63,219 nucleotides of DNA from Thermosipho affectus. Lineage in GTDB: Bacteria > Thermotogota > Thermotogae > Thermotogales > Fervidobacteriaceae. Positions 1 through 63,219 of this stretch are shown here, one piece after another. The stretch covers positions 1 to 63,219 of the forward strand of contig NZ_LBFC01000001.1 of NCBI RefSeq assembly GCF_001990485.1, in the 5' to 3' direction. A program made the translations under genes and the position numbers. The notes beneath the pieces are model-generated. The model saw only the letters and a program-made list of their open reading frames with translations, was not told the DNA's origin and made no database searches. Numbering within the stretch: the stretch's first letter is position 1; every line of letters begins with the position of its first letter.

Positions 1-90
1 GAATACAAAAATACCAAAAAAATTAAATAATATAACTCCAGCATAATACTAAAGTCATGCTATTTGAGAGATTGATTTTTGATCCAACTT

Positions 91-1956
91 CTATATTTTT
101 TCTGCTAATTCCAACGCACCGTTAACTGCATCGAAAATTTGTCCAACTTTTAAAGCATCACCTACTAGATATACGTTTTTAATCTTTTTTGAAAGAGTGT
201 TGTATAAAGAATTTTCGCTTTTTGTTCCTGCTGTCACAATTATTTCATCGAAATTTCCAATAGATTCAATTTTTCCATTGCGATTAATAAATACTTCATT
301 ATTTTCTTTTATTTCTTCTACAGATGAGTTGGTATAGACTTTTATCTTTGATAAGTATTTTAGAGAGAAAAGTTTTTTTGAAATAAGCTCCATTCCTCTG
401 CCAATTTCATCAAATAATTCAACTATTGTTACATTTTTACCATTATTAACTAATGCTTCAGTAACTTCAACACCAATTAATCCTCCACCTATAACTAAAA
501 TTTTATTTCCATTAACTTTTTTACCCGAAAAGAAATCAAAACCAGTAATATATTTTTTAAGTCCTTTAATTGATGGAACAAAAGGATTTGCACCTGTGGC
601 AATTACAATAGCGTCAAAGTCTTTATCATCAAAGAATTTATCGTCAACTGTCGTATTTTTTATGATTTTTAATTCTTTTTCTGCTTTTCTTATCAAGTCG
701 TCTAAAATATCTTTCATCGATAATTTTCCAGGTGCGTTATAAGCCATTACCCATTGTCCCCCTAAATAATTATTTTTTTCAAACAATGTTATATCATATC
801 CTTTTTTCTTTAAGTATAAACCAGCAAAAATACCTGCTGGACCACCACCAACAATTGCGATTTTCTTCTTATCATTTGTTTTAGGAATAAACGTTTTATG
901 AACTTCAGGATTCGCTATACAATTAATAGGTTTTCCACTTTTTACACTTGATAAACATCCTTGCAAACAACTCCCACATCTGATGTAATCATTTGAATGG
1001 TTTAAGATTTTATTTGGAAAATCAGGATCTATTATTAACTGTCTTCCAAAAACTACTCCATCAATTACGTGTTTTTCTAATAAATATTTGTATCTTTCAT
1101 TTTTTTGCATTCTACCTGCAGATATTATTGGTATATTTGTCATGTTTTTAATAAGTTTAAGAATCTCATCCATAGGTTCAATTGGTAATGACATATGATT
1201 ATAATACCATGGAACTGAATCACAAGCATTTCCCCAACCTACATGTATTATTGAAACATCATATTTTTTAGCCAAATCTATAATTGAACTTATATCTTTA
1301 AGACTAATCCCATCATCAATAAACTCACTTCCAGAAATTCTCAGAAAAATTGGGATGGTAACTGAATTTTTGATACTAGAGAGTAGTTGTTCGGCAAAAA
1401 GAAATTTATTTTCACCGTATTCATCTGTCCTTTTGTTTAATCTATTGCTATAAAATTGTTGAACCAGATATCCATGACCAAATTGTATTTCAATAGCGTC
1501 TGCTCCAGCGCTCTGAGCTCTCAAAGCAGCATTTTTAAAATCATTGATTATATCTCTTATTTCAGATTTTGACAATTCTCTCGGAAGTTGGTTTGTTGTT
1601 GGACATTTAATTGGCGATGGAGCGACTACATCCTCGACTATTTTCGGATTAGCAGCTCTTCCTGCATGATTTAGATGGACAACTATTTTTGTGCCGTATT
1701 TGTGAAGTTTTGTTATCAATTCTTTTAATTTTATTTCGTGTTTTTCAGAATTTAACATTAGTTGTTTAGGGTGTTCTTTTCCAGATAAAGAAACAGAAAT
1801 TGGTTCAAGAATAACAGTTCCTACTCCACCTAAGGCTTTTCTTTCATAATAGTTAATCAATTGCTCAGTTATTAATCCATTTTTCGGTGTTGCTAAAGCA
1901 GTTTTAATTGGTGCCATAAAAATATTATTTTTTGCTTCAAATTCTTTGAATAACAT
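91..1956 (-). CDS. Old-yellow-enzyme family NADH:flavin oxidoreductase with Fe-S and FAD/NAD domains
   Basis: The 621-residue protein has the three-part layout of 2,4-dienoyl-CoA reductase/enoate reductase enzymes. Residues 1-330 form an FMN TIM barrel (VHLNHAGRA, IEIQFGHGYL). A cysteine cluster follows (CGSCLQGC with a later cysteine in PINCIANP) of the kind that binds 4Fe-4S. Two dinucleotide-binding motifs come next, IAIVGGGPAGIFAG for FAD and ILVIGGGLIGVEV for NAD(P). Such enzymes reduce activated C=C bonds in the cytoplasm; the substrate cannot be read from sequence. The length is slightly under the usual 640-670. It is transcribed leftward from its own near-perfect sigma-A promoter and ends the run of leftward genes at the window edge. 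Family is secure, substrate unknown. Confidence 0.9.
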   Translation of the reverse strand: MLFKEFEAKNNIFMAPIKTALATPKNGLITEQLINYYERKALGGVGTVILEPISVSLSGKEHPKQLMLNSEKHEIKLKELITKLHKYGTKIVVHLNHAGRAANPKIVEDVVAPSPIKCPTTNQLPRELSKSEIRDIINDFKNAALRAQSAGADAIEIQFGHGYLVQQFYSNRLNKRTDEYGENKFLFAEQLLSSIKNSVTIPIFLRISGSEFIDDGISLKDISSIIDLAKKYDVSIIHVGWGNACDSVPWYYNHMSLPIEPMDEILKLIKNMTNIPIISAGRMQKNERYKYLLEKHVIDGVVFGRQLIIDPDFPNKILNHSNDYIRCGSCLQGCLSSVKSGKPINCIANPEVHKTFIPKTNDKKKIAIVGGGPAGIFAGLYLKKKGYDITLFEKNNYLGGQWVMAYNAPGKLSMKDILDDLIRKAEKELKIIKNTTVDDKFFDDKDFDAIVIATGANPFVPSIKGLKKYITGFDFFSGKKVNGNKILVIGGGLIGVEVTEALVNNGKNVTIVELFDEIGRGMELISKKLFSLKYLSKIKVYTNSSVEEIKENNEVFINRNGKIESIGNFDEIIVTAGTKSENSLYNTLSKKIKNVYLVGDALKVGQIFDAVNGALELAEKI

Positions 1957-2016
1957 ATAATAATCTCCCCTTTAAAGAAATTAAGATCAATATATGTATT
2001 TAGCATATACGTGAAT

Positions 2017-2045
2017 ATTATATAATTTCCCGAATATATTGTCAA
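2017..2045 (-). promoter_or_regulatory. Consensus sigma-A promoter for the flavin oxidoreductase gene
   Basis: On the minus strand TTGACA (2045-2040) and TATAAT (2022-2017) are separated by exactly 17 bases, a full match to the bacterial housekeeping consensus. A small dyad, TATATG-7-CATATA, lies about 12 bases downstream between the -10 and the gene and could be an operator. The start codon at 1956 is about 60 bases from the -10. Confidence 0.75.
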
Positions 2046-2083
2046 GGAGTGCACGTTTTAGTAAGTATAGGATAAAAATGTTG

Positions 2084-2962
2084 TTAAGTATTTTTGTATT
2101 TCTTCTTGTAAATGGTAATATTTTCAACTATTGGAGCAAGACCAACAAGAATAAATCCAAAAATTTTTACATAGTTAAATTTTTCATGAAATATTAATAT
2201 GGATAATAAACTTGCAAAAACGAGTTCAAGTGGCATTATAATTGCTAACGAATGTGATGATAATTTTTTTAGTGAAAAATAATTTAAAGTTAATGGTATA
2301 AAAGTTGAAAAAATTGCAAGTAGTAATCCGTAATTTAAATATTCAACCTTTAAAGAAATATATTGCCCACTAAATACCAGTATAATTGTATAAAATAAAA
2401 TTGTACCCAAAAAAGTATAAAAAATATTTTCGATAATATCAGAATTAATTTTTTTAATTCTTTGACTAGAAACGGTAACAAATAAAGCATTTAATAATGC
2501 TGAGGTTAAAACAATAGTTGTACCTAAAAATAAGTTGTTATTTTCAATACCTTTTTCACCAAAATTTGCTAGGGTCACCCCTGTAAAAGATAGAAAAATT
2601 GAAATAACACTTATAAAATCAATTTTATGTTTATAAATTAATTTTTGAAAAATTAGAACAAATATGGGATTAGTGAAAAAAACTACAGTAGCATAAGCTG
2701 GATTTAGAAATCTTAGTCCATAAAAAAACAACAAGGCTGCTATACCATAATTTAGAATACCTAAACTTCCGAAAACTGAGAAATGTTTAAGATTAAAATT
2801 TTTTTTATATAAAGAAAATAAAATTAATGACAAAAGAAATGAAAACAAAAATCTAATAAACAATATTTGTAAAGGTGTAGCACCAATTTCAAATGATAAT
2901 TTTCCAAAAATCGAGGTTATTGAAGAAGAAAATGCTGAGATTATGGCTGAAAGTAAATGCAT
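2084..2962 (-). CDS. EamA/DMT-family membrane transporter
   Basis: The 292-residue protein is hydrophobic throughout, with about ten predicted membrane helices in two five-helix EamA repeats, the usual DMT layout and length. Helix one begins close to the N terminus (LLSAIISAFSSSITSIFGKL) and the inter-helix loops are short and basic. These permeases move small metabolites or amino acids across the inner membrane; the substrate is not predictable. A Shine-Dalgarno GGAGGTG precedes the ATG. It lies 49 bases downstream of the coiled-coil gene on the same strand, with possible promoter elements (TTGATA, 18 bases, TATAAC) overlapping the end of that gene, so it may be co-transcribed or separately expressed. 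Confidence 0.85.
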   Translation of the reverse strand: MHLLSAIISAFSSSITSIFGKLSFEIGATPLQILFIRFLFSFLLSLILFSLYKKNFNLKHFSVFGSLGILNYGIAALLFFYGLRFLNPAYATVVFFTNPIFVLIFQKLIYKHKIDFISVISIFLSFTGVTLANFGEKGIENNNLFLGTTIVLTSALLNALFVTVSSQRIKKINSDIIENIFYTFLGTILFYTIILVFSGQYISLKVEYLNYGLLLAIFSTFIPLTLNYFSLKKLSSHSLAIIMPLELVFASLLSILIFHEKFNYVKIFGFILVGLAPIVENITIYKKKYKNT

Positions 2963-3011
2963 TGAATATCACCTCCAATAAGAACTATATACAACTTATG
3001 TTGTTATAATG

Positions 3012-3623
3012 TTACTTAATGATAAGTATCAAAAAAAACATTATAACATTTAATGCAAAAATAAAGGTATAAGTTTTTTTGTTTCCTAAGAATATTTTTG
3101 AAAAGTTATTAATCGAATTTTCAAGCTGTTCGATTTTATTTTTTTGTTCGTTTGTTTCATAAACAAGTTTTTCAATAATTCTTTCTTGTCTTCCTACCTC
3201 TTTACTTAAATCAATTATTTTATTATTTTGATTTTCACTAATTATCTTCATCATACCTTCTAATTTTGAAAAATTTGAAATTATTAAATTTTCTAATTTT
3301 TCTTGAGAACTTAATATATCTTTTTTTGTGTTTTCTAGCAGTTCGTTATTTTTATCTATAAGATTGTTTATTTGCTTTATCAACTCTTTAGTTTTAGAAT
3401 AGAAATGTTCATATTCATCTTTTAATTTTTCTGTATTTTCGTTTAGTTTATTAAATTCCTCCCTAACTTTTTTTGCATTCTCATTTAATGTTTCTTTCAA
3501 CATTTCTAAAATTTTTTTTGAAGATCTTTCAATTAACTCTATTGAAGCATTTAAATTTTTTAAATTTTCAATTTCATTTGAAATTTCTTCTAATATTTCA
3601 TCTAAATCCACTAATTCATCCAT
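3012..3623 (-). CDS. Coiled-coil protein with C-terminal membrane anchor, partner of the PRTase-RecQ gene
   Basis: The 203 residues contain almost continuous heptad-like Leu/Ile/Asn/Glu/Lys sequence over about 5-175, predicted as a long coiled coil. A single C-terminal hydrophobic helix (TYTFIFALNVIMFFLILIIK) is the last segment, so it looks tail-anchored with most of the protein in the cytoplasm. I recognise no catalytic domain. Its ATG lies inside the last codons of the upstream helicase gene (8-base overlap) and has its own strong site, AAAGGAGG, indicating translational coupling and probably stoichiometric expression with that protein. It could be a membrane tether, a sensor or an oligomerising effector; the sequence does not decide. 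Low complexity makes homology-based naming unreliable. Confidence 0.75.
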   Translation of the reverse strand: MDELVDLDEILEEISNEIENLKNLNASIELIERSSKKILEMLKETLNENAKKVREEFNKLNENTEKLKDEYEHFYSKTKELIKQINNLIDKNNELLENTKKDILSSQEKLENLIISNFSKLEGMMKIISENQNNKIIDLSKEVGRQERIIEKLVYETNEQKNKIEQLENSINNFSKIFLGNKKTYTFIFALNVIMFFLILIIK

Positions 3624-6600
3624 TTTTTCTTCCTCCTTTGATATACATATTTATCTTTTTCACCTTGCTTAAAATTCTTTTTAAAACAACTTTCTTAGAT
3701 AGTGTTGGAGCTAGATAATTGAATTTTAATATAATGTCTTTTAAGTAGAAATTATCAAGTAAGGTTTTATAAAACAATTTTTTTAAGTTCTCGTTAATAT
3801 CAAAGTTAACGATTTTATTAAATATTGTATATACAAAGTTATCCAATTCATCTTCTTCAATATTATCACTTAAATACTTTAAAAAATTTTCCCAATCCCT
3901 TATTACTTCATCGTTGGTATAATTTAACTTAATTTTTGATAAAGTTGAAATGATATACAATGGAGGATTATCAGGATAACTTTCTAAAAGTCTTTGAACA
4001 TTACCATACAGATTTTCAATTTTTTCAATATCTTCATAATAAATCTCATCCATAAAGTTAATAAGTTCTTTAATATTAAGTTCTTTAATAAAATGTATTA
4101 AATCTTTAGTATAAACGGATTCATTAAAGTAATTCAAAATATATTTTTTAATTTCCTCATTTGTTTTTGCATTTCGTGCAACTTCAACCATTGTATATAG
4201 TGCTCTTCGCCTTTGTTTTTCTATTTCGTCATAAACAAATTCTATCAATGCTTCGATTATTTTTATCATAAAATCTTCAAATGACATTTTATTTTTAAAA
4301 TATTTTTTTACAAAATTATCAATATATGTCTTTGTTTTATACCTTTTTAGATAATTAATAAGGTTTTGTTTTATTTCTTCGACATTCAATTTCCTTAATT
4401 TTAATTCATAAGACCTTGATGAATTTTCATATTGAATTGTGTAATCTTCTACAACACCTAATATCGTTAACCTATAAATAGCTTTTTCAAAATTTTTATC
4501 CAAGCTTTTAATAGTTAAGTATCCAACTTTACCATTATCTAGCTTTTTAATATATGGTTTTAATTTTTGAAAAAGTTTAATTAAATTTTTCCTTTCAATC
4601 TCTTCTCCTTCAAATGAACTAAAATGAAAAAATGCTTGTGTACTTATATCATCATATACTTTATACTTTGAATAGATTTTGTTTGCTTGTTCATTAGAAA
4701 TAGATACATTTAGGATAGCATCGGTAAATTTATTATAATCTTCAGAATAGATCAAAAAGCAATATGCTGGTTTTCTATCTCTCCCAGCTCTACCCGCTTC
4801 TTGGTAAAAAGATTCAAGTGATGAAGGTAATGTATAATGAATTGTATATCTAATATTAGGCTTGTCAACTCCCATTCCAAAAGCTTTTGTCGCAACAAGT
4901 AATGGAAATTCATTATTTTTGAATTCTTTTTGGACATTAATTTTGTATTTATCATATTCTTCATCATTCATATTTGAATCTTTTGGTTTTTTACCGGAAA
5001 AGATTTTTGAATTTATCCCCAAATTTTTCAAAAATTTTGAAATTTCAAATACCCCTTTTAGACCATTGACTGTTGAAGTGAATATTATTCCAGATTTTGT
5101 TTTACGATCATTTAATTTGAATACATCATTTGTTTCTAATAACGAAGGCAATTTATTAAACAAGATATCTTTTAGAACTTCATTCTTATTATTAGATGGA
5201 GTTGAGATAATAAAAAATGTTAATTCATCTCTTTCAAAACTTTTTGGATAAATTTTTGCACTATTTTCAATTTGTAATTCTTTTTGAACGTCATTTAATA
5301 CTGCATACGAAGCCGTACCCGTTAACGCAACAATAGGAGGTTCATAATCATCATGTTTTGCAATATTTTTAATAATTCTTGCTACATTTAAATATGCTGT
5401 TCTAAAATCATGCCCCCATTCTGAAACACAATGTGCTTCGTCGATAACAACGAAAGGCACAGGGAGAAATTCAGTTAATTTTTTCAAGTTTTTTCTAAAA
5501 CTTTTTATTTGTAATCTTTCTGGAGCAATAAAAATAAATTTATACATTCCATTTTTTAAATTTTCAAGCACAAAATCTTTTTCTTCGATTGAAAGATCAC
5601 TATTAATATATGCAGATGAATTTATTCCCAGCGCTTTTAAGTTATACACTTGATCAAACATTAGAGATTTTATAGGGTCAATAACTATTACAGGCCCAGG
5701 TTGCAACAATCCACTTAGTTGGTAGCACAAGGATTTACCTGCACCTGTTGGTAAAAGACCTATTGTTGATTTTAAAGAAAGAATCCTTTTTATAATGGGG
5801 ATTTGTCCATCTCTAAAATCAACTTTTCTAAATATGTTTTGCAACAAAAATCTTAAAACATCTTCTTTTGCTTTATTTATTTTAAATTTATATGGTTTAA
5901 ATGAGAAAAACTTTGGAAGAAATAGATGGGGATTATTAGTTTCAAAGAAATGCATATTTTCATTTTCTGTTAATAAATTATATGTGCTATTATGAAGAGC
6001 AACAGTCTTATAATTTACAACTGAGATTACATCGTTTTGGGTTTCGTAATATTCATCATATTTTTTATGACTGAAGGAATTTGTCTTTGAAGATTCTGGT
6101 AATAATTCTGGAGTTTTTAGGGCACTTCTAACAATAACGTATGGAGAATTAGTTTCAAGCTCTTCAACATTTAACTTATATCCAATATCTATTGTTAAAT
6201 CATATTCATCTTTATACAAATCAAATGTATAGTAATTTACTTCAACGTTTTTTTCCAGGATTTCCAAGGTTGTGTCTTCATTTCTATAAATATCAAGTTT
6301 TATCTTTGGTAAGTTATAATCAAATAACTTCGAAATTTTATTCATATAATTGTATGCATCAACAATAGAAATTTCAGAAAATTTCACATCCCTTTCAATA
6401 ATAGCTATATTCCAAACTTCTTTATCATCTAATATGCCATCTGTTATAGCATTTGTCAAAACTTTGTGTAACCATGAAGATAAAATGTATTTAGCAAAAA
6501 AATTATTTTTTGTTACATTATACATTTTCAATTCACTAAAATATTTCTTTATAACTTTTAAAAAATACTTTTCATCTTTTAATTCAATAATATAATCAAT

Positions 6601-7575
6601 GGTTCCAGTGTCAGATAATTTTCTGTATGATAACAAATCACTCATTGAATCCATAATAGATTTATCGTAAAAAATAGAAGCAAATGTTGGGATTCCTCTT
6701 GAAATAATATTGTTGAATATTTTTGCTGTTAATATTAGTGGATTATCTTCATTGAATTTTCTTTCATAGTTTTTTAAAATCTTGAAATTAAAATTGTTCA
6801 TTTTATCATAATATTCCTTTAGAGTATTTCTCAGGGCATGTGAAATATATGAAGCTTCACCATGGTAAAATTTTTTGTTTATTTCTAGATCTTCTTCATA
6901 TTCAATAATATAATCTTCTAATCTAAATTTTTCATTAAAAGTTTTTCCAAGAAAAATTCCAATTACATTTTTTGCACCCAAATTTTTAAGTTCATTTGCT
7001 ATATTTAAAAATGAATTTCCAGAGGTTATTATGTCGTCAAAGAGTATTATCTCCTTACCTTTAATCTTTTCCGAATCAAACTTTAAATATTCAAGTATAT
7101 TACCTTTAAAATGTTCTCTATGTTTTGAAGGTCTGTCGATTAAATTCTTGATAAAATCGTATCCATTAATAACATCTAATTTTACCGAAAGATTTTTAAC
7201 AAAATTATTATAGCGAATTTCTGTTTTTTCTTTATTTGATGCCGGAATAATAGATATTGCCGTATTATTTTTATCATTAATTATATTATTTTTTATGATA
7301 AGCCTCGATATTATGTCACAGAAAAGTTCCGATATTTTCTCGTTACCATCTTTGAATTCATAAATGTATCTTCTATATATTCTTTCTTGGTCATCTAAAA
7401 TATCATCAGAAAAGCTATTTTTAGGATAATAAGTTGAAAGAGAGAAAATAGAATAGTCGTCAATTTTAAATTTATATTCAAAATCTGTAAAATATATATA
7501 ATGATACTGATCTGTTTTGAAAAAATTTTCAATTTCGATATCTAGTATATTTTGTTTGTTTTTTCTATTTTTCAA
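3616..7575 (-). CDS. Phosphoribosyltransferase (ComF-like) - RecQ-type helicase fusion protein
   Basis: This is a 1319-residue fusion. Around residues 105-215 is a type I phosphoribosyltransferase fold: a ComF-like stretch with RPSKHREHF (148-156) and the PRPP loop ILFDDIITSGNS (177-188). Residues 260-570 match nothing I know. From about 580 there is a superfamily 2 RecQ-type helicase core: Walker A LLPTGAGKSLCYQL (607-620), DEAH (712-715), TGTA (752-755), motif V ATKAFGMGVD (895-904) and motif VI QEAGRAGRDR (925-934). The RecQ four-cysteine zinc motif is absent, and about 370 further residues follow, including a possible winged helix. The start is TTG with a GGGGG site. The helicase should be an ATP-driven 3'-5' DNA translocase; whether the PRTase is catalytic or a nucleotide sensor is open. 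It is coupled to the coiled-coil gene and divergent from the dprA-like gene. Confidence 0.88.
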   Translation of the reverse strand: MKNRKNKQNILDIEIENFFKTDQYHYIYFTDFEYKFKIDDYSIFSLSTYYPKNSFSDDILDDQERIYRRYIYEFKDGNEKISELFCDIISRLIIKNNIINDKNNTAISIIPASNKEKTEIRYNNFVKNLSVKLDVINGYDFIKNLIDRPSKHREHFKGNILEYLKFDSEKIKGKEIILFDDIITSGNSFLNIANELKNLGAKNVIGIFLGKTFNEKFRLEDYIIEYEEDLEINKKFYHGEASYISHALRNTLKEYYDKMNNFNFKILKNYERKFNEDNPLILTAKIFNNIISRGIPTFASIFYDKSIMDSMSDLLSYRKLSDTGTIDYIIELKDEKYFLKVIKKYFSELKMYNVTKNNFFAKYILSSWLHKVLTNAITDGILDDKEVWNIAIIERDVKFSEISIVDAYNYMNKISKLFDYNLPKIKLDIYRNEDTTLEILEKNVEVNYYTFDLYKDEYDLTIDIGYKLNVEELETNSPYVIVRSALKTPELLPESSKTNSFSHKKYDEYYETQNDVISVVNYKTVALHNSTYNLLTENENMHFFETNNPHLFLPKFFSFKPYKFKINKAKEDVLRFLLQNIFRKVDFRDGQIPIIKRILSLKSTIGLLPTGAGKSLCYQLSGLLQPGPVIVIDPIKSLMFDQVYNLKALGINSSAYINSDLSIEEKDFVLENLKNGMYKFIFIAPERLQIKSFRKNLKKLTEFLPVPFVVIDEAHCVSEWGHDFRTAYLNVARIIKNIAKHDDYEPPIVALTGTASYAVLNDVQKELQIENSAKIYPKSFERDELTFFIISTPSNNKNEVLKDILFNKLPSLLETNDVFKLNDRKTKSGIIFTSTVNGLKGVFEISKFLKNLGINSKIFSGKKPKDSNMNDEEYDKYKINVQKEFKNNEFPLLVATKAFGMGVDKPNIRYTIHYTLPSSLESFYQEAGRAGRDRKPAYCFLIYSEDYNKFTDAILNVSISNEQANKIYSKYKVYDDISTQAFFHFSSFEGEEIERKNLIKLFQKLKPYIKKLDNGKVGYLTIKSLDKNFEKAIYRLTILGVVEDYTIQYENSSRSYELKLRKLNVEEIKQNLINYLKRYKTKTYIDNFVKKYFKNKMSFEDFMIKIIEALIEFVYDEIEKQRRRALYTMVEVARNAKTNEEIKKYILNYFNESVYTKDLIHFIKELNIKELINFMDEIYYEDIEKIENLYGNVQRLLESYPDNPPLYIISTLSKIKLNYTNDEVIRDWENFLKYLSDNIEEDELDNFVYTIFNKIVNFDINENLKKLFYKTLLDNFYLKDIILKFNYLAPTLSKKVVLKRILSKVKKINMYIKGGRKNG

Positions 7576-7620
7576 CTATATTCCCCCTATTAAAAAACTT
7601 CTTCTAAATAAATACGAATA

Positions 7621-7649
7621 AAATTATAACACATAATTTGGTATAATTT
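7621..7649. promoter_or_regulatory. Face-to-face -10 elements of divergent promoters (PRTase-RecQ / dprA-like)
   Basis: The 100-base intergenic region contains a perfect 8-bp inverted repeat, AAATTATA (7621-7628) and TATAATTT (7642-7649). Each arm carries a TATAAT hexamer pointing outward: 7642-7647 for the rightward gene and 7628-7623 for the leftward gene. The matching -35 positions fall on the opposite arm and are weak matches, so the two promoters would compete for polymerase and could be controlled from one site. Confidence 0.45.
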
Positions 7650-7675
7650 AATAAAGAAAAAAAGGAGATGATCTT

Positions 7676-8725
7676 GTGAAAATATATAGCAAGATTCAAT
7701 ATATAGCATTTAGCATTCTATATTCAAAAATAAACGGGAATTTTCCAAAATATAATTACAAAAACTTAGCAAAAATATTTTTACATTCCAAAGAAAATGA
7801 TATTAACTTATTTGAGGCACCAGAAAAAGAGGTAAAATCATTTTTCGAAAAATTTAGTATTAATATATTTAATTCTAGGCAAAAAAATATTGTAGGTAAG
7901 ATAAAGGAATTCATAGATATTTTCGCAAATAACGAAAAATTACTGATGCAAGCTGAAGAGGAATATATTCTTTGCAAAAAAAACAACATTAATATTTTAA
8001 CATATGAGGATGATCTATTTCCTAAAAAACTAAAAATTCTAGATGACATTTTCCAACCAGTTTATACAGTGTATTTTAAAGGACCACTTCTTGATTTTGA
8101 TAAGCTAAGATCTCTGGCTATCGTTGGTTCTAGAAAAGCAGAAGAGATTGGAAAAAAATTGGCAAAAAATATTGCAAAAAAACTTGATAAAACTTTCATA
8201 ATAATTAGTGGACTTGCAATTGGTATAGACACATTTGCACATATTGGTGCACTCAAATCAAAAATCCCAACTGTTGCTGTGTTGGGACAAGGTCTAAACA
8301 AAATTGAACAAAATTTATATCCTAAGGAAAATATAAAATTAGGATTAGAAATATTGAAAAATTCCGGAATGATTTTGTCAGAAGTTCCTCCATCAAAAAG
8401 AGTTAATAAATACTATCTTTTGTACAGAAATAGAATTCAAGCCGCTTTATCGGATTACATTATAATAATTGAAACTGCCGAAAAAGGTGGAACGATTAAA
8501 ACTATTTTCTATGGAGAGAAATTAAAGAAGAAGATATTGATCTTTAATCCCAAACAAGAACAACTGAAAATTATACAGAAAAACAATCCGGAAGTTATCA
8601 AAGGAAACATTAAATTATTGAAAAATCGAAAATTCCTGTCGTTTTCTAATGAAGATGAATTATTTCTTTTGATTAATTCAAAAACTTTATTAGAGAACAC
8701 ACTTTTTAATGAAAAAGAGATTTAA
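7676..8725 (+). CDS. Diverged DprA/Smf-like DNA-processing protein
   Basis: The 349-residue protein has an N-terminal helical region (1-110) and a DprA/Smf Rossmann domain: LAIVGSRKA (147-155), SGLAIGIDTFAH (178-189), AVLGQGL (201-207), LYPKEN (214-219), SEVPP (235-239) and YRNRI (250-254). DprA loads RecA on single-stranded DNA during transformation. Here the usual RNRIIAGLS becomes RNRIQAALS and GSLITA becomes GGTIKTI, and no clear C-terminal winged helix is seen, so it is a diverged member, perhaps not the housekeeping copy. The start is GTG after AAAGGAGATG. It diverges from the PRTase-RecQ gene, suggesting a shared process. The Rossmann domain belongs to the SLOG superfamily, which also occurs in nucleotide-sensing conflict systems, so a defence role is an alternative. 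Confidence 0.8.
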   Translation: MKIYSKIQYIAFSILYSKINGNFPKYNYKNLAKIFLHSKENDINLFEAPEKEVKSFFEKFSINIFNSRQKNIVGKIKEFIDIFANNEKLLMQAEEEYILCKKNNINILTYEDDLFPKKLKILDDIFQPVYTVYFKGPLLDFDKLRSLAIVGSRKAEEIGKKLAKNIAKKLDKTFIIISGLAIGIDTFAHIGALKSKIPTVAVLGQGLNKIEQNLYPKENIKLGLEILKNSGMILSEVPPSKRVNKYYLLYRNRIQAALSDYIIIIETAEKGGTIKTIFYGEKLKKKILIFNPKQEQLKIIQKNNPEVIKGNIKLLKNRKFLSFSNEDELFLLINSKTLLENTLFNEKEI

Positions 8726-8872
8726 ATTTAGAATAACCTAAAATAAGATGTAGAATTTTTAGTATGTTAAATACTTATTAAAAGAAATTGTACTCAAATG
8801 AATTTATGTTGGAAAAATTTTTTAAGGAAAATTCAAGAACACTGAAAAAAGATGAAGATGGAGGAAATTAAT

Positions 8873-9694
8873 ATGAAAAAATTTCTTGTATTAAGTGGTG
8901 GCGCTGCAAGGGGGGCTGCTCATGTTGGGGTTATACGTGCGCTTGAAGAAAAAGGATTTGTTCCAGATGCAATAATTGGAGTAAGTATCGGAGCAGTTGT
9001 TGGTGCAGGATATGCTGTCTTAAAAGATTCAAAAAAACTTTGGGATTATTCTGAAAAAATTTACAAGAAATCATTTAAATTTTTCCCTATTATCTTTTCA
9101 TCAAATAGAAAATTTAATCGCCATTTTGCAAAGATAAGTTGTTATCATATGACAAATAAGGTTTCTGTTTTACCTTCAAAATTATATTTTAAAATTTTTG
9201 AAAAGGCTTTTGGGAAACTTTCTTTTGAAGATTTAAAGATAAAATTTTATGCTGTATCAAATGATTTGAAAAGTGGAAAAGTAATTATTCATTCTTCTGG
9301 AAAGATTATTGAGCCACTTAAAGCTTCCATGGCAATTCCAGGTATTTTTCCTCCAGTAGAATTTGAAGATAAAATTTTGGTAGATGGCGGGACAATTAAC
9401 AATTTACCAACAGATATTGCAAGAAAACTTGGAGCTGATTATATAATTGCAGTTGATTTGTCTGAAAATAATAAGAAAATAAAAATACCTAAAACTTCAA
9501 ATGATATACTTAATGTGATTAATCATATGTGTGGAAATAAGATTCTTTCATTTTTAATAAAAGAAGCCGATTTTATTGTTAGACCACCTGTTAATAATAT
9601 TGGAACATTTGAGTTTAAACGTAGTTTGGAAGTAATGGAAAAAGCATATAAATATACTAAAAAGATTGATCTTCCAAAGGAGATGTTGATGTGA
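8873..9694 (+). CDS. Patatin-like phospholipase (active-site residues intact)
   Basis: The protein is 273 residues from the ATG at 8873, chosen over an in-frame ATG at 8852 because GGAGG (8860-8864) sits 8 bases before it. It has the complete patatin signature: oxyanion loop LSGGAARG (7-14), nucleophile elbow GVSIG (36-40, Ser38) and the Asp of the dyad in VDGG (170-173). SMAIPGIFPP (152-161) is also family-typical. Bacterial members of the RssA/YchK type are cytoplasmic acyl hydrolases. Its stop overlaps the GTG of the next gene by four bases, so the two are translationally coupled. The lipid substrate is unknown. The family call is firm. Confidence 0.9.
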   Translation: MKKFLVLSGGAARGAAHVGVIRALEEKGFVPDAIIGVSIGAVVGAGYAVLKDSKKLWDYSEKIYKKSFKFFPIIFSSNRKFNRHFAKISCYHMTNKVSVLPSKLYFKIFEKAFGKLSFEDLKIKFYAVSNDLKSGKVIIHSSGKIIEPLKASMAIPGIFPPVEFEDKILVDGGTINNLPTDIARKLGADYIIAVDLSENNKKIKIPKTSNDILNVINHMCGNKILSFLIKEADFIVRPPVNNIGTFEFKRSLEVMEKAYKYTKKIDLPKEMLM

Positions 9695-10392
9695 GAATTC
9701 ATGTGGGAGGATATGGTTTACAAGGTTTAGCTGCAATTCCAGCTATTGAAAGATTTTTATCTCCCAAAGATAAAAATTTAGAGATAATAGCAAATGGTCT
9801 TGCTGGTTTTTATGCAATTTTGTTTGAAAATTTTGGAAGTGAAAAAGCAATAGAGAAAATAAATAGTTTTGTAAAAAAATTTGAAAGTACTTTTTGGATC
9901 ATAGATAGAGTACAAAAAAAAGAAAAGATTGACAAAAGAAAATCAAGAAAAAATAAAATAAAATACTGTATTCTTTGGAGTACTTCTATAGCGATTCATA
10001 AATGGAAAGAAGTTGAGGAGTTTTTAGGTGGTTTAAATGAAGACACGTGTGTTAAAGCTGAGGTAATAAACCTTGAAAAGCAAACAGTAGAACTTTATGA
10101 GGGCTCTTCTTATAATGTCGCAAAAGCCTGTCTTGCTTTTCCAGGAGTTTTTCCGCCTTTTAAAAGAAAATATATTAATACAACATATCTTTCACAAATA
10201 CCTGTTTCATTTATAGAAGATGGCGATATAGTAGTATTGAACTTTCGTGATTTATCTCAAATTAAATTTGAAAGTGCCAGCGAAATTCTTCTTCAGGCAA
10301 TGGAATGTAGGATGATTGAATTTGCAAAAAGAGTGCTAGAATCAAAAAATGTGGAGAAAATTGATATTAACCAACAAATTACAAAATTATAA
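9691..10392 (+). CDS. Patatin-like pseudoenzyme lacking the catalytic serine
   Basis: The 233-residue protein starts with GTG overlapping the preceding patatin stop (GTGA), after the site AAAGGAGA. It appears to be a degenerate homologue of its neighbour. GGYGLQGLAAIPAIE (6-20) aligns with the glycine-rich oxyanion loop, ANGLAG (34-39) sits where GxSxG should be with Leu37 for the serine, ACLAFPGVFPPF (146-157) matches ASMAIPGIFPPV of the first protein, and EDGD (176-179) replaces DGG. The central part is more basic (QKKEKIDKRKSRKNK). I infer it binds and regulates the active patatin, or binds lipid itself. The alignment is by eye; overall similarity is low outside these motifs. Confidence 0.7.
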   Translation: MRIHVGGYGLQGLAAIPAIERFLSPKDKNLEIIANGLAGFYAILFENFGSEKAIEKINSFVKKFESTFWIIDRVQKKEKIDKRKSRKNKIKYCILWSTSIAIHKWKEVEEFLGGLNEDTCVKAEVINLEKQTVELYEGSSYNVAKACLAFPGVFPPFKRKYINTTYLSQIPVSFIEDGDIVVLNFRDLSQIKFESASEILLQAMECRMIEFAKRVLESKNVEKIDINQQITKL

Positions 10393-10489
10393 CTATATTT
10401 CTTTTTTTCTTTACTTTTTCCCTCCTTTACTTTAGGCTATATCATTTATCTATCGTTTAAATAAAAAAACAATAGGGTATTACTCTAAT

Positions 10490-11560
10490 TTATTTGTGGC
10501 CTTTTATTAATACCATACTTATATCATCTTTTTGGTAAATATCTATATTTTTTTTCATAGCTTCTTCGTATATTTTCTTCAAATCTTGGGTATTGCTAAA
10601 TAATTTTTCTAATCCTTTTGATGTTAGCATATCTTTTTTAGAAATTTTCAATTCTGTTATTCCATCTGAGTAAAATAGAATCTTTTTATTTTTGAGATCT
10701 ATAATTGTTGGGTCGATTTTGGAGTTAATAAGCCCCATCCCCACGGGAAATGTTCGAGAAACTTCTATAATCTTTGTTTTATTGTTATCAAATATAATTG
10801 GATCAGGATGTCCACAACTTATTATTTTTATTTTGGTTCCTTCAAGCTTCCCTATTATAGCTGAAAAATAATTTTGTTCACAAATTTGTTCAGCGTGTTT
10901 TTCTAGTATAATAGGAAGTTCACTGATTGATAATTTGTCATCTTCAAGTATTGAATCTATTAAAAGTTTTATGGAAGTAGAAAGTAGTGCTGCTGCAAGC
11001 CCATGACCACTTATATCTATTAACATAATCCACGGTTTTTTGTAATATATTAAATCCCCACCAAGAACATTAGAAGGATAATATACAAATTCTACTGTAT
11101 CATCTTCTTTTGGTAATAGAGCTTGTTGAATTTCAAAGGCTTTTGAAAGTTCCCTATCAGCTATTGAAGCATCTTCAAACATCTCTATTGCTCCGATAAC
11201 ATTTCCATTATCATCTTTTAAAGGCATAGCATATACACTTACAGGTATTCTATTCCCTTGTTTGGTCAGGGAATATACAGCAAATGGTACTCTAAAATAT
11301 TTTTTATTTTTTATTGACATAACAAGTGGGCATAAATCTGTACGACATACAACTATACCGTTTCTGTCTATATGTTTGAGTATATTGTTTGAGCAAGATC
11401 TTCCAACAACTTCTTCCATGCCATATCCAATAAGTTTTTCAGCTGCTTTATTCCAAAATTGTATATTTCTGTTTGTATCAACTACATATGCTGGAATGTC
11501 TAAGCTTTTAAGCCAATCCATTATCTTGTATTCTTCTAAGAGTTTTTTAAAATTTATCAT
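10490..11560 (-). CDS. PAS sensor - SpoIIE/PP2C-type serine phosphatase
   Basis: The 356-residue cytoplasmic protein has a PAS domain at about 15-135 and a PP2C-like SpoIIE phosphatase domain at about 145-356. The phosphatase metal-binding motifs are present: VLGGDLIYY, DISGHGLAAAL and LFYSDGITE. Such proteins (RsbU/RsbP type) dephosphorylate anti-anti-sigma proteins in partner-switching control. The PAS domain carries three cysteines in CSNNILKHID and CRTDLCP, a subtype also seen in some diguanylate cyclases, possibly a ligand or redox site. No STAS or kinase partner is in the window. The ATG follows AAAAAGGAGCGG. It is monocistronic and convergent with the patatin pair. Confidence 0.87.
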   Translation of the reverse strand: MINFKKLLEEYKIMDWLKSLDIPAYVVDTNRNIQFWNKAAEKLIGYGMEEVVGRSCSNNILKHIDRNGIVVCRTDLCPLVMSIKNKKYFRVPFAVYSLTKQGNRIPVSVYAMPLKDDNGNVIGAIEMFEDASIADRELSKAFEIQQALLPKEDDTVEFVYYPSNVLGGDLIYYKKPWIMLIDISGHGLAAALLSTSIKLLIDSILEDDKLSISELPIILEKHAEQICEQNYFSAIIGKLEGTKIKIISCGHPDPIIFDNNKTKIIEVSRTFPVGMGLINSKIDPTIIDLKNKKILFYSDGITELKISKKDMLTSKGLEKLFSNTQDLKKIYEEAMKKNIDIYQKDDISMVLIKGHK

Positions 11561-11647
11561 ACTATCCGCTCCTTTTTCATAAGAATAATTTTAAAAAAAT
11601 ATTTATCCTCAAATTAAGAATATCATATTTTTTCCTATTTAAAAACA

Positions 11648-11667
11648 ACTTCTAAAAACTTCTAAAA
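11648..11667. repeat. Two tandem 10-bp direct repeats upstream of the secreted-protein gene
   Basis: ACTTCTAAAA occurs twice head to tail at 11648-11657 and 11658-11667. A TATAAT at 11705-11710 lies about 40 bases further on, before the gene at 11754. The position just upstream of a promoter fits an activator site, but in such A+T-rich DNA chance is possible. Confidence 0.35.
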
Positions 11668-11753
11668 CATGGAATTTAATTTAAGATTTGGTAATATAAA
11701 GTGTTATAATAAAAACAAGTACTGTTAATATAAATACATAAAGGAGTGATATA

Positions 11754-12371
11754 ATGATAAAAAAGTTTGTATGGTTATTGACAATTTATTCCATAATTGT
11801 ATTTCCAATTGATGTTTACTATGAATTAATTGTACCAAATAAAACTGAAGACACTGTTCAAGAATTATATAACTTTATTTTGGAAAATGACCCTAAAATT
11901 TCGCTTACTGATTACGGAATCACTAGAAAAAGTTATGAGTATTTATATTCTCCATATCATGAAAAATTTCAAAAACATGTGTTAACTATTCTAGATTATT
12001 TTTTGTTCAAAGAAGTTAATTCTGAATATGTTTTACCACTAAATTTTATTGAAGAATTTAAGATTCAAGGTGATATTTACTTGTACTGTATATTGCTGTT
12101 CAACAAAGATTTAAAAGTTATTACAAAATCATTTAATACATATGCATTCGATGAAAATGGTACCATATCTTCTGATGCATTGAGTATTTACAATTCTTTG
12201 ATTGAAATTGTTAAAAAAATGTTTGAAAATGATCCACCTATAAATTATAACATTGATAATATTTTACTAACTTTATATTTAGATATTTCTGAAAAAGGTA
12301 AGGCAATTTTGGAGGTTATTTTTATTTCAAAAACAAAGAAAAATATGGGGTTGCTTTATTTTATAATGTAG
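11754..12371 (+). CDS. Unknown protein with N-terminal signal/anchor segment
   Basis: This 205-residue protein is not recognised. The first 20 residues (KKFVWLLTIYSIIVFPIDVY) look like a signal peptide or membrane anchor; there is no lipobox. The rest is mixed alpha/beta with many aromatic residues and no cysteine-rich or obvious catalytic motif. It may be exported. A good site AAAGGAGTGATATA precedes the ATG and TATAAT lies at 11705-11710. It stands alone between the divergent phosphatase gene and convergent rmuC. A weak hairpin (AACTT...AAGTT) without a T-run follows at about 12380-12421. Confidence 0.65.
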   Translation: MIKKFVWLLTIYSIIVFPIDVYYELIVPNKTEDTVQELYNFILENDPKISLTDYGITRKSYEYLYSPYHEKFQKHVLTILDYFLFKEVNSEYVLPLNFIEEFKIQGDIYLYCILLFNKDLKVITKSFNTYAFDENGTISSDALSIYNSLIEIVKKMFENDPPINYNIDNILLTLYLDISEKGKAILEVIFISKTKKNMGLLYFIM

Positions 12372-12461
12372 TTATACATTGAACTTTAATTTGTTTGTTA
12401 ATCTCAAACAATTTTGAAGTTTGATTTGTTCATGATTATGATACATATTTTTGTAAATCAC

Positions 12462-13589
12462 TTATTTTGCTTCACTTACGGTGTTTTTTCCTTTTGCCAC
12501 ACCTTTTCGAATATCCTCATTTGCATTCCTGATAGTAGTTAAAGCCCTCTCTATTGTATCAGTTTTTTTGCTTATCTGTTCAAGCAATTGAATTAAAGTT
12601 TCTATAATTTGTTTGTATTTACCTATATCTCCTTCTTCATTTAATTTTACATATCTATCTTGTAAAGTATGGGCTACAACAAATACATCTTTATAGCTAC
12701 AAATATATACTTTATTCTCCTTTCCCATTTCAATAAGTTCTGGAGCGAGATCAAGGATTGATTCTGGAACTACTAAGATACAACTATCAATTGTATTTAC
12801 AAGATTTTGATATTTTTGTATTCTTTGTATTTCTTTCTTTACTTTATTTATTATCTCTTTTTTTAGTTTTTCTCTTAAATTTATATCTTCTTCTTCATTA
12901 TACTTTTCTAAAATCTCAAATATGTCGGGTAATTTTGAATCAATTGGAATATATTTACCATCTCCCAAATCCCAAGCAAATTCAACTTCTCCGTTTTCTG
13001 TTTTTAGATTTGCTTTTATTAATCCCACTTTTATTGATTCCTTAATTGCATCTTTTAATAATATTTCTCCTGTTATACCACGAGTCTTTGTTCCTGAAAC
13101 TGCTTTTGTGAAAATAGAAATCATTCTTTTCATATCCTCTATCTGAGCATCTCTTCTTTTTTCAATTTCCTCTCTTGACTTTCCTTGTTCAATTAAAAAT
13201 TGTTCAGTATTTTTTCTTTGTTCTTCAAAAAAATTTTTCATTTGTTCAACAAGTTCAGAAATTCTTTTATCTTTTTGCTCATCAATCATTATCGTTTTCT
13301 GGGTTAATTCTGAAAATAACTTATGAGTATTTTGAATAAATTCATTTAACCTTTTTTCTCTTTCTTCATCTAATTTTTCTTTTTGTTTTACAGCCTCAAA
13401 TCTTGATTTTTCAATTTCTTCATATTTTGCTTTTAATTCAGCAATTTGAATTGAAAGATTATTTATAATGGAAAGCTGATTAGAAAAATCTTCAGATTTT
13501 TTATCTCTTTTTCCCAAAATATAACCAAATTTATATCCAATAAAAATACCGATTAGCAAACTTATCATAGCAACAAAAACGTAATTCAT
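12462..13589 (-). CDS. rmuC: RmuC family DNA recombination protein
   Basis: The 375-residue protein starts with a membrane helix (about 3-22, ending GYKFGYILGKRDKK), continues with a charged coiled coil (about 30-150), and then has the RmuC domain (about 160-345) with GITGEILLKDAI, the IPIDSKLP motif and CILVVPESILDLAP. RmuC limits rearrangements at inverted repeats and carries a nuclease-like core; its biochemical action is not settled. Length and domain order are typical. The ATG follows GGAGAG. It is single-gene and convergent with the unknown secreted protein. Confidence 0.88.
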   Translation of the reverse strand: MNYVFVAMISLLIGIFIGYKFGYILGKRDKKSEDFSNQLSIINNLSIQIAELKAKYEEIEKSRFEAVKQKEKLDEEREKRLNEFIQNTHKLFSELTQKTIMIDEQKDKRISELVEQMKNFFEEQRKNTEQFLIEQGKSREEIEKRRDAQIEDMKRMISIFTKAVSGTKTRGITGEILLKDAIKESIKVGLIKANLKTENGEVEFAWDLGDGKYIPIDSKLPDIFEILEKYNEEEDINLREKLKKEIINKVKKEIQRIQKYQNLVNTIDSCILVVPESILDLAPELIEMGKENKVYICSYKDVFVVAHTLQDRYVKLNEEGDIGKYKQIIETLIQLLEQISKKTDTIERALTTIRNANEDIRKGVAKGKNTVSEAK

Positions 13590-13686
13590 AAAACACTCTC
13601 CTTTTTTAATATGTTTTGACTTAATTTTACCATAAATGTTTGATATAATTTAGAAAGGAATAAATTGAAAACAAGGAGGGGCTTTC

Positions 13687-14550
13687 ATTTTCAAAGTAAC
13701 TATTTCTGGCTTATTTATGGCTTTTATATTCGGATTGTCGTTTCTTTTTACAAAAAATGCCCTTGATTATACTTCCCCGATGAACTTCATAGCAATTCGA
13801 TTTACGATTGCTAGTTTGTTTTTGTTCTTTCTTTCTATTTTTAAAATAATTTCCTTGCAAAGAAAAAATTATTTTAAATTATTAATTGTATCTTTATTTC
13901 AACCGATTTTATATTTTATATTCGAAACCTCCGGGTTATTATACATTCCATCCTCTGAAGCGGGGATTTTAATCGCTTCAATACCTATTTTTATAACATT
14001 TTTAACTCCTATTGTTTTAAAAGAAAAAGTACATAATATGAACTTTTTATTTGTTTTCTTAAGTTTTTTTGGAGTTCTACTAATAATTGGTTTTAACAAT
14101 TTTAAAGGAAACATTAAAGGGGATTTGTTGATACTTTGTGCTGTTTTTTCGGCAACTTTTTATAACTTCACTTCAAGAAAATTTTCAAAAGAATTTCAAC
14201 CGGTTGAAATAACTTTTTTTATGATGATTATCGGTGCCATCTTTTTTAATGCATTGGCAATTATAAGAGGAGAACTTGATTATACAGTACTAACAAATAT
14301 TCATGTATTGATCGCGGCTTTATATCTAGGTATTCTATCTTCTTCTGTAGCATTTTTCCTTGTCAATTATATGCTTTCTAAGGTATCACCTACGCAGTCA
14401 TCAATTTTTGCTAATTTAACTACTGTTACATCTGTTTTGGCAGGTGCTTTATTTAGAAACGAACAAATAACTTTGAAACACATAATAGGAATGACGCTTA
14501 TTATATTAGGTGTTTGGGGAGTAAATTATTATAAGTATAATAATTCTTAA
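13687..14550 (+). CDS. EamA/DMT-family transporter, probably starting at ATT
   Basis: This is an EamA permease with about ten membrane helices in two repeats, e.g. AFIFGLSFLFTKNA in helix one and the C-terminal IIGMTLIILGVWGVNYYK. The first ATG (13717) lies 37 bases beyond the only Shine-Dalgarno sequence, AAGGAGGGG (13673-13681), and removes half of helix one. An in-frame ATT at 13687 is correctly spaced from that site and adds MFKVTISGLF; an in-frame TGA at 13666 closes the frame upstream. I therefore place the start at ATT, a rare but known initiator. An extended -10 (TGATATAAT) lies near 13645. Substrate unknown. The alternative is the 277-residue form from 13717. Confidence 0.75.
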   Translation: MFKVTISGLFMAFIFGLSFLFTKNALDYTSPMNFIAIRFTIASLFLFFLSIFKIISLQRKNYFKLLIVSLFQPILYFIFETSGLLYIPSSEAGILIASIPIFITFLTPIVLKEKVHNMNFLFVFLSFFGVLLIIGFNNFKGNIKGDLLILCAVFSATFYNFTSRKFSKEFQPVEITFFMMIIGAIFFNALAIIRGELDYTVLTNIHVLIAALYLGILSSSVAFFLVNYMLSKVSPTQSSIFANLTTVTSVLAGALFRNEQITLKHIIGMTLIILGVWGVNYYKYNNS

Positions 14551-14571
14551 TAATTCTTAGGACCAATTAAT

Positions 14572-16302
14572 TTATTTTAGATAAACTGTTATCTCGTTGG
14601 ATAAGCTTCCAGCTTCAGGAATTTGTTTATAAACATAGATTCCTTTTCCAACAAATTTTATTTTGAAGAATTTTTCTAATACCAATATTTGCCTTAAATT
14701 CCATCCTTTTACATTTGGTACAATGCCAGGAGTTACAAAGATATAATTCTCATTTTTGGTGTAATAATCTTTTACAACTTTTATAAGTTCGGAAAAAAGT
14801 GGAGCAGCAACTTGACTTGATAGCCCATAACCTTTGGGATTTCTAACCCAAACCATTCCCGTATATAAATTATCTTTAATCGAAAATCCTCCTAAAAAAG
14901 TCATCATATATTCCTTATTTCCCGGCTTTATTTGACTGGTACCAGTTTTTCCTAGTATATCAATTCCAGGTACTTTTGCTAATTTTCCCGTACCATTTTC
15001 TATAACATCTCTTAGAAATTCTTTAACTAATTTTGCAGTTTTTGAAGTTATTACTCTATATCTTTTCTGATATGAATCAAGTACGATAGTTGGCGATATG
15101 TATATACCATCATTCAAAATACTGTTAAAAGCCGTAATTAATTGAATTGGAGTTACACCTATAGAATAACCAATAGGTAAATAAGCCCAATCTACTTTCG
15201 ACCAGTTTTTAGGATTTTTTAGGATTCCTTTAATTTCTCCTGGAAGTTCTATATTAGTTAATTCTCCAAAATTAAATGTTTTAAAAATTTTATATAAAGT
15301 TTCTTTTCCAAATTTACTTACTAATTTATCAGAAGTTTTTACCGCAGCAATATTACACGATTCAGATATTGCTTTTTTCAAATTTATTAGTCCATGTGGG
15401 TGTATGTCTGTAATTTTTATACTTAAATTTTTTTCAGGATAAATATAACCATTGCATAGGAATGTTGAATCTTTTGATATAACTCCTAAATCTAAAGCTG
15501 CTGCATAAAATATTGGCTTAATTGCTGATCCTGGTTCAATATATCCCATTGTGTAATCTGGCCAGGAATTTGTAGTTACTAGTGATTTTATTCTACCAGT
15601 TTTTGTTTCCATTAAAATTATTCCTACGCTTTCAGCATTATATTTTTTTTTAGCTTTAGTTGCTAGCTTGTAAATATTTTTTTGTAAGAGAGAATCTATT
15701 GTCAATTTTAAATTATTTCCATTTTTAGGAGGTATATATTGGGTTATAGTTCCATTTTTATTAAACTGACCAGAAAATTTGAATATAATTTTTCCATTTT
15801 TCTTTCCTTTTAGATAAGAATTATATACTTTTTCAATTCCGCTAATTCCATTAGAAGAATTTACCTTTCCAATTATCATGTCCATACCATAGTTTAAAAG
15901 CGAAATTCTCTTAGAACTGATTGATATATTAACAAACTTTCTCAAGTTGCTTGGAATTTTTCTTTTAATATCATCGATGTCATATGCTTCACCAATTTTA
16001 TTAAATTCTTTGTTAAAATCTATTTTTACACCAAATCGACTTTCTAAAAGTTTTAAATCAAAATCCAATGAAGGATTATAAAATCTTTTAAAAAAACGGG
16101 TGTCAAAGTATGCTACATAATATGGAATGCTCGTTGAAAGGAGGTTTTCATTGCAATCAAAAATCTTCCCTCTTAATGAAGGAATACTTAATTCTAAAAC
16201 TTCTTCACTATTAGTATTGTTAATTTTAAATAAGCTGAGCATCTCTATGAAAATTATTACAGTTAGAACTATGTATATAAAAATTACTCTAGAGTTTTTC
16301 AT
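14572..16302 (-). CDS. ftsI: Penicillin-binding protein, FtsI/PBP2 class B transpeptidase
   Basis: The 576-residue septal transpeptidase has an N-terminal membrane helix (6-26), a dimerisation domain beginning with SLRGKIFD, and the transpeptidase motifs SAIK (259-262, acyl-Ser259), SCN (315-317) and KTG (452-454). A PASTA-like C-terminal segment (from about 520, FVTPGIVPNVKGWNLRQI) is present. It crosslinks septal peptidoglycan outside the inner membrane. Its ATG overlaps the ftsL-like stop by four bases, and the rsmH-ftsL-ftsI order is that of the division/cell-wall cluster. SpoVD-type naming is possible but no sporulation is expected here. Confidence 0.92.
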   Translation of the reverse strand: MKNSRVIFIYIVLTVIIFIEMLSLFKINNTNSEEVLELSIPSLRGKIFDCNENLLSTSIPYYVAYFDTRFFKRFYNPSLDFDLKLLESRFGVKIDFNKEFNKIGEAYDIDDIKRKIPSNLRKFVNISISSKRISLLNYGMDMIIGKVNSSNGISGIEKVYNSYLKGKKNGKIIFKFSGQFNKNGTITQYIPPKNGNNLKLTIDSLLQKNIYKLATKAKKKYNAESVGIILMETKTGRIKSLVTTNSWPDYTMGYIEPGSAIKPIFYAAALDLGVISKDSTFLCNGYIYPEKNLSIKITDIHPHGLINLKKAISESCNIAAVKTSDKLVSKFGKETLYKIFKTFNFGELTNIELPGEIKGILKNPKNWSKVDWAYLPIGYSIGVTPIQLITAFNSILNDGIYISPTIVLDSYQKRYRVITSKTAKLVKEFLRDVIENGTGKLAKVPGIDILGKTGTSQIKPGNKEYMMTFLGGFSIKDNLYTGMVWVRNPKGYGLSSQVAAPLFSELIKVVKDYYTKNENYIFVTPGIVPNVKGWNLRQILVLEKFFKIKFVGKGIYVYKQIPEAGSLSNEITVYLK

Positions 16303-16562
16303 TTCAAGGTTTCAGATCCAACCATTAATGCTTCTATGTTTTTGTTTATGTTGATTATTTTCCTATTTAATTCTAAAGTTTCCCTTTTAAACGCCTCTTT
16401 CTGAATTTGAATTTCCAAATTCAATCTTGAATAATGGAGAGAAATGGCAAAAGATAGAATTACCAAAATAACAGGAATTGTAACAAAAAAAACAAATTTA
16501 AAAAATTTAGATAATCTAATACTAACTTCTTTACTTCGCTTCGCTTGTACACTAACAGCCAT
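16299..16562 (-). CDS. FtsL-like small bitopic division protein
   Basis: The 87-residue protein has a basic N-terminal cytoplasmic tail, one membrane helix (about 22-45, FVFFVTIPVILVILSFAISL) and an extracytoplasmic coiled coil (about 48-80). Size, topology and the position between rsmH and ftsI match FtsL, which links FtsB/FtsQ to the septal synthase. Sequence conservation in this family is low, so the call rests on context and topology. The start follows AAGGGGGGAAC, and its end overlaps ftsI (ATGA). Confidence 0.8.
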   Translation of the reverse strand: MAVSVQAKRSKEVSIRLSKFFKFVFFVTIPVILVILSFAISLHYSRLNLEIQIQKEAFKRETLELNRKIININKNIEALMVGSETLK

Positions 16563-16574
16563 AATGTTCCCCCC

Positions 16575-17450
16575 TTAAATACGCTCCGCTACTCTCAATT
16601 TTGCACTCCTTGCTCTAGGATTACTTTTTATTTCATCTTCACTAGGCTTGATTGGTCCTGCTATTTGCTTAAGAAATTTCGAGTTTTTAATAAAGTGCTT
16701 AACTATTCTATCCTCCAGTGAATGAAATGATATTATAGCCAATCTCCCTCCTATCTCTAAAAGCTCTTCAGCATTCTTTAACAATTGTTCTATATTTTTT
16801 AATTCTTTATTTACTTCTATTCTTATTGCTTGAAAAGTTTTTGTTGCAAAATGTCTCCTTCTTTTTCTAAGTTCAGCTGGTGGTAAAGCCTTTTGGATTA
16901 CTTCAACTAATTCTCTAGTTGTGTTTATCGGTCTGTTATTTACAATTGATTTTGCAATACGCCTCGAGAATCTTTCTTCGCCATATCTAAAAATAATATC
17001 TGCAAGTTTTTTCTCTGAGTATGAATTAACAATATCGTGGGCACTTGTGGTTTGTTCCAAATCCATTCGCATATCTAAAGGTTCATCTCTATTAAAAGTG
17101 AATCCCCTATCTTCAGCCTTTAACTGATATGTTGAGATACCTAAATCTGCAAGAATACCTGAAACTCTTTCAATTTCCATAGTTTTCAATATCAATGGAA
17201 GGTCAACATAGGAGGCTTTTATGAGGGTGACATTACCAAACCCTTCAAGTCTTTGCCTTGCAAGTTCCAAAACTTCGAAATCAACATCAAAACCAATAAT
17301 ACGAGAGTTTGGACACTTATTGGCAATTAAAGCAGTATGTCCACCTTCTCCAACTGTACAATCCACGTATATTCCATTATCGTTCCATATAAGGTAACTT
17401 ATAACTTCTTGTGGCAAAACCGGAATATGCTTATCATTGTATTTTCTCAT
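16575..17450 (-). CDS. rsmH: 16S rRNA (cytosine1402-N4)-methyltransferase RsmH
   Basis: The 291-residue SAM-dependent enzyme (old name MraW) has the diagnostic start KHIPVLPQEVI and the SAM motif DCTVGEGGHT (30-39). GILADLGISTYQL and RDEPLDMRMD, and the C-terminal IISFHSLEDRIVKHF, are near-invariant in the family. It N4-methylates C1402 in the ribosomal P-site region. It opens the rsmH-ftsL-ftsI operon, 12 bases before ftsL. The ATG follows a purine-rich AGCGGAGCGGAGAG. Length is slightly short compared with the usual 300-315. Confidence 0.96.
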   Translation of the reverse strand: MRKYNDKHIPVLPQEVISYLIWNDNGIYVDCTVGEGGHTALIANKCPNSRIIGFDVDFEVLELARQRLEGFGNVTLIKASYVDLPLILKTMEIERVSGILADLGISTYQLKAEDRGFTFNRDEPLDMRMDLEQTTSAHDIVNSYSEKKLADIIFRYGEERFSRRIAKSIVNNRPINTTRELVEVIQKALPPAELRKRRRHFATKTFQAIRIEVNKELKNIEQLLKNAEELLEIGGRLAIISFHSLEDRIVKHFIKNSKFLKQIAGPIKPSEDEIKSNPRARSAKLRVAERI

Positions 17451-17520
17451 ACTATCTCTCCGCTCCGCTATACTTACACATTGTAAAGAATAACATATGT
17501 ATTTTTAAATTCAAAATTAA

Positions 17521-17556
17521 AAGAAAAAAAGACTAAGTGCATTTAAGCACTTAGTC
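17521..17556 (-). terminator. Rho-independent terminator of the purine operon
   Basis: GACTAAGTGC (17531-17540) and GCACTTAGTC (17547-17556) form a perfect 10-bp stem with a 6-base loop. On the minus strand it is followed by a run of seven T. It lies 67 bases after the amidohydrolase stop. Confidence 0.85.
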
Positions 17557-17623
17557 ATGGTAATTTGGATAATTTTAAAATATAAAAACAATAGTATACA
17601 TAATTATTACGATAATATTTCAT

Positions 17624-18982
17624 TTAACCTTTTAATGATTTTTCAAGGATCTTTTTAGAAATAATGTTATGTTTTTCAATATATTTACTTATTTCAAAAT
17701 TTACAAACTCGCTATTAAATATCTTAATCTCCCCATTAATAACGGATAAATCGACTTGTTTTGCATCGCAGAGTAATATTGCATTAATAGGATTGTGAAG
17801 TGCTCCCGCAAATTCAACTTTATCAAGTTTAAAACCAATAAAATCTGCTGCTTTGTCTTTTGCTAATGTACCAAGATAATCATCTACGTGTAAAACTTTT
17901 GCACCACCCAAAGTACCCATCTTCAAAATTTCTTCGATCGTTACAGCTTTAGCACCATACTTTACTCTTTGTAATAAAAGTGCATTTCTCAATTCTAGCA
18001 ACATGTTATTTGTGTCATTGCTAGCACTTCCGTCAACTGCTATACCTATTTTTAATTTTTTCTTCATTTCTGTAACTGGGGATATTCCAGACCCCAACCG
18101 CATATTTGATGATGGACAATGGGCCATTCCCACATTATTACTGGACAATTTTTCTATATCTTTTTCGTTTAAATAAACTAAATGTGCAAACCACACTTTA
18201 TCGTTTAACCATCCTAATTCTTCCATATAATCTACTGGTCGCTTACCAAATTTTTCAATACAATACATTTCTTCATCGTAAGTTTCGGCAAGATGTGTGT
18301 GGAGAAGCACGTTATATTTTTCTGATAACTTTAAAGTTTCAATCATAAGAGTTTTAGTAACTGAAAATGGTGAACATGGAGCCAAGGCTATTCTTAACAT
18401 TGAGTACTTTGATGCGTCGTGGTATTGTTTGATAACTCTTTCAGATTCGATTAATATTTCGTCATCTTTTTGTACCACAGTATCAGGTGGTAACCCTCCA
18501 TCTTTTTTGCTCAAAGACATACTACCTCTAGTTGGATAAAATCTAATTCCAATATTTTTGGCAGCTTCAATTTCAGCATCAAACAATTTATTGTTCCCGA
18601 ATGGATACAAATAAAGATGATCGGTAGTCGTTGTAACACCCGTTTTAATCATTTCATAAGTTGCGATTATTGTACTTATATATATTGCTTCTTCGTCTAT
18701 AAACTTCCAAATCTCATATAAATAAACAAGCCAATCAAACAGTTTACTATTTTCAGCAAGTCCCCTTGTTAAGGTTTGAAACATGTGATGATGTGTATTT
18801 ATAAATCCTGGAATAACCATATATCCATTTAAATCATAGACTTCGTCAGCTTCAATTCCCTCGTGATTTTTACCAATATCTATGATCCTGTTATTTTCTA
18901 CCAAAATGTATCCATTCTTTAAGTTTCCTATTTTTTCATCAAATGTGTATATATAGGAAATGTTCTTAAACAATTTTTTCAT
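17624..18982 (-). CDS. Amidohydrolase, probable 8-oxoguanine deaminase
   Basis: From the ATG at 18982 the protein has 452 residues; the longer frame (19003) is rejected because GAGGTG lies just before the inner ATG. It is a metal-dependent amidohydrolase of the AtzA/TrzN/SsnA type: GFINTHHHMFQTLTRG, LLHTHLAET, GMAHCPSSNMRLGSGI and VDGSASNDTNNM hold the metal and catalytic residues. These and APCSPFSVT closely resemble 8-oxoguanine deaminases, which convert 8-oxoguanine to urate; SsnA-like naming is the alternative. It is last in the operon with adenine deaminase and the molybdenum hydroxylase, ten bases after the PLP gene, and is followed by a terminator. Confidence 0.85.
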   Translation of the reverse strand: MKKLFKNISYIYTFDEKIGNLKNGYILVENNRIIDIGKNHEGIEADEVYDLNGYMVIPGFINTHHHMFQTLTRGLAENSKLFDWLVYLYEIWKFIDEEAIYISTIIATYEMIKTGVTTTTDHLYLYPFGNNKLFDAEIEAAKNIGIRFYPTRGSMSLSKKDGGLPPDTVVQKDDEILIESERVIKQYHDASKYSMLRIALAPCSPFSVTKTLMIETLKLSEKYNVLLHTHLAETYDEEMYCIEKFGKRPVDYMEELGWLNDKVWFAHLVYLNEKDIEKLSSNNVGMAHCPSSNMRLGSGISPVTEMKKKLKIGIAVDGSASNDTNNMLLELRNALLLQRVKYGAKAVTIEEILKMGTLGGAKVLHVDDYLGTLAKDKAADFIGFKLDKVEFAGALHNPINAILLCDAKQVDLSVINGEIKIFNSEFVNFEISKYIEKHNIISKKILEKSLKG

Positions 18983-18992
18983 GTAATTCACC

Positions 18993-20408
18993 TCAATCTT
19001 CAAAATAAATCTTTTCTAACTCATTTTTGTGTTTTTCTCTATACTCAACAATTAATTCATCGATTTCTTCAACTTTTTCTTGTTCCTTTTTCCAATAGTT
19101 ATAATCTCTTTGTGCGTTTAATTCTTCAACAGTTTTCCCCTGTTGTTCTACCCAAGTATAATATTTTAAATTATGCCATCTTTCTTTGTTATACATAGTG
19201 CCCTCAAAAATCCAAGAAGGTTCCTGATATGAAATTATTCTTTCGTATCTATTTTTTGCTTCATTTAAAGTTAACTTTCCAAATTTTTCTTCTAAATCTT
19301 TCATAACGGACCTATATCTTTCAATTGAATCGGTAGCAACTATAAAGATATTATCATCAGCACCGAATTTATAGTGTTTTGCAACTTTTATTGCTCCAAT
19401 CAGATTTGCAACACCAGAAATTCCAAATTTATCCGAAATAAATTCAATTAAATCTTTATTTACAAAACTTTTCAAAAATTCTTTTCCAACTGGATCACTA
19501 AAAACATGTAGCATTTTTTTCGAGTCTATGTCATCAACTAGTACTACGGCATCATTATTTAAAACGTTATGTATCCAAGTTACGTGCTTATCGCCAATAC
19601 CTTGAATGTCATGTCCTCCGTATCCATTAAGTGAGATCGTAGGACATTGTAAAGGTTCTACTGTTACAACTTTTGCATTTGGAAATTCTTGTTTTACTCT
19701 ATCTCCAGAAGCAATTGTTCCTGCAGAACCGACGCCAAGAACAACAGCAGAAATTTTTCCATTACCTATATTTCTCTTTTTTACAAGATCAATCATTGAA
19801 TTTCCTGTTACATAGTAGTGAAATCTATAGTTTCCAAATTCCTCAAATTGATTTAAAATCCTTATTTTTTCAGGATTTTTGTTATATAACTCCTTTGCTT
19901 TATCATAAATTTCTTTGACATTTGATTCACATCCAGGAGTTGCAATAACCTCAGCACCATATGCTCTGATAATTTCAAATCTTTCCTTACTCATAAGTTC
20001 TGGCAATAATACAATTGATTTATAATTCATTCGTGATGATACCCAAGCACCGCCTATACCGTAATTTCCAGTAGAAGGCCATACTAAAGTATGTTTAAAT
20101 GGATCTACTTCTCCACTTACAGTTTTCTCTGCTAAAATTGAATATGTTGCACCAACTTTATGACTTCCAGATGGAAATTCCTTTGCATAAAGCACTATAA
20201 TATTTGGTTTTACACCTGTTAATTCACTTGGAAGAATAAAATAGTAGTACTCGTTATTTTCGTTCTTCCATGTGATATTAAATAAATTAATAGGATGCAA
20301 TGGATCTTTCTTTTTCGTTTCAAGTGCTCTTTTTCTAATCTTTGAATCAACTTTTTCTGGGTTAAGCATTTCAGAAAATGTAGGCCCAATCACAGGAACT
20401 TTTTTCAT
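18993..20408 (-). CDS. PLP-dependent fold-type II enzyme (cysteine synthase/lyase-like)
   Basis: The ATG at 20408 is used (471 residues); the upstream GTG at 20417 abuts the Shine-Dalgarno GGAGTGA. The PLP lysine is in PSGSHKVGATYS, a phosphate loop is suggested by GVGSAGTIAS, and PSTGNYGIGGAWVSS is the asparagine-containing substrate loop, all typical of fold-type II beta-family enzymes (cysteine or threonine synthase, ammonia-lyases). The C-terminal 100 residues are charged and helical. I cannot assign a substrate. It lies inside the purine operon, overlapping the end of xdhA in its leader, a position analogous to diaminopropionate ammonia-lyase near xdhD and ssnA in E. coli, but it is not clearly that enzyme. 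Confidence 0.82.
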   Translation of the reverse strand: MKKVPVIGPTFSEMLNPEKVDSKIRKRALETKKKDPLHPINLFNITWKNENNEYYYFILPSELTGVKPNIIVLYAKEFPSGSHKVGATYSILAEKTVSGEVDPFKHTLVWPSTGNYGIGGAWVSSRMNYKSIVLLPELMSKERFEIIRAYGAEVIATPGCESNVKEIYDKAKELYNKNPEKIRILNQFEEFGNYRFHYYVTGNSMIDLVKKRNIGNGKISAVVLGVGSAGTIASGDRVKQEFPNAKVVTVEPLQCPTISLNGYGGHDIQGIGDKHVTWIHNVLNNDAVVLVDDIDSKKMLHVFSDPVGKEFLKSFVNKDLIEFISDKFGISGVANLIGAIKVAKHYKFGADDNIFIVATDSIERYRSVMKDLEEKFGKLTLNEAKNRYERIISYQEPSWIFEGTMYNKERWHNLKYYTWVEQQGKTVEELNAQRDYNYWKKEQEKVEEIDELIVEYREKHKNELEKIYFED

Positions 20409-20413
20409 AACTA

Positions 20414-22672
20414 TCACTCCTTTTTTATAATTTCTTCAATAGATACAGGAATTTTATTTAACTGCTTCCCTATAGCAGCTGATATAGCGTTTAAAATAGA
20501 AGGTGGGGCACTCATTAGTGATGGTTCACCCAATCCTTTGGCACCAAATGGACCTTCTGAAAAACTATCCTCTACAAAGTCAACATAAAATTCAATAGGA
20601 ATATCTTTAATTGTGGGAATTAAATAGTTGTTGAAATTTTTAGTTGTGATTTTTCCATCTTTGTACTTTAAATCTTCAAAAAGAACATACCCCATTCCTT
20701 GAATAACTCCACCATGTACCTGTCCAATTGCTCCATCCAAATTTATAACTTTTCCTATATCATGGCATACCCAAACCTTTTTTAATTCTATTTTGCCAGT
20801 TAAAATATCGACTTCTACTAATGATAATTGCGTAGCATACGAATAAGTAACATATGCTTCACCAACACCATCTTCGTGATTAAAATCAAGTTTTGGAGTT
20901 TTGTACCATCCCGTTTCAGATAACTTTACGTTATTATTATTACAGAGCATAGCAATCTCATTAAAAGAAAATTTTTTATCATTCACGTAAACAAAGCCAT
21001 CTTTGAATTTTATTTCATCTTTTTTTACGTTGAAGTATTCTCCCAAGAAGTTTAACATGTTGTTCTTAATTTTTTCGGTAGCAATTTTTACAGCATTACC
21101 ACTGAAAAAAGTAGTTCTTGATGCAACTGTTGGCCCACTATCCTGGATAAATAATGTTTGAGGCTGTAATACCCTAATTTTTGATAAATCTTGACCTAAA
21201 ATTTCTGAAACAATTATTGAAATTGTTGTTTTGGCACCTTGTCCCATTTCAGTATTGCCTATCATAATGGCAACTGTTCCATCAGATTGAACATTAACCA
21301 TTGCTGTAGCTCCATCTAAAAATTGTCCACCAGCTCCTAAGCTCACCCCATAGAATATGTGAGCCCAGCCTAGACCTTGTTTTTTTAACAAATTGCTTTC
21401 GTTAAATTTTTTAACACTTTCCTTTAATTGTTCGTAGTTTGAAGCTTCATATACCTTTTTTAAAGTTTCCTTGGCCCCCACAGATTCAGTAAGTAAATGT
21501 CCTGTGGCAGTTTGTTTATTCTTTTCAAGTGCATTTTTCATTCTGATATCGAATGGATCAATATTAAGTTTTTTAGCAGCTATGTCCATCATTGATTCCA
21601 TTGCCATCAAAACTTGTGGAGAACCAAATCCTCGGAAAGCACCGCATGGAACTTTATTTGTGTAAACTCCATAGACATCGACTTTTACGTTATCAACACT
21701 GTATGCCCCACATGCATGAACCATTGTTCTGTACATAACTATTGGAGATAATGTGGAATATGCCCCCATATCAAGATAAATTTTTGCTTTAACACCAAGA
21801 ATTTTTCCTTCTTTATTAAATGACACCTCATAAAATGATTTGCTAGGATGCCTTTTACTAGTTTCTTTAATATCCATCTCACGTGTGTAAATTAACTTAA
21901 CAGGCCTTTTAGTTAAAAAAGATAACAAAGCAGCCTTTGAGGCAATATAAGATGGCACATCTTCTTTTCCGCCAAATCCTCCACCCGTTTCAGTTTGGAT
22001 AACATTAATATCTTTTAAATCTATTCCTAATATTTTTGATACATCTTTTTGTACATAAAATGGGCATTGTGCAGATACATAGAGTTCTAATTTATCAGAA
22101 TAATTTGCAACAACACCTTGTGTTTCAAGATAAGCATGTTCTTGATATCCAGTTTCAAAGGTTTCTTTGATTATTAAATCTGCATTTTTAAACGCATTTT
22201 CAACATTCCCTCTTCTAATTTTTCTTGTAAATGCCACATTATTCTCATGCACCAAAACTTCATTTTTTATTGCATCGTCTATAGTAAAAACGCCTGGTAG
22301 CTCTTTTATTTTAAACTTTACCAATTCTTTTGCTTTTTTTGCAATTTCTGGAGTTTCTGCCGCAATTATAGCAAGAACATCTCCTTCAAATCTTACTTTT
22401 TCACCTTCAGGAACTAAAAAAAACATATCATCAATTACATGACCAAATTTATTTGTGCCAGGTACATCTTTATAAGTGGCAATCTTAACAACACCAGGTA
22501 ATTTTTCTGCTTCACTTATATCTATATGTTCAAGTATTCCATGTGGAACATCTGCATAAACAACCTCTGTATAGAGCATGTTCGGAAAGTAATAATCAGA
22601 AGCATATTTAGAAATACCGTAAGCTTTTTCTTTTGCATCAATTCTTATTACTTTTTTTCCAATTATATTCAT
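20414..22672 (-). CDS. xdhA: Xanthine dehydrogenase-family molybdopterin-binding subunit
   Basis: The 752-residue protein is a full-length large subunit of the molybdenum hydroxylase family. Visible motifs are ETGGGFGGKED, GAFRGFGSPQ, IGNTEMGQGAK, and KGLGEPSL near the C terminus, whose Glu corresponds to the catalytic base of xanthine dehydrogenase. It hydroxylates purines using water and passes electrons to Fe-S and FAD subunits. Those two subunits are not adjacent or anywhere else in the window. The gene follows adenine deaminase by three bases and precedes the PLP enzyme. Hypoxanthine or xanthine is the likely substrate from context; other purines at C8 are possible. Confidence 0.92.
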   Translation of the reverse strand: MNIIGKKVIRIDAKEKAYGISKYASDYYFPNMLYTEVVYADVPHGILEHIDISEAEKLPGVVKIATYKDVPGTNKFGHVIDDMFFLVPEGEKVRFEGDVLAIIAAETPEIAKKAKELVKFKIKELPGVFTIDDAIKNEVLVHENNVAFTRKIRRGNVENAFKNADLIIKETFETGYQEHAYLETQGVVANYSDKLELYVSAQCPFYVQKDVSKILGIDLKDINVIQTETGGGFGGKEDVPSYIASKAALLSFLTKRPVKLIYTREMDIKETSKRHPSKSFYEVSFNKEGKILGVKAKIYLDMGAYSTLSPIVMYRTMVHACGAYSVDNVKVDVYGVYTNKVPCGAFRGFGSPQVLMAMESMMDIAAKKLNIDPFDIRMKNALEKNKQTATGHLLTESVGAKETLKKVYEASNYEQLKESVKKFNESNLLKKQGLGWAHIFYGVSLGAGGQFLDGATAMVNVQSDGTVAIMIGNTEMGQGAKTTISIIVSEILGQDLSKIRVLQPQTLFIQDSGPTVASRTTFFSGNAVKIATEKIKNNMLNFLGEYFNVKKDEIKFKDGFVYVNDKKFSFNEIAMLCNNNNVKLSETGWYKTPKLDFNHEDGVGEAYVTYSYATQLSLVEVDILTGKIELKKVWVCHDIGKVINLDGAIGQVHGGVIQGMGYVLFEDLKYKDGKITTKNFNNYLIPTIKDIPIEFYVDFVEDSFSEGPFGAKGLGEPSLMSAPPSILNAISAAIGKQLNKIPVSIEEIIKKE

Positions 22673-22675
22673 ATA

Positions 22676-24400
22676 TTACACCTCCACAAATAAATCCACA
22701 ATTTTTTGCTTTTCAACATCAATTAATCCTTTGTCAGTTATCTTTAATTTTGGAATTACAGCTAATTGTAAGAAATGAATATTCATTAAAACATCTTTTC
22801 TTGGCCCCAGAGATTCGATTGCAGTTTTTATTTGTTTTAAATTGTTAATTACATATGTATAATCTCTATCCGACATAAGACCGGCGATAGGTAATGATAA
22901 TTCGGAAATTACTTTACCGCCTTTTACAACAACTATTCCCCCATTAATTTCTTGAATTCGTCTTATTGCTTTATTCATATCATTATCATTTTCGCCAACA
23001 ACTGCTAAATTATGTGAATCATGACCAATTGTAGTTGCAATAGCTCCTTTCTTTATTCCCGTACCTTTAACAAAACCTATTGTATATCCCGAGGCTTTGT
23101 GCCTATCAAAGACAACCATTTTTACAATATCATTTTCAACATCTGAAATTATCTCATTTTTAGATACCTTAGGCGAAATAATTATTTCCTCAGTAAAAAG
23201 AGAATAGTCTTTAATAGAAATTACCCTAATCTTTTTATTTTGATTTTTGATTTTTAAGTTATAGTCTTTTCTTATGTTTATAACTCCTAAAGTTTCTGGT
23301 ACATCCTTAAAAATACTTTCAATTGTTAAATTTAGTTTATTGTTCTCCACCACAAATCTTGAATCTTTTATTACAAATTTAATGTTAAAACTTTCTAAAT
23401 CATCAATCAAAACAATATCAGCTTTGTACCCAGGTGAAATAGCACCCATACTTCTTAGATTAAAATATTTTGCGGTATTAATTGTCGCCATTCTTATTGC
23501 TATAACTGGTGGAATACCGTTATCAATCGATTCTTTGACAATCTGATTAATATGTCCTCTTTTATTAATATCCTCTGGATCCCTATCATCTGTACAAAAT
23601 GAAAAAAAGAAGTGGTTCATCAAATCAACGGCGGGTAAAAGAGATTTTAAATTTCTTGCTGCGGTACCTTCTCTAATAAAAATATGCATTCCTTTTGAGA
23701 GTTTTTCTAACGCTTCATTGACAGTTTCGCATTCGTGATCGGATCTAACAAATGCATCAATATAAGCGTTAAGATTTTTTCCAGATAATCCAGGAGCATG
23801 ACCATCAATTCTTTTGTATTTATGACGCAAAATTTCAATTTTAGTAATTAATTCTCTATTACAATTAATTACCCCTGGATAGTTCATAACTTCACCTAAT
23901 GCAATAATTCGAAATGGATACTTTTCAATTAAACTAACCATATCTTCTGGCCCAAGTATTGCTCCTGAAGTTTCCAAAGAAGTTGCAGGGACAGCTGAAG
24001 GAATTGCAAAATATACATTTAATGGAATTCCTTCAGTAGCCTTAATCATATAATTAATCCCCTCAACTCCTAAAACATTTGCAATTTCATGTGGATCAGC
24101 AATTACAGTTGTTGTCCCATTTAGTAAAACCATTTTTGCAAATTCAATTGGTGAAAGCATAGAACTTTCAATATGTACATGAGCATCAATCAAGCCTGGA
24201 ATTGCATATAATCCATTTGCATCAAATATTTTTTTTGCATCTGTATATTCAAATCCAATACCTGCTATTCTCTTTTTGTATAATGCAATATTTGTATTTT
24301 CAATTTTTCCAGTATACACATTAACTAAATTTACGTTTTTTATTAATAAGTCAGGAACTTTTTTTCCAAGTGCTACTGGAACCATTTCACAAATTTTCAT
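22676..24400 (-). CDS. ade: Adenine deaminase
   Basis: The 574-residue protein matches bacterial adenine deaminase (AdeC) in length and motifs: GLIDAHVHIESSML and IADPHEIANVLG (metal site), DGHAPGLSG, and FCTDDRDPEDI. The C-terminal domain contains TIGHDSHNL, conserved in the family. It deaminates adenine to hypoxanthine in the cytoplasm with a manganese/iron centre. It is first in the four-gene leftward operon that continues with xdhA, so its product can feed the next enzyme. The ATG follows AAAGGGGGGAT. The upstream region holds dyad symmetries but no recognisable purine riboswitch. Confidence 0.95.
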   Translation of the reverse strand: MKICEMVPVALGKKVPDLLIKNVNLVNVYTGKIENTNIALYKKRIAGIGFEYTDAKKIFDANGLYAIPGLIDAHVHIESSMLSPIEFAKMVLLNGTTTVIADPHEIANVLGVEGINYMIKATEGIPLNVYFAIPSAVPATSLETSGAILGPEDMVSLIEKYPFRIIALGEVMNYPGVINCNRELITKIEILRHKYKRIDGHAPGLSGKNLNAYIDAFVRSDHECETVNEALEKLSKGMHIFIREGTAARNLKSLLPAVDLMNHFFFSFCTDDRDPEDINKRGHINQIVKESIDNGIPPVIAIRMATINTAKYFNLRSMGAISPGYKADIVLIDDLESFNIKFVIKDSRFVVENNKLNLTIESIFKDVPETLGVINIRKDYNLKIKNQNKKIRVISIKDYSLFTEEIIISPKVSKNEIISDVENDIVKMVVFDRHKASGYTIGFVKGTGIKKGAIATTIGHDSHNLAVVGENDNDMNKAIRRIQEINGGIVVVKGGKVISELSLPIAGLMSDRDYTYVINNLKQIKTAIESLGPRKDVLMNIHFLQLAVIPKLKITDKGLIDVEKQKIVDLFVEV

Positions 24401-24450
24401 TTTATCCCCCCTTTTTTTGCATTATATACGAAAAGTTAAATAAAAAGAAA

Positions 24451-24557
24451 ATTATGATATTTAAAGTTTTTTTTATCATAATCGTTTTAAACTTTATTTA
24501 ATTGTTTTTTTTTCTTTTTTTTGGATGATATGAAATATTGTTGAACAAACATATCAT
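24451..24557. promoter_or_regulatory. Dyad symmetries upstream of adenine deaminase
   Basis: Two inverted repeats share the core ATGATA: ATTATGATA (24451-24459) with TATCATAAT (24474-24482), and ATGATATG (24525-24532) with CATATCAT (24550-24557). They sit between the ade start and the terminator of the opp operon, where a purine-responsive operator could be. A TATAAT on the minus strand is at 24427-24422. No regulator can be named. Confidence 0.35.
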
Positions 24558-24583
24558 ATCTAACAAATGTATACTCACATAAC

Positions 24584-24611
24584 AAAAAAAGCTGGCCAAA
24601 ATGGCCAGCTT
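24584..24611 (-). terminator. Rho-independent terminator of the opp operon
   Basis: AAGCTGGCCA (24589-24598), loop AAA, TGGCCAGCTT (24602-24611): a perfect 10-bp G+C-rich stem followed on the minus strand by a T run. It lies just past the oppF stop. Confidence 0.92.
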
Positions 24612-24631
24612 TCGTTATAGATAAATCTTTA

Positions 24632-25771
24632 TTATAATGAACCCGGGAAATGACATGCCACAAAATGACCAGGACTAATCTCTCTTAATTCAGGTTCTTC
24701 TTTGGAACATATATCTTTTGCAACGGGACATCTTGGATGAAATCTGCACCCCTTTGGTGGGTTTACTGGACTTGGAACATCTCCTTTCAGTATAATTCTA
24801 TTCTTTTTATATTCAGGATCAGGCACAGGTATTGCACTCATAAGGGCTTTTGTGTAAGGGTGCATTGGACTGTCAAATAATTCTTTTTTAGAAGCGTTCT
24901 CAACTATTTTACCAAGATACATAACAACTACTCTATCAGAAATATACTTCACAACAGAAAGGTCATGTGAAATAAAAATATATGTAAGGTTATGTTTTTT
25001 CTGCAAATCTATCATTAAATTAATTACCTGTGACCTAATTGAAACATCTAAAGCGGCTACTGCTTCGTCGGCTACTATTAACTTTGGATTCATTAATAAG
25101 GCCCTTGCTATTCCAATCCTTTGCCTTTGCCCACCCGAAAATTGGTGTGGAAACCTGTACATATGCTCACCATGAATTCCCACTTCTTCTAGTGCATTTC
25201 TAACTTTTTCTATGACTTCTGACTTTTTAATTACTCCATGTAATACAGGGCCTTCTGATACAATTGTCTTCACTCTAATTCTTGGATTTAAAGAACTATA
25301 CGGATCTTGAAATACTATTTGCATAGTTCTTCTAAATTCTGACCTTTTCTCGGAAAGATTTGAAAGAAGTTTATTATAAAATCCATTCTCTCCTAATTCT
25401 TTATAAAGTTCATAATACTTTTTATCTATACCGTTCAATTCTCGTGAGTCAATATTTTTAAATTTATCCACATAAGTTGTTTTTAGATACTTTTTTGCGC
25501 GAAATCTTGGCATAAAATAATACGTTGTATCTTCACCATCAACAATTATTCTTCCAGAAGTTGGCTCGTATAATCGCAATAACGTCATACCTGCAGTAGT
25601 CTTTCCACATCCAGACTCACCAACTAATCCTACTGTCTCACCTTCATAGACATCAAAAGTTATATCATCGACTGCTTTAACCCATGCAACAACTCTTTTG
25701 AAAACTCCTGCTCTAATTGGAAAGTATTTTACAAGATTTTCTATTCTAAGTAATACCTTTTTTTCGCTCAT
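24632..25771 (-). CDS. oppF: Oligopeptide ABC transporter ATP-binding protein OppF, with an insertion
   Basis: The 379-residue ATPase has Walker [10 protein letters not shown] (51-59), Q-loop QDPYSSLNP (155-163), signature [14 protein letters not shown], Walker [13 protein letters not shown], and the OppD/F C-terminal cysteine motif [14 protein letters not shown] that can bind Fe-S. About 100 residues separate Walker A from the Q-loop where about 50 is usual; the extra charged helical segment is roughly 83-145. It powers peptide (or sugar, in Thermotogales) uptake with OppD. The ATG overlaps the oppD stop by four bases. Confidence 0.92.
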
Positions 25772-26793
25772 GCACTTTCACCAGCCTTTTTTAGTTTCTG
25801 TGCTTCTTCAATTTTATGATAATAAAAACATCTTGAATAATGATCTTCCCCAACCTTTTGTAATGGAGGAATTTCTTTTCTACATCTTTCATCTGAAAAT
25901 TCACATCTTGTATTAAACCTACATCCCGGTGGAAAATGTAACGGATCAGGTACAATACCTGGAATATTGTACAATCTATCCTGATCAATATCCAATCTTG
26001 GTATAGAATTTAACAATCCCCACGTGTACGGATGTCTCATTTTCTTAAAAACTTCCTTTACATCAGCTGTTTCCATAACCATACCACCATACATAACCAC
26101 AACTCTATCCGCATTTTCTGCTATTACCCCTACATCATGTGTAATAAATATAATTGCCATACCATATTCTTTTTGTAGTTGTTTCATTAAATCTAGAATT
26201 TGAGCCTGTATAGTTACATCCAAAGCAGTAGTAGGCTCATCTGCGATTAACAATTTCGGTCTACACGACAGAGCCATTGCAATCATTGCACGTTGCCTCA
26301 TACCACCCGAAAGTTCATGTGGATATTCATCAATCCTTTTTTCTGGTTCAGGAATTCCAACTTTCCTAAGCATGTCAATTGCCATTTCTCTTGCTTCTTT
26401 TTTATTAACATCTTGATGAAGTAAAATTGCTTCCATAATTTGTTCGCCAATTGTGAAAACCGGATTTAAAGCCACCATTGGTTCCTGAAAAATCATTGCA
26501 ATATCATTTCCTCTTATTTTTCTCATTTCATCATCAGAAAGTTCCAAAAGATTTTTACCTTCAAAAATAATTTCACTACCTTCTAAAATCTCTCCGTTTG
26601 GATCAAGTAATCTTAATATTGAAAGAGATGTAACACTTTTTCCACTACCCGATTCACCAACAATTCCAAGCGTTTCACCAGGATACACTTCAAAATCCAC
26701 ACCATCAACAGCCTTTACAATCCCATCTTCTGTATGAAAATATGTTTTAAGATTTTTTACTTGCAATAATGGTTTCTTTTCCAACTTTACCAC
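25768..26793 (-). CDS. oppD: Oligopeptide ABC transporter ATP-binding protein OppD
   Basis: The 341-residue ATPase shows Walker [10 protein letters not shown]-loop [10 protein letters not shown], signature [15 protein letters not shown], Walker [13 protein letters not shown] and the C-terminal OppD/F cysteine motif [14 protein letters not shown]. Its length is typical, without the insertion seen in OppF. It acts on the cytoplasmic face with OppF and the OppBC permeases. It lies four bases after oppC and overlaps oppF by four bases. Confidence 0.94.
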
Positions 26794-26797
26794 TCCT

Positions 26798-27712
26798 TTA
26801 TTTCAATTTCGGATCAAATACATCTCTAAGGGCATCACCCACCAAATTCCACGCAAGCACAAACAATACCATTGCCATACCTGGATAAAAAATAGTATAC
26901 CAATACGCAAAAGCCTGTCCACTAGAACCTAAAATATAATTTCTTGTATAATTTAACATCGAACCCCAATCAGCATAACCAATAGGTGCACCTAATCCTA
27001 GAAATGACAAGGCAGCAGCAGTAATAACAAGTGACCCAAGTCTCATTGTTGCCTGAACTAACACAGGAAAAATTGTATTCGGTAGTACATGTCTTAAAAT
27101 AATAACATAATCTTTTATACCAAGTGCTTTAGCAGCAAGTACAAATTGTTCCTCTTTAACCTGTAAAATGTTAGCTCTAATAAGCCTTGCAACAGCCATC
27201 CAACCAAAAACAGTCATAGCTATCATCACCTTATCAAGTCCACTCCCCAAAATAGTGGTTAATACCATGGCAGCAAGTAGAAACGGAATTGAAAGAAAAA
27301 CATCAGTAATTCTCATTAAAACTTCATCAATCCATCCACCAAAATACCCTGCAATTGAACCTATTATTAAACCTATTATTGTAGACAAAATAACCACGGT
27401 TAAACCAATTTTAAATGCTGTTCTAGTTCCCCAAACAACACCGTAATAAATATCTCTTCCCGCAATCATTCCAAATGGATGATCCTTACTTGGTTGTACT
27501 GGATCAGAGCTCCATGAAAGAATTGGCATAATATATGGGTCCTCTAATTTAGAAGGATTTCCATTTTCATCTGGAAACATTGGATTCACAGGTGGTGCAA
27601 GAAATGGTGCAAAGATTGCCACAAATGTAAAAAAAAGTAATAATGAGAAGCCTAATACTGCAGATGGATTTCTAAATAATTTTCTTAAAGTTCTTTTAAA
27701 TTCTGTATTCAC
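26798..27712 (-). CDS. oppC: Oligopeptide ABC transporter permease OppC
   Basis: The 304-residue permease has an N-terminal OppC-N helix ([20 protein letters not shown]), a large loop containing [15 protein letters not shown] that matches the family's DxxGRD motif, and the BPD-transport permease domain with [19 protein letters not shown] as EAA loop. About six membrane helices. It forms the channel with OppB. The gene follows oppB by 14 bases with a GGAGGTG site. Confidence 0.94.
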
Positions 27713-27726
27713 TCAAAAACACCTCC

Positions 27727-28773
27727 TTAACCGAGTCTAATCCTTGGATCAAGAATAGCATATAGTATATCAATTATAAGATTACCAATAACAAGCAACG
27801 TAGAATAAAAGAGTGTACTCCCCAATATTGCTGCATAATCAAGCTGTGTTGCAGCCTGTGCAGTAAATCTCCCCATACCAATTCTATTGAATATAACCTC
27901 AACAATAACTGTACCGGCTAACAAACCAATAACCATAGCACCTGCAACTGTTACCACAGGAATCATTGCATTTTTCTTGGCATGTTTATGAATAACATCC
28001 TTTTCTGGAACACCTTTGGCTCTTGCAGTCCTAACATACTCTTTCCCCAATACTTCCAACATGCTTGACCTTGTTATTCTTAAAAGATATGCCCACCACA
28101 ACCATGAAATTGTCAAAATGGGACCTATTAAATGTCTAAGCGCATCCCAAAAAATGTCTAATCTACCATTTAAAAGAGCATCAATTGTCAATATTTTAGT
28201 AAATCTATGAAATTCTCCTGATTTAACCACTTGTTCTGCCCATCCACTTAAAGTACCAGGTGGAAACCATCCTAATACTGAATAAAATATCATTAACACA
28301 ATTAATCCAAACACAAAATCTGGTAATGACCACCCTATTATTGCGAAAATCCTAATAAAATGATCTATAAATTTATCTCTGTTAACAGCAGCAGTAACTC
28401 CTAACCAAATACCTACAACTACTACTGGTATAAATGCGTAAATAGCAAGTTCAATAGTATAAGGTATTCTGTCTTTAATGGCTTTTGCAACTGGTTCCTT
28501 TGCTGTAACCGACCAACCAAGATCTCCTTTTAAAACACCACTGATCCATTTAAAATACCTCGTCCACATTGGATCATTCAATCCATACTGTTCAATCAAT
28601 TTGTCCAGTTCTTCATTTGACAACTTATCGAACATATTAGGATTTACATATGCTGACAACATTTTCTCTGGACCTAAAATTTCGGTAAAACTAAAAATAA
28701 CCAATGTTACACCAAAAATAATCAATGGTAACAACAAAAGCCTCCGAATAATATACGCCGTCAACTGTAACAC
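27727..28773 (-). CDS. oppB: Oligopeptide ABC transporter permease OppB
   Basis: The 348-residue permease has the OppB N terminus (YIIRRLLLLPLIIFGVTLVIF), six membrane helices and the EAA loop TARAKGVPEKDVIHKHAKKN. It is first in the oppBCDF operon. No periplasmic binding protein gene is adjacent: the next upstream gene is uvrC. The start follows GGAGGTGTTAC and a good promoter lies at 28807-28834. Confidence 0.94.
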   Translation of the reverse strand: MLQLTAYIIRRLLLLPLIIFGVTLVIFSFTEILGPEKMLSAYVNPNMFDKLSNEELDKLIEQYGLNDPMWTRYFKWISGVLKGDLGWSVTAKEPVAKAIKDRIPYTIELAIYAFIPVVVVGIWLGVTAAVNRDKFIDHFIRIFAIIGWSLPDFVFGLIVLMIFYSVLGWFPPGTLSGWAEQVVKSGEFHRFTKILTIDALLNGRLDIFWDALRHLIGPILTISWLWWAYLLRITRSSMLEVLGKEYVRTARAKGVPEKDVIHKHAKKNAMIPVVTVAGAMVIGLLAGTVIVEVIFNRIGMGRFTAQAATQLDYAAILGSTLFYSTLLVIGNLIIDILYAILDPRIRLG

Positions 28774-28806
28774 CTCCTATATGCATTTAATGTTATTCTC
28801 ACTTTA

Positions 28807-28834
28807 ATTATATCAGTAGTAAAAAATGTTTCAA
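28807..28834 (-). promoter_or_regulatory. Sigma-A promoter of the oppBCDF operon
   Basis: On the minus strand TTGAAA (28834-28829), a 16-base spacer and TATAAT (28812-28807), the latter preceded by TGA as an extended -10. It is 34 bases before the oppB ATG. Confidence 0.65.
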
Positions 28835-28885
28835 GTCTGAATAAATCTTAATATTAATGCAAAACTTTTAATTTTGTTTATATAA

Positions 28886-30538
28886 TCACAATTCTTCCTT
28901 AATCCGCATTGCTAATTTTTTACCAACAATTTTTTCTAATTCATATAATGGTGCATTTTTAATATTTTCCAACGTTTTAAACTTCATGAGCAATTGCTTT
29001 TTTCTTTTTAAACCTATGCCAGATATATCATCTAATTTACTTACTTTATAACTTTTTAATTTTAAATGTCCACTAAATGTATTAGCAACTCTGTGGGTTT
29101 CATCCCTTATAAAAATTAATGTCCTTAACACATCATCTGTATGCTCAAGCTTTATAACTCCATCTCTTACCACAATTAGTTCTTCTTCCTTTGCAATACC
29201 CACAACATCCACATCTAACCTCATCTTTTCTAGTTCTTGAATTGCAGCATTAACCTGCCCTTTTCCTCCATCAATAAAAAGTAAATCTGGTAATTTATGC
29301 TTTGAATATCTTTTTCTAATAAACATTCTAATACTCTCATAATCATCTAATATATTTCCAAGTTTATATCTTCTATACTCTTCTTTTTTTGGATAGCCGT
29401 TTTCAAATACCACTAATGATGCCACAGTATATTTTCCATTTCTATGGGAAATATCAGTACCCTCAATTCTTAAAGGAATTTTCTTCAAATTTAGAATCTC
29501 TTTCATTTTTAAGAGCACTCTTTTATTAAATTTAATTGTTTTAACATGTTCATTTAAATTTTCTAAGGCAATTTCGTAAATATATATATCCTTTTCATCT
29601 TTTGGTAAAGTTATAGGAACTGTAAAATCTAGTTTTATCTTTTGGTTAAAAACTATTTTTTCAGGAAGGTCACTTTTTAATCCATAATAAAATTGAAAAA
29701 GAAATTCCTCAAAGGTTAATGCTGACTCATAGAATAGTTTTGATACCAAAATTCCACTTCTTACCTTTAAAATTGTAAACATATTATCCCTGAATGCTAT
29801 ATAATCTACATTTCTATTATCATTTAAAATTACTCCTTGTGATTTCATAAGACTGTCAAATGAAAATAATAAATCTCTATATTTTGCCGCATTTTCAAAA
29901 TCAAGCATTTTAGAATGATATAACATCTTATTTTCAACAAAATTTCTAACATAATCATAATTACCATTTAACACATTCTCCAACTTTTCTATAATCTTAA
30001 TATAAAGATTTTTGTTTTCTTTTTCTTTTAAACATGGAGCAATACAAGTTTTTAGATAATAATTTAAACATGGTTTTTTTATTTTTTCTAAGCTTTTCTT
30101 ACAATTTCTAAAATTTAACACTTTTTGTAAAACTTCCAAAAAAAGTCTCACAAAGCCTATGTTGGTGTATGGTCCAAAATACTTTCCACCTTTTTTTCTA
30201 TTCCTAGTAATTTCAACATACGGAAATTCATCATCAGAAATTCTTATATATACATATGATTCACTTTCTTTCAACATTACATTATATTTGGGCTTATATT
30301 TGTAAATCAAAGTAGCTTCTAATAATAATGATTCCTTTTCATTTTTTACAATTATAGTTTCTAATTTGTCGGATTCTTCAATAATCAATTTACTTTTTTC
30401 TTCTTTAAATAAAAAATGCGAACTTAACCTTTTTTTTAAATTTTTTGATTTTCCAATGTAGACATATTCATTGGATTTTTTGAAAATATAGACTCCAGGT
30501 TTTTCAGGAATATCTTCAATAACACTTTTTTCTAACAT
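28886..30538 (-). CDS. uvrC: Excinuclease ABC subunit UvrC
   Basis: The 550-residue nucleotide-excision-repair nuclease has a GIY-YIG domain (KPGVYIFKKSNEYVYIGKSK), a cysteine cluster (C-x10-C-x7-C-x3-C around CLNYYLKTCIAPC) resembling the Fe-S site described for UvrC, a UVR motif, the RNase H-like 5' nuclease domain (GTDISHRNGKY, LLFIDGGKGQVNAA) and a C-terminal helix-hairpin-helix (LDDISGIGLKRKKQLL). It makes the dual incisions after UvrAB damage recognition. It is somewhat shorter than the usual 600. It lies 62 bases after the membrane-protein gene's terminator region and is probably transcribed alone. Confidence 0.96.
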   Translation of the reverse strand: MLEKSVIEDIPEKPGVYIFKKSNEYVYIGKSKNLKKRLSSHFLFKEEKSKLIIEESDKLETIIVKNEKESLLLEATLIYKYKPKYNVMLKESESYVYIRISDDEFPYVEITRNRKKGGKYFGPYTNIGFVRLFLEVLQKVLNFRNCKKSLEKIKKPCLNYYLKTCIAPCLKEKENKNLYIKIIEKLENVLNGNYDYVRNFVENKMLYHSKMLDFENAAKYRDLLFSFDSLMKSQGVILNDNRNVDYIAFRDNMFTILKVRSGILVSKLFYESALTFEEFLFQFYYGLKSDLPEKIVFNQKIKLDFTVPITLPKDEKDIYIYEIALENLNEHVKTIKFNKRVLLKMKEILNLKKIPLRIEGTDISHRNGKYTVASLVVFENGYPKKEEYRRYKLGNILDDYESIRMFIRKRYSKHKLPDLLFIDGGKGQVNAAIQELEKMRLDVDVVGIAKEEELIVVRDGVIKLEHTDDVLRTLIFIRDETHRVANTFSGHLKLKSYKVSKLDDISGIGLKRKKQLLMKFKTLENIKNAPLYELEKIVGKKLAMRIKEEL

Positions 30539-30550
30539 AAAACCACTCCC

Positions 30551-30583
30551 AATACAAAAATAGTGGGGATTCCCCCACTATTT
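30551..30583 (-). terminator. Rho-independent terminator after the gcvH-linked membrane gene
   Basis: AAATAGTGGGG (30558-30568), loop ATTC, CCCCACTATTT (30573-30583): an 11-bp stem with T-rich sequence following on the minus strand. It separates the gcvH unit from uvrC. Confidence 0.88.
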
Positions 30584-30600
30584 ATCTGAAAAATCATTTT

Positions 30601-31041
30601 CTATTCTAAATTTCTGTTCTTAATACCAAAAATTAAAGTTACAACATATGACCATCCAATTGAAAATGAAGAAATATAAACAGCATTCTTAACCCACAAC
30701 GCATCAATAACCAAAAATGCTATTAGTATTATTGAAAATAAAATTCCTTTTCTCATAGCAGAACGAATATTCAAACTTGCCAAATCTTTCATTTCAAACA
30801 TTGAATAAATAGCTATTACTAAATATGCAACAGGTGATATAGACAAACCCAACTTTGTAAAGAATTCCACAAACCCACCTGTTAGAAAAAACAACAATGA
30901 AATTACAAAAAATAACCACGCCATAACTGTAGAAATACCAAAAACTGATTTACCTTGCTGAATAATTCCAAGAGTTAATAATATTCCAAGCAAGATATTA
31001 ACAATACACATTAAAACAGAGTAAGCAGTAACTCCCAACAT
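30601..31041 (-). CDS. Small multi-pass membrane protein of unknown function
   Basis: The 146-residue protein has about four to five membrane helices (for example VLMCIVNILLGILLTLGII, VMAWLFFVISLLFFLTGG, ILFSIILIAFLVIDAL). Short loops have no catalytic signature. It starts within the stop of gcvH (TAATG, one-base overlap), so it is translationally coupled to it, and ends before a strong terminator. A link to lipoate or glycine metabolism is only suggested by position. I do not recognise a family. Confidence 0.7.
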   Translation of the reverse strand: MLGVTAYSVLMCIVNILLGILLTLGIIQQGKSVFGISTVMAWLFFVISLLFFLTGGFVEFFTKLGLSISPVAYLVIAIYSMFEMKDLASLNIRSAMRKGILFSIILIAFLVIDALWVKNAVYISSFSIGWSYVVTLIFGIKNRNLE

Positions 31042-31409
31042 TAACTTTCACCCTCATTTTCCAAAAATTCTTTATATTCTTCTTCACTCATCAATTCATC
31101 AAATTCTTCTTTGTTCGAAAATTCAATTTTAATAATCCATCCTTTTCCTTCAGCATCTTCATTTATTAACTCTGGTTGAGAATCCAACTCTTCATTAACT
31201 TCGACAATTTTCCCACTTACCGGTACATAAATATCTGATGCTGCTTTAACACTTTCAATTGAAAGTAAAATATCCCCTTTTTTTAGTTCGACTCCAACTT
31301 CTGGAAGATCAACGTAGACTATATCACCAAGCTTTTCTTGAGCATGCTCAGTGATTCCAACATATCCATTTTCATCAACCCATTCATGAGTTTTTGTATA
31401 TCTTTTCAT
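31041..31409 (-). CDS. gcvH: Glycine cleavage system H protein
   Basis: The 122-residue lipoyl-carrier protein has the family start TKTHEWV and GYVGITEHAQEKLGDIVYVDLP. The lipoylated lysine is in SIESVKAASDIY, followed by VNEELDSQPELIN and GWIIKIE. It shuttles the aminomethyl group between the P, T and L proteins, none of which is in this window. A stand-alone gcvH can also serve as a lipoate-relay protein. The ATG follows GGGAGGGGAT; a plausible promoter lies at 31445-31472. Confidence 0.96.
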   Translation of the reverse strand: MKRYTKTHEWVDENGYVGITEHAQEKLGDIVYVDLPEVGVELKKGDILLSIESVKAASDIYVPVSGKIVEVNEELDSQPELINEDAEGKGWIIKIEFSNKEEFDELMSEEEYKEFLENEGES

Positions 31410-31444
31410 ATAATCCCCTCCCTATTATATATTTAACCAATACT

Positions 31445-31472
31445 ATTCTAACACATAAAATAAGTTATTCAA
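31445..31472 (-). promoter_or_regulatory. Candidate promoter of gcvH
   Basis: On the minus strand TTGAAT (31472-31467), 16 bases, TAGAAT (31450-31445), 36 bases before the gcvH ATG. Confidence 0.5.
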
Positions 31473-31522
31473 GATTCAAAAAAGTAATATTTGGACAAAA
31501 AAACGTAAAAAATAAAATCAAG

Positions 31523-33466
31523 CTAAAAAATAAAGGCTTTTCCAACAAATATAACAATATATGAAAATAAATATGCTAAGCTAAAACTATAAACTACTGA
31601 AAAAACAACCCATTTCCAACTACCAGTTTCTGATTTAATCGTAGCAAGTGTTGCAAAACATGGAATATACAACAAAACAAATACAAGAAATGCATATGCA
31701 CTTAAAGGCGATAAAGATTGAGAAAGTAACATTTTTGCACTTGAGATATCTCCTTGGGCAAATCCATATAACATTGAAATTGTAGAAACAATAACTTCTT
31801 TTGCAACCCCACCAAAAAACAAAGCTGTACTTATTTTCCAATCAAATCCCAAGGGTTTCAATATTATTTCTAAACCTTTACCAATATAAGATGCAAAACT
31901 TGTATCTATATTTCCATGATTTGGAAAATACGTTAACCCCCATACTGCGATACTTGTAACTAGTATTATAGTCCCAGCTTTTTTCAAAAAATGGCTTCCT
32001 TTGTTCCAAGTATAAATGAAAATATTTCTAAAAGTAGGTACTCTATACCTTGGTAATTCCATAACTAATGGTACATTTTCTCCTTTGAAGAAGATTTTGT
32101 TGATAAAGTAAGCTGAAAAAGCGGTTAAAAGTATACTAATAAGATAAATGCTAAAAAGAACTTCAGATTTATACCCTTTGAAAAAAATTCCAATTATCAT
32201 TATATACACTGGAAGCCTTGCACTACAACTTATAAAAGGGGATGATAATATGGTACCAATTCTTTCTTTTTCATCTGGTAAACCTCTTGCTGTCATTATT
32301 GAAGGAACATTACATCCAAATCCCAATATTAAGGACATAAATGCTCTACCAGATAATTTTAACTTGTACATTAGCCTATCTAAAACAAAAGCAGCTCTAG
32401 GTAAATATCCAGATTCTTCCAAAATCCCTAAAGCTAAAAATAAACCAAAAATATTTGGAACAAAAACTAAAATTCCACCAACCCCACCAATTACTCCATC
32501 TGCAATTAACGAAATAAATGCGTTGTTACCAAATGATTTTACATATTCGGATAAATTTGAAAAAGCTACATCTAATAAATCGGATAGAGGTTGCATAACT
32601 TCAAACGTAAATTTAAACACAAGATAGAAAACAAATATTAATATTGGTATTCCAAAAATCTTGTGAGTCAAAATATGGTCAATTCTGTCATTAATATTTT
32701 TCACATAACTTAAATTATTCCCTGAATATGCCTCTTTTATGATATACACCACATGTTCATATCTTGTTTTTGAAATTTCAGATGAAAAATCTTCATCACA
32801 TTCAATATTTACATGGGATTTTAATTTTTCATAAAAAAATTCATCTTTTTCCAAAAATTTTAACGCTGCATATCGTTTATTCGTAAATACGTTGTCCGGA
32901 ATCTGTTTTATTACTTTGTTTATATAATTTTCAATTCTACTTCCATAATCAAATAACACTTTTTTTGAGTGTTTGCCATTTGCCACCTCGATTATCTTAT
33001 CTTTTAATTCATCAATTCCTTCGCCAGTTTTTGCAGAAGTAAAAACCACAGGCACCCCAAAGTGTTTTTCAAGTTCAAATTTATCTATTTTAACTCCTCT
33101 ATTTCTTATCTCATCAATTGAATTCATTACCAAAATAACACTATTTGTTATTTCCAACAATTCGATTAAAAGATAAAAACTTTGTTCAGGATTTAGTGAA
33201 TCTGCAATTAAAAGAGATACGTTAGGTGGGGTAAAAAATAAATAATCTCTTGTTACTTTTTCATCAATCGTCTTTGACGTCAAAGAATAGGTCCCAGGTA
33301 AATCAATAAAATGAAGGGTATTTCCTTTCCATTCTGTTGCACCTTCAATTTTAGTTACAGTAACCCCAGGCCAATTAGCCACATATTGCCTTGCTCCAAC
33401 AAGCCTATTAAATATACTAGTTTTTCCAACATTTGGATTTCCAACCAATGCTGCGGAGATTACCAT
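31523..33466 (-). CDS. feoB: Ferrous iron transport protein FeoB
   Basis: The 647-residue inner-membrane protein has an N-terminal G domain (G1 GNPNVGKTS, G2 PGVTVTK, G3 DLPGTYSL, G4 MNSIDE where many FeoB proteins have NxxD) and a membrane domain with two gate regions (GFGCNVPSIMTARGL, SCSARLPVYIM). It imports Fe(II). G4 reads NSID, consistent with guanine recognition. It begins one base after the feoA-like stop. No feoC is seen. Length is near that of other Thermotogota FeoB proteins. Confidence 0.95.
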   Translation of the reverse strand: MVISAALVGNPNVGKTSIFNRLVGARQYVANWPGVTVTKIEGATEWKGNTLHFIDLPGTYSLTSKTIDEKVTRDYLFFTPPNVSLLIADSLNPEQSFYLLIELLEITNSVILVMNSIDEIRNRGVKIDKFELEKHFGVPVVFTSAKTGEGIDELKDKIIEVANGKHSKKVLFDYGSRIENYINKVIKQIPDNVFTNKRYAALKFLEKDEFFYEKLKSHVNIECDEDFSSEISKTRYEHVVYIIKEAYSGNNLSYVKNINDRIDHILTHKIFGIPILIFVFYLVFKFTFEVMQPLSDLLDVAFSNLSEYVKSFGNNAFISLIADGVIGGVGGILVFVPNIFGLFLALGILEESGYLPRAAFVLDRLMYKLKLSGRAFMSLILGFGCNVPSIMTARGLPDEKERIGTILSSPFISCSARLPVYIMIIGIFFKGYKSEVLFSIYLISILLTAFSAYFINKIFFKGENVPLVMELPRYRVPTFRNIFIYTWNKGSHFLKKAGTIILVTSIAVWGLTYFPNHGNIDTSFASYIGKGLEIILKPLGFDWKISTALFFGGVAKEVIVSTISMLYGFAQGDISSAKMLLSQSLSPLSAYAFLVFVLLYIPCFATLATIKSETGSWKWVVFSVVYSFSLAYLFSYIVIFVGKAFIF

Positions 33467-33467
33467 C

Positions 33468-33896
33468 TTAGCCCCTCCTCAAAATTATTTTTCTTTTCAT
33501 TCCACTCCCAATAACAACTTTTTTTTCATGAATATATAACTCACCATTTGAAATTTTCAATTTTACTCCAACACTTACCCCTAATTTTTCTACTTTTACC
33601 CTAAACATTCTTCCACCACATAATTTTTCGACTATATATTCTCCATCAGAAGCAAATATTAATGGTATAGAATCATTCAATAATTCCACTTCAACTAAGT
33701 TTGCTTCGCTATTTCTTAAAGAAATTGTCTTATTAAAAACCCTATACATCCTTGGATCTCCCATCGGTGAAGTACGTACAACTTCAACTACACTCCCCGG
33801 TACAATCCCCAACCCTAAAATTCTGTTTCTGATATTTGAATCCATAATTGATAAAATTTTCACTTTAGTGCATTCTGGTACTTGATCCAAAGTCAT
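33468..33896 (-). CDS. feoA: FeoA-like protein with an extra C-terminal domain
   Basis: From the ATG at 33896 (142 residues); the GTG at 33902 is almost on top of the GGAGG site and is rejected. Residues 1-75 are a FeoA SH3-like domain: ILGLGIVPGSVVEVVRTSP is the conserved core. The second half (76-142, ending VVIGSGMKRKIILRRG) looks like another beta-barrel, making this about twice the normal FeoA length. FeoA assists FeoB at the membrane. It is first in the feoAB operon, directly behind a Fur-like box. Confidence 0.85.
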   Translation of the reverse strand: MTLDQVPECTKVKILSIMDSNIRNRILGLGIVPGSVVEVVRTSPMGDPRMYRVFNKTISLRNSEANLVEVELLNDSIPLIFASDGEYIVEKLCGGRMFRVKVEKLGVSVGVKLKISNGELYIHEKKVVIGSGMKRKIILRRG

Positions 33897-33911
33897 AAAC
33901 ACACCTCCAAT

Positions 33912-33944
33912 TATTGAAAATAATTCTCAATAAGATTGTATCAA
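33912..33944 (-). promoter_or_regulatory. feoAB promoter with overlapping Fur-family box
   Basis: Bases 33912-33932 form a near-perfect 21-base palindrome; its core TGAAAATAATTCTCA (33915-33929) differs at two positions from the 7-1-7 Fur consensus TGATAATNATTATCA. It overlaps the -10 of a promoter TTGATA (33944-33939), 16 bases, TATTTT (33922-33917) on the minus strand. Iron-dependent repression of feoAB by a Fur-family protein is therefore likely. Confidence 0.7.
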
Positions 33945-34009
33945 ATGTTATGTTTATTGTCAATTAAATTGAGAGACTATTCATCAAAAAAGTAAAAAGA
34001 GATAAAATA

Positions 34010-34490
34010 AAAAACGGAAAACAAAAGACAAAGCAAAGAAGAAAACAGGAATGAGACGAAGTTATAAATTCAACAAAGAATTTTACAAATTTATTTTGCA
34101 ATATTCTAAAAAGAAAGATAAACCACGAAAATACACAGAACCCATGATTTGTTTTCTCTTTTTTTACAAGTTCTTTTGAAGGTATTATTACAAAATATAA
34201 AGAATAAAGTACCCTCTCACACGTCTCTTTGGTATAGCTTCAAAGTATTAAATACTCAAACACGTTTTATCTTTCATATAAAAAAAGACAACAATTAAGG
34301 AAAGCAAAAAATCACGTAAAAATAGAAATACTTGCTGGAATAATCAAAGATAAAACAATAGTATCAAACATAAATGCTTCTTTAGCATATACAGATGAAG
34401 GTAAACTCTTAAAACCAATGCTTGAATAATTTTGTGAAAAGTGTAAATATTTTGTAGCAGATAGATATTATCTGCTTTGTTTTATATCTT
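34010..34490 (+). pseudogene. Decayed DDE transposase (IS relic)
   Basis: The 675-base gap between feoA and the small membrane gene has no intact ORF, but plus-strand fragments in shifting frames read like one transposase: KPRKYTEPMICFLFFYKFF (about 34118-34176), then VPSHTSLWYSFKVLNT, then VKIEILAGIIKDKTIV, DEGKLLKPMLE, a stop, and FCEKCKYFVADRYYL. The order and spacing resemble IS5/IS4-type DDE transposases (a basic N-terminal region, a WxxxK block, and an LL...ADxxY block near the second catalytic Asp). Several stops and frameshifts show it is dead. No terminal inverted repeats were found with confidence. Confidence 0.6.
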
Positions 34491-34578
34491 CATATTTTTT
34501 GAACAGGTTCACTAAATTAACATTTCAAACGAAAACGAAATTAAATTAAACATAATCTAAATAAATGGGAGGGATACT

Positions 34579-34947
34579 ATGAAAAAAATTTTTATTATTT
34601 TAAGTATTCTTTGTTTGATACTTAGCATGTCAATCCTTACCTTGTACGGAAAGGGTATAGTAAAATATACTTGGATATTACGCATTCCTGAAAGAATACC
34701 AGGTGGGCAAATTATACCTTCATTTGAAAAGCTATATACAAGATTTTTTACAAGTTTTATATTGGATTTAATTTCTGTTATATTCTTAATTTCTCTAATC
34801 TTTAGAGATATAAACTTTCGATTTTTTATATCAATTTATATACTATCTCTAATCTTGATTGGAGCTTCTTTAATAACTACTTATAATTTCTTTCAACTTC
34901 TATCTCTACTTTTACTCATTCCTATTATCTTCTTTTCTAAATATTAA
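34579..34947 (+). CDS. Small membrane protein of unknown function
   Basis: The 122-residue protein has an N-terminal hydrophobic helix (IFIILSILCLILSMSILTLY), a polar loop of about 40 residues (with RIPERIPGGQIIP) and about two to three further helices (FILDLISVIFLISLIF and the C-terminal third). No known motif. The ATG follows GGGAGGGATACT, a good site. It is the only rightward gene between feoA and the pilus operon, and its TAA overlaps the comEA-like stop on the other strand. The surrounding IS relic suggests an accessory locus. Confidence 0.65.
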   Translation: MKKIFIILSILCLILSMSILTLYGKGIVKYTWILRIPERIPGGQIIPSFEKLYTRFFTSFILDLISVIFLISLIFRDINFRFFISIYILSLILIGASLITTYNFFQLLSLLLLIPIIFFSKY

Positions 34948-35483
34948 AATGAAATCATTGATTCAATTTTCTCCAGTGTTTTTGGTCCTATACCTTTAAC
35001 ATTTAATAGTTCATCTTTCGAGCTAAATAGTCCGTTTTTGTTTCTGTAATTTATTATTTCTCTTGCTTTTACCTTACCAATTCCAGGAAGTTTCATTAAC
35101 TCATCTATTGAAGCAGTGTTAATATTTATCTTATCTTCAACTTTTTCTTTGGCTACATTTTTAACTTTGGACAATCTTAAAAAAGGTTTCATTTTTTTCA
35201 AAGTTGATGGACCTATTCCTGAAACATTTAGCAAATCATCAATGGCATAAAACATTCCGTTTTTTTCTCTATAATCGATTATATTCTTTGCTTTTGTTGG
35301 CCCTATTCCTGGTAAAGCCAAAAGCTGATCATATGTAGCAGTATTAATATCAATTATCTGTTCAGAGTAAATTCTTTTTTGTTTTTCATGAACTATTTCT
35401 TTCTTTTGAAAAACCGCAGTCGTTAACACCAAAAAAATTAAAAATAATATAACAAATTCCTTGAAATACTTTCCTTTTACCAT
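34944..35483 (-). CDS. comEA: ComEA-like protein with two helix-hairpin-helix domains
   Basis: The 179-residue protein has an N-terminal membrane anchor (FKEFVILFLIFLVLTTAVF) and two tandem ComEA domains, about 42-100 (INTATYDQLLALPGIGPTKA, LLNVSGIGPSTLKK) and 117-178 (INTASIDELMKLPGIGKVKA, LLNVKGIGPKTLEK). Each has a pair of helix-hairpin-helix motifs that bind double-stranded DNA backbone. ComEA receives incoming DNA outside the inner membrane during transformation; one domain is usual, two are uncommon. It overlaps the MEMO gene by seven bases and ends the pilus operon, supporting a DNA-uptake role. Confidence 0.88.
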   Translation of the reverse strand: MVKGKYFKEFVILFLIFLVLTTAVFQKKEIVHEKQKRIYSEQIIDINTATYDQLLALPGIGPTKAKNIIDYREKNGMFYAIDDLLNVSGIGPSTLKKMKPFLRLSKVKNVAKEKVEDKININTASIDELMKLPGIGKVKAREIINYRNKNGLFSSKDELLNVKGIGPKTLEKIESMISF

Positions 35484-36268
35484 AATACAAAACCTGCATA
35501 CCCCACAGTAAAATTGTAATCTCCTGAAAATTCAGCACTTGTTGTATGATAAACTAACTTCACATTTTGAAAATATTCCACCACAACCGAAATAGGACCT
35601 ATTCCACACGCAGATACTTCTTGACCTAATTTGAAAAATTCAGTTGTATTACGTTTTAATATCTCATTAATTAATAGTTCATCTTTTTTCAACGTTTTTT
35701 TGTGCGAATCATAATGATTAAAATCAGACGATGCAATAATCAATGTCTTTTCTAAATTAAGACTCCTTAAAAATTCAACCATTTCGAGTGTAGAATTATA
35801 ATTTTGATAATTATACACAATAGGTACTATCTTAAAATCATTATAACAATACTTCAAGAAAGGCAAAATAACTTCAATTGAATGCTCATATAAATGTACA
35901 GAATAATCAGAACTAACTCTTTCATATTCTAATAATTTTTTTGTAAAAAGCTCATCAATTTGTAAATCACCAAACGGTGTTTCCCACTTTCCTCTTTCCC
36001 AAACGGAAAAAGTCTCCTTACCAAAACCTGTATGATTTGTTCCAAAAATTATAACCCTTTCTGGTTTTCCAAAACTTAAAGCTTCTTTCAATGTTAACAA
36101 AACAGTTTTACCACTATATACATATCCAGCATGTGGTAGAATCATTCCAAAATTTTTTTTAGATTCTTCTAAGAATACTTTATCAATATAAGTGTCAAAA
36201 AAACTCTTTAACTTATATACATCTTTGGGATAAAACTTATCAGCAAAAGCCATTTTCCTTTTCATCAT
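35477..36268 (-). CDS. amrB: MEMO family protein (AmmeMemoRadiSam system B)
   Basis: The 263-residue protein belongs to the MEMO1 family, related in fold to extradiol dioxygenases: ILPHAGYVYSGKTV, IFGTNHTG, VHLYEHSIEVILPFLKY and IASSDFNHYD carry conserved His/Asp residues. In many prokaryotes it is linked to AMMECR1 and a radical-SAM protein (AmmeMemoRadiSam); neither is in the window. Molecular function is unknown. It overlaps the secretin stop by four bases and comEA by seven, so it is firmly in the pilus operon. Confidence 0.88.
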   Translation of the reverse strand: MMKRKMAFADKFYPKDVYKLKSFFDTYIDKVFLEESKKNFGMILPHAGYVYSGKTVLLTLKEALSFGKPERVIIFGTNHTGFGKETFSVWERGKWETPFGDLQIDELFTKKLLEYERVSSDYSVHLYEHSIEVILPFLKYCYNDFKIVPIVYNYQNYNSTLEMVEFLRSLNLEKTLIIASSDFNHYDSHKKTLKKDELLINEILKRNTTEFFKLGQEVSACGIGPISVVVEYFQNVKLVYHTTSAEFSGDYNFTVGYAGFVLW

Positions 36269-39200
36269 TCCACAACCTTTGCCGATATTAAAATTACTAT
36301 GTTTCTTTTTACTTTGTCATCTTTTTCTGTTTTAAAAAACTTTCCTATAATAGGTAAATCCCCCAAAATTGGAATCTTACTTTCCGTTTTTGAATTTTCT
36401 TCCCTTGTTAGTCCACCAATAATTAGTGTCTCATTCTCTTTCAAAGAAATTTTAGAATTAAACTCCCTGGTCCTTTCCAACGGTAACGCAAGTCCGTATT
36501 GATTTTTTATATCCCAATCAAAACTACTTACTTTTATATTTAATTCAAGATCAATTGTATTATCCGCATTTACAAACGGTATTATTTCCAAAGTAACACC
36601 TGATTCTATATACCTAATTTCTTGAGAATTCTCACCAGCGTTTAAAACAATCGGAATTTTGTCACCAATTAAAATACTTGCTTTTTCGCCGCTTTTGGCA
36701 ACAATATTGGGACTAGCGAGTAGCTTTGCATCTTTATCAGTTAAATTCATTTTTCCATTCAATCTTACAGTAAGTTCATTTGCCGAACCAATTGAAAGTA
36801 GTTTATCTATAATTTTCTCTAAAGGCATTTCTCCCAAAGAAAGTGTTATATCAAATCCATTTTTTGATAAAGTTCCAATATTGGAAGTAATCTCTCCAAG
36901 ATTTATGTCTAGAGAATTTGTTAATTCCTCATCTACTACTCTAACTTCAATCAATGCTAGCTTAGAATTTAAATATTTTTCAATATAACCTTTTATCTCT
37001 CCGGATATTTTAGCATCAATTCCCGTTGCAATTACCACACCTGCAGCAGAATCCACAAAAGAATTTCCTCCATAAAAACCTATAAGTTCCTGTATCTTTT
37101 CTACATTTCTTGGAACAGAAAATACAAAAGTATTTACAGTCTTTGTTGAATCTGTCGTTAACGAATCAAATACATAAATACCATCTTCTTGTTTCACCTC
37201 TATATTATAATGATTTAATATTTTTTCAAACTCTTTAAAATCTAGTTCATTGACGTAAAGATTAGCAGTAGAATTGATATCTTTAGAAATAACCGCAGAA
37301 AAACCATATCCTTTAACAACTTGCTTGATAATTTCTCTAAGTTGCACATTCTCAGCACTTATACTAAATCTTTTGTTTTTTCCGAAAGTTATAAAATCTT
37401 TCATCTCAGTTTCTTTCACTTGATCTTTAGGTTCAATATACACTATACTTCCTTCTTTTGTAATATCTACTTTTTTCGTTAAAATTTTTTCAAAATCTTC
37501 TAAAGTCGACTTGTTCAAAACTAAATTTAATTTTTCATCAACTGAATCTACGATTACAGCATAACCAAATTTAGGATAAACTTCCCTAACCATATCTGCA
37601 ATCGAAACATCAGTTGCATTTATAGAAATCTTCCCATCTTTAACATTTAATATTTTAGAAGTTTTTTCAATATATACTATTTTCCCATTTTTGCGAATAT
37701 CAATTCCATATTTTTTCAAATAGTCTTCAAAATTGTTCAAAGTTATACCTTCAACTTTCAACGTTACACTACCAACGATATCCGATTCAAATACAACATC
37801 TTTGCCATATGCTCTGAAAACTCTTTCAATCAAATCTTTCAAATTATAGTCTTTAACATCTATTTTTAATTTTCCATCTTCCACATTAACAATTTTTTCG
37901 TCAAAGTCCCTGAGCCTTTCTTGAAGTTTTTTCAAATCTTCTGGAGTACCTTTTGCCAAAATCTTCCCATTTAAATTCAGAATTTTTATCCTATCTTCAA
38001 AATTAAATTTAACAAATTCTTCAATATTTTGAACATTTGAATTAATTTCAATTATAGATTGTTTGGCATCAATACTATTTAATAAATCTTCAACTTCAAG
38101 AAGTTCTCTTTCTTCACCAACCAACAATATTTTTCCGTTCAAATCAAATACTTTTACTGATGATGTACTTTCAACAACAGATTTAATACCATCTGTATAA
38201 GGTAAATCAACAAATTTTATTACTTTACCTTTGTTATAGTTATCCAAGAATTTTTTTGCTTGTTTTATATTTTCGTCAGTTCCTCTAAGAATCAACAATT
38301 TACTTTCCGGATAATATTTAGTCTCAATATTGTACAAATCTTTTATTATGGATTGTACTTCTCCAAAATTTTCAATCTTTACATTAACTTTTTCTGTTTT
38401 ATATGAAACACTATTTTTATCAAAAAACTCCTTAGCTTGTTTTGCTTTCTCACCCTTTATATATACCTTATTTTTCAATCTATAAACTGTTACACCAAAT
38501 AACTCTTCCAATATCTTTTTAAAATTATCATCAATAACACCAATTTCGACAATTTCCTTTCCAAATTGTTTCCTTATTTTTTCTATCTCAGCAATTAATG
38601 AATCATCTATGTTATCGTATATTAAAGTCTTATCAGAATAATACACCGGCGTTGCATCTATAAGAGACAAAAATAACTCTTTTGGTGGATCAAAAGGTGT
38701 CAATTCAAGAACGTACCTTTTCTTATTTTGAGTCATCCTCATTAATTTTTCAATTATCTTCTCTTTACCTTCTATTAAGTAAGTACCATCATCAAATTCT
38801 TTCAGAACTTTTACTTTACTCAATAAACTTCTATCAACCTTCAACCTTGCAGTTTTTGTACCTGCAATTTCAATGAATTGATTAAATCTTTTATATAATT
38901 CTTCAGTAACAAATAACGTAACAAAAATTTTACCATTTACCTCTGTTACCTTTGCATTATTTTCACCAATACCTAAATATGAAATTGCAGATTTAACAGT
39001 ATCCAATTTAATACTTTCAATCACCATCCTATAAGGATTTCCAATACTCCTATCATTGTTTATCTTTTCAACTAAACCTTTAAAAATTTTTGGAACTTTT
39101 ATTACTTCACCAAACATTTTATATGGAATATTTATTGAATCAAGAACCGATGTAATTCTTTGAGGATACCTTACCTTAACATCAATATAATCATAAAAAT

Positions 39201-40182
39201 CAACAATCCCATTATCTCTTAAAGTTGAAATTAAATAACCAATTGTGTTTGAAATTTCTGTATCTGCATAAATAGCTACTTGCTTTAATGGCTCCAAAAC
39301 AACATATCTAAAATCATATATAGACGAAATATTTTTTAAAAATTCCTCAACTGTGTTTTTACTAACTGTGTACGAATAATAATACCAAGATTTACTTGGT
39401 CTTACTGAAATTGCATCCGAAATTATCCTATGTTCTCTAATACCACCATATACAAATACTTTACTTTTATCCTTTAAGAAGCTCATAAAAGTACCTGATC
39501 CAAGTAACGATTTTATCTTTTCCGCACTAACTTCTCCATCGTAGATCTGCCAATACATTGCAAAATTCTTGTTAATTTCTTCTTCCAACCCTAAATATAA
39601 AGTCCCATCTGGTCCATATGCATAACAAACTTTTGGGTTATTTAAAAATAACAATCTCAAAGCCTTTTCAATTGTAACATCTTTTACATCAAGGTTAACC
39701 TCTATATTTCTAACTCCTTCATACAACGAAATATTTATCCCCAAAGCTTTTGAAAACTCCCTTATAACTACATCTAAAGGTGCATTTAAAAATGAAAAAC
39801 TAAATTTTCTATCTTTCACACTACTTGGAAAATCAACAATAATTTTATTTCCAACAACATACCAATCAGAATTTACTGGCACAATCGTAAAGAAAAAGAT
39901 ATCTGCAGAATTCTCAGATGGTGATAATTGTATTCCTTCTAAAGGACCTTTCGAAACAGGTAAAAAGGAACTTTGAACAAATTCCCCATTAATTGATAAA
40001 TAATACACCGTTTTTGAATCATTCCAACCAAATCTAACTTTTGAAGGCAAAACTTCATTGTCAAGTTCTAAAACCACCTGAAGTTTATTTTCAACAAAAT
40101 AGTAATCAATATTCAATATTTTTGAAAACAAGAAACTAAATAATATCGTTATGAATAACAAAGACAAAAATTTTTTCCTCAT
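36265..40182 (-). CDS. pilQ: Large type IV pilus/type II secretion secretin (PilQ/GspD type)
   Basis: The 1305-residue protein has a signal peptide (FLSLLFITILFSFLFSKIL), then many STN/N-domain-like repeats, and a C-terminal secretin domain of about 200 residues. The secretin end is recognised by LLASPNIVAKSGEKASILIG, YIESGVTLEIIPFV, NETLIIGGLTREENSK and KIPILGDLPIIGKFFK. It is nearly twice the usual 600-750; the extra length is repeated periplasmic N domains (e.g. three blocks containing DVSIADMVREVYP-like sequence). It should form the outer-membrane gate for pilus or DNA passage across the toga. It overlaps the upstream PilP-like gene by one base and the MEMO gene by four. Confidence 0.9.
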   Translation of the reverse strand: MRKKFLSLLFITILFSFLFSKILNIDYYFVENKLQVVLELDNEVLPSKVRFGWNDSKTVYYLSINGEFVQSSFLPVSKGPLEGIQLSPSENSADIFFFTIVPVNSDWYVVGNKIIVDFPSSVKDRKFSFSFLNAPLDVVIREFSKALGINISLYEGVRNIEVNLDVKDVTIEKALRLLFLNNPKVCYAYGPDGTLYLGLEEEINKNFAMYWQIYDGEVSAEKIKSLLGSGTFMSFLKDKSKVFVYGGIREHRIISDAISVRPSKSWYYYSYTVSKNTVEEFLKNISSIYDFRYVVLEPLKQVAIYADTEISNTIGYLISTLRDNGIVDFYDYIDVKVRYPQRITSVLDSINIPYKMFGEVIKVPKIFKGLVEKINNDRSIGNPYRMVIESIKLDTVKSAISYLGIGENNAKVTEVNGKIFVTLFVTEELYKRFNQFIEIAGTKTARLKVDRSLLSKVKVLKEFDDGTYLIEGKEKIIEKLMRMTQNKKRYVLELTPFDPPKELFLSLIDATPVYYSDKTLIYDNIDDSLIAEIEKIRKQFGKEIVEIGVIDDNFKKILEELFGVTVYRLKNKVYIKGEKAKQAKEFFDKNSVSYKTEKVNVKIENFGEVQSIIKDLYNIETKYYPESKLLILRGTDENIKQAKKFLDNYNKGKVIKFVDLPYTDGIKSVVESTSSVKVFDLNGKILLVGEERELLEVEDLLNSIDAKQSIIEINSNVQNIEEFVKFNFEDRIKILNLNGKILAKGTPEDLKKLQERLRDFDEKIVNVEDGKLKIDVKDYNLKDLIERVFRAYGKDVVFESDIVGSVTLKVEGITLNNFEDYLKKYGIDIRKNGKIVYIEKTSKILNVKDGKISINATDVSIADMVREVYPKFGYAVIVDSVDEKLNLVLNKSTLEDFEKILTKKVDITKEGSIVYIEPKDQVKETEMKDFITFGKNKRFSISAENVQLREIIKQVVKGYGFSAVISKDINSTANLYVNELDFKEFEKILNHYNIEVKQEDGIYVFDSLTTDSTKTVNTFVFSVPRNVEKIQELIGFYGGNSFVDSAAGVVIATGIDAKISGEIKGYIEKYLNSKLALIEVRVVDEELTNSLDINLGEITSNIGTLSKNGFDITLSLGEMPLEKIIDKLLSIGSANELTVRLNGKMNLTDKDAKLLASPNIVAKSGEKASILIGDKIPIVLNAGENSQEIRYIESGVTLEIIPFVNADNTIDLELNIKVSSFDWDIKNQYGLALPLERTREFNSKISLKENETLIIGGLTREENSKTESKIPILGDLPIIGKFFKTEKDDKVKRNIVILISAKVVE

Positions 40183-40625
40183 TAGTCATTCCCCCCTATC
40201 TTCTTTGGAACAATTAATTTAATACTACCATCGTCAATATCAAGCACTACAAGATTTTTATTACTTACATTTAAAATATAATATTTATTTAAAAATATTG
40301 ATTTTGGCTTAATTTTTAAGACTTTATCCGAATTTTTAATGTATGCATAAAACTTATTATCTTCTAAATAATATCCCAAATAACTTATATTACCAACAAT
40401 TGTATAACTTTTTAAATGCTCGCTATCCAAAGTAATTTCCAAATAAAACGGCTCAAAATAATTAATCTTTTCTATATTTTTAAAATTAACATAATCATTT
40501 TTTGCTCTAACTATATATTTTTTCGTATCAGATAAATTTGGTAATTTTTTGCTTGAAAAAATTAACATAAAGATAAAAAACACTATTAATAATCCCATTA
40601 AAATTACTATGTATTTTTTATTCAA
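40182..40625 (-). CDS. PilP-like membrane-anchored pilus assembly protein
   Basis: The 147-residue protein has an N-terminal membrane helix (YIVILMGLLIVFFIFMLIF) and a small beta-rich domain (TIVGNISYLGYYLED, KVLKIKPKSIFLNKYYI, DGSIKLIVPKK) of the kind seen in PilP and GspC, which connect the inner-membrane complex to the secretin. Sequence identity to known PilP is not obvious; the call rests on position directly before the secretin, topology and the beta pattern. It overlaps the PilO-like gene by eight bases. Confidence 0.65.
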   Translation of the reverse strand: MNKKYIVILMGLLIVFFIFMLIFSSKKLPNLSDTKKYIVRAKNDYVNFKNIEKINYFEPFYLEITLDSEHLKSYTIVGNISYLGYYLEDNKFYAYIKNSDKVLKIKPKSIFLNKYYILNVSNKNLVVLDIDDGSIKLIVPKKIGGND

Positions 40626-41040
40626 TTATATCACCTACTTTCATTTGAAAACTGACCATTATTTTTTTATCTTTATCAAAAATAATAGGAAAATTAGTTT
40701 TAACATCTACCTTTAAAATTTCAATTGGTACACTTTTTGAATTTACAATTTCATAAAAAATCTTTTCAAATTCTTTGACATCTAATTCCTTTGATATATA
40801 ACCGTTTTCCAATAAGTTCAAAAATTCTCTATCATCATTTTTTACTATACTCTCTAGCTTCTTAAAATTAATATTAAATCTGTTGTAGAGCTTAATTTTT
40901 TCGTTTAAAATCTCTGTGTTATATTTAAAATTTTTTAAAAAATTCAATTTTATAACAAATACATTAAATAATAATAAAAATGTCAAAAAAATTATTAAAA
41001 TTCCAAAAAATAAGTTAGCATATTTTTGTTTTATATTCAT
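40618..41040 (-). CDS. PilO-like pilus assembly protein
   Basis: The 140-residue protein has an N-terminal membrane helix (LFFGILIIFLTFLLLFNVFV), a short coiled coil and a C-terminal alpha/beta domain (EFEKIFYEIVNSKSVPIEIL, FPIIFDKDKKIMVSFQM). This is the topology and fold order of PilO, which pairs with PilN. It starts four bases inside the PilN-like gene. Identity is inferred from order and topology. Confidence 0.65.
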   Translation of the reverse strand: MNIKQKYANLFFGILIIFLTFLLLFNVFVIKLNFLKNFKYNTEILNEKIKLYNRFNINFKKLESIVKNDDREFLNLLENGYISKELDVKEFEKIFYEIVNSKSVPIEILKVDVKTNFPIIFDKDKKIMVSFQMKVGDIIE

Positions 41041-41597
41041 AGTTCCCCCTCCAAATAAAATTCAAACATTTTAAAATCACTATATAGAGTTTTTGTATCT
41101 TTTAAAGATATTCCCACATTTTTGTAAACATCATTAAGTTTATTTACAACCTCACTAAAATCATCTTTTTGATTTGAAAATTCATAAAATAAGATCTTAA
41201 ATTTTCCATCAGAAAAATTTATACTTTTTATAAAAAATTTCTCGTTTTTTTTCTTGAAAAAATCCAACAATTCTTGTAAAAAATATTTGGAATAATAAAC
41301 CTTATTTAAGTAACTTTTATAATAAGTTATCTTGTTCACAATAATATTTAATTTTGAATCATATTTTAAAATTTCGTTTTCAACAATTTTAGGAATTTCA
41401 AGTGGTTCTAAAAAAGTAATGTTATTAAAAACAAGAGGGTAACTTTCTACAGTTTTAGAAATACTTTGATATACCCAAAATTGTGAAAGAAAAAACATCG
41501 AAAAAAATGGAATTAGAACTATTATTACAAAAACCAAAAATTTCTTTATTGAAATTCTTCTTTCTTTCACCTTATATAAGTTTAATCTTTCCAACAC
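41037..41597 (-). CDS. PilN-like pilus assembly protein
   Basis: The 186-residue protein has a short cytoplasmic N terminus, MLERLNLYKVKERRISIKK, where PilN proteins carry the INLLP-type segment that contacts PilM. A membrane helix (20-42), a coiled coil and a ferredoxin-like domain follow. It overlaps the PilM-like gene by 26 bases and the PilO-like gene by four. Position between PilM- and PilO-like genes supports the call. Confidence 0.7.
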   Translation of the reverse strand: MLERLNLYKVKERRISIKKFLVFVIIVLIPFFSMFFLSQFWVYQSISKTVESYPLVFNNITFLEPLEIPKIVENEILKYDSKLNIIVNKITYYKSYLNKVYYSKYFLQELLDFFKKKNEKFFIKSINFSDGKFKILFYEFSNQKDDFSEVVNKLNDVYKNVGISLKDTKTLYSDFKMFEFYLEGEL

Positions 41598-42516
41598 TTA
41601 TCCCCCCTCTTTTTAAGAGACCTAAAACCCCTAAAAATCTATAATGTTTAACTAATGGAATAAAATCTTGAAAAAAGAATCTATTTAATAAAAGAGTAGA
41701 ATCATCATAATGTTCTTTTAAAAGCTCATTAATTATATTTGAATCAGTTACAATTTGAATAGTTTGTATATTTTCAAGTCCTATTTTTTCTTCCATCGAA
41801 TTTATAGTAATAAAGACTTCACGTTCAATCAACGATAAAAAATCACTAAAGAAATTCATCAAAAAGGCTTTAACATCTTTGATTAATGTTTCATCGTCAA
41901 TATATTCCAATTCGTATACAGAATAACCAAACTCATCCAATAAAACCTCGTCAAAATTTTTTAAACTTAAATCAGAGTATCTTACCTCAATTAAATCTGA
42001 ATCATTAAAAACTAACATTCCTGAATACTTTTTGTTTATAAACAACTGCATACTATATCCAGTGAATCTACTCAAAAGAATAGATTCTTTGAAGAAATCT
42101 GGATATAGAATATCTGGTTCTGGGATTTTTTTAGCATAAAGGTTTTGAAAATAATTCTGAAGTTCTTCTTTTTTTACAACAAACACATTTGCAATATTAT
42201 TAGATGTTATTAAATAATCGTAATATATTTGCTCTGGTTGTATACCCAAATTTTGTGTAATTTCTAATAGTAATAACTTGTCAATTTCCTTTTTGTTTTT
42301 TACTGTGGGAAGAGGAATCTTCAAATTTAAAATATAATCCCATGGAATGTTAACAACGATTATATCATCCACAGTGGGTTGAAAATCTAAATCCCATTCT
42401 TTGAAAGAAGATAACCTAGTTTTACCAAAAAAATATTCAAGACTTCCATAAAAAATTTCATTATCATTTCTAAAATCAAATGAAATAATCCTTTTACCTA
42501 AAATTTCCCTTAACAA
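41572..42516 (-). CDS. PilM-like pilus assembly protein (diverged)
   Basis: The start is TTG at 42516 (314 residues): GGAGG (42527-42522) is correctly spaced, whereas the longer frame to 42588 overlaps the preceding gene and contains that site. The N terminus MLREILGKRIISFDFR resembles the start of actin-like ATPases such as PilM, and IPLPTVKNKKEIDKLLLLEI matches the PilM pattern. Later nucleotide motifs are weak, so ATP binding is uncertain. It precedes the PilN-like gene with a 26-base overlap. PilM recruits PilN on the cytoplasmic side. Confidence 0.7.
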   Translation of the reverse strand: MLREILGKRIISFDFRNDNEIFYGSLEYFFGKTRLSSFKEWDLDFQPTVDDIIVVNIPWDYILNLKIPLPTVKNKKEIDKLLLLEITQNLGIQPEQIYYDYLITSNNIANVFVVKKEELQNYFQNLYAKKIPEPDILYPDFFKESILLSRFTGYSMQLFINKKYSGMLVFNDSDLIEVRYSDLSLKNFDEVLLDEFGYSVYELEYIDDETLIKDVKAFLMNFFSDFLSLIEREVFITINSMEEKIGLENIQTIQIVTDSNIINELLKEHYDDSTLLLNRFFFQDFIPLVKHYRFLGVLGLLKRGGISVGKIKLI

Positions 42517-42526
42517 ACTTTCCCTC

Positions 42527-42883
42527 CTATTCCCCTGAAATATCAAAAACAATAGGTTCAATTTTAAAATTTCCAAATGTACCTCCACTAACTCTATACA
42601 GTGGAATAATTGTTAAATCAAGTTTATTAAAATAATCCCCTAAATCCACCTCTTTTGTTATAACTACATTTTCTTTCTCAAAAAACGTGTAATGAATATA
42701 TACTTTATTTTTAGAATACCTTATATAATCAGCATTTGAAGACCAAAGCCCACAATATACAATTGTTTTAAACAATTCTTCATTTAAGACAACTTTATCC
42801 ATTAAATTGAATACAGATATAACACTAATGGAAAATATAATGACAGTTATAATCAGAACAGTTATAACTTCAATATAAGTCAT
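42527..42883 (-). CDS. Pilin-like protein lacking a prepilin leader
   Basis: The ATG at 42883 follows GGAGGATAAT; the TTG at 42895 lies in that site and is rejected, giving 118 residues. The N terminus MTYIEVITVLIITVIIFSIS matches the mature start of type IV pilins/pseudopilins, with Glu at position 5 and a 20-residue hydrophobic helix, but there is no leader and no G-F prepilin peptidase site. The remaining 95 residues are a small beta-rich domain (KNKVYIHYTFFEKENVVITKE). It begins one base after the pilC stop. A minor-pilin role is likely by position. Confidence 0.7.
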   Translation of the reverse strand: MTYIEVITVLIITVIIFSISVISVFNLMDKVVLNEELFKTIVYCGLWSSNADYIRYSKNKVYIHYTFFEKENVVITKEVDLGDYFNKLDLTIIPLYRVSGGTFGNFKIEPIVFDISGE

Positions 42884-42884
42884 A

Positions 42885-44078
42885 TTATCCTCCAAAAGTT
42901 GATTGCATTTGAAAAATAGTCGAATACATTGTATACGCTAAAAAAGCAATAAACAATCCCACAAAGGCTATCATCAAAGGTTCTAACATAGACAAAAGTT
43001 TCTTAGTATCCTGTTGTATTTGATCATCAAAAAAATCTGCAACTTTTTCCATAACAACCTCAAGTTTACCTGTTTCCTCACCTGTACCTATCATTTCATA
43101 AATTATTTGTGGGAACACTTTCTCAGATTTTAGAGCCTGCTTTAATGAACTACCACTTTTTACCTTTTCTTCTACACTTTTTATTTTAGAAATAAATTTT
43201 CTGTTATTAGACGCTTTTGCCGCCATTTCTAACGAATCAATTATTGAAACACCGCTTCCAACTAATACCCCAAAGGTTCTGGAAAATCTTTCATACGTAA
43301 TCTTTTCCCTAAGTTTTCTAATCGGTGGAAACAAATTTCCTAAAAACTCCTTAAATATTTTTCCATATTCAGTCTTGAAAAACACGTAAATGCCAATAAA
43401 TATCAACACTGAAAAGAAACCAACCAAAAATCCGTTTTCAGTTAATAATTTATTCAACTTAACAAGCGTTGAAATTAAACCAGAAGTTGGAATGTTACCA
43501 AAAACCGAAAACAATTTTGGTAAAATAAATAAACTAATTACCAAAACCACTACTATAGCAAAACTCAGTATAAAAATTGGATAAACCATTGCCGTTTTTA
43601 CTTGTTGTTGAGTCCTGTTTAAATTTTCATAATAATTAGATAATTTCTCTAAAGTTTCTTCAAGTACTCCTCCTTCTTCTCCAGCCTTTAACATATTAAT
43701 AAACACTTCATCAAAAACCCCTTGTTTTTTAAACGCCTCTGTTAATGATGTCCCAACGTCTAATTCATTTACTACGTTAACAAGAACATTTCTAAATCTT
43801 TTAGAAAAAATTTCTTGGTTTGATAGTATATAAATTGCTTCTCTCAATCTTAGTCCCGCTTTTATCATAGTTTCTAATTGCCTTGTAAAAAAGACTATAT
43901 CTTTTAGTGGAATCCCAAATATATTCTTTAATCCTTTTCTCTTTTTCGACTCCTTGATATCTACTATCATCAACCCATTTGATTTTAGCCTTCCCAATGC
44001 TTCCTGCAAACTAGAAGCTTCAATCTCTCCTTTAACCTTCTTCATATCTTTGTTATACGCAAGATATACAAATTTCAA
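42885..44078 (-). CDS. pilC: Type IV pilus/type II secretion inner-membrane protein PilC/GspF
   Basis: The 397-residue protein has an N-terminal cytoplasmic domain (YLAYNKDMKKVKGEIEASS) and two T2SSF repeats, e.g. FFTRQLETMIKAGLRLREAI, MLKAGEEGGVLEETLEKLS and YEMIGTGEETGKLEVVMEKV. Three to four membrane helices are visible. It is the platform for PilB/PilT ATPases, which are not in the window. It overlaps the ATPase gene upstream by four bases and leads into the pilin-like gene. Confidence 0.94.
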   Translation of the reverse strand: MKFVYLAYNKDMKKVKGEIEASSLQEALGRLKSNGLMIVDIKESKKRKGLKNIFGIPLKDIVFFTRQLETMIKAGLRLREAIYILSNQEIFSKRFRNVLVNVVNELDVGTSLTEAFKKQGVFDEVFINMLKAGEEGGVLEETLEKLSNYYENLNRTQQQVKTAMVYPIFILSFAIVVVLVISLFILPKLFSVFGNIPTSGLISTLVKLNKLLTENGFLVGFFSVLIFIGIYVFFKTEYGKIFKEFLGNLFPPIRKLREKITYERFSRTFGVLVGSGVSIIDSLEMAAKASNNRKFISKIKSVEEKVKSGSSLKQALKSEKVFPQIIYEMIGTGEETGKLEVVMEKVADFFDDQIQQDTKKLLSMLEPLMIAFVGLFIAFLAYTMYSTIFQMQSTFGG

Positions 44079-44749
44079 TGCTTAACCCCTCTCTTTCTTA
44101 ATATCCCCTCATTTAACTCATATACTATTCCCTTAAAATCAACAAATTTCTCAAAATCATGTGTAACAATAATCAAAGTCTTTCTAGCATCATCATTCCA
44201 CTTTTTTAAATATTGAATTATTTTTTTTTCATTTTTCCTATCTAGTCCAACTGTCGGCTCATCTAAAATTAGAATATCTGGATTATGAGCGACAGCAGAG
44301 GCTATGGCTATTCTTCTTTGTTCTCCACCTGATAACTGAAATGGAGATCTATCCAAATACTCATTCAAATCAAAAAAATTTACAACTTCTTTAAATCGCA
44401 TTTTTGGATTCTCCACCTCAAAATTTTTGATTGAAAAATATATCTCATCTCTAACTTTTTCAGAAAAAAATTGTCTTTCTGGAAATTGAAATGAAAAACC
44501 TATCTTCTTTCTATATTCATATGGATTTTCATAAGGATCTCTAAAATCATCTATCCAAATTTTACCACTAGTAGGTTTAATTAAAAAATCTAATAGATAT
44601 AGAAGCGTGGTTTTACCACTTCCAGTATTCCCAAGAATAAAAACAGTTTCTCCATCATTAATTCTAAAATTTATATCTTTTAACACATGTTTCTCAAATG
44701 GTGTATTTTGATTGTAAATATATTCAACTTTTTCAAAAATCATTCTCAT
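44075..44749 (-). CDS. ABC transporter ATPase of the ECF (EcfA) type
   Basis: The start is placed at ATG 44749 (224 residues; ATG 44743 also possible); the longer frame to 44809 overlaps the methyltransferase gene deeply. Walker A ILGNTGSGKTTLL, Q-loop FSFQFPERQFF, signature LSGGEQRRIAIASAV, Walker B ILILDEPTVGLD and VTHDFEKFV are complete. The FQFPERQFF block is characteristic of EcfA energy-coupling subunits. No EcfT, second EcfA or substrate subunit is next to it. It overlaps pilC by four bases, so it is co-transcribed with the pilus genes. Confidence 0.88.
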   Translation of the reverse strand: MRMIFEKVEYIYNQNTPFEKHVLKDINFRINDGETVFILGNTGSGKTTLLYLLDFLIKPTSGKIWIDDFRDPYENPYEYRKKIGFSFQFPERQFFSEKVRDEIYFSIKNFEVENPKMRFKEVVNFFDLNEYLDRSPFQLSGGEQRRIAIASAVAHNPDILILDEPTVGLDRKNEKKIIQYLKKWNDDARKTLIIVTHDFEKFVDFKGIVYELNEGILRKRGVKH

Positions 44750-45341
44750 ATTTTTCTGAATAATAAACTCTAATACCTCCCTCTTTACATAATTCTTTAA
44801 CATTACCAAAAATATTCCTCATATATTCTCTTATTCTTTTTCCACCTTTATTATGGTACGCGACTAATTGTAAAGTACCATTTAAATTTAAATGTTCTTT
44901 GGACTTTTCAATTAGCTCCATCCAAACTTTCTTTCCCGCAACAATAGGCGGGTTCGATATTATATGATCAAATTTTTCGCCCTGCCACACCTCAAACAAA
45001 TAACCTTGCTTCACAACCGCATTCACATTGTTATTTTTAGCGTTAATTTTTGCAAATTCAACGGCTCGTTCATTTATATCACTCATATACAAATCAATAT
45101 TTGGATTTTCCTTTTTTAGAGTAATACCTATGACTCCATAACCACAACCTAAATCTAAAACCTTTCCACTATCTATATTAACATTCTCAATCAAGATTTT
45201 TGTAGCCTTATCAATTTTACCAAAAGAATAAACTCCACTAGGAGATTTAAATTTATAGATATGTCCATTCTTTAATGTTAAAACTATTTCTCTGACTTTC
45301 AATTTACTTGTTGGCTTTTCTGTATAATAATGTTCAAACAC
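44733..45341 (-). CDS. Class I SAM methyltransferase, RsmC-like
   Basis: The 202-residue protein has the SAM motif VLDLGCGYGVIGI, acidic loop MSDINERAVEFA and the catalytic SNPPIVAG, typical of N2-guanine methyltransferases of the RsmC/RlmG kind (single-domain form). The N-terminal HYYTEKPTSKLK and YSFGKIDKATKIL fit that family. rRNA guanine is the expected target, position not certain. It overlaps the flavin-reductase stop by one base and continues into the ATPase gene. Confidence 0.87.
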   Translation of the reverse strand: MFEHYYTEKPTSKLKVREIVLTLKNGHIYKFKSPSGVYSFGKIDKATKILIENVNIDSGKVLDLGCGYGVIGITLKKENPNIDLYMSDINERAVEFAKINAKNNNVNAVVKQGYLFEVWQGEKFDHIISNPPIVAGKKVWMELIEKSKEHLNLNGTLQLVAYHNKGGKRIREYMRNIFGNVKELCKEGGIRVYYSEKYENDF

Positions 45342-45799
45342 TAAAATCCCTCCAATATTTTATGTTCACCATACAATAACGGTTCCACATTATTATATAA
45401 TTTCTCATCAATTATCTTTCCTACAAAAATAGAGTGATCCCCTGCATCATAAATACGAACTATTTCACATTCAATATAACCCACGATTCCCTTTAAGATT
45501 GGAATACCATTTTTACTTAATTCATAATCAATTCCTTCAAACTTGTCATAATCTCTCCCACTTACACTTCCAAAATGAATTGCTAAATCTTTTTGAAATT
45601 TACTCAATATATTTACACCAAAAAAACTGGAACTTTTTAGCAAAAGATAACTAAACCTTTCTTTACCAATAGAAATTACAATTAACTTTGGATTAATTGA
45701 AACTCTAGTTATCCACGCAACACTAATACCATTAATCTTGTCATTCAACCTCATTGTAACAACAACAGTTGAATTATAGATCTTTTTTACCACATCCAT
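45341..45799 (-). CDS. Flavin reductase-like FMN-binding split-barrel protein
   Basis: The 152-residue protein has the flavin_reduct pattern: STVVVTMRLNDKINGISVAW, VSINPKLIVISIGKERFSY, FFGVNILSKFQKDLA, and a C-terminal DHSIFVGKIID. Such proteins bind FMN and act as flavin reductases or flavoredoxins. It is first in the leftward operon that goes on to the pilus genes; its relation to them is unclear. An extended -10 TGATATAAT lies about 25 bases upstream. Confidence 0.85.
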   Translation of the reverse strand: MDVVKKIYNSTVVVTMRLNDKINGISVAWITRVSINPKLIVISIGKERFSYLLLKSSSFFGVNILSKFQKDLAIHFGSVSGRDYDKFEGIDYELSKNGIPILKGIVGYIECEIVRIYDAGDHSIFVGKIIDEKLYNNVEPLLYGEHKILEGF

Positions 45800-45936
45800 A
45801 ATCTCACCTCTTTAAGTATTATATCATATGTAAATTTTTATAAAATTTTTTTACTCAAAATTTGTCTAATCAATAAACTTATGCTATATGATATAATTAA
45901 TATGAAAAAGTTCAAAATTCGAGGAGGTGGCCTATT

Positions 45937-47793
45937 TTGATTAAAAAATTAAAAAACATCTCGAAACAATGTAGAGCAGATATTCTAACCATGACAACTG
46001 TTGCAGGTTCTGGACATCCAGGTGGTTCAATGTCATCAATTGACCTTTTAGTAACTTTATATTCTTTTGCAAATATCTTTCCAAATGATCCTTGGAATGA
46101 AAATCGTGACAGGATATTAGTCAGTCACGGACATATTTCACCAGCAGTTTATAGTACTTTGTCGGCATATGGTTTTATAAACAGAGATGATGTGCTATCA
46201 GGATTTAGACATCCTGGAAGTATATTTGAAGGTCACATTACACGCGGAATTCCTGGTATTGAATGGACTACTGGAAATCTCGGCCAAGGTTTATCCGCTG
46301 GAGTTGGAATGGCACTTGCAGCAAAATTAAAAAAGCAACAACATCACGTTTATGTATTAATGAGTGATGGTGAAAGTGCAAAAGGACAAGTTACTGAAGC
46401 AAGAAGAACCGCAAAAAAATACAATCTTGATAATTTAACAGTTATTATTGATTACAACGATATACAAATTAGTGGTAGAGCAAGAGATATTATGTACGTA
46501 AATATTAAAGAAGAATATGAAGCTGCTGGATGGAATGTTATAGAAATCGATGGTCATGATTTTGAGCAGATTTTATCTGCACTAAAAATAGCCAAAAATG
46601 ATAAAAATCCAACTGTTATCATTGCACACACTATTATCGGTAAAGGTGTCAGCTTTATGGAAGATACTCCAAAATATCATGGAAAACCACTTTCACTCGA
46701 TGAATATAAAAAAGCATTAAAAGAATTAGGAATATCTATTGATATCAACAAATACATTGAAATGAGAAAAAAAATAGATATTTCTGAACACAAAAAAATT
46801 TATTTAAAATACCCAATTTCAATAAATACTGGAAAACCAATAATATACAAAGAAAAAATCGATAACAGAACAGCCCTAGGTAATGCAATTGCCGATCTTG
46901 CCACTTTAAACGATAATGTAATTGCAATTGATTGTGATCTAAAATCATCCGTAAAACTTGATAAACTTGATCAAGTCAAACCGGAAAGTCTAATCGAAAT
47001 TGGCGTTCAAGAACATAACGCTGCTGCAATTGCTGGGGCATTAAGTGCAGAAGGATTCGTAACATTCTTTGCCGATTTTGGAGTGTTTGGTATTGATGAA
47101 ACCTTTAATCAACACAGATTAAACGCGATAAATAATACAAATTTAAAAGTTGTGGTAACTCACTGTGGCATTGATGTTGGAGAAGATGGAAAAACCCACC
47201 ACGCACTAAATTACATTTCTGCTCCACTATCATGGTTTGGCTTTAAAGTGATCGTTCCTGCAGACCCAAATCAAACAGACAAGGTGATTAGGTATATTGC
47301 TACCCAATATGGTAACTATGTTGTAGCAATGGGAAGAAGTAAAATTGAACCTATTACAAAATCAGACGGCTCTATCTTCTATGATGAAAACTATGAATTT
47401 GAATACGGAAAAATCGATGTGATAAGAGATGGCGAAGAAATTGTTGTTATAACATATGGATCAGTATTACCACATGCTCTAAAAGCTGTAGATGAATTAG
47501 AAAAAGAAGGAATAAAAGTTGGACTTCTAAACGTTTCATGCCCATATGATCTTGATGAAGAAATACTTTCAAGATATGCAAGAAAAAAAGTTGTTGTTTT
47601 TGAAGATCATAATATATATAACGGTCTTGGTACTTTATTGGAGTCAAAATTATTTAATCTAAAGATTATCCCCGAAAAATTTGTAAAAGTTGGAATCGAT
47701 AGATTCCCAGTTTCTGGTAATAGCAAATACCTGTTTGATATTTATGGACTTGACAGCCAAAAAATTAAAGAAACAATTAAGAACCTAATTTAA
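45937..47793 (+). CDS. tkt: Transketolase
   Basis: The 618-residue protein begins with TTG after the strong site GAGGAGGTGG. The N-terminal thiamine diphosphate domain has GSGHPGGSMSSIDLL, ISPAVYSTLSAYG, TTGNLGQGLSAGVGMAL and MSDGESAKGQ with VIIDYNDIQ. The pyrimidine domain has IEIGVQEHNAAAIAGALSAEG and FADFGVFGIDETFNQHR, and the C-terminal domain ends the chain. It transfers two-carbon units in the pentose phosphate pathway. Both halves are in one chain. Monocistronic, with a strong bidirectional terminator immediately after the stop. Confidence 0.94.
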   Translation: MIKKLKNISKQCRADILTMTTVAGSGHPGGSMSSIDLLVTLYSFANIFPNDPWNENRDRILVSHGHISPAVYSTLSAYGFINRDDVLSGFRHPGSIFEGHITRGIPGIEWTTGNLGQGLSAGVGMALAAKLKKQQHHVYVLMSDGESAKGQVTEARRTAKKYNLDNLTVIIDYNDIQISGRARDIMYVNIKEEYEAAGWNVIEIDGHDFEQILSALKIAKNDKNPTVIIAHTIIGKGVSFMEDTPKYHGKPLSLDEYKKALKELGISIDINKYIEMRKKIDISEHKKIYLKYPISINTGKPIIYKEKIDNRTALGNAIADLATLNDNVIAIDCDLKSSVKLDKLDQVKPESLIEIGVQEHNAAAIAGALSAEGFVTFFADFGVFGIDETFNQHRLNAINNTNLKVVVTHCGIDVGEDGKTHHALNYISAPLSWFGFKVIVPADPNQTDKVIRYIATQYGNYVVAMGRSKIEPITKSDGSIFYDENYEFEYGKIDVIRDGEEIVVITYGSVLPHALKAVDELEKEGIKVGLLNVSCPYDLDEEILSRYARKKVVVFEDHNIYNGLGTLLESKLFNLKIIPEKFVKVGIDRFPVSGNSKYLFDIYGLDSQKIKETIKNLI

Positions 47794-47828
47794 AAATTCC
47801 CCATCCATGTTGGATGGGGAATTTTTTT
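47792..47828. terminator. Bidirectional Rho-independent terminator
   Basis: AAAAATTCCCCATCCA (47792-47807), loop TGT, TGGATGGGGAATTTTT (47811-47826): a 16-bp perfect stem with A and T runs on both sides. It overlaps the tkt stop and ends both the rightward tkt and the leftward ahcY-rpsT operon. Confidence 0.93.
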
Positions 47829-48225
47829 ATTCTTCTTCATCATAATTCAAAAAATCTTCCAAATCTTCATCTATTGGTATTCCATCGTCTTCTTCTAAAC
47901 TATCTATCGTTCTTTCTTCAAACTCCTCATCTGACATTCCAAATGGGTTCTTTGGATCTAGCTTACCGTTGAAAATCTCAACTTTACTTTTTCCATCAAT
48001 TAAATAAGCTTTTGCATTAACTGTTCCGCTAACAGCACCTAATATTTTTTTTACTAATTCTTCATCAATATCATGATTTTCTGCACAAGTTAATATTAAT
48101 TTACCATCTTTGTACCTTATTTCTGTCTGATTTTTCCGGGCAAGTTCTTCTATTTCTTTGTTTTTCATTATCGTATTTGCTTTTATATCACTTAAGAACA
48201 TCTCTATAGTATAATGAAATGGCAT
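47827..48225 (-). CDS. Acidic protein of unknown function downstream of rpsT
   Basis: The 132-residue soluble protein is not recognised. The first 85 residues are mixed alpha/beta (TEIRYKDGKLILTCAENHDI, SGTVNAKAYLIDGKSKVEIF); the last 40 are strongly acidic (EEFEERTIDSLEEDDGIPID and onward). It has no membrane segment. It is last in the long leftward operon, 12 bases after rpsT, with a GGAGGTGTG site. A ribosome- or RNA-related role is only suggested by position. Confidence 0.75.
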   Translation of the reverse strand: MPFHYTIEMFLSDIKANTIMKNKEIEELARKNQTEIRYKDGKLILTCAENHDIDEELVKKILGAVSGTVNAKAYLIDGKSKVEIFNGKLDPKNPFGMSDEEFEERTIDSLEEDDGIPIDEDLEDFLNYDEEE

Positions 48226-48237
48226 AACACACCTCCA

Positions 48238-48516
48238 TTATTCTTTACTAGCAAAATGCTTATTAATCTTTTTCATCAATCTTGATTTTCTTCTCGACGC
48301 TTCATTCTTATGTATTGCACCAATTTTTGCAGCTTTATCTATAAAACCTTGGGCAACTTTGTATAATTTTTCTACTTCATCTCTATCTTTACCTTCATTT
48401 AATGCTTCCAAAACTTTTTTAATAGAGTTTTTCATTCTTGTTTTATATGCTTTGTTTATCAATCTATTTCTTTCTGAAACTTTAACTCTTCTCTTTGCAG
48501 ACTTTATGTTAGGCAT
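48238..48516 (-). CDS. rpsT: 30S ribosomal protein S20
   Basis: The 92-residue protein has the S20 start MPNIKSAKRRVKVSERNRL and KTRMKNSIKKVLEAL, with the conserved end IHKNEASRRKSRLMKKI. It is a primary 16S rRNA-binding protein in the body of the 30S subunit. It lies 15 bases after metK with the site GGAGGTAGAG. Confidence 0.97.
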   Translation of the reverse strand: MPNIKSAKRRVKVSERNRLINKAYKTRMKNSIKKVLEALNEGKDRDEVEKLYKVAQGFIDKAAKIGAIHKNEASRRKSRLMKKINKHFASKE

Positions 48517-48531
48517 TATCTCTACCTCCTA

Positions 48532-49719
48532 TTATAATATTTTTTTTAATTCATCAACCATATCTAATTTTTCCCAAGTAAATTCTTCAAGCTCTCTTCC
48601 AAAATGACCGTATGCAGCAGTTTTCTTGTAAATCGGTCTTAAAAGATCTAGTTTTTTAATAATTGCACCTGGCCTAAAGTCAAATAATTCAAGAACTGCT
48701 TTTAAAATTTTATCTTCCTCAATTTTAGCTGTACCAAATGTGTTTATCATTACTGAAACGGGTTTTGCTTTTCCTATTGCATATGCAACTTGAACCATAA
48801 ATTTGTCTGCCAAACCAGCTGCAACAACATTCTTTGCAACATACCTTGCGAAATAATGCGCAGATCTATCTACTTTTGTAGGATCCTTTCCACTAAATGC
48901 TCCTCCACCATGAGGAATAGAACCACCATATGTATCAACTATAATTTTTCTGCCAGTTAAACCGGTATCTGCAGATGGTCCTCCTAATACAAATCTTCCA
49001 GTTGGGTTTACAAGGATCTTCACTTTATCATCCATTAAATTTTCGGGAATAATTGGCTCAATAACATGCTTAATAAGGACATCTTTGATTTCTTCAATAG
49101 TAACATCTGGTTCATGTTGCGTTGAAATTAAAATTGTATCAACTCTAACAGGTCTATCATTCTCATCATATTCAACAGTTACCTGTGTCTTACCATCAGG
49201 CCTTAAAAACGGAACTATACCATTTTTTCTGACTTCTGAAAGTCTAATTGCAAGTTTGTGAGCTAACATTATTGGTAATGGCATTAATTCTTTCGTTTCA
49301 TTAGTTGCATAACCAAACATCATACCTTGGTCACCAGCACCAACTAATTCAAGTTCATCAGCTGCATTTAGTTCTCCTTCTTTGACCTCAAGTGCTTTAT
49401 CAACCCCAAGAGCTATATCCGGTGATTGACTATGAATAGACGAAAGTACAGCACAAGTCTCACCATCAAATCCGTACTTAGCCCTTGTATAACCAATATC
49501 CAAAATAGTCTTTCTTACTATATCTTGAATATCCACGTATGCTCTGGTAGTTACCTCACCCGAAACAATAGCAATACCTGTTGTAACTAACGTTTCCACT
49601 GCAACTCTTGACTTTGGATCTTGTTCTAACATCGCGTCCAAGATAGCATCACTGATTTGATCTGCTACCTTATCTGGATGACCTTCTGTAACGCTTTCAC
49701 TCGTAAAAAGTTTTCTCAT
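48532..49719 (-). CDS. metK: S-adenosylmethionine synthetase
   Basis: The 395-residue enzyme has [51 protein letters not shown] and GGGAFSGKD, all diagnostic of MetK. It makes SAM from methionine and ATP in the cytoplasm. It overlaps the upstream small gene by four bases and is in the same leftward operon as ahcY. No SAM riboswitch is seen in front, which fits an internal operon position. Confidence 0.97.
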
Positions 49720-50030
49720 CGCTCAACCTCCTTTTCATAATCTTCTTTGGAGATAAACTTTCCTCCAAATATATCAAAACTTACTGGTTTATATGCACCA
49801 GTAAATTGTGCTTTCACTTCAATCTTATTAGGACATTTTGAACCAACATATACCTTTTCTATTTTATACGCTATATTTTTATTATCATACTCTATCAAAA
49901 AATCGTATCCTTTTCTCAAATAACTTCTAAACATCTCTCCACATTTATCACATTTTATATATATAACCAATGAATCTTTATCTTTGTAAAATGGGTTTTT
50001 TGATAAATTCTTCTTTCTTTTAAAAAACAT
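49716..50030 (-). CDS. Small protein with a CxxC pair, unknown function
   Basis: The 104-residue protein has a basic N terminus ([14 protein letters not shown]), then [10 protein letters not shown] and a third cysteine in [12 protein letters not shown], which might form a metal site with another ligand. The rest is beta-rich. No known family. It sits between the M23 peptidase gene (two-base gap) and metK (four-base overlap). Its Shine-Dalgarno is weak, so it probably relies on coupling. Confidence 0.75.
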
Positions 50031-50032
50031 GC

Positions 50033-50998
50033 CTATCTCTCCCGTTTCAGATTAAAACTAAATTCTTTCTTTCTATTCCAAAAATCAAAAACCTCAATTC
50101 TCACCTGAAAAAAGTCTAAATTTGTATTCAAAGTTGGAAAATTATTGATTTTTATAGGTGTCCCCAAAACTTCAGGATATAACCTATAATACGTCTTATA
50201 TATATAGCCTGCTGCAATTGAATCTTTCGAGTACACTGAATATGGTTTATAAAATTCTTCCATAGGTATCTCATCAAGTAATATATCATACATTAATTTG
50301 TTTGCAAAGTAAAGCTTTATTTCTTTAAGACCAAGCATATTATTGTTAATTTTTAGAAAAGCATTCATTTCAATTTTTGGATAATCTCCTGTAAAAGTAT
50401 AAACAGAACCTCTATTATATTCTACTTTCTTACCATCTATAATCAATTCTTTCAAGATAATATCACCTTCAGGTGGAGCAATTTCAAAAAATTCCAAAGG
50501 ATCCACTAAAATAGATTCATCATGGTTCCTTATTTCAATATGACAATGTGGTTTGACTGCTTCCCCCGTTTTTCCTGAATAAGCAATAACATCTCCTTTA
50601 GAAAAACTAATTTCATTATCGGAAAATTCTATAACCACTTTTTCATTTTGAAACTCCTTAACCACGTCATCTACAATTGGCTGTAATACATAATTAAAGC
50701 TTCTCAAATGTGCATACAATGAGCGATAACCATTGGGATGTTGCAAAACAATAATGTTACCATAAATTGGATCGTTTAACTCTAACCGAACTACATACCC
50801 CTCATAAATTGCTCTAATGGGAATTCCTTCTTTAGAAAATGTACTAAAATCAATTCCTCCGTGAAAATGAGGAGAATTCCCAGTGCTTCTAAACTCTGCA
50901 AATGAAGAAGTTAAATAACTATCATCAACTGGTGGAATAAATCCCGAAAAAGACAGTACAGAAATAAAAACTATTAGTAAAAATAAATTTTTTTTCAT
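50033..50998 (-). CDS. M23-family peptidoglycan endopeptidase
   Basis: The start is ATG 50998 (321 residues), which begins a signal peptide (KKNLFLLIVFISVLSFSGF); TTG 51010 is too close to GGAGGT. The LytM/M23 zinc motifs are HFHGGIDFS (HxxxD) and VKPHCHIEIR (HxH), with SLYAHL between. The C-terminal 150 residues form an extra beta domain of unknown role. It should cleave peptidoglycan peptides in the periplasm. It starts just after hflX. Confidence 0.85.
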   Translation of the reverse strand: MKKNLFLLIVFISVLSFSGFIPPVDDSYLTSSFAEFRSTGNSPHFHGGIDFSTFSKEGIPIRAIYEGYVVRLELNDPIYGNIIVLQHPNGYRSLYAHLRSFNYVLQPIVDDVVKEFQNEKVVIEFSDNEISFSKGDVIAYSGKTGEAVKPHCHIEIRNHDESILVDPLEFFEIAPPEGDIILKELIIDGKKVEYNRGSVYTFTGDYPKIEMNAFLKINNNMLGLKEIKLYFANKLMYDILLDEIPMEEFYKPYSVYSKDSIAAGYIYKTYYRLYPEVLGTPIKINNFPTLNTNLDFFQVRIEVFDFWNRKKEFSFNLKRER

Positions 50999-51006
50999 AT
51001 CTATTG

Positions 51007-52077
51007 TCAAACCTCCTTAAAATTTATTCTATCAATCTCATACAATAACAAATCCAAATTTATCTTTTTTCTAGCTGATATAAATATAGCTTTTTTATAT
51101 TCACCCTTTAATTTTTTCAAATAATCCAAATTACAAAGATCAATTTTATTAAATACAAGAATCATTTTCTTATCTTTTATTCCGAGCTCTTCTAATGTTT
51201 CAAAAATCACCTTTATTTTATCTTTAAAGTTAATATCTGATGCATCAACAAGAATTAAAATTAAATCCGAATAAACAATCTCCTCTAAAGTTGAATGGAA
51301 TGCTTCAACAATTAATGGATGCAATTTCTTTATAAACCCCACGGTATCTGAAAATAACACATAAGCCCCAGATGGTAGCCTTACCCTTCTTGTGATAGGA
51401 GACACCGTTGAAAACATCTCATTTTTAGAGTAAAGTAAATCCTTTGATAAAGCAGAAAGCAAAGTAGTTTTTCCAGCATTAGTATACCCAACAATTGAAA
51501 TCTTAATTAAGTTTGACTTTATCCTTTTTTTTCTTTGAACATCCCTATTTTTTCTTATTTCATACAATTCTTTCTCTAAAAAAGAAACTCTCTTCTTTAA
51601 ATACCTTTTTGTATACTCCAACTTTGTCTCACCAGGTCCTCGTGTTCCAATACCACCACCAAGTCTTGAAAGTTCCTTTCCTTTTCCAACTAAATACGAC
51701 ATAAGATATTTCAACCTGGCAATTTCAACTTGTAATTTTCCTTCCTTTGTTTTAGCATGTTTTGCAAATATTTCCAATATCAGTTCCGTTCTATCATAAA
51801 CCTTGTTTTCAATTGTCCTTTCGATGTTTCTTCTTTGAATAATAGTTAAATCATCATTTATAATTAAATAATCTATATTCCCACTTTCAAATAACAAATT
51901 AAATTTCTCCAAAAAACCCCTACCAAAATAAAACCTTGCATCAGGTTTTTTTCTTTTTTGAAACACCCTATCTATTACGTTCCAACTTAAAGTTTTACAC
52001 AACGATTCTAATTCATAAAACGATTCGTCAATAAATTCACTATAAATACCAGCTATAATAACATTATTCTTCTCCAT
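51007..52077 (-). CDS. hflX: GTPase HflX
   Basis: The ATG at 52077 (356 residues) is preferred because AAAGGAAAG precedes it; ATGs at 52092 and 52107 lie deeper in hfq. The HflX N-terminal domain has PDARFYFGRGF, the glycine-rich SRLGGGIGTRGPGETKLE, and the G domain has VGYTNAGKTTLL, DTVGFIKKLHP and FNKIDL. HflX binds the 50S subunit and splits stalled ribosomes under stress. It overlaps hfq by 14 bases, the classic hfq-hflX linkage. Confidence 0.93.
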   Translation of the reverse strand: MEKNNVIIAGIYSEFIDESFYELESLCKTLSWNVIDRVFQKRKKPDARFYFGRGFLEKFNLLFESGNIDYLIINDDLTIIQRRNIERTIENKVYDRTELILEIFAKHAKTKEGKLQVEIARLKYLMSYLVGKGKELSRLGGGIGTRGPGETKLEYTKRYLKKRVSFLEKELYEIRKNRDVQRKKRIKSNLIKISIVGYTNAGKTTLLSALSKDLLYSKNEMFSTVSPITRRVRLPSGAYVLFSDTVGFIKKLHPLIVEAFHSTLEEIVYSDLILILVDASDINFKDKIKVIFETLEELGIKDKKMILVFNKIDLCNLDYLKKLKGEYKKAIFISARKKINLDLLLYEIDRINFKEV

Positions 52078-52339
52078 TACTTTCCTTTTCATTATTTTCA
52101 CTTTCATCTTGCGACTGTTTACTCGTTAATCTAACAAACGCCTCAGGCATAATAGTACTTACAGCATGTTTGTAAATTAAATTTTGCTGACTACCATTTT
52201 CCAAAAGCATGGTAAAATTATCAAATGATCGTATAATCCCCTTAGTTTGAAAACCGTTTACTAAATAAACTTTTACAGGAATTTTGCTAGTTCTTAAAAT
52301 GTTCAAAAACCTATCCTGTAAATTAAATTTCTCTGCCAT
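52064..52339 (-). CDS. hfq: RNA chaperone Hfq
   Basis: The 91-residue protein contains the Sm fold: NLQDRFLNILRTSKIPVKVY (Sm1 with Q and F), LVNGFQTKGIIRSFDNFTML and the Sm2 motif YKHAVSTIMP (variant of YKHAIST). A short acidic, Asn-rich tail follows. The hexamer pairs small RNAs with mRNAs. It overlaps hflX and follows the GerM-like gene by two bases. Confidence 0.96.
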   Translation of the reverse strand: MAEKFNLQDRFLNILRTSKIPVKVYLVNGFQTKGIIRSFDNFTMLLENGSQQNLIYKHAVSTIMPEAFVRLTSKQSQDESENNEKESNGEE

Positions 52340-52341
52340 AC

Positions 52342-52776
52342 CTATTCCCCCTTTTTAACGTATAGTTCCTTTGGAAAAGAAAAATAAACATTAACACTCT
52401 TAATAAAAATATCCGTTTGTTCTCCATCAACTAAAATATAAATTCTATCTATACCATTTATGTTCTCAAATAACGAATATAAAATCTGTAAAACTAACAT
52501 TACTTCTCTATCAATTGAATAGTTTTGTATACTTTTAGAGGACAAATCTATAATCAATGCCGTATCTACAAAATAATATGCATTCAAAATACCTTTTGGT
52601 ACAAATGTTTCGATACCATCACTAAGTTTGTATGTAGAAAGTTTCTCAAAAATTTCTTGTACAGAATTAATTTTCCCAACATCTAGGAAAATTATATCAT
52701 CATTTTTCACAAAAGCAATCTCAGAAGAAAATAAAAACAATGAAAAAAACAAAAACAATAAAATCAATTTTTTCAC
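52342..52776 (-). CDS. Secreted GerMN-domain-like protein
   Basis: The 144-residue protein has a signal peptide (KKLILLFLFFSLFLFSS) and a GerM-like domain: TALIIDLSSKS, EVMLVLQILYSLFENINGID and IYILVDGEQTDIF match the family pattern of two strands, a helix with a conserved Glu, and VxxxxdG. GerM domains occur in spore and non-spore envelope proteins with unclear function. It overlaps the upstream gene by four bases and is followed by hfq. Confidence 0.75.
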   Translation of the reverse strand: MKKLILLFLFFSLFLFSSEIAFVKNDDIIFLDVGKINSVQEIFEKLSTYKLSDGIETFVPKGILNAYYFVDTALIIDLSSKSIQNYSIDREVMLVLQILYSLFENINGIDRIYILVDGEQTDIFIKSVNVYFSFPKELYVKKGE

Positions 52777-53669
52777 ATAATTTCCTCCTCAATGAACTTT
52801 TTTATATCATTCCACGTTTCTTTGGGTGCAAATATTATTATTCCAGGCAAATCCTTTGGTAATTGTACAAAAGGTAAATAGTATATCTTAAGTTTAAATC
52901 TTTTTGAAGTCACTTTTCCTATTTTTTCTGATATAGAAAATATCTTCCAATCTTTACCATCAAAATCTGGAGAATAGTTTGGAACAAAAATTATATTTAA
53001 ATTAGAATCTTTAAACACCAACGCAAAACTCTTTGAATCATACGAATCTATCTTTTCTCCAAAAACTTTAACTATTAAATTGTCAATATTGTATTCTCTA
53101 AAAAACTGAATAATTACTCTTCCAGGGAGCTTGTTAATCTCCATCTCAAAGTTTAAATCTATCTTTTTTGAGAAAATTATAGCCCCTTTTTCAAATAATG
53201 AATCATCATAGTAAATTAACCCTTGTGAGTAAACTTTCAATAAATCTTCATTCTTCGAAATCTCTAACTTATATTCTCCATTATAATCAAACTGTATATA
53301 GCTTCTAAAATCAACAACTTTAGATATTATCATATCCGGTAAACGATAACTTTTTTCATCTTTTCTAAAAGGTATATCAAAAAACTTAAATATATCTTCA
53401 ATTGAAACCTCTTCTACTGGTTTTTCATCCAAAACTAATACATTTCTTGAAAAAGAAACGAATTTTCCTTTCCATTCAATATATTTAAACGAAGAAATGG
53501 CCCCTGTAGATGGAGATTCCACCCTTAAAAAATTTGAATAATCGTTTAACAAGGCATAAGTAGAATCAAAATCAATTTCTTCTATTTTTATAGATCTTCC
53601 ACCATAGCTTATATTAAACGCAAAGGAGATTATAGCAACAAAAACAAGCAATACAGAAAGTCTTCTCAA
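52773..53669 (-). CDS. Secreted protein of unknown function (envelope)
   Basis: The 298-residue protein has a signal peptide (RRLSVLLVFVAIISFAF) and a beta-rich body. The N-terminal part (SIKIEEIDFDSTYALLNDYS, FSRNVLVLDEKPVEEVSIED) resembles the copper-amine-oxidase N-like/AMIN region seen before amidases, but no amidase catalytic domain follows. In related genomes an N-acetylmuramoyl-alanine amidase sits beside GerM; this may be a diverged or reduced relative. It overlaps both neighbours by four bases. Confidence 0.7.
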   Translation of the reverse strand: MRRLSVLLVFVAIISFAFNISYGGRSIKIEEIDFDSTYALLNDYSNFLRVESPSTGAISSFKYIEWKGKFVSFSRNVLVLDEKPVEEVSIEDIFKFFDIPFRKDEKSYRLPDMIISKVVDFRSYIQFDYNGEYKLEISKNEDLLKVYSQGLIYYDDSLFEKGAIIFSKKIDLNFEMEINKLPGRVIIQFFREYNIDNLIVKVFGEKIDSYDSKSFALVFKDSNLNIIFVPNYSPDFDGKDWKIFSISEKIGKVTSKRFKLKIYYLPFVQLPKDLPGIIIFAPKETWNDIKKFIEEEIM

Positions 53670-55342
53670 TATTTAAAAACACTCCTTCCGATAAATTCTC
53701 TTATTAAAGATGTTCTAGGAATATCTTCAATATTTGTAATTGGGAGGAAATATTCCAAAATTTTCAATAACCTTGTTACTTCAGAATACTCTGGAACATT
53801 GTCTGGAACAACTATTAAAAGCTGCTCAGCAAAAATCTTTAATACTGAAATCTCGTATACAAGCGCACTGTTAAACATTATATCGGCATTTTCTTGGTAG
53901 GGAAAGATATTTCTATCTTCTCCTCTTCTCACACTTGGCCACATCTTCAACGTTGCTAAAGCATCATGATTTCTGAATTTACTATCTCTAACTATTCTTC
54001 TTAAAAGTCTTGTATCTGTTGTATGCAATCTATTTGTATTATCCAAATTCAACTGTGTCAATGCACTAGCATAAATTTTATACTTTAACTCCTCGGGTAT
54101 TTGTTCTGTTAATCTTGTGTTCAACCCATGTATACCTTCTACTATAATAGGTTGATCTTTTTCAATTTTCAATATTTTACCTTTTTTTCTTTTTCCCAAA
54201 GTAAAATCAAATTTTGGTATTTCAACCTCTTTACCCTCAAACAAATCCAATAAATTTTTATTAAACAAATCAATATCAATTGCCTCAAGAGCTTCAAAAT
54301 CTGGTTTTCCATTTTCATCAACTGGAGTTCTTTCCCTATCTACAAAATAATCATCCAAGGAAATAGCAACAGGTCTTAGCCCACTTGCCCTTAATTGCAC
54401 CATCAATCTTTTTGAAAAAGTTGTTTTTCCGCTAGATGAAGGCCCAGCAATCAAAATAAGCCTTACATTCTTCTTTTTCTTTATTTCTTCTGCTATAAAC
54501 GCAATTTTTTTTTCATGAAGTGCTTCTGACATTATTATCAAATCAGTAACGCTTCTCTCACCCTTTGCAATTAAATTATTTAAATCCCCCACGCTATCAA
54601 TATTCATTATCTCTAACCATTTTTTGTATTCAATGAAAACTTGGCTCAATTTAGGAAGGGGCTTAAATTCCAGTACGGGTTTTCCATTCTTAAAAACAGG
54701 CAAGACTAACACAAAACCATTCTCATACTTTAACAAATCAAAATATTTTAAAACTCCTGTAGAATAGGGCATATACCCATAAAAATAATCAAAACTATCT
54801 CCAAGTTTATAAACTTTCACAGTTTTTTTCTTACGATACCTCAACAAATTTATTTTATCGTAATATCCAAAGTTCTCAAACAATTTTAACGCTTCACTTT
54901 TCATAAACTCAAATTTCAAAAATCTTTCATCTTTTTCAATTATTTCAAGCATTTTTTCTTTCACAACCAAAATTTCATCGTCAGCTAAAACTTTTACTCT
55001 GTTATTTGCATCCTTTAATTCGCAATAAATAGACTTACCTACACTGTGAGAAACTTTTAAAAAGTATTGCGGATACATTTTTTTTAAAACAGATTTTAAT
55101 ATAAAAAGCAAACCTCTTTGATATATTCTAAATCCGTCAACAGAATTAACATCTAAAAACAAAACCTTACCAGAATAATGTAAAGGCCTAAACAATTCAA
55201 TAATTGTATTATCTATCTTCGCCGCTATTATAGGTGAATCATAATATTTTGAATAATTATCTACAAACTTTTTTAGAGTTTCACCTTTTTCAACTTCTAC
55301 AACTCTACCATCATCCAAAAATTCCAACTCTATCTTTTCCAT
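53666..55342 (-). CDS. TGS-domain uridine kinase-like nucleoside kinase
   Basis: The 558-residue protein has a TGS domain (1-65), a threonyl-tRNA-synthetase second-additional-domain-like region (about 70-180; HSVGKSIYCEL) and a uridine kinase/phosphoribulokinase domain from about 290: Walker A AGPSSSGKTT (299-308), SLDDYFVDRE, and IVEGIHGLN. It lacks synthetase catalysis. The family is common in Thermotogota and Firmicutes; it probably phosphorylates a nucleoside, with the TGS part maybe binding RNA or a ligand. It follows rng by 12 bases. Confidence 0.85.
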   Translation of the reverse strand: MEKIELEFLDDGRVVEVEKGETLKKFVDNYSKYYDSPIIAAKIDNTIIELFRPLHYSGKVLFLDVNSVDGFRIYQRGLLFILKSVLKKMYPQYFLKVSHSVGKSIYCELKDANNRVKVLADDEILVVKEKMLEIIEKDERFLKFEFMKSEALKLFENFGYYDKINLLRYRKKKTVKVYKLGDSFDYFYGYMPYSTGVLKYFDLLKYENGFVLVLPVFKNGKPVLEFKPLPKLSQVFIEYKKWLEIMNIDSVGDLNNLIAKGERSVTDLIIMSEALHEKKIAFIAEEIKKKKNVRLILIAGPSSSGKTTFSKRLMVQLRASGLRPVAISLDDYFVDRERTPVDENGKPDFEALEAIDIDLFNKNLLDLFEGKEVEIPKFDFTLGKRKKGKILKIEKDQPIIVEGIHGLNTRLTEQIPEELKYKIYASALTQLNLDNTNRLHTTDTRLLRRIVRDSKFRNHDALATLKMWPSVRRGEDRNIFPYQENADIMFNSALVYEISVLKIFAEQLLIVVPDNVPEYSEVTRLLKILEYFLPITNIEDIPRTSLIREFIGRSVFKY

Positions 55343-55354
55343 ATTTCCCCTCCT

Positions 55355-56752
55355 TTAAATTTTCCACGTTATTTCGAATGATTTTGGATCATGGTAAGTA
55401 AAATGTATATGATACACTAAATCTTTTACCTTTTTTAACTTTGACTTCTCAATAAGATTCTTAAAATGAGGATGTAACTTAATAATTACTTCTTTTGCTT
55501 CCTTTGGCGCCTCTTCTATTTTTTGATATAAATTTTTAATTGTTATCTTTGGAGAAACAATAAAACCAGCCCCACCACATACAGGACATGGTGAAATATA
55601 ATTCTCAAAAAAAGACCTTACAGTTCTTTTTCTTGACATTTCCAAAAGCCCTAGTTTTGTAAAACCAAATATTTCAATTTTACTTTTATCTTTTTTTATT
55701 TCTTCGCTTATCTGTTCTAATAACATGTTTTTCATATCATTTGAATCCATATCAATAAAATCAACCAAAACAATTCCACCAATATTCCTTAAACGTAATT
55801 GCCTGAAAATTTCCGAAACTGCCTCTTTGTTTGTTTGAAATGCAGTTTCTTGTTGACTTTTTCCTTTTACAAAATGCTTTGAATTGACATCTATTATAGT
55901 TAATGCTTCAGTTTTATCAATTATTATTTCTCCACCCGAAGGCAATGAAACCTTTCTACTAAACAATTCCCTAAAATATTTGTAAATATTCATGTAATCA
56001 AAAGTATCACCATCTATTATTTCAATTTTTGGCCTTTTAATGAAAATTTTTAAATATTTCTTTATTGTTTCTAAATGTTTTAAGTTGTTAGTAATAATCA
56101 ACCTTACATCCTTTGTTAACTTTTCTCTTAAAACATAATCGAGCAGATTCTCTTCTTTATACAAAATTTGAGCTTTCCTTTTACGTTTAAATATCTCTAA
56201 AACTTCAAAAGCTCTATTTGCCAGCAAATCCATTTCAGATTGAATATATGATTCATCCAATCCTTCTGCAGCAGTTCTAATTATAACACCTAAATTAGAA
56301 TTTTCAGAAATATATTTTGCAATATCATGCAATCTTGCCCTCTCATTTTCATCTTCAATTTTTTTTGACACCCCTATAACTTTAGAAAAAGGAAATAAAA
56401 CCATATACCTTCCCGCAATACTAATATTTGCAGTTAACTGTGGCCCTTTATCTCCAACTGGATCCTTTTTTACTTGTACTAATAGTTTAGTTCCTTTATC
56501 TATCTTTTTCAATGAGAAATAATTGTAATATTCTTCTGGGATATCTTTCAATCTTAAAAAACCATTTTTTTTATTTCCGATATTTACGAATATTGCGTCT
56601 AATGCATTTACTACCTTTTCTACACGTCCAAGATAAATGTTACCAGTAAGCTTTTCTTCTTCATCAGACACAATTTCAACTAATCTATTATTTTCAATAA
56701 CTGCATAATGTAAGTTATCTTCAACCGAATTTAAAACTAACACTTTTTCCAT
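55355..56752 (-). CDS. rng: Ribonuclease G/E
   Basis: The 465-residue endoribonuclease has an N-terminal S1 domain (GNIYLGRVEKVVNALDAIFV), the 5' sensor region, the DNase I-like catalytic part with metal Asp in TIIDVNSKHFVKG and VLVDFIDMDS, and the Zn-link CPVCGGAGF. It lacks the long C-terminal scaffold of RNase E, so RNase G is the better name. It processes rRNA and decays mRNA. It follows ahcY by four bases and shares an operon with hfq. Confidence 0.93.
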   Translation of the reverse strand: MEKVLVLNSVEDNLHYAVIENNRLVEIVSDEEEKLTGNIYLGRVEKVVNALDAIFVNIGNKKNGFLRLKDIPEEYYNYFSLKKIDKGTKLLVQVKKDPVGDKGPQLTANISIAGRYMVLFPFSKVIGVSKKIEDENERARLHDIAKYISENSNLGVIIRTAAEGLDESYIQSEMDLLANRAFEVLEIFKRKRKAQILYKEENLLDYVLREKLTKDVRLIITNNLKHLETIKKYLKIFIKRPKIEIIDGDTFDYMNIYKYFRELFSRKVSLPSGGEIIIDKTEALTIIDVNSKHFVKGKSQQETAFQTNKEAVSEIFRQLRLRNIGGIVLVDFIDMDSNDMKNMLLEQISEEIKKDKSKIEIFGFTKLGLLEMSRKRTVRSFFENYISPCPVCGGAGFIVSPKITIKNLYQKIEEAPKEAKEVIIKLHPHFKNLIEKSKLKKVKDLVYHIHFTYHDPKSFEITWKI

Positions 56753-56756
56753 GCTT

Positions 56757-57956
56757 TCAAAATCCTTTCATATACTCCCTTTGGTTTTCATTTAAAACGT
56801 CAATCTCTATTCCCAAAGATTTTAACTTTAAATCAGCAACTTCTATATCCAATTCCTCAGGATAACCGTATACTTTGTTCTCTAACTTACCATGATTCTT
56901 TTTTAAATAAATTAACGACAAAGTTTGAAGGGCAAAAGATATGTCCATTATTTCTATTGGATGACCATCAGCTGCTGCCAAATTTACCAATCTTCCTTCG
57001 CCAATCAGAAAAATATTTTTCCCGTTAATTTTATATCCTTTAACATTTGGTCTTGCTTCAAATACAAATTCTGCGTTTTTTTCAAGCTCATCAACCGGAA
57101 TTTCAACATTAAAATGCCCTGCATTTGCTAGTATAACACCATCTTTCATATTAACAATATCTTCGTATTTTACCACATCTTTCATTCCAGTTGAAGTAAC
57201 AACTATATCTGCAATTTTTGAAGCTTCTGACATTTTCATAACTCTATAACCATCCATTAGTGCTTCTAAAGCTTTAACTGGATCAACTTCTGTTATAATA
57301 ACATTTGCACCTAATGCTTTGGCTCTCATTGCTATTCCACGGCCACACCATCCATACCCAGCAACAACAACATTTTTACCTGCAATTAGTGTATTTGTGT
57401 TTCTCATAATTGAATCCCATGTCGACTGACCTGTCCCATATCTGTTATCAAATAAATACTTCATACGAGCATTGTTAACTGCAATTACCGGAACCGATAG
57501 TATACCACTCTTTTCCAAGTTTTTAATTCTTCGTACACCTGTAGTTGTTTCTTCGGAAATTCCCTTAAGATTTTTTAATAATTCTTTTCTTTCAGTATGT
57601 ACAATAACACTCAAATCCGCCCCATCATCAAGAATTAGATCAGGATTGTAATCAAGTACTTTATTAAGATTTTCATAATAATTTTTTTCATCGTTTGTTC
57701 TCTTTGCGTGAACAATTATCCCAAAATCTTTTAAAGCTTCTGCAACATCATCTTGGGTTGATAATGGATTGCACCCAGTAACAAAAACTTCTGCTCCCAA
57801 CCTTTTTAGAGTAATTGCCAAATAAGCTGTTTTAGCTTCCAAATGTATCGCCATTGTAATTTTTATTCCATCCAAAACCCCTTTATAATTTTTCTGCAAA
57901 TAATTTAAAAGTGGCATATAATTTGAAACCCACTCAATTTTCTTTATACCAATCAT
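56757..57956 (-). CDS. ahcY: S-adenosylhomocysteinase (hydrolase)
   Basis: The 399-residue enzyme has GIKITMAIHLEAKTAYLAIT, GCNPLSTQDDVAEAL, DDGADLSVIVH, SEETTTGVRRIKNLE and the NAD motif VVAGYGWCGRGIAMRAKALG, with DGHPIEIMDISFALQ near the end. It splits SAH into homocysteine and adenosine. It is about 30 residues shorter than mesophilic forms and lacks the C-terminal Lys-Tyr tail, as in other thermophile enzymes. It is first in the long leftward operon; the ATG follows GGGAGGTATAGT. Confidence 0.96.
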   Translation of the reverse strand: MIGIKKIEWVSNYMPLLNYLQKNYKGVLDGIKITMAIHLEAKTAYLAITLKRLGAEVFVTGCNPLSTQDDVAEALKDFGIIVHAKRTNDEKNYYENLNKVLDYNPDLILDDGADLSVIVHTERKELLKNLKGISEETTTGVRRIKNLEKSGILSVPVIAVNNARMKYLFDNRYGTGQSTWDSIMRNTNTLIAGKNVVVAGYGWCGRGIAMRAKALGANVIITEVDPVKALEALMDGYRVMKMSEASKIADIVVTSTGMKDVVKYEDIVNMKDGVILANAGHFNVEIPVDELEKNAEFVFEARPNVKGYKINGKNIFLIGEGRLVNLAAADGHPIEIMDISFALQTLSLIYLKKNHGKLENKVYGYPEELDIEVADLKLKSLGIEIDVLNENQREYMKGF

Positions 57957-58071
57957 ACTATACCTCCCTATTTAATTTTTAACACTTTATATTTTATCAC
58001 ATATAAGTGAAAATCTAACAACTCTTTACGTTTAGTCTAAAATAAAAATAGCTTTTTGCAGTATTTATGAC

Positions 58072-58099
58072 TTGCTTTTAAAATTAAATATATTAAAAT
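58072..58099 (+). promoter_or_regulatory. Candidate promoter for the dCMP deaminase operon
   Basis: TTGCTT (58072-58077), 16 bases, TAAAAT (58094-58099), 32 bases before the ATG at 58132. The match is moderate and the surrounding sequence very A+T-rich. Confidence 0.4.
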
Positions 58100-58131
58100 T
58101 TTTATAGACACCAAAACAAAGGAGTTTAAAA

Positions 58132-58644
58132 ATGGATCTAAAAAAATATTTGGAAAATCTAAATGTATCTTCAAAAGGTACGCCACAAAAAAGTTGGGAT
58201 GAGTATTTTTTAAAAATAGCGCTTATAATATCCACACGTTCGTCTTGCATCCATAGAAAAGTTGGAGCGGTAATTGTAAAAGATAAAAGAATCCTTGCAA
58301 CTGGTTATAATCAACCTCCTTCTGGTTTTCCCCACTGTAATGAAATTAACTGTATAAGAGATGATTTAAATATCTCCTCTGGAAAAAACCAAGAAATTTG
58401 TTATGCACTTCATGCTGAACAAAATGCTTTAATGCAAGCTGCAAAATTTGGTATATCTACCGATAATTCCATAATTTACGTTACACATAAACCTTGCTCC
58501 GTCTGTGCAAGACTTATAATAAACGCTGGAATAAAAAAAGTCATATTTATCAATGACTACCCTGATCCATTAACAGATTTTTTGTTTAAAGTATCAGAAA
58601 TAAAAATTGAAAAATATGGAGGTGTAATAAATGAAGAGGGATGA
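58132..58644 (+). CDS. Deoxycytidylate deaminase (ComEB type)
   Basis: The 170-residue zinc deaminase has LHAEQNALMQAA (HAE) and KPCSVCARLIINAG (PCxxC), the signature of the cytidine/dCMP deaminase superfamily, and CIHRKVGAVIVKD plus PPSGFPHCNEINC typical of dCMP deaminase/ComEB. It makes dUMP for thymidylate synthesis. It is first in the rightward operon, and its end overlaps korB by 14 bases. The ATG follows AAAGGAG. Confidence 0.92.
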   Translation: MDLKKYLENLNVSSKGTPQKSWDEYFLKIALIISTRSSCIHRKVGAVIVKDKRILATGYNQPPSGFPHCNEINCIRDDLNISSGKNQEICYALHAEQNALMQAAKFGISTDNSIIYVTHKPCSVCARLIINAGIKKVIFINDYPDPLTDFLFKVSEIKIEKYGGVINEEG

Positions 58645-59455
58645 ACTTATCAAATATTTAAGAATTGATAGATGGCCAACCGTTTGGTGTCCAGGTTGTG
58701 GAAATGGAATAATAATGAAATCATTTATCCAAGCCACTCATGAATTGAATTTAGAAAAAGACAGAGTAGCAGTTATTTCTGGAATAGGTTGTTCTTCAAG
58801 AGCAACTGGATATTTAGATTTTAACACAATGCACACACTACATGGAAGAGCCATAGCATTTGCAACAGGGGTAAAACTTGCAAAACCAGATTTCAAAGTG
58901 ATTGTAATGGGTGGTGATGGTGATTTAACAGCTATTGGTGGAAACCATTTTATACATGCTTGTAGAAGAAACATTGATTTAACTGTAATAGTGTTTAATA
59001 ACATGATATACGGAATGACAGGAGGGCAACACTCGCCAACAACTCCACATGAAAAAATTACTAGTACCATGCCTTATGGTAATATTGAAAACTCTTTTGA
59101 TATTGTGAATCTAGCACTATCTGCTGGTGCCACTTATGTTGCAAGAAGTACAGTCTATCATTATCCATTAACAGTAAAATATATAAAAGAAGCTATTACA
59201 CACAAAGGAATGAGTGTTGTAGAAGTTTTAACCAATTGTCACACTTATTATGGTAGATATAATGGAATGAAGAATGCTTGGGACATTCACAACTACATGA
59301 AGGAAAATGCAATTTTAAAATCCAAAGCTGAAAAAATGGATAAGAATTTACTAAAAGACAAAATAATAATTGGTGTTTTCAAAAAAGAAGAAAAACATGA
59401 CTTTTATGAAAATTATAAAAAAGTTGTTGCAATATCAAAAAATTCGGAGGTGTAA
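58631..59455 (+). CDS. korB: 2-oxoacid:ferredoxin oxidoreductase beta subunit
   Basis: The 274-residue subunit has the thiamine diphosphate motif VMGGDGDLTAIGG with VFNNMIYGMTGGQHSPTTP, and VWCPGCGNG near the start, as in 2-oxoglutarate:ferredoxin oxidoreductase beta chains. It decarboxylates the 2-oxoacid and feeds electrons to ferredoxin, giving an acyl-CoA. The site GGAGGTG lies inside the end of the deaminase gene (14-base overlap). The alpha subunit is not present nearby. Confidence 0.92.
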   Translation: MKRDELIKYLRIDRWPTVWCPGCGNGIIMKSFIQATHELNLEKDRVAVISGIGCSSRATGYLDFNTMHTLHGRAIAFATGVKLAKPDFKVIVMGGDGDLTAIGGNHFIHACRRNIDLTVIVFNNMIYGMTGGQHSPTTPHEKITSTMPYGNIENSFDIVNLALSAGATYVARSTVYHYPLTVKYIKEAITHKGMSVVEVLTNCHTYYGRYNGMKNAWDIHNYMKENAILKSKAEKMDKNLLKDKIIIGVFKKEEKHDFYENYKKVVAISKNSEV

Positions 59456-59459
59456 ATAA

Positions 59460-60062
59460 ATGGAAATCCAAAGACCATTTTCAATTAGAATCGCAGGAAT
59501 AGGTGGTCAGGGAAATCTAATCGCTGGTTTAACTCTAGCAAAGGCATTAGTGAAATCTGGCAAGTATGTTGTACAAACTCAAAATTATACTGCACAAGTC
59601 AGAGGTGGACCAAGTTATTGTGATTTACTAATTTCTAATAAACCTATTGATTTTCCAAAAGCAACTCTCTTCGATATATTGTTAATTTTACATCCTTTTA
59701 TGATTGAACAGTGTAAAAATGTCAGAAATAATGGTATAATTATTATTGATGATACATATATCAAAGAACTTCCACTTGAATCATTTAGGATGACCAAAAG
59801 AAAGATAAATATACCTGCTTCAAAAATTGCGCTTGAGAAATTTGGAAGCGAAATGTTTGCGAATATGATAATGTTAGGAGTTATTTCTAAAGCAACTTCA
59901 ATAGTTAATATTGATTATTTAATTGAATCTATCAAAGAAAATATAAATCCAAAATACGTTGAAAAAAATATTGAGGCGGTGAAATATGGCACAACACTTA
60001 CAGAAAAATTCTACAAACCAAGAATCGAAAGAAAAGTTAAAAGAACAATTGGGTTCGAATAA
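59460..60062 (+). CDS. korC: 2-oxoacid:ferredoxin oxidoreductase gamma subunit
   Basis: The 200-residue protein has the gamma-subunit pattern: RIAGIGGQGNLIAGLTLAKA, QTQNYTAQVRGGPSYCDLLI and IIIIDDTYI. It binds CoA and joins alpha and beta subunits. It follows korB by four bases with GGAGGTG. Alpha and ferredoxin (delta) subunits are missing from the window. Its 3' end overlaps the next gene by 77 bases. Confidence 0.9.
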   Translation: MEIQRPFSIRIAGIGGQGNLIAGLTLAKALVKSGKYVVQTQNYTAQVRGGPSYCDLLISNKPIDFPKATLFDILLILHPFMIEQCKNVRNNGIIIIDDTYIKELPLESFRMTKRKINIPASKIALEKFGSEMFANMIMLGVISKATSIVNIDYLIESIKENINPKYVEKNIEAVKYGTTLTEKFYKPRIERKVKRTIGFE

Positions 60063-60501
60063 TTTAAAAGAATCATTTTCACATGCAATTGAAGGTATAT
60101 TAACAGCTATTTCTCAAGAAAGGAATTTAAGAATCCATTTTTTTGTAGGATTTGTTATACTATTTTTGAGTTTATTTTTGCCAATTGATAAAAATAACTA
60201 TATATGGATTTTTTTCGCTGTATTTTTTGTAATAATTTCTGAATTAATAAACACTTTAATCGAAAATTTGCTTGACTTGTTTATACCAGAATTTCATCCT
60301 ATTGTTAAAATAATAAAAGATATCAGTTCTGGTATCGTACTTTGGGCTGCAATGTTTTCTGTAATTGTCGGTATTGCAATCATTGGGAATTTATTGTTTA
60401 ATTGGGATATAATTATTGCGAAAATCTTTGGTTTTGGATTTGTTTCCTTATTCCCATTTATATATGTTTTAGGAGTGATAAGATGGAAGAAAAAAAGATA
60501 A
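59986..60501 (+). CDS. dgkA: DgkA-type diacylglycerol/undecaprenol kinase
   Basis: The 171-residue protein has the family core SHAIEGILTAISQERNLRIH, then three membrane helices with SELINTLIENLLDL, matching the E-NTAIE motif. It phosphorylates undecaprenol or diacylglycerol in the inner membrane. The ATG with GAGGCGGTG in front lies 77 bases inside korC, giving a polar N-terminal extension (MAQHLQKNSTNQESKEK); a TTG near 60046 would remove most of the overlap but has a poor site. About 40 C-terminal residues add a further helix. Confidence 0.85.
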   Translation: MAQHLQKNSTNQESKEKLKEQLGSNNLKESFSHAIEGILTAISQERNLRIHFFVGFVILFLSLFLPIDKNNYIWIFFAVFFVIISELINTLIENLLDLFIPEFHPIVKIIKDISSGIVLWAAMFSVIVGIAIIGNLLFNWDIIIAKIFGFGFVSLFPFIYVLGVIRWKKKR

Positions 60502-61520
60502 AAATATTAATAGTTGATGATTCGGCTTTTATGAGAATGATTCTAAAAGATGTTATTGAAAAAGAAAAAGACATGAAAATCGTTGGAATTGCCAAAGACG
60601 GTCTTGAAGCAGTAGAACTTGCTATAAAACACAAACCTGACGTCATTACATTAGACGTTGAAATGCCTAAATTAAATGGAATTGAAGCATTAAAGGAAAT
60701 TATGAAACGTTCTCCTTCAAGAATAATAATGGTTAGTAGTCTTACAGAAGAAGGTGCTGATATAACTATAACTGCGCTCCAACTTGGAGCGGTTGACTTT
60801 GTCACAAAACCTGCTGGAAGTATTTCAATGAATTTTAGAAAAGTAGCAGGGGAACTAATTGAAAAAATAAGAAATGCCATGAAAATTGACGTTAAAGCTC
60901 TATCACGAACAATCACTTACAGTCATAAAACATTTAGTGTCAAATCTTTAGTTTCTGGAAAAATCGTTGTTATTGGTTCATCAACTGGTGGGCCAAAATC
61001 ATTAGACCATGTGATTCCACCACTACCTTCAAATTTTCCTGCACCGATAATTCTTGTTCAACATATGCCAGCTGGATTTACAAAATCACTTGCGAATAGA
61101 TTGAATAAAATTTCAAATTTAAATGTTAAAGAGGCTGAAGAGGGAGACGTACTAAAACCTGGGTGGGTGTATGTTGCTCCTGGCGATTACCACCTTGGAA
61201 TAAGATTACATGATAAAAAAAGTATAGTCTATCTTGAAAAAAGCGAAAAAATTAATAATGTTAGACCTGCAGTCGATTTTACATTGGATAAGGTTGCAGA
61301 AATATACAAGGAAAAAACAATATCTGTTATTTTAACTGGAATGGGTAAAGATGGTACAAAAGGTGCATTCAAAGTGAAATACTACAAAGGAATTGTTATT
61401 GCTGAATCAAAAGAAACTTGTGTAGTATACGGTATGCCAAAATCAGTGGTTGAAGAAGGATACGCAGATTTTGTGTTGCCCGCATATAAAATACCAGGAA
61501 AACTGGTTGAAATAATTTAG
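60483..61520 (+). CDS. cheB: Chemotaxis protein-glutamate methylesterase CheB
   Basis: The true start is ATG 60483 after TTAGGAGTGA (345 residues); the longer frame runs through dgkA. It has a receiver domain (KILIVDDSAFMRMILKDVIE, phospho-Asp in ITLDVEMPKLNG, Lys in FVTKPAGS) and a methylesterase domain with VIGSSTGGPKSL (Ser), LVQHMPAGF (His) and LTGMGKDGTKGA (Asp). It demethylates and deamidates chemoreceptors. No other che gene is in the window. It overlaps dgkA by 19 bases. Confidence 0.95.
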   Translation: MEEKKIKILIVDDSAFMRMILKDVIEKEKDMKIVGIAKDGLEAVELAIKHKPDVITLDVEMPKLNGIEALKEIMKRSPSRIIMVSSLTEEGADITITALQLGAVDFVTKPAGSISMNFRKVAGELIEKIRNAMKIDVKALSRTITYSHKTFSVKSLVSGKIVVIGSSTGGPKSLDHVIPPLPSNFPAPIILVQHMPAGFTKSLANRLNKISNLNVKEAEEGDVLKPGWVYVAPGDYHLGIRLHDKKSIVYLEKSEKINNVRPAVDFTLDKVAEIYKEKTISVILTGMGKDGTKGAFKVKYYKGIVIAESKETCVVYGMPKSVVEEGYADFVLPAYKIPGKLVEII

Positions 61521-61547
61521 GAAAATAATTTAAGGAGGTGTAAATTT

Positions 61548-62633
61548 ATGAAAAAGCTTTTTGTTTCATTTTTTATATTGGCATTGTCTATATTTTATTT
61601 TGGGGCCTTTAAAGATGTTCCAGTAAATCACTGGGCATATGATGCTGTAAATGAACTAAGTAAATTAGGAATTGTTAGTGGAATGCCTGATGGAACTTTC
61701 CAAGGAAACCAAGGAATGACGCGTTATCAAGTTGCTGTTGCACTTTATAGAATGATGAGTTATATCCAATCTCAAATTGACAAGGCTGTTTCCAATACAT
61801 CAAATGTAAGTAAACTACGAGAGCAGATTTTAACACTTTCTGATATTGTAAGCACAGCAATGAACAAGATAGAAGATTTATCTTCTCTAAAAGATTCCGT
61901 TCAGATTGTATCTTCAGATGTTAGCGAACTTAAAACGTCATTAGTTAATACTAAAAATGATGTAAAAAGTTTATCAATCGATATCTCATCATTAAAGAAT
62001 AAAGTAAACGAATTAAATAACAAAATTACTATTTTAGAAAGCAAAATGCTTAATGAAGATATAAACAAATACTTGTCTCAAAAAGTTGACCTTGATAAGT
62101 TTAACAAATTATCATATGAGTTTGATAACTTTAAAAAGCAAACTGAAAATAAACTTGATGCATTAAATGGTGATATAGTTACTATAAAGACAGAAAACAG
62201 CAATATGCAGAAAACAATTGATACTCTAAATAACAACTATTCAAGCCTTGAAGAATATTTAAATGCTAAAACCAAAGCCTTGGATACAAGAATTTCTACT
62301 ATTTCTGGTGATGTTACTCAGTTAAAAGTTGATTTTCAAACATTCAAATCAGATTATGATATTACAGTACAAACGTTTAATAAAAAGATTGAAAAATTAA
62401 ATCAAATCGTAAGTAATTATGAAACTATTTCCACAGTTGTTGAAAATTTAAATAAAAATTACTCAACCTTAAAATCTACAACCGAAAACAAAATCGATGA
62501 ACTATCTCAGGAAATAAACGAAATAAAAAATTCAAGTAATTCTACGTCTTCAACTTCAACTATCGCGTTAATCATATCGATCTTATCAGGCGCAGTCGCT
62601 GGTATAGCTTTATATTTAACAATAACCAATTAA
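61548..62633 (+). CDS. SLH-domain coiled-coil membrane protein (Omp-alpha/toga spacer type)
   Basis: The 361-residue protein has a signal peptide (KKLFVSFFILALSIFYFGAF), one SLH domain (FKDVPVNHWAYDAVNELSKL, MTRYQVAVALYRMM), a coiled coil from about 80 to 330 with repeated DVSELKTSL-like heptads, and a C-terminal membrane helix (TIALIISILSGAVAGIALYL). This is the design of Thermotogota Omp-alpha, a rod that spaces the outer sheath from the cell wall, the SLH part binding peptidoglycan. The site AAGGAGGTGTAAATTT is excellent, fitting high expression. A terminator follows. Confidence 0.9.
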   Translation: MKKLFVSFFILALSIFYFGAFKDVPVNHWAYDAVNELSKLGIVSGMPDGTFQGNQGMTRYQVAVALYRMMSYIQSQIDKAVSNTSNVSKLREQILTLSDIVSTAMNKIEDLSSLKDSVQIVSSDVSELKTSLVNTKNDVKSLSIDISSLKNKVNELNNKITILESKMLNEDINKYLSQKVDLDKFNKLSYEFDNFKKQTENKLDALNGDIVTIKTENSNMQKTIDTLNNNYSSLEEYLNAKTKALDTRISTISGDVTQLKVDFQTFKSDYDITVQTFNKKIEKLNQIVSNYETISTVVENLNKNYSTLKSTTENKIDELSQEINEIKNSSNSTSSTSTIALIISILSGAVAGIALYLTITN

Positions 62634-62680
62634 TACATAAAACCATAACAATATCCCACTACTGGATCAAAAAAAAATAA

Positions 62681-62730
62681 AAAAGCACCCCCGAAGCAAC
62701 AAAATAAAACTGACAAGGGGGTGTTTTTCT
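62681..62730 (+). terminator. Rho-independent terminator of the cheB-SLH region
   Basis: CACCCCC (62686-62692) pairs with GGGGGTG (62717-62723), extended by A-T pairs, and is followed by TTTTT. The loop is long (24 bases). It lies about 50 bases after the SLH gene stop. Confidence 0.75.
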
Positions 62731-62791
62731 TTTGCGAAGAAAGTACAAAATTTTTGTATTCTCCTAAAATAAAAGAAAAAATCATTTGAAT

Positions 62792-63080
62792 TTCCCTTTG
62801 GAATTGCTCAAAGCAGAGTTCGTTTGCAGATTAATAAATAAAAGCGTAAAATATCATCTATTTCAAAAATCACATATTACTGAACATAGCACAAAAAAGA
62901 AATGACAAAAAACTTAAAGAAAAAATTAAAAAGACATATCTCAAAATACAATGGTGTTTACAGATATCACCGTAAGTATACATATTAAAGAAGTGAGAAT
63001 AATAAATAATAATCTTTCAAAAAACACATACTAAATCTTTAAATTACTAAACATTACCAAGTACTACAAAAAATCATCGC
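62792..63080 (+). pseudogene. Possible IS3-type transposase relic
   Basis: No intact gene fills the 586 bases after the SLH gene. Plus-strand fragments in shifting frames read KSVKYHLFQKSHITEHSTKK (ending TGA 62903), MTKNLKKKLKRHISKYNGVY followed by RYHRKYTY (62902-62985), then YIKEVRIINNNLSKNTY. The block around NGVYRYHRKYTY resembles the NGVYGYRRI region of IS3-family OrfB, and the later INNNLSKNTY its INHKRVYRLMK segment. Similarity is by eye, with substitutions and stops, so the call is tentative. The rest of this gap is terminators. Confidence 0.4.
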
Positions 63081-63130
63081 TTATGTTTTTAACCAATAAA
63101 ATTAAATATCTATTACAAATAACACAAAAT

Positions 63131-63164
63131 AATAAAAAAGGTGTTTCCTAAGAGGAAACACCTT
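63131..63164 (-). terminator. Terminator for a leftward gene at the right edge
   Basis: AAGGTGTTTCCT (63138-63149), loop AAG, AGGAAACACCTT (63153-63164): a 12-bp perfect stem followed by a T run on the minus strand. Confidence 0.85.
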
Positions 63165-63180
63165 ATATATGACTTACATA

Positions 63181-63219
63181 TTATAATTTAAAATTTGATA
63201 AGTATTGATTTAGACCTTC
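63181..63219 (-). CDS. Possible 3' end of a leftward gene (partial)
   Basis: On the minus strand the last bases read in one open frame to a TAA at 63181-63183, giving EGLNQYLSNFKL. The strong leftward terminator 17 bases later supports a gene running off the right edge. Nothing can be said about its function. Confidence 0.35.
   Translation of the reverse strand, partial: EGLNQYLSNFKL

Follow-up and report, generated by a model that had tools for sequence, protein, structure and literature searches.

A 63,219-nucleotide stretch of the Thermosipho affectus genome (the window) carries a molybdenum-hydroxylase gene, xdhA, packed between two purine deaminase genes together with the gene for an enzyme that we call PLP1; it is PLP-dependent, of fold type II, and its family is unnamed. 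The locus raises the question of where the hydroxylase finds its partner subunits and its cofactor, and what a PLP enzyme contributes to a purine operon. Our best explanation is a two-operon purine module with a scavenged cofactor and a YgeX-like role for PLP1, and we give it, as a whole, slightly less than an even chance.

A four-gene purine operon

The ORF listing of the window shows operon A as four minus-strand ORFs in the order ade-xdhA-PLP1-ogd. The first gene, ade (22676-24400, minus strand), encodes an adenine deaminase of 574 aa, which matched NCBIfam TIGR01178 with 585.3 bits (cut-off 472.5) and the Pfam domains Adenine_deam_C and Amidohydro_1. It is followed by xdhA (20414-22672, minus strand), encoding a 752-aa molybdenum-hydroxylase catalytic subunit with MoCoBD_1, MoCoBD_2 and Ald_Xan_dh_C domains and a PDB alignment to xanthine oxidase; by PLP1 (18993-20417, minus strand), encoding 474 aa with PALP as the only Pfam match; and by the last gene, ogd (17624-19003, minus strand), encoding an 8-oxoguanine deaminase of 459 aa (NF006055, 584 bits, cut-off 532). 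The gap between ade and xdhA is 3 bp, while xdhA and PLP1 overlap by 4 bp and PLP1 and ogd by 11 bp. These ORFs, their spacing and the NCBIfam and Pfam matches bore out the original prediction of a tight four-gene operon, including its gene names and purine theme.

A pattern scan placed one terminator-like hairpin of the minus strand at 24613-24587, in the space that separates ade from the ABC-transporter ATPase gene upstream, and another at 17556-17531, directly after ogd. The window contains 4 such hairpins compared with 2.8 expected by shuffling, so only their placement at the ends of operon A supports reading them as terminators. An Rfam search of the window and of loci L003, L178, L198 and L181 returned tRNAs only, with no Moco or purine riboswitch, and ygfK, hyuA, ygeW and ygeY were not found among the operon A genes or their next neighbours.

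XdhA matched the XDH models below their cut-offs (best TIGR02965, 506.8 against 849.5; XdhA_XDHase, 473.9 against 780), and its molybdopterin-binding domains MoCoBD_1 and MoCoBD_2 together with the catalytic Glu place it in the XO family of molybdenum hydroxylases. Its residues Q202, E237, R315, R347, F349 and E716 align with Q767, E802, R880, R912, F914 and E1261 of bovine XO. In the residue table, these equivalents are kept in all 14 Thermotogales rows and also in Mesoaciditoga and Kosmotogaceae; the position of xanthine oxidase F1009 is Leu in XdhA.

From these assignments, Ade would convert adenine to hypoxanthine, XdhA would hydroxylate purines, and Ogd would deaminate 8-oxoguanine, with the two flows meeting at urate; we infer that this direction is plausible. 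The operon could instead run reductively, with XdhA dehydroxylating an oxopurine and Ogd acting like SsnA on a reduced purine. Thermotogales are fermenters, which suits this alternative, as does the kinship of Ogd with SsnA (163 bits, below the SsnA cut-off). E. coli XdhD, described as reducing urate to yanthine (PMC12507026), offers a precedent. However, XdhA keeps the E802/R880 pair where E. coli XdhD has Q and N, and Ogd reaches the 8-oxoguanine deaminase cut-off and not that of SsnA, and we regard the reductive direction as unlikely.

Probable partner subunits in a second operon

The hydroxylase had been called an orphan for want of Fe-S and FAD subunits. This description fits operon A, which contains neither. 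However, a search of the genome for xdhB/xdhC-type genes found two FAD and two Fe-S subunits, all in operon B on contig C22 (PLP2-FeSb-FADb-FADa-FeSa-Mo2), which argues against a hydroxylase without partners. Operon B thus holds two Fe-S/FAD pairs and a single Mo subunit. In subunit trees, restricted to Fe-S and FAD rows within a set length range, FeSa/FADa clustered with pairs adjoining Mo2 (SH-aLRT 99), and the surplus pair FeSb/FADb clustered with pairs adjoining XdhA-type subunits of other phyla (SH-aLRT 81-97). XdhA therefore probably pairs with FeSb and FADb, which would act as its electron carriers. No XdhC-type maturase was found among the genes of operons A and B. PLP2 passes the threonine synthase cut-off (TIGR00260, 198.4 bits, cut-off 167.1) and falls under that of PRK08197 (225.7 against 303); it is a putative threonine synthase, which does not imply that reaction in a purine setting.

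Both operons are present in all nine XDH-bearing genomes of the family, and all 10 of their genes are open over the full length in each. Across the order, PLP1 (at least 69% identity) occurs in 15 of 16 genomes with XDH and in none of the 29 without, and the ade-xdhA-PLP1-ogd order recurs in Mesoaciditoga. In family f3 there is no linkage between XdhA and PLP1, and the fetched stretches show no FeSb/FADb beside XdhA. That operons A and B together make up a single conserved module for purine catabolism in Thermosipho and its relatives is part of the explanation as a whole and shares its tentative standing.

Hydroxylases without MoaA, MoaC or MoeA

The genome search for Moco genes covered MoaA, MoaC and MoeA and found none of them in Thermosipho affectus. 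They are unlikely to have been missed through an incomplete genome, given its completeness of 99.83% and their absence from the single-contig genome G025 of the same genus. The situation extends to the phylum: MoaA is absent from 41 of 63 XDH-bearing Thermotogota genomes, including the single-contig genomes G025, G065 and G094, and XDH and MoaA are unassociated (Fisher p = 0.82). A cell that has a molybdenum enzyme is expected to produce the cofactor itself, a rule that seems to fail in these 41 genomes.

The original prediction took a missing Moco pathway to imply a dead enzyme. MoaA, MoaC and MoeA are indeed missing, and some relatives fit the idea of hydroxylases dying after pathway loss: G028 retains decayed moa/mod/moe remnants of a recent loss beside intact XDH genes, and in G082 both MoaA and one copy of XDH are broken. 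Against this stand the full-length frames of both operons described above, the conserved catalytic residues, and whole genera that lack MoaA yet carry XDH (g1, 4/4; g26, 9/9). Between G023 and G024, both without the Moco genes, dN is far below dS (0.018/0.26 for xdhA and 0.016/0.29 for Mo2). Moreover, dN of xdhA relative to ade is no higher in the pathway-less pair G027-G028 (0.111 vs 0.115) than in the pathway-bearing pair G026-G029 (0.095 vs 0.099); in the closest pair, G023-G024, the values are 0.018 vs 0.010 from few changes. The dead-gene reading is disfavoured, and we consider it very improbable.

Because MoaA, MoaC and MoeA are absent, the hydroxylases would most likely use molybdenum cofactor or molybdopterin from neighbouring cells, although we know of no bacterial importer of molybdopterin. 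We hold scavenging to be the leading possibility at a little under even odds. The cofactor might also arise by a non-homologous route, or be something other than molybdopterin, with no import at all. The breadth of the MoaA-less set and the lack of an XDH-MoaA association would suit these alternatives, and new Moco components or Mo-independent forms have been named as options (Peng et al. 2018, PMC6147048). However, the residues surrounding molybdopterin are identical between species with and without MoaA, which favours the usual cofactor, and 5 of the 16 XDH-bearing genomes of the order have an intact MoeA without MoaA or MoaC, for which an imported pterin fits better. We put these alternatives together at roughly one chance in four.

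An unnamed PLP enzyme as a possible stand-in for YgeX

PLP1 reached no NCBIfam cut-off. Its best match was cysK (144.8 against 351), another cysteine synthase model gave 80.3 against 394, and the model of YgeX, the diaminopropionate ammonia-lyase also named DpaL, gave 28.6 bits against 532. In the tree of the PLP enzyme, PLP1 sided with CysK/CysM (SH-aLRT 99) as a separate clade, and YgeX fell outside on a long branch; the method was a quick one, and the positions of YgeX, ThrC and TdcB, all on very long branches, are unsure. The antisense ORFs L138 and L139, mistaken for CysK, were left out. Cut-offs and tree together speak against PLP1 being YgeX or a cysteine synthase; the order-wide search found a second, separate CysK-like match in the genome at C22:27818-28387.

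The predicted model of PLP1 has a mean pLDDT of 92.6, and its top structural match was beta-cyanoalanine synthase (Z 37.8 over 312 residues). YgeX was absent among the best 50 structural matches, which rules nothing out. The PLP-binding lysine is probably K87 in the motif GSHKVG. Residues 397-474 form a conserved helical C-terminal extension with no Pfam match in a 54-row alignment.

To place PLP1 in its neighbourhoods, 80 distant loci were scored by tblastn. In 13 of them, YgeY and YgeW each lie less than 5 kb from PLP1, and 24 loci carry at least three of seven urate-cluster genes; 32, including 11 Eisenbacteria-like loci, carry none of the seven, many loci being incomplete stretches. No separate YgeX was found in the 80 loci, the 8 weak matches all lying on PLP2. 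The likeness to the E. coli ygeX/ssnA neighbourhood proposed earlier thus survives in part: relatives of PLP1 take the place of YgeX in ygeW/ygeY/ssnA/ygfK-type clusters, but PLP1 itself is not YgeX.

The tie to XDH, perfect within the order but for one genome, might also mean that PLP1 supplies the Mo=S ligand of the hydroxylase with sulphide split off from cysteine. Among the folds closest to PLP1 are those of cysteine synthases and of enzymes that produce hydrogen sulphide, for example Fn1055, and the operons hold no XdhC-type maturase. However, at most 25 of the 80 loci are near an XDH Mo subunit, many carry carbamoyltransferase, carbamate kinase and hydantoinase genes without XDH, and molybdenum enzymes normally receive their sulphur from NifS-like enzymes. 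We consider a sulphide source improbable.

By its neighbourhoods, PLP1 may instead be a YgeX-like lyase, a role that we rate as possible, at somewhat below even odds. It would act, perhaps with PLP2, on an amino acid with a beta-leaving group in a later step of purine-ring breakdown, the substrate most likely being 2,3-diaminopropionate, as for YgeX in E. coli. The family marks anaerobes with urate-type clusters that lack a recognisable YgeX; elsewhere it occupies the usual place of this last enzyme of bacterial urate breakdown, and it could close a gap in the recently solved pathway of anaerobic purine degradation. The broader proposal, that many Thermotogota XDH-family enzymes are active without home-made Moco, in cells that scavenge molybdopterin obligately (some retaining just the insertase MoeA) or use another cofactor route, and that the PLP1 family, with a C-terminal domain of its own, replaces YgeX in anaerobic purine breakdown, is one we advance tentatively, as not quite an even bet.

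Comparison with known systems

The E. coli genes ygeW-ygeX-ygeY-hyuA and ygfK-ssnA-xdhD are described as a reductive urate cluster (PMC12507026, PMC12990295). Operon A likewise joins an XDH-family subunit, an SsnA/Ogd-type amidohydrolase and a fold-type II PLP enzyme, and PLP1 relatives of other phyla adjoin YgeW, YgeY, YqeA, YgfK, SsnA and HyuA. Unlike the E. coli cluster, operon A combines adenine deaminase with 8-oxoguanine deaminase, lacks ygfK, hyuA, ygeW and ygeY, and has a PLP enzyme that is not YgeX, in a genome where MoaA, MoaC and MoeA were not found.

As in the three-subunit XDH (E. coli XdhABC, PucCDE), the Mo, FAD and 2Fe-2S subunits are separate genes, and XdhA keeps the catalytic Glu and the molybdopterin loop. 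In contrast, the Thermosipho subunits for two enzymes are spread over two operons, XdhA scores below the XDH cut-offs, and the three cofactor genes are missing. PLP1 shares its fold (Z up to 37.8, 312 residues) and PLP motifs with the cysteine synthase/beta-cyanoalanine synthase/cystathionine beta-synthase family, but has about 80 more conserved C-terminal residues, a cysK score far under the cut-off and a clade of its own.

Orphan molybdoproteins, members of the XO family encoded by genomes whose Moco pathway is not complete, have been noted earlier, and their cause was described as unsolved (Peng et al. 2018, PMC6147048). The present hydroxylases resemble them in both respects. The string 'Thermotog' appears nowhere in the main text of that paper, and our literature searches, which left most subscription journals outside, found nothing further on point on Thermosipho or Mesotoga XDH or Moco or on bacterial Moco scavenging, and nothing on the PLP family in urate breakdown or on an 8-oxoguanine deaminase/XDH gene cluster. 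If our reading is true, the open orphan-molybdoprotein question becomes experimentally addressable. Compared with what the main text of Peng et al. 2018 (PMC6147048) presents, the Thermotogota case is phylum-wide, includes single-contig genomes, and shows selection, conserved active-site residues and cofactor genes in decay.

Operon A and its surroundings

Operon A (window positions 17624-24400) consists of four tightly packed minus-strand genes, ade, xdhA, PLP1, and ogd (8-oxoguanine deaminase). Ade and Ogd score above the curated cut-offs of their models; XdhA and PLP1 clearly belong to broad families, and neither reaches the cut-off of a curated model. Terminator-like hairpins lie in the gap between an ABC-transporter gene and ade and downstream of ogd, which suggests that operon A is transcribed as a single unit. 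The ABC transporter genes, of the dipeptide/oligopeptide type (two ATPases, two permeases; 24632-28773), lie directly upstream on the same strand, parted from ade by the first hairpin.

Partner subunits of XdhA

The T. affectus genome (1.77 Mb, 27 contigs, 99.83% complete) was searched for hydroxylase subunits, yielding two Mo subunits, two FAD-domain matches, and two 2Fe-2S matches. All of these except XdhA are in operon B, PLP2-FeSb-FADb-FADa-FeSa-Mo2 (contig C22; L003:13551-19559, where L003 is C22 90000-109999), in which one Mo subunit is accompanied by two FAD and two 2Fe-2S subunits and the first gene encodes the threonine-synthase-like PLP2. Both operons occur with unchanged gene order in 9/9 genomes of this family that have a xanthine-dehydrogenase-type hydroxylase (XDH).

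Subunit trees were built by a quick method with 30 and 27 rows. FeSa and FADa group with stand-alone FADa-FeSa-Mo2 sets of another family, f3 (SH-aLRT 99), and FeSb and FADb group (81 to 97) with subunits whose genes lie next to those of XdhA-type Mo subunits; these relatives come from Spirochaetota, Halanaerobiales, Ignavibacteriota, and Bacteroidota. From this placement, XdhA is most likely paired with FeSb/FADb. In f3, no partner was found beside XdhA within the fetched stretches. The original prediction that XdhA lacks Fe-S and FAD subunits holds for operon A itself but not for the genome, and operon B, with two of each, most likely solves this puzzle. Four tree rows labelled Mo2 are a third Mo type (~33% identical to Mo2) that group on the b side and are encoded beside a UacT-like permease. 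This third type occurs in some related species (L163, L165, L172, L174), where separate FAD and Fe-S genes and a gene for a UacT-like purine permease accompany it; it was not found in the T. affectus genome.

XdhA was aligned to xanthine oxidase and within a 37-row alignment. It retains the counterparts of bovine Q767, E802, R880, R912, F914, and E1261 and has Leu at the F1009 position. The residues are identical in 14/14 XdhA rows from Thermotogales as well as in those from Mesoaciditoga and Kosmotogaceae. In Mo2 the catalytic Glu is conserved, but Gln, Val, and Tyr stand at the E802, R880, and F914 positions; without these purine residues of xanthine oxidase, Mo2 probably acts on another substrate.

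Hydroxylases in genomes without MoaA, MoaC, or MoeA

Profile searches of the T. affectus genome gave no match to MoaA (PF06463), MoeA (PF03453), or MoaC (PF01967); identical searches found them in 11/14 control genomes and, across the order, MoaA in 13/45, MoeA in 19/45, and MoaC in 14/45. Among the 16 XDH-positive genomes of the order, all three genes are intact in three (G026, G029, G030) and absent from seven, and five have MoeA without MoaA/MoaC (G001, only 71% complete, G032, G042-G044). The remaining one, G028, has MoaC and MoeA as broken remnants: only pieces are left (L177:6396-9388, contig C14) at the site of the mogA-moaC-moaA-mod-moeA-like cluster of G026 (L178:6093-12174, contig C4), gene names being our reading of ORFs and profile matches. 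G028 retains three open XDH Mo subunits. In the reverse case, 10 XDH-negative genomes (genera g7-g9) carry MoaA, MoaC, and MoeA.

At the phylum level, where MoaA alone was used, 98 genomes at least 80% complete included 63 with XDH, 33 with MoaA, 22 with both (one, G082, with MoaA interrupted by stops), and 41 with XDH and no MoaA. At high quality, the corresponding count of XDH without MoaA is 34 of 51. XDH-positive genera entirely without MoaA are g1 (4/4), g26 (9/9), g14 (3/3), and g19 (4/4); G025, G065, and G094 are single-contig genomes. Eleven Thermotogota genomes (G002-G011, G045) have MoaA without an XDH-type Mo subunit, perhaps because they rely on different molybdenum or tungsten enzymes.

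The original prediction held that a missing cofactor pathway would imply a dead enzyme. MoaA, MoaC, and MoeA are indeed absent, but the coding sequences speak against death of the enzyme. In nine genomes, all 10 genes of operons A and B are uninterrupted and full length. The pair G023-G024, neither of which has the pathway, gave dN/dS values (Nei-Gojobori; dS is near saturation in most other pairs) of 0.018/0.26 for xdhA, 0.016/0.29 for Mo2, and 0.007/0.22 for PLP1. Change in xdhA against ade was 0.111 against 0.115 in pathway-less G027-G028 and 0.095 against 0.099 in pathway-bearing G026-G029, an equal relative rate; the close pair G023-G024 gave 0.018 against 0.010, from few changes. Together, these data indicate that the enzymes are still under selection.

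Orphan molybdoproteins are described in hundreds of organisms, their cause left open, by Peng et al. 2018 (PMC6147048), whose main text does not contain the term Thermotog. In C. elegans, bacterial food can supply Moco (PMC9793310), so uptake has a precedent, albeit from an animal.

PLP1 and its possible role

A PLP1 relative at ≥69% identity is present in 15/16 XDH-positive and 0/29 XDH-negative genomes of the order (Fisher p = 5e-11, a test that ignores kinship), a pattern seen again within each of the three families. The sole exception, G043, is assembled in 230 contigs.

Relatives of PLP1 span many phyla (571 stretches). Aligning 54 rows gave a mean column identity of 61%, with 76 columns invariant. 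In the predicted model (mean pLDDT 92.6), residues about 14-396 form a cysteine-synthase fold (structure search, best Z 37.8), followed by ~80 conserved, mostly helical C-terminal residues with no Pfam match. A 32-row tree, built by a quick method, puts PLP1 in a single clade beside CysK/CysM, separate from YgeX (E. coli diaminopropionate ammonia-lyase) and PLP2.

Neighbors were counted in the best 80 of the 571 loci, many of which end at contig ends: a YgeW-like carbamoyltransferase (30/80), PLP2 (26/80), an XDH Mo subunit (25/80), YgeY (18/80), YqeA (15/80), SsnA (14/80), YgfK (14/80), and HyuA (13/80). At least three of seven urate-type genes are near PLP1 in 24 of these 80 loci and none in 32; the latter argue against an invariable link to urate. 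Chloroflexota-type loci (L020, L051, and others) have PLP1, several with PLP2, next to carbamoyltransferase, carbamate kinase, hydantoinase, and ABC-transporter genes, with no XDH inside the fetched stretch. Eisenbacteria-like loci (L023-L032, L035) encode a ~56% identical PLP1 and an adjoining ~335-aa protein without an NCBIfam match at 1e-20, and urate genes were not found nearby.

Comparison with reductive urate breakdown

The gene content is that of known anaerobic purine modules in a new form. Reductive urate breakdown has been worked out in E. coli and C. difficile (PMC12507026, PMC12990295). According to the Figure 3 legend, the SsnA survey in that work scored any PF00291 neighbor as YgeX, so PLP1 could be among its YgeX counts. 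Among the best 80 of 571 loci, YgeX was not found, apart from eight weak matches falling on PLP2, and in 13 both YgeY and YgeW lie within 5 kb of PLP1. Given these neighbors and the missing YgeX, we infer that PLP1, perhaps with PLP2, takes the role of YgeX: in those 13 loci, PLP1 occupies the position by YgeY/YgeW that YgeX holds in E. coli.
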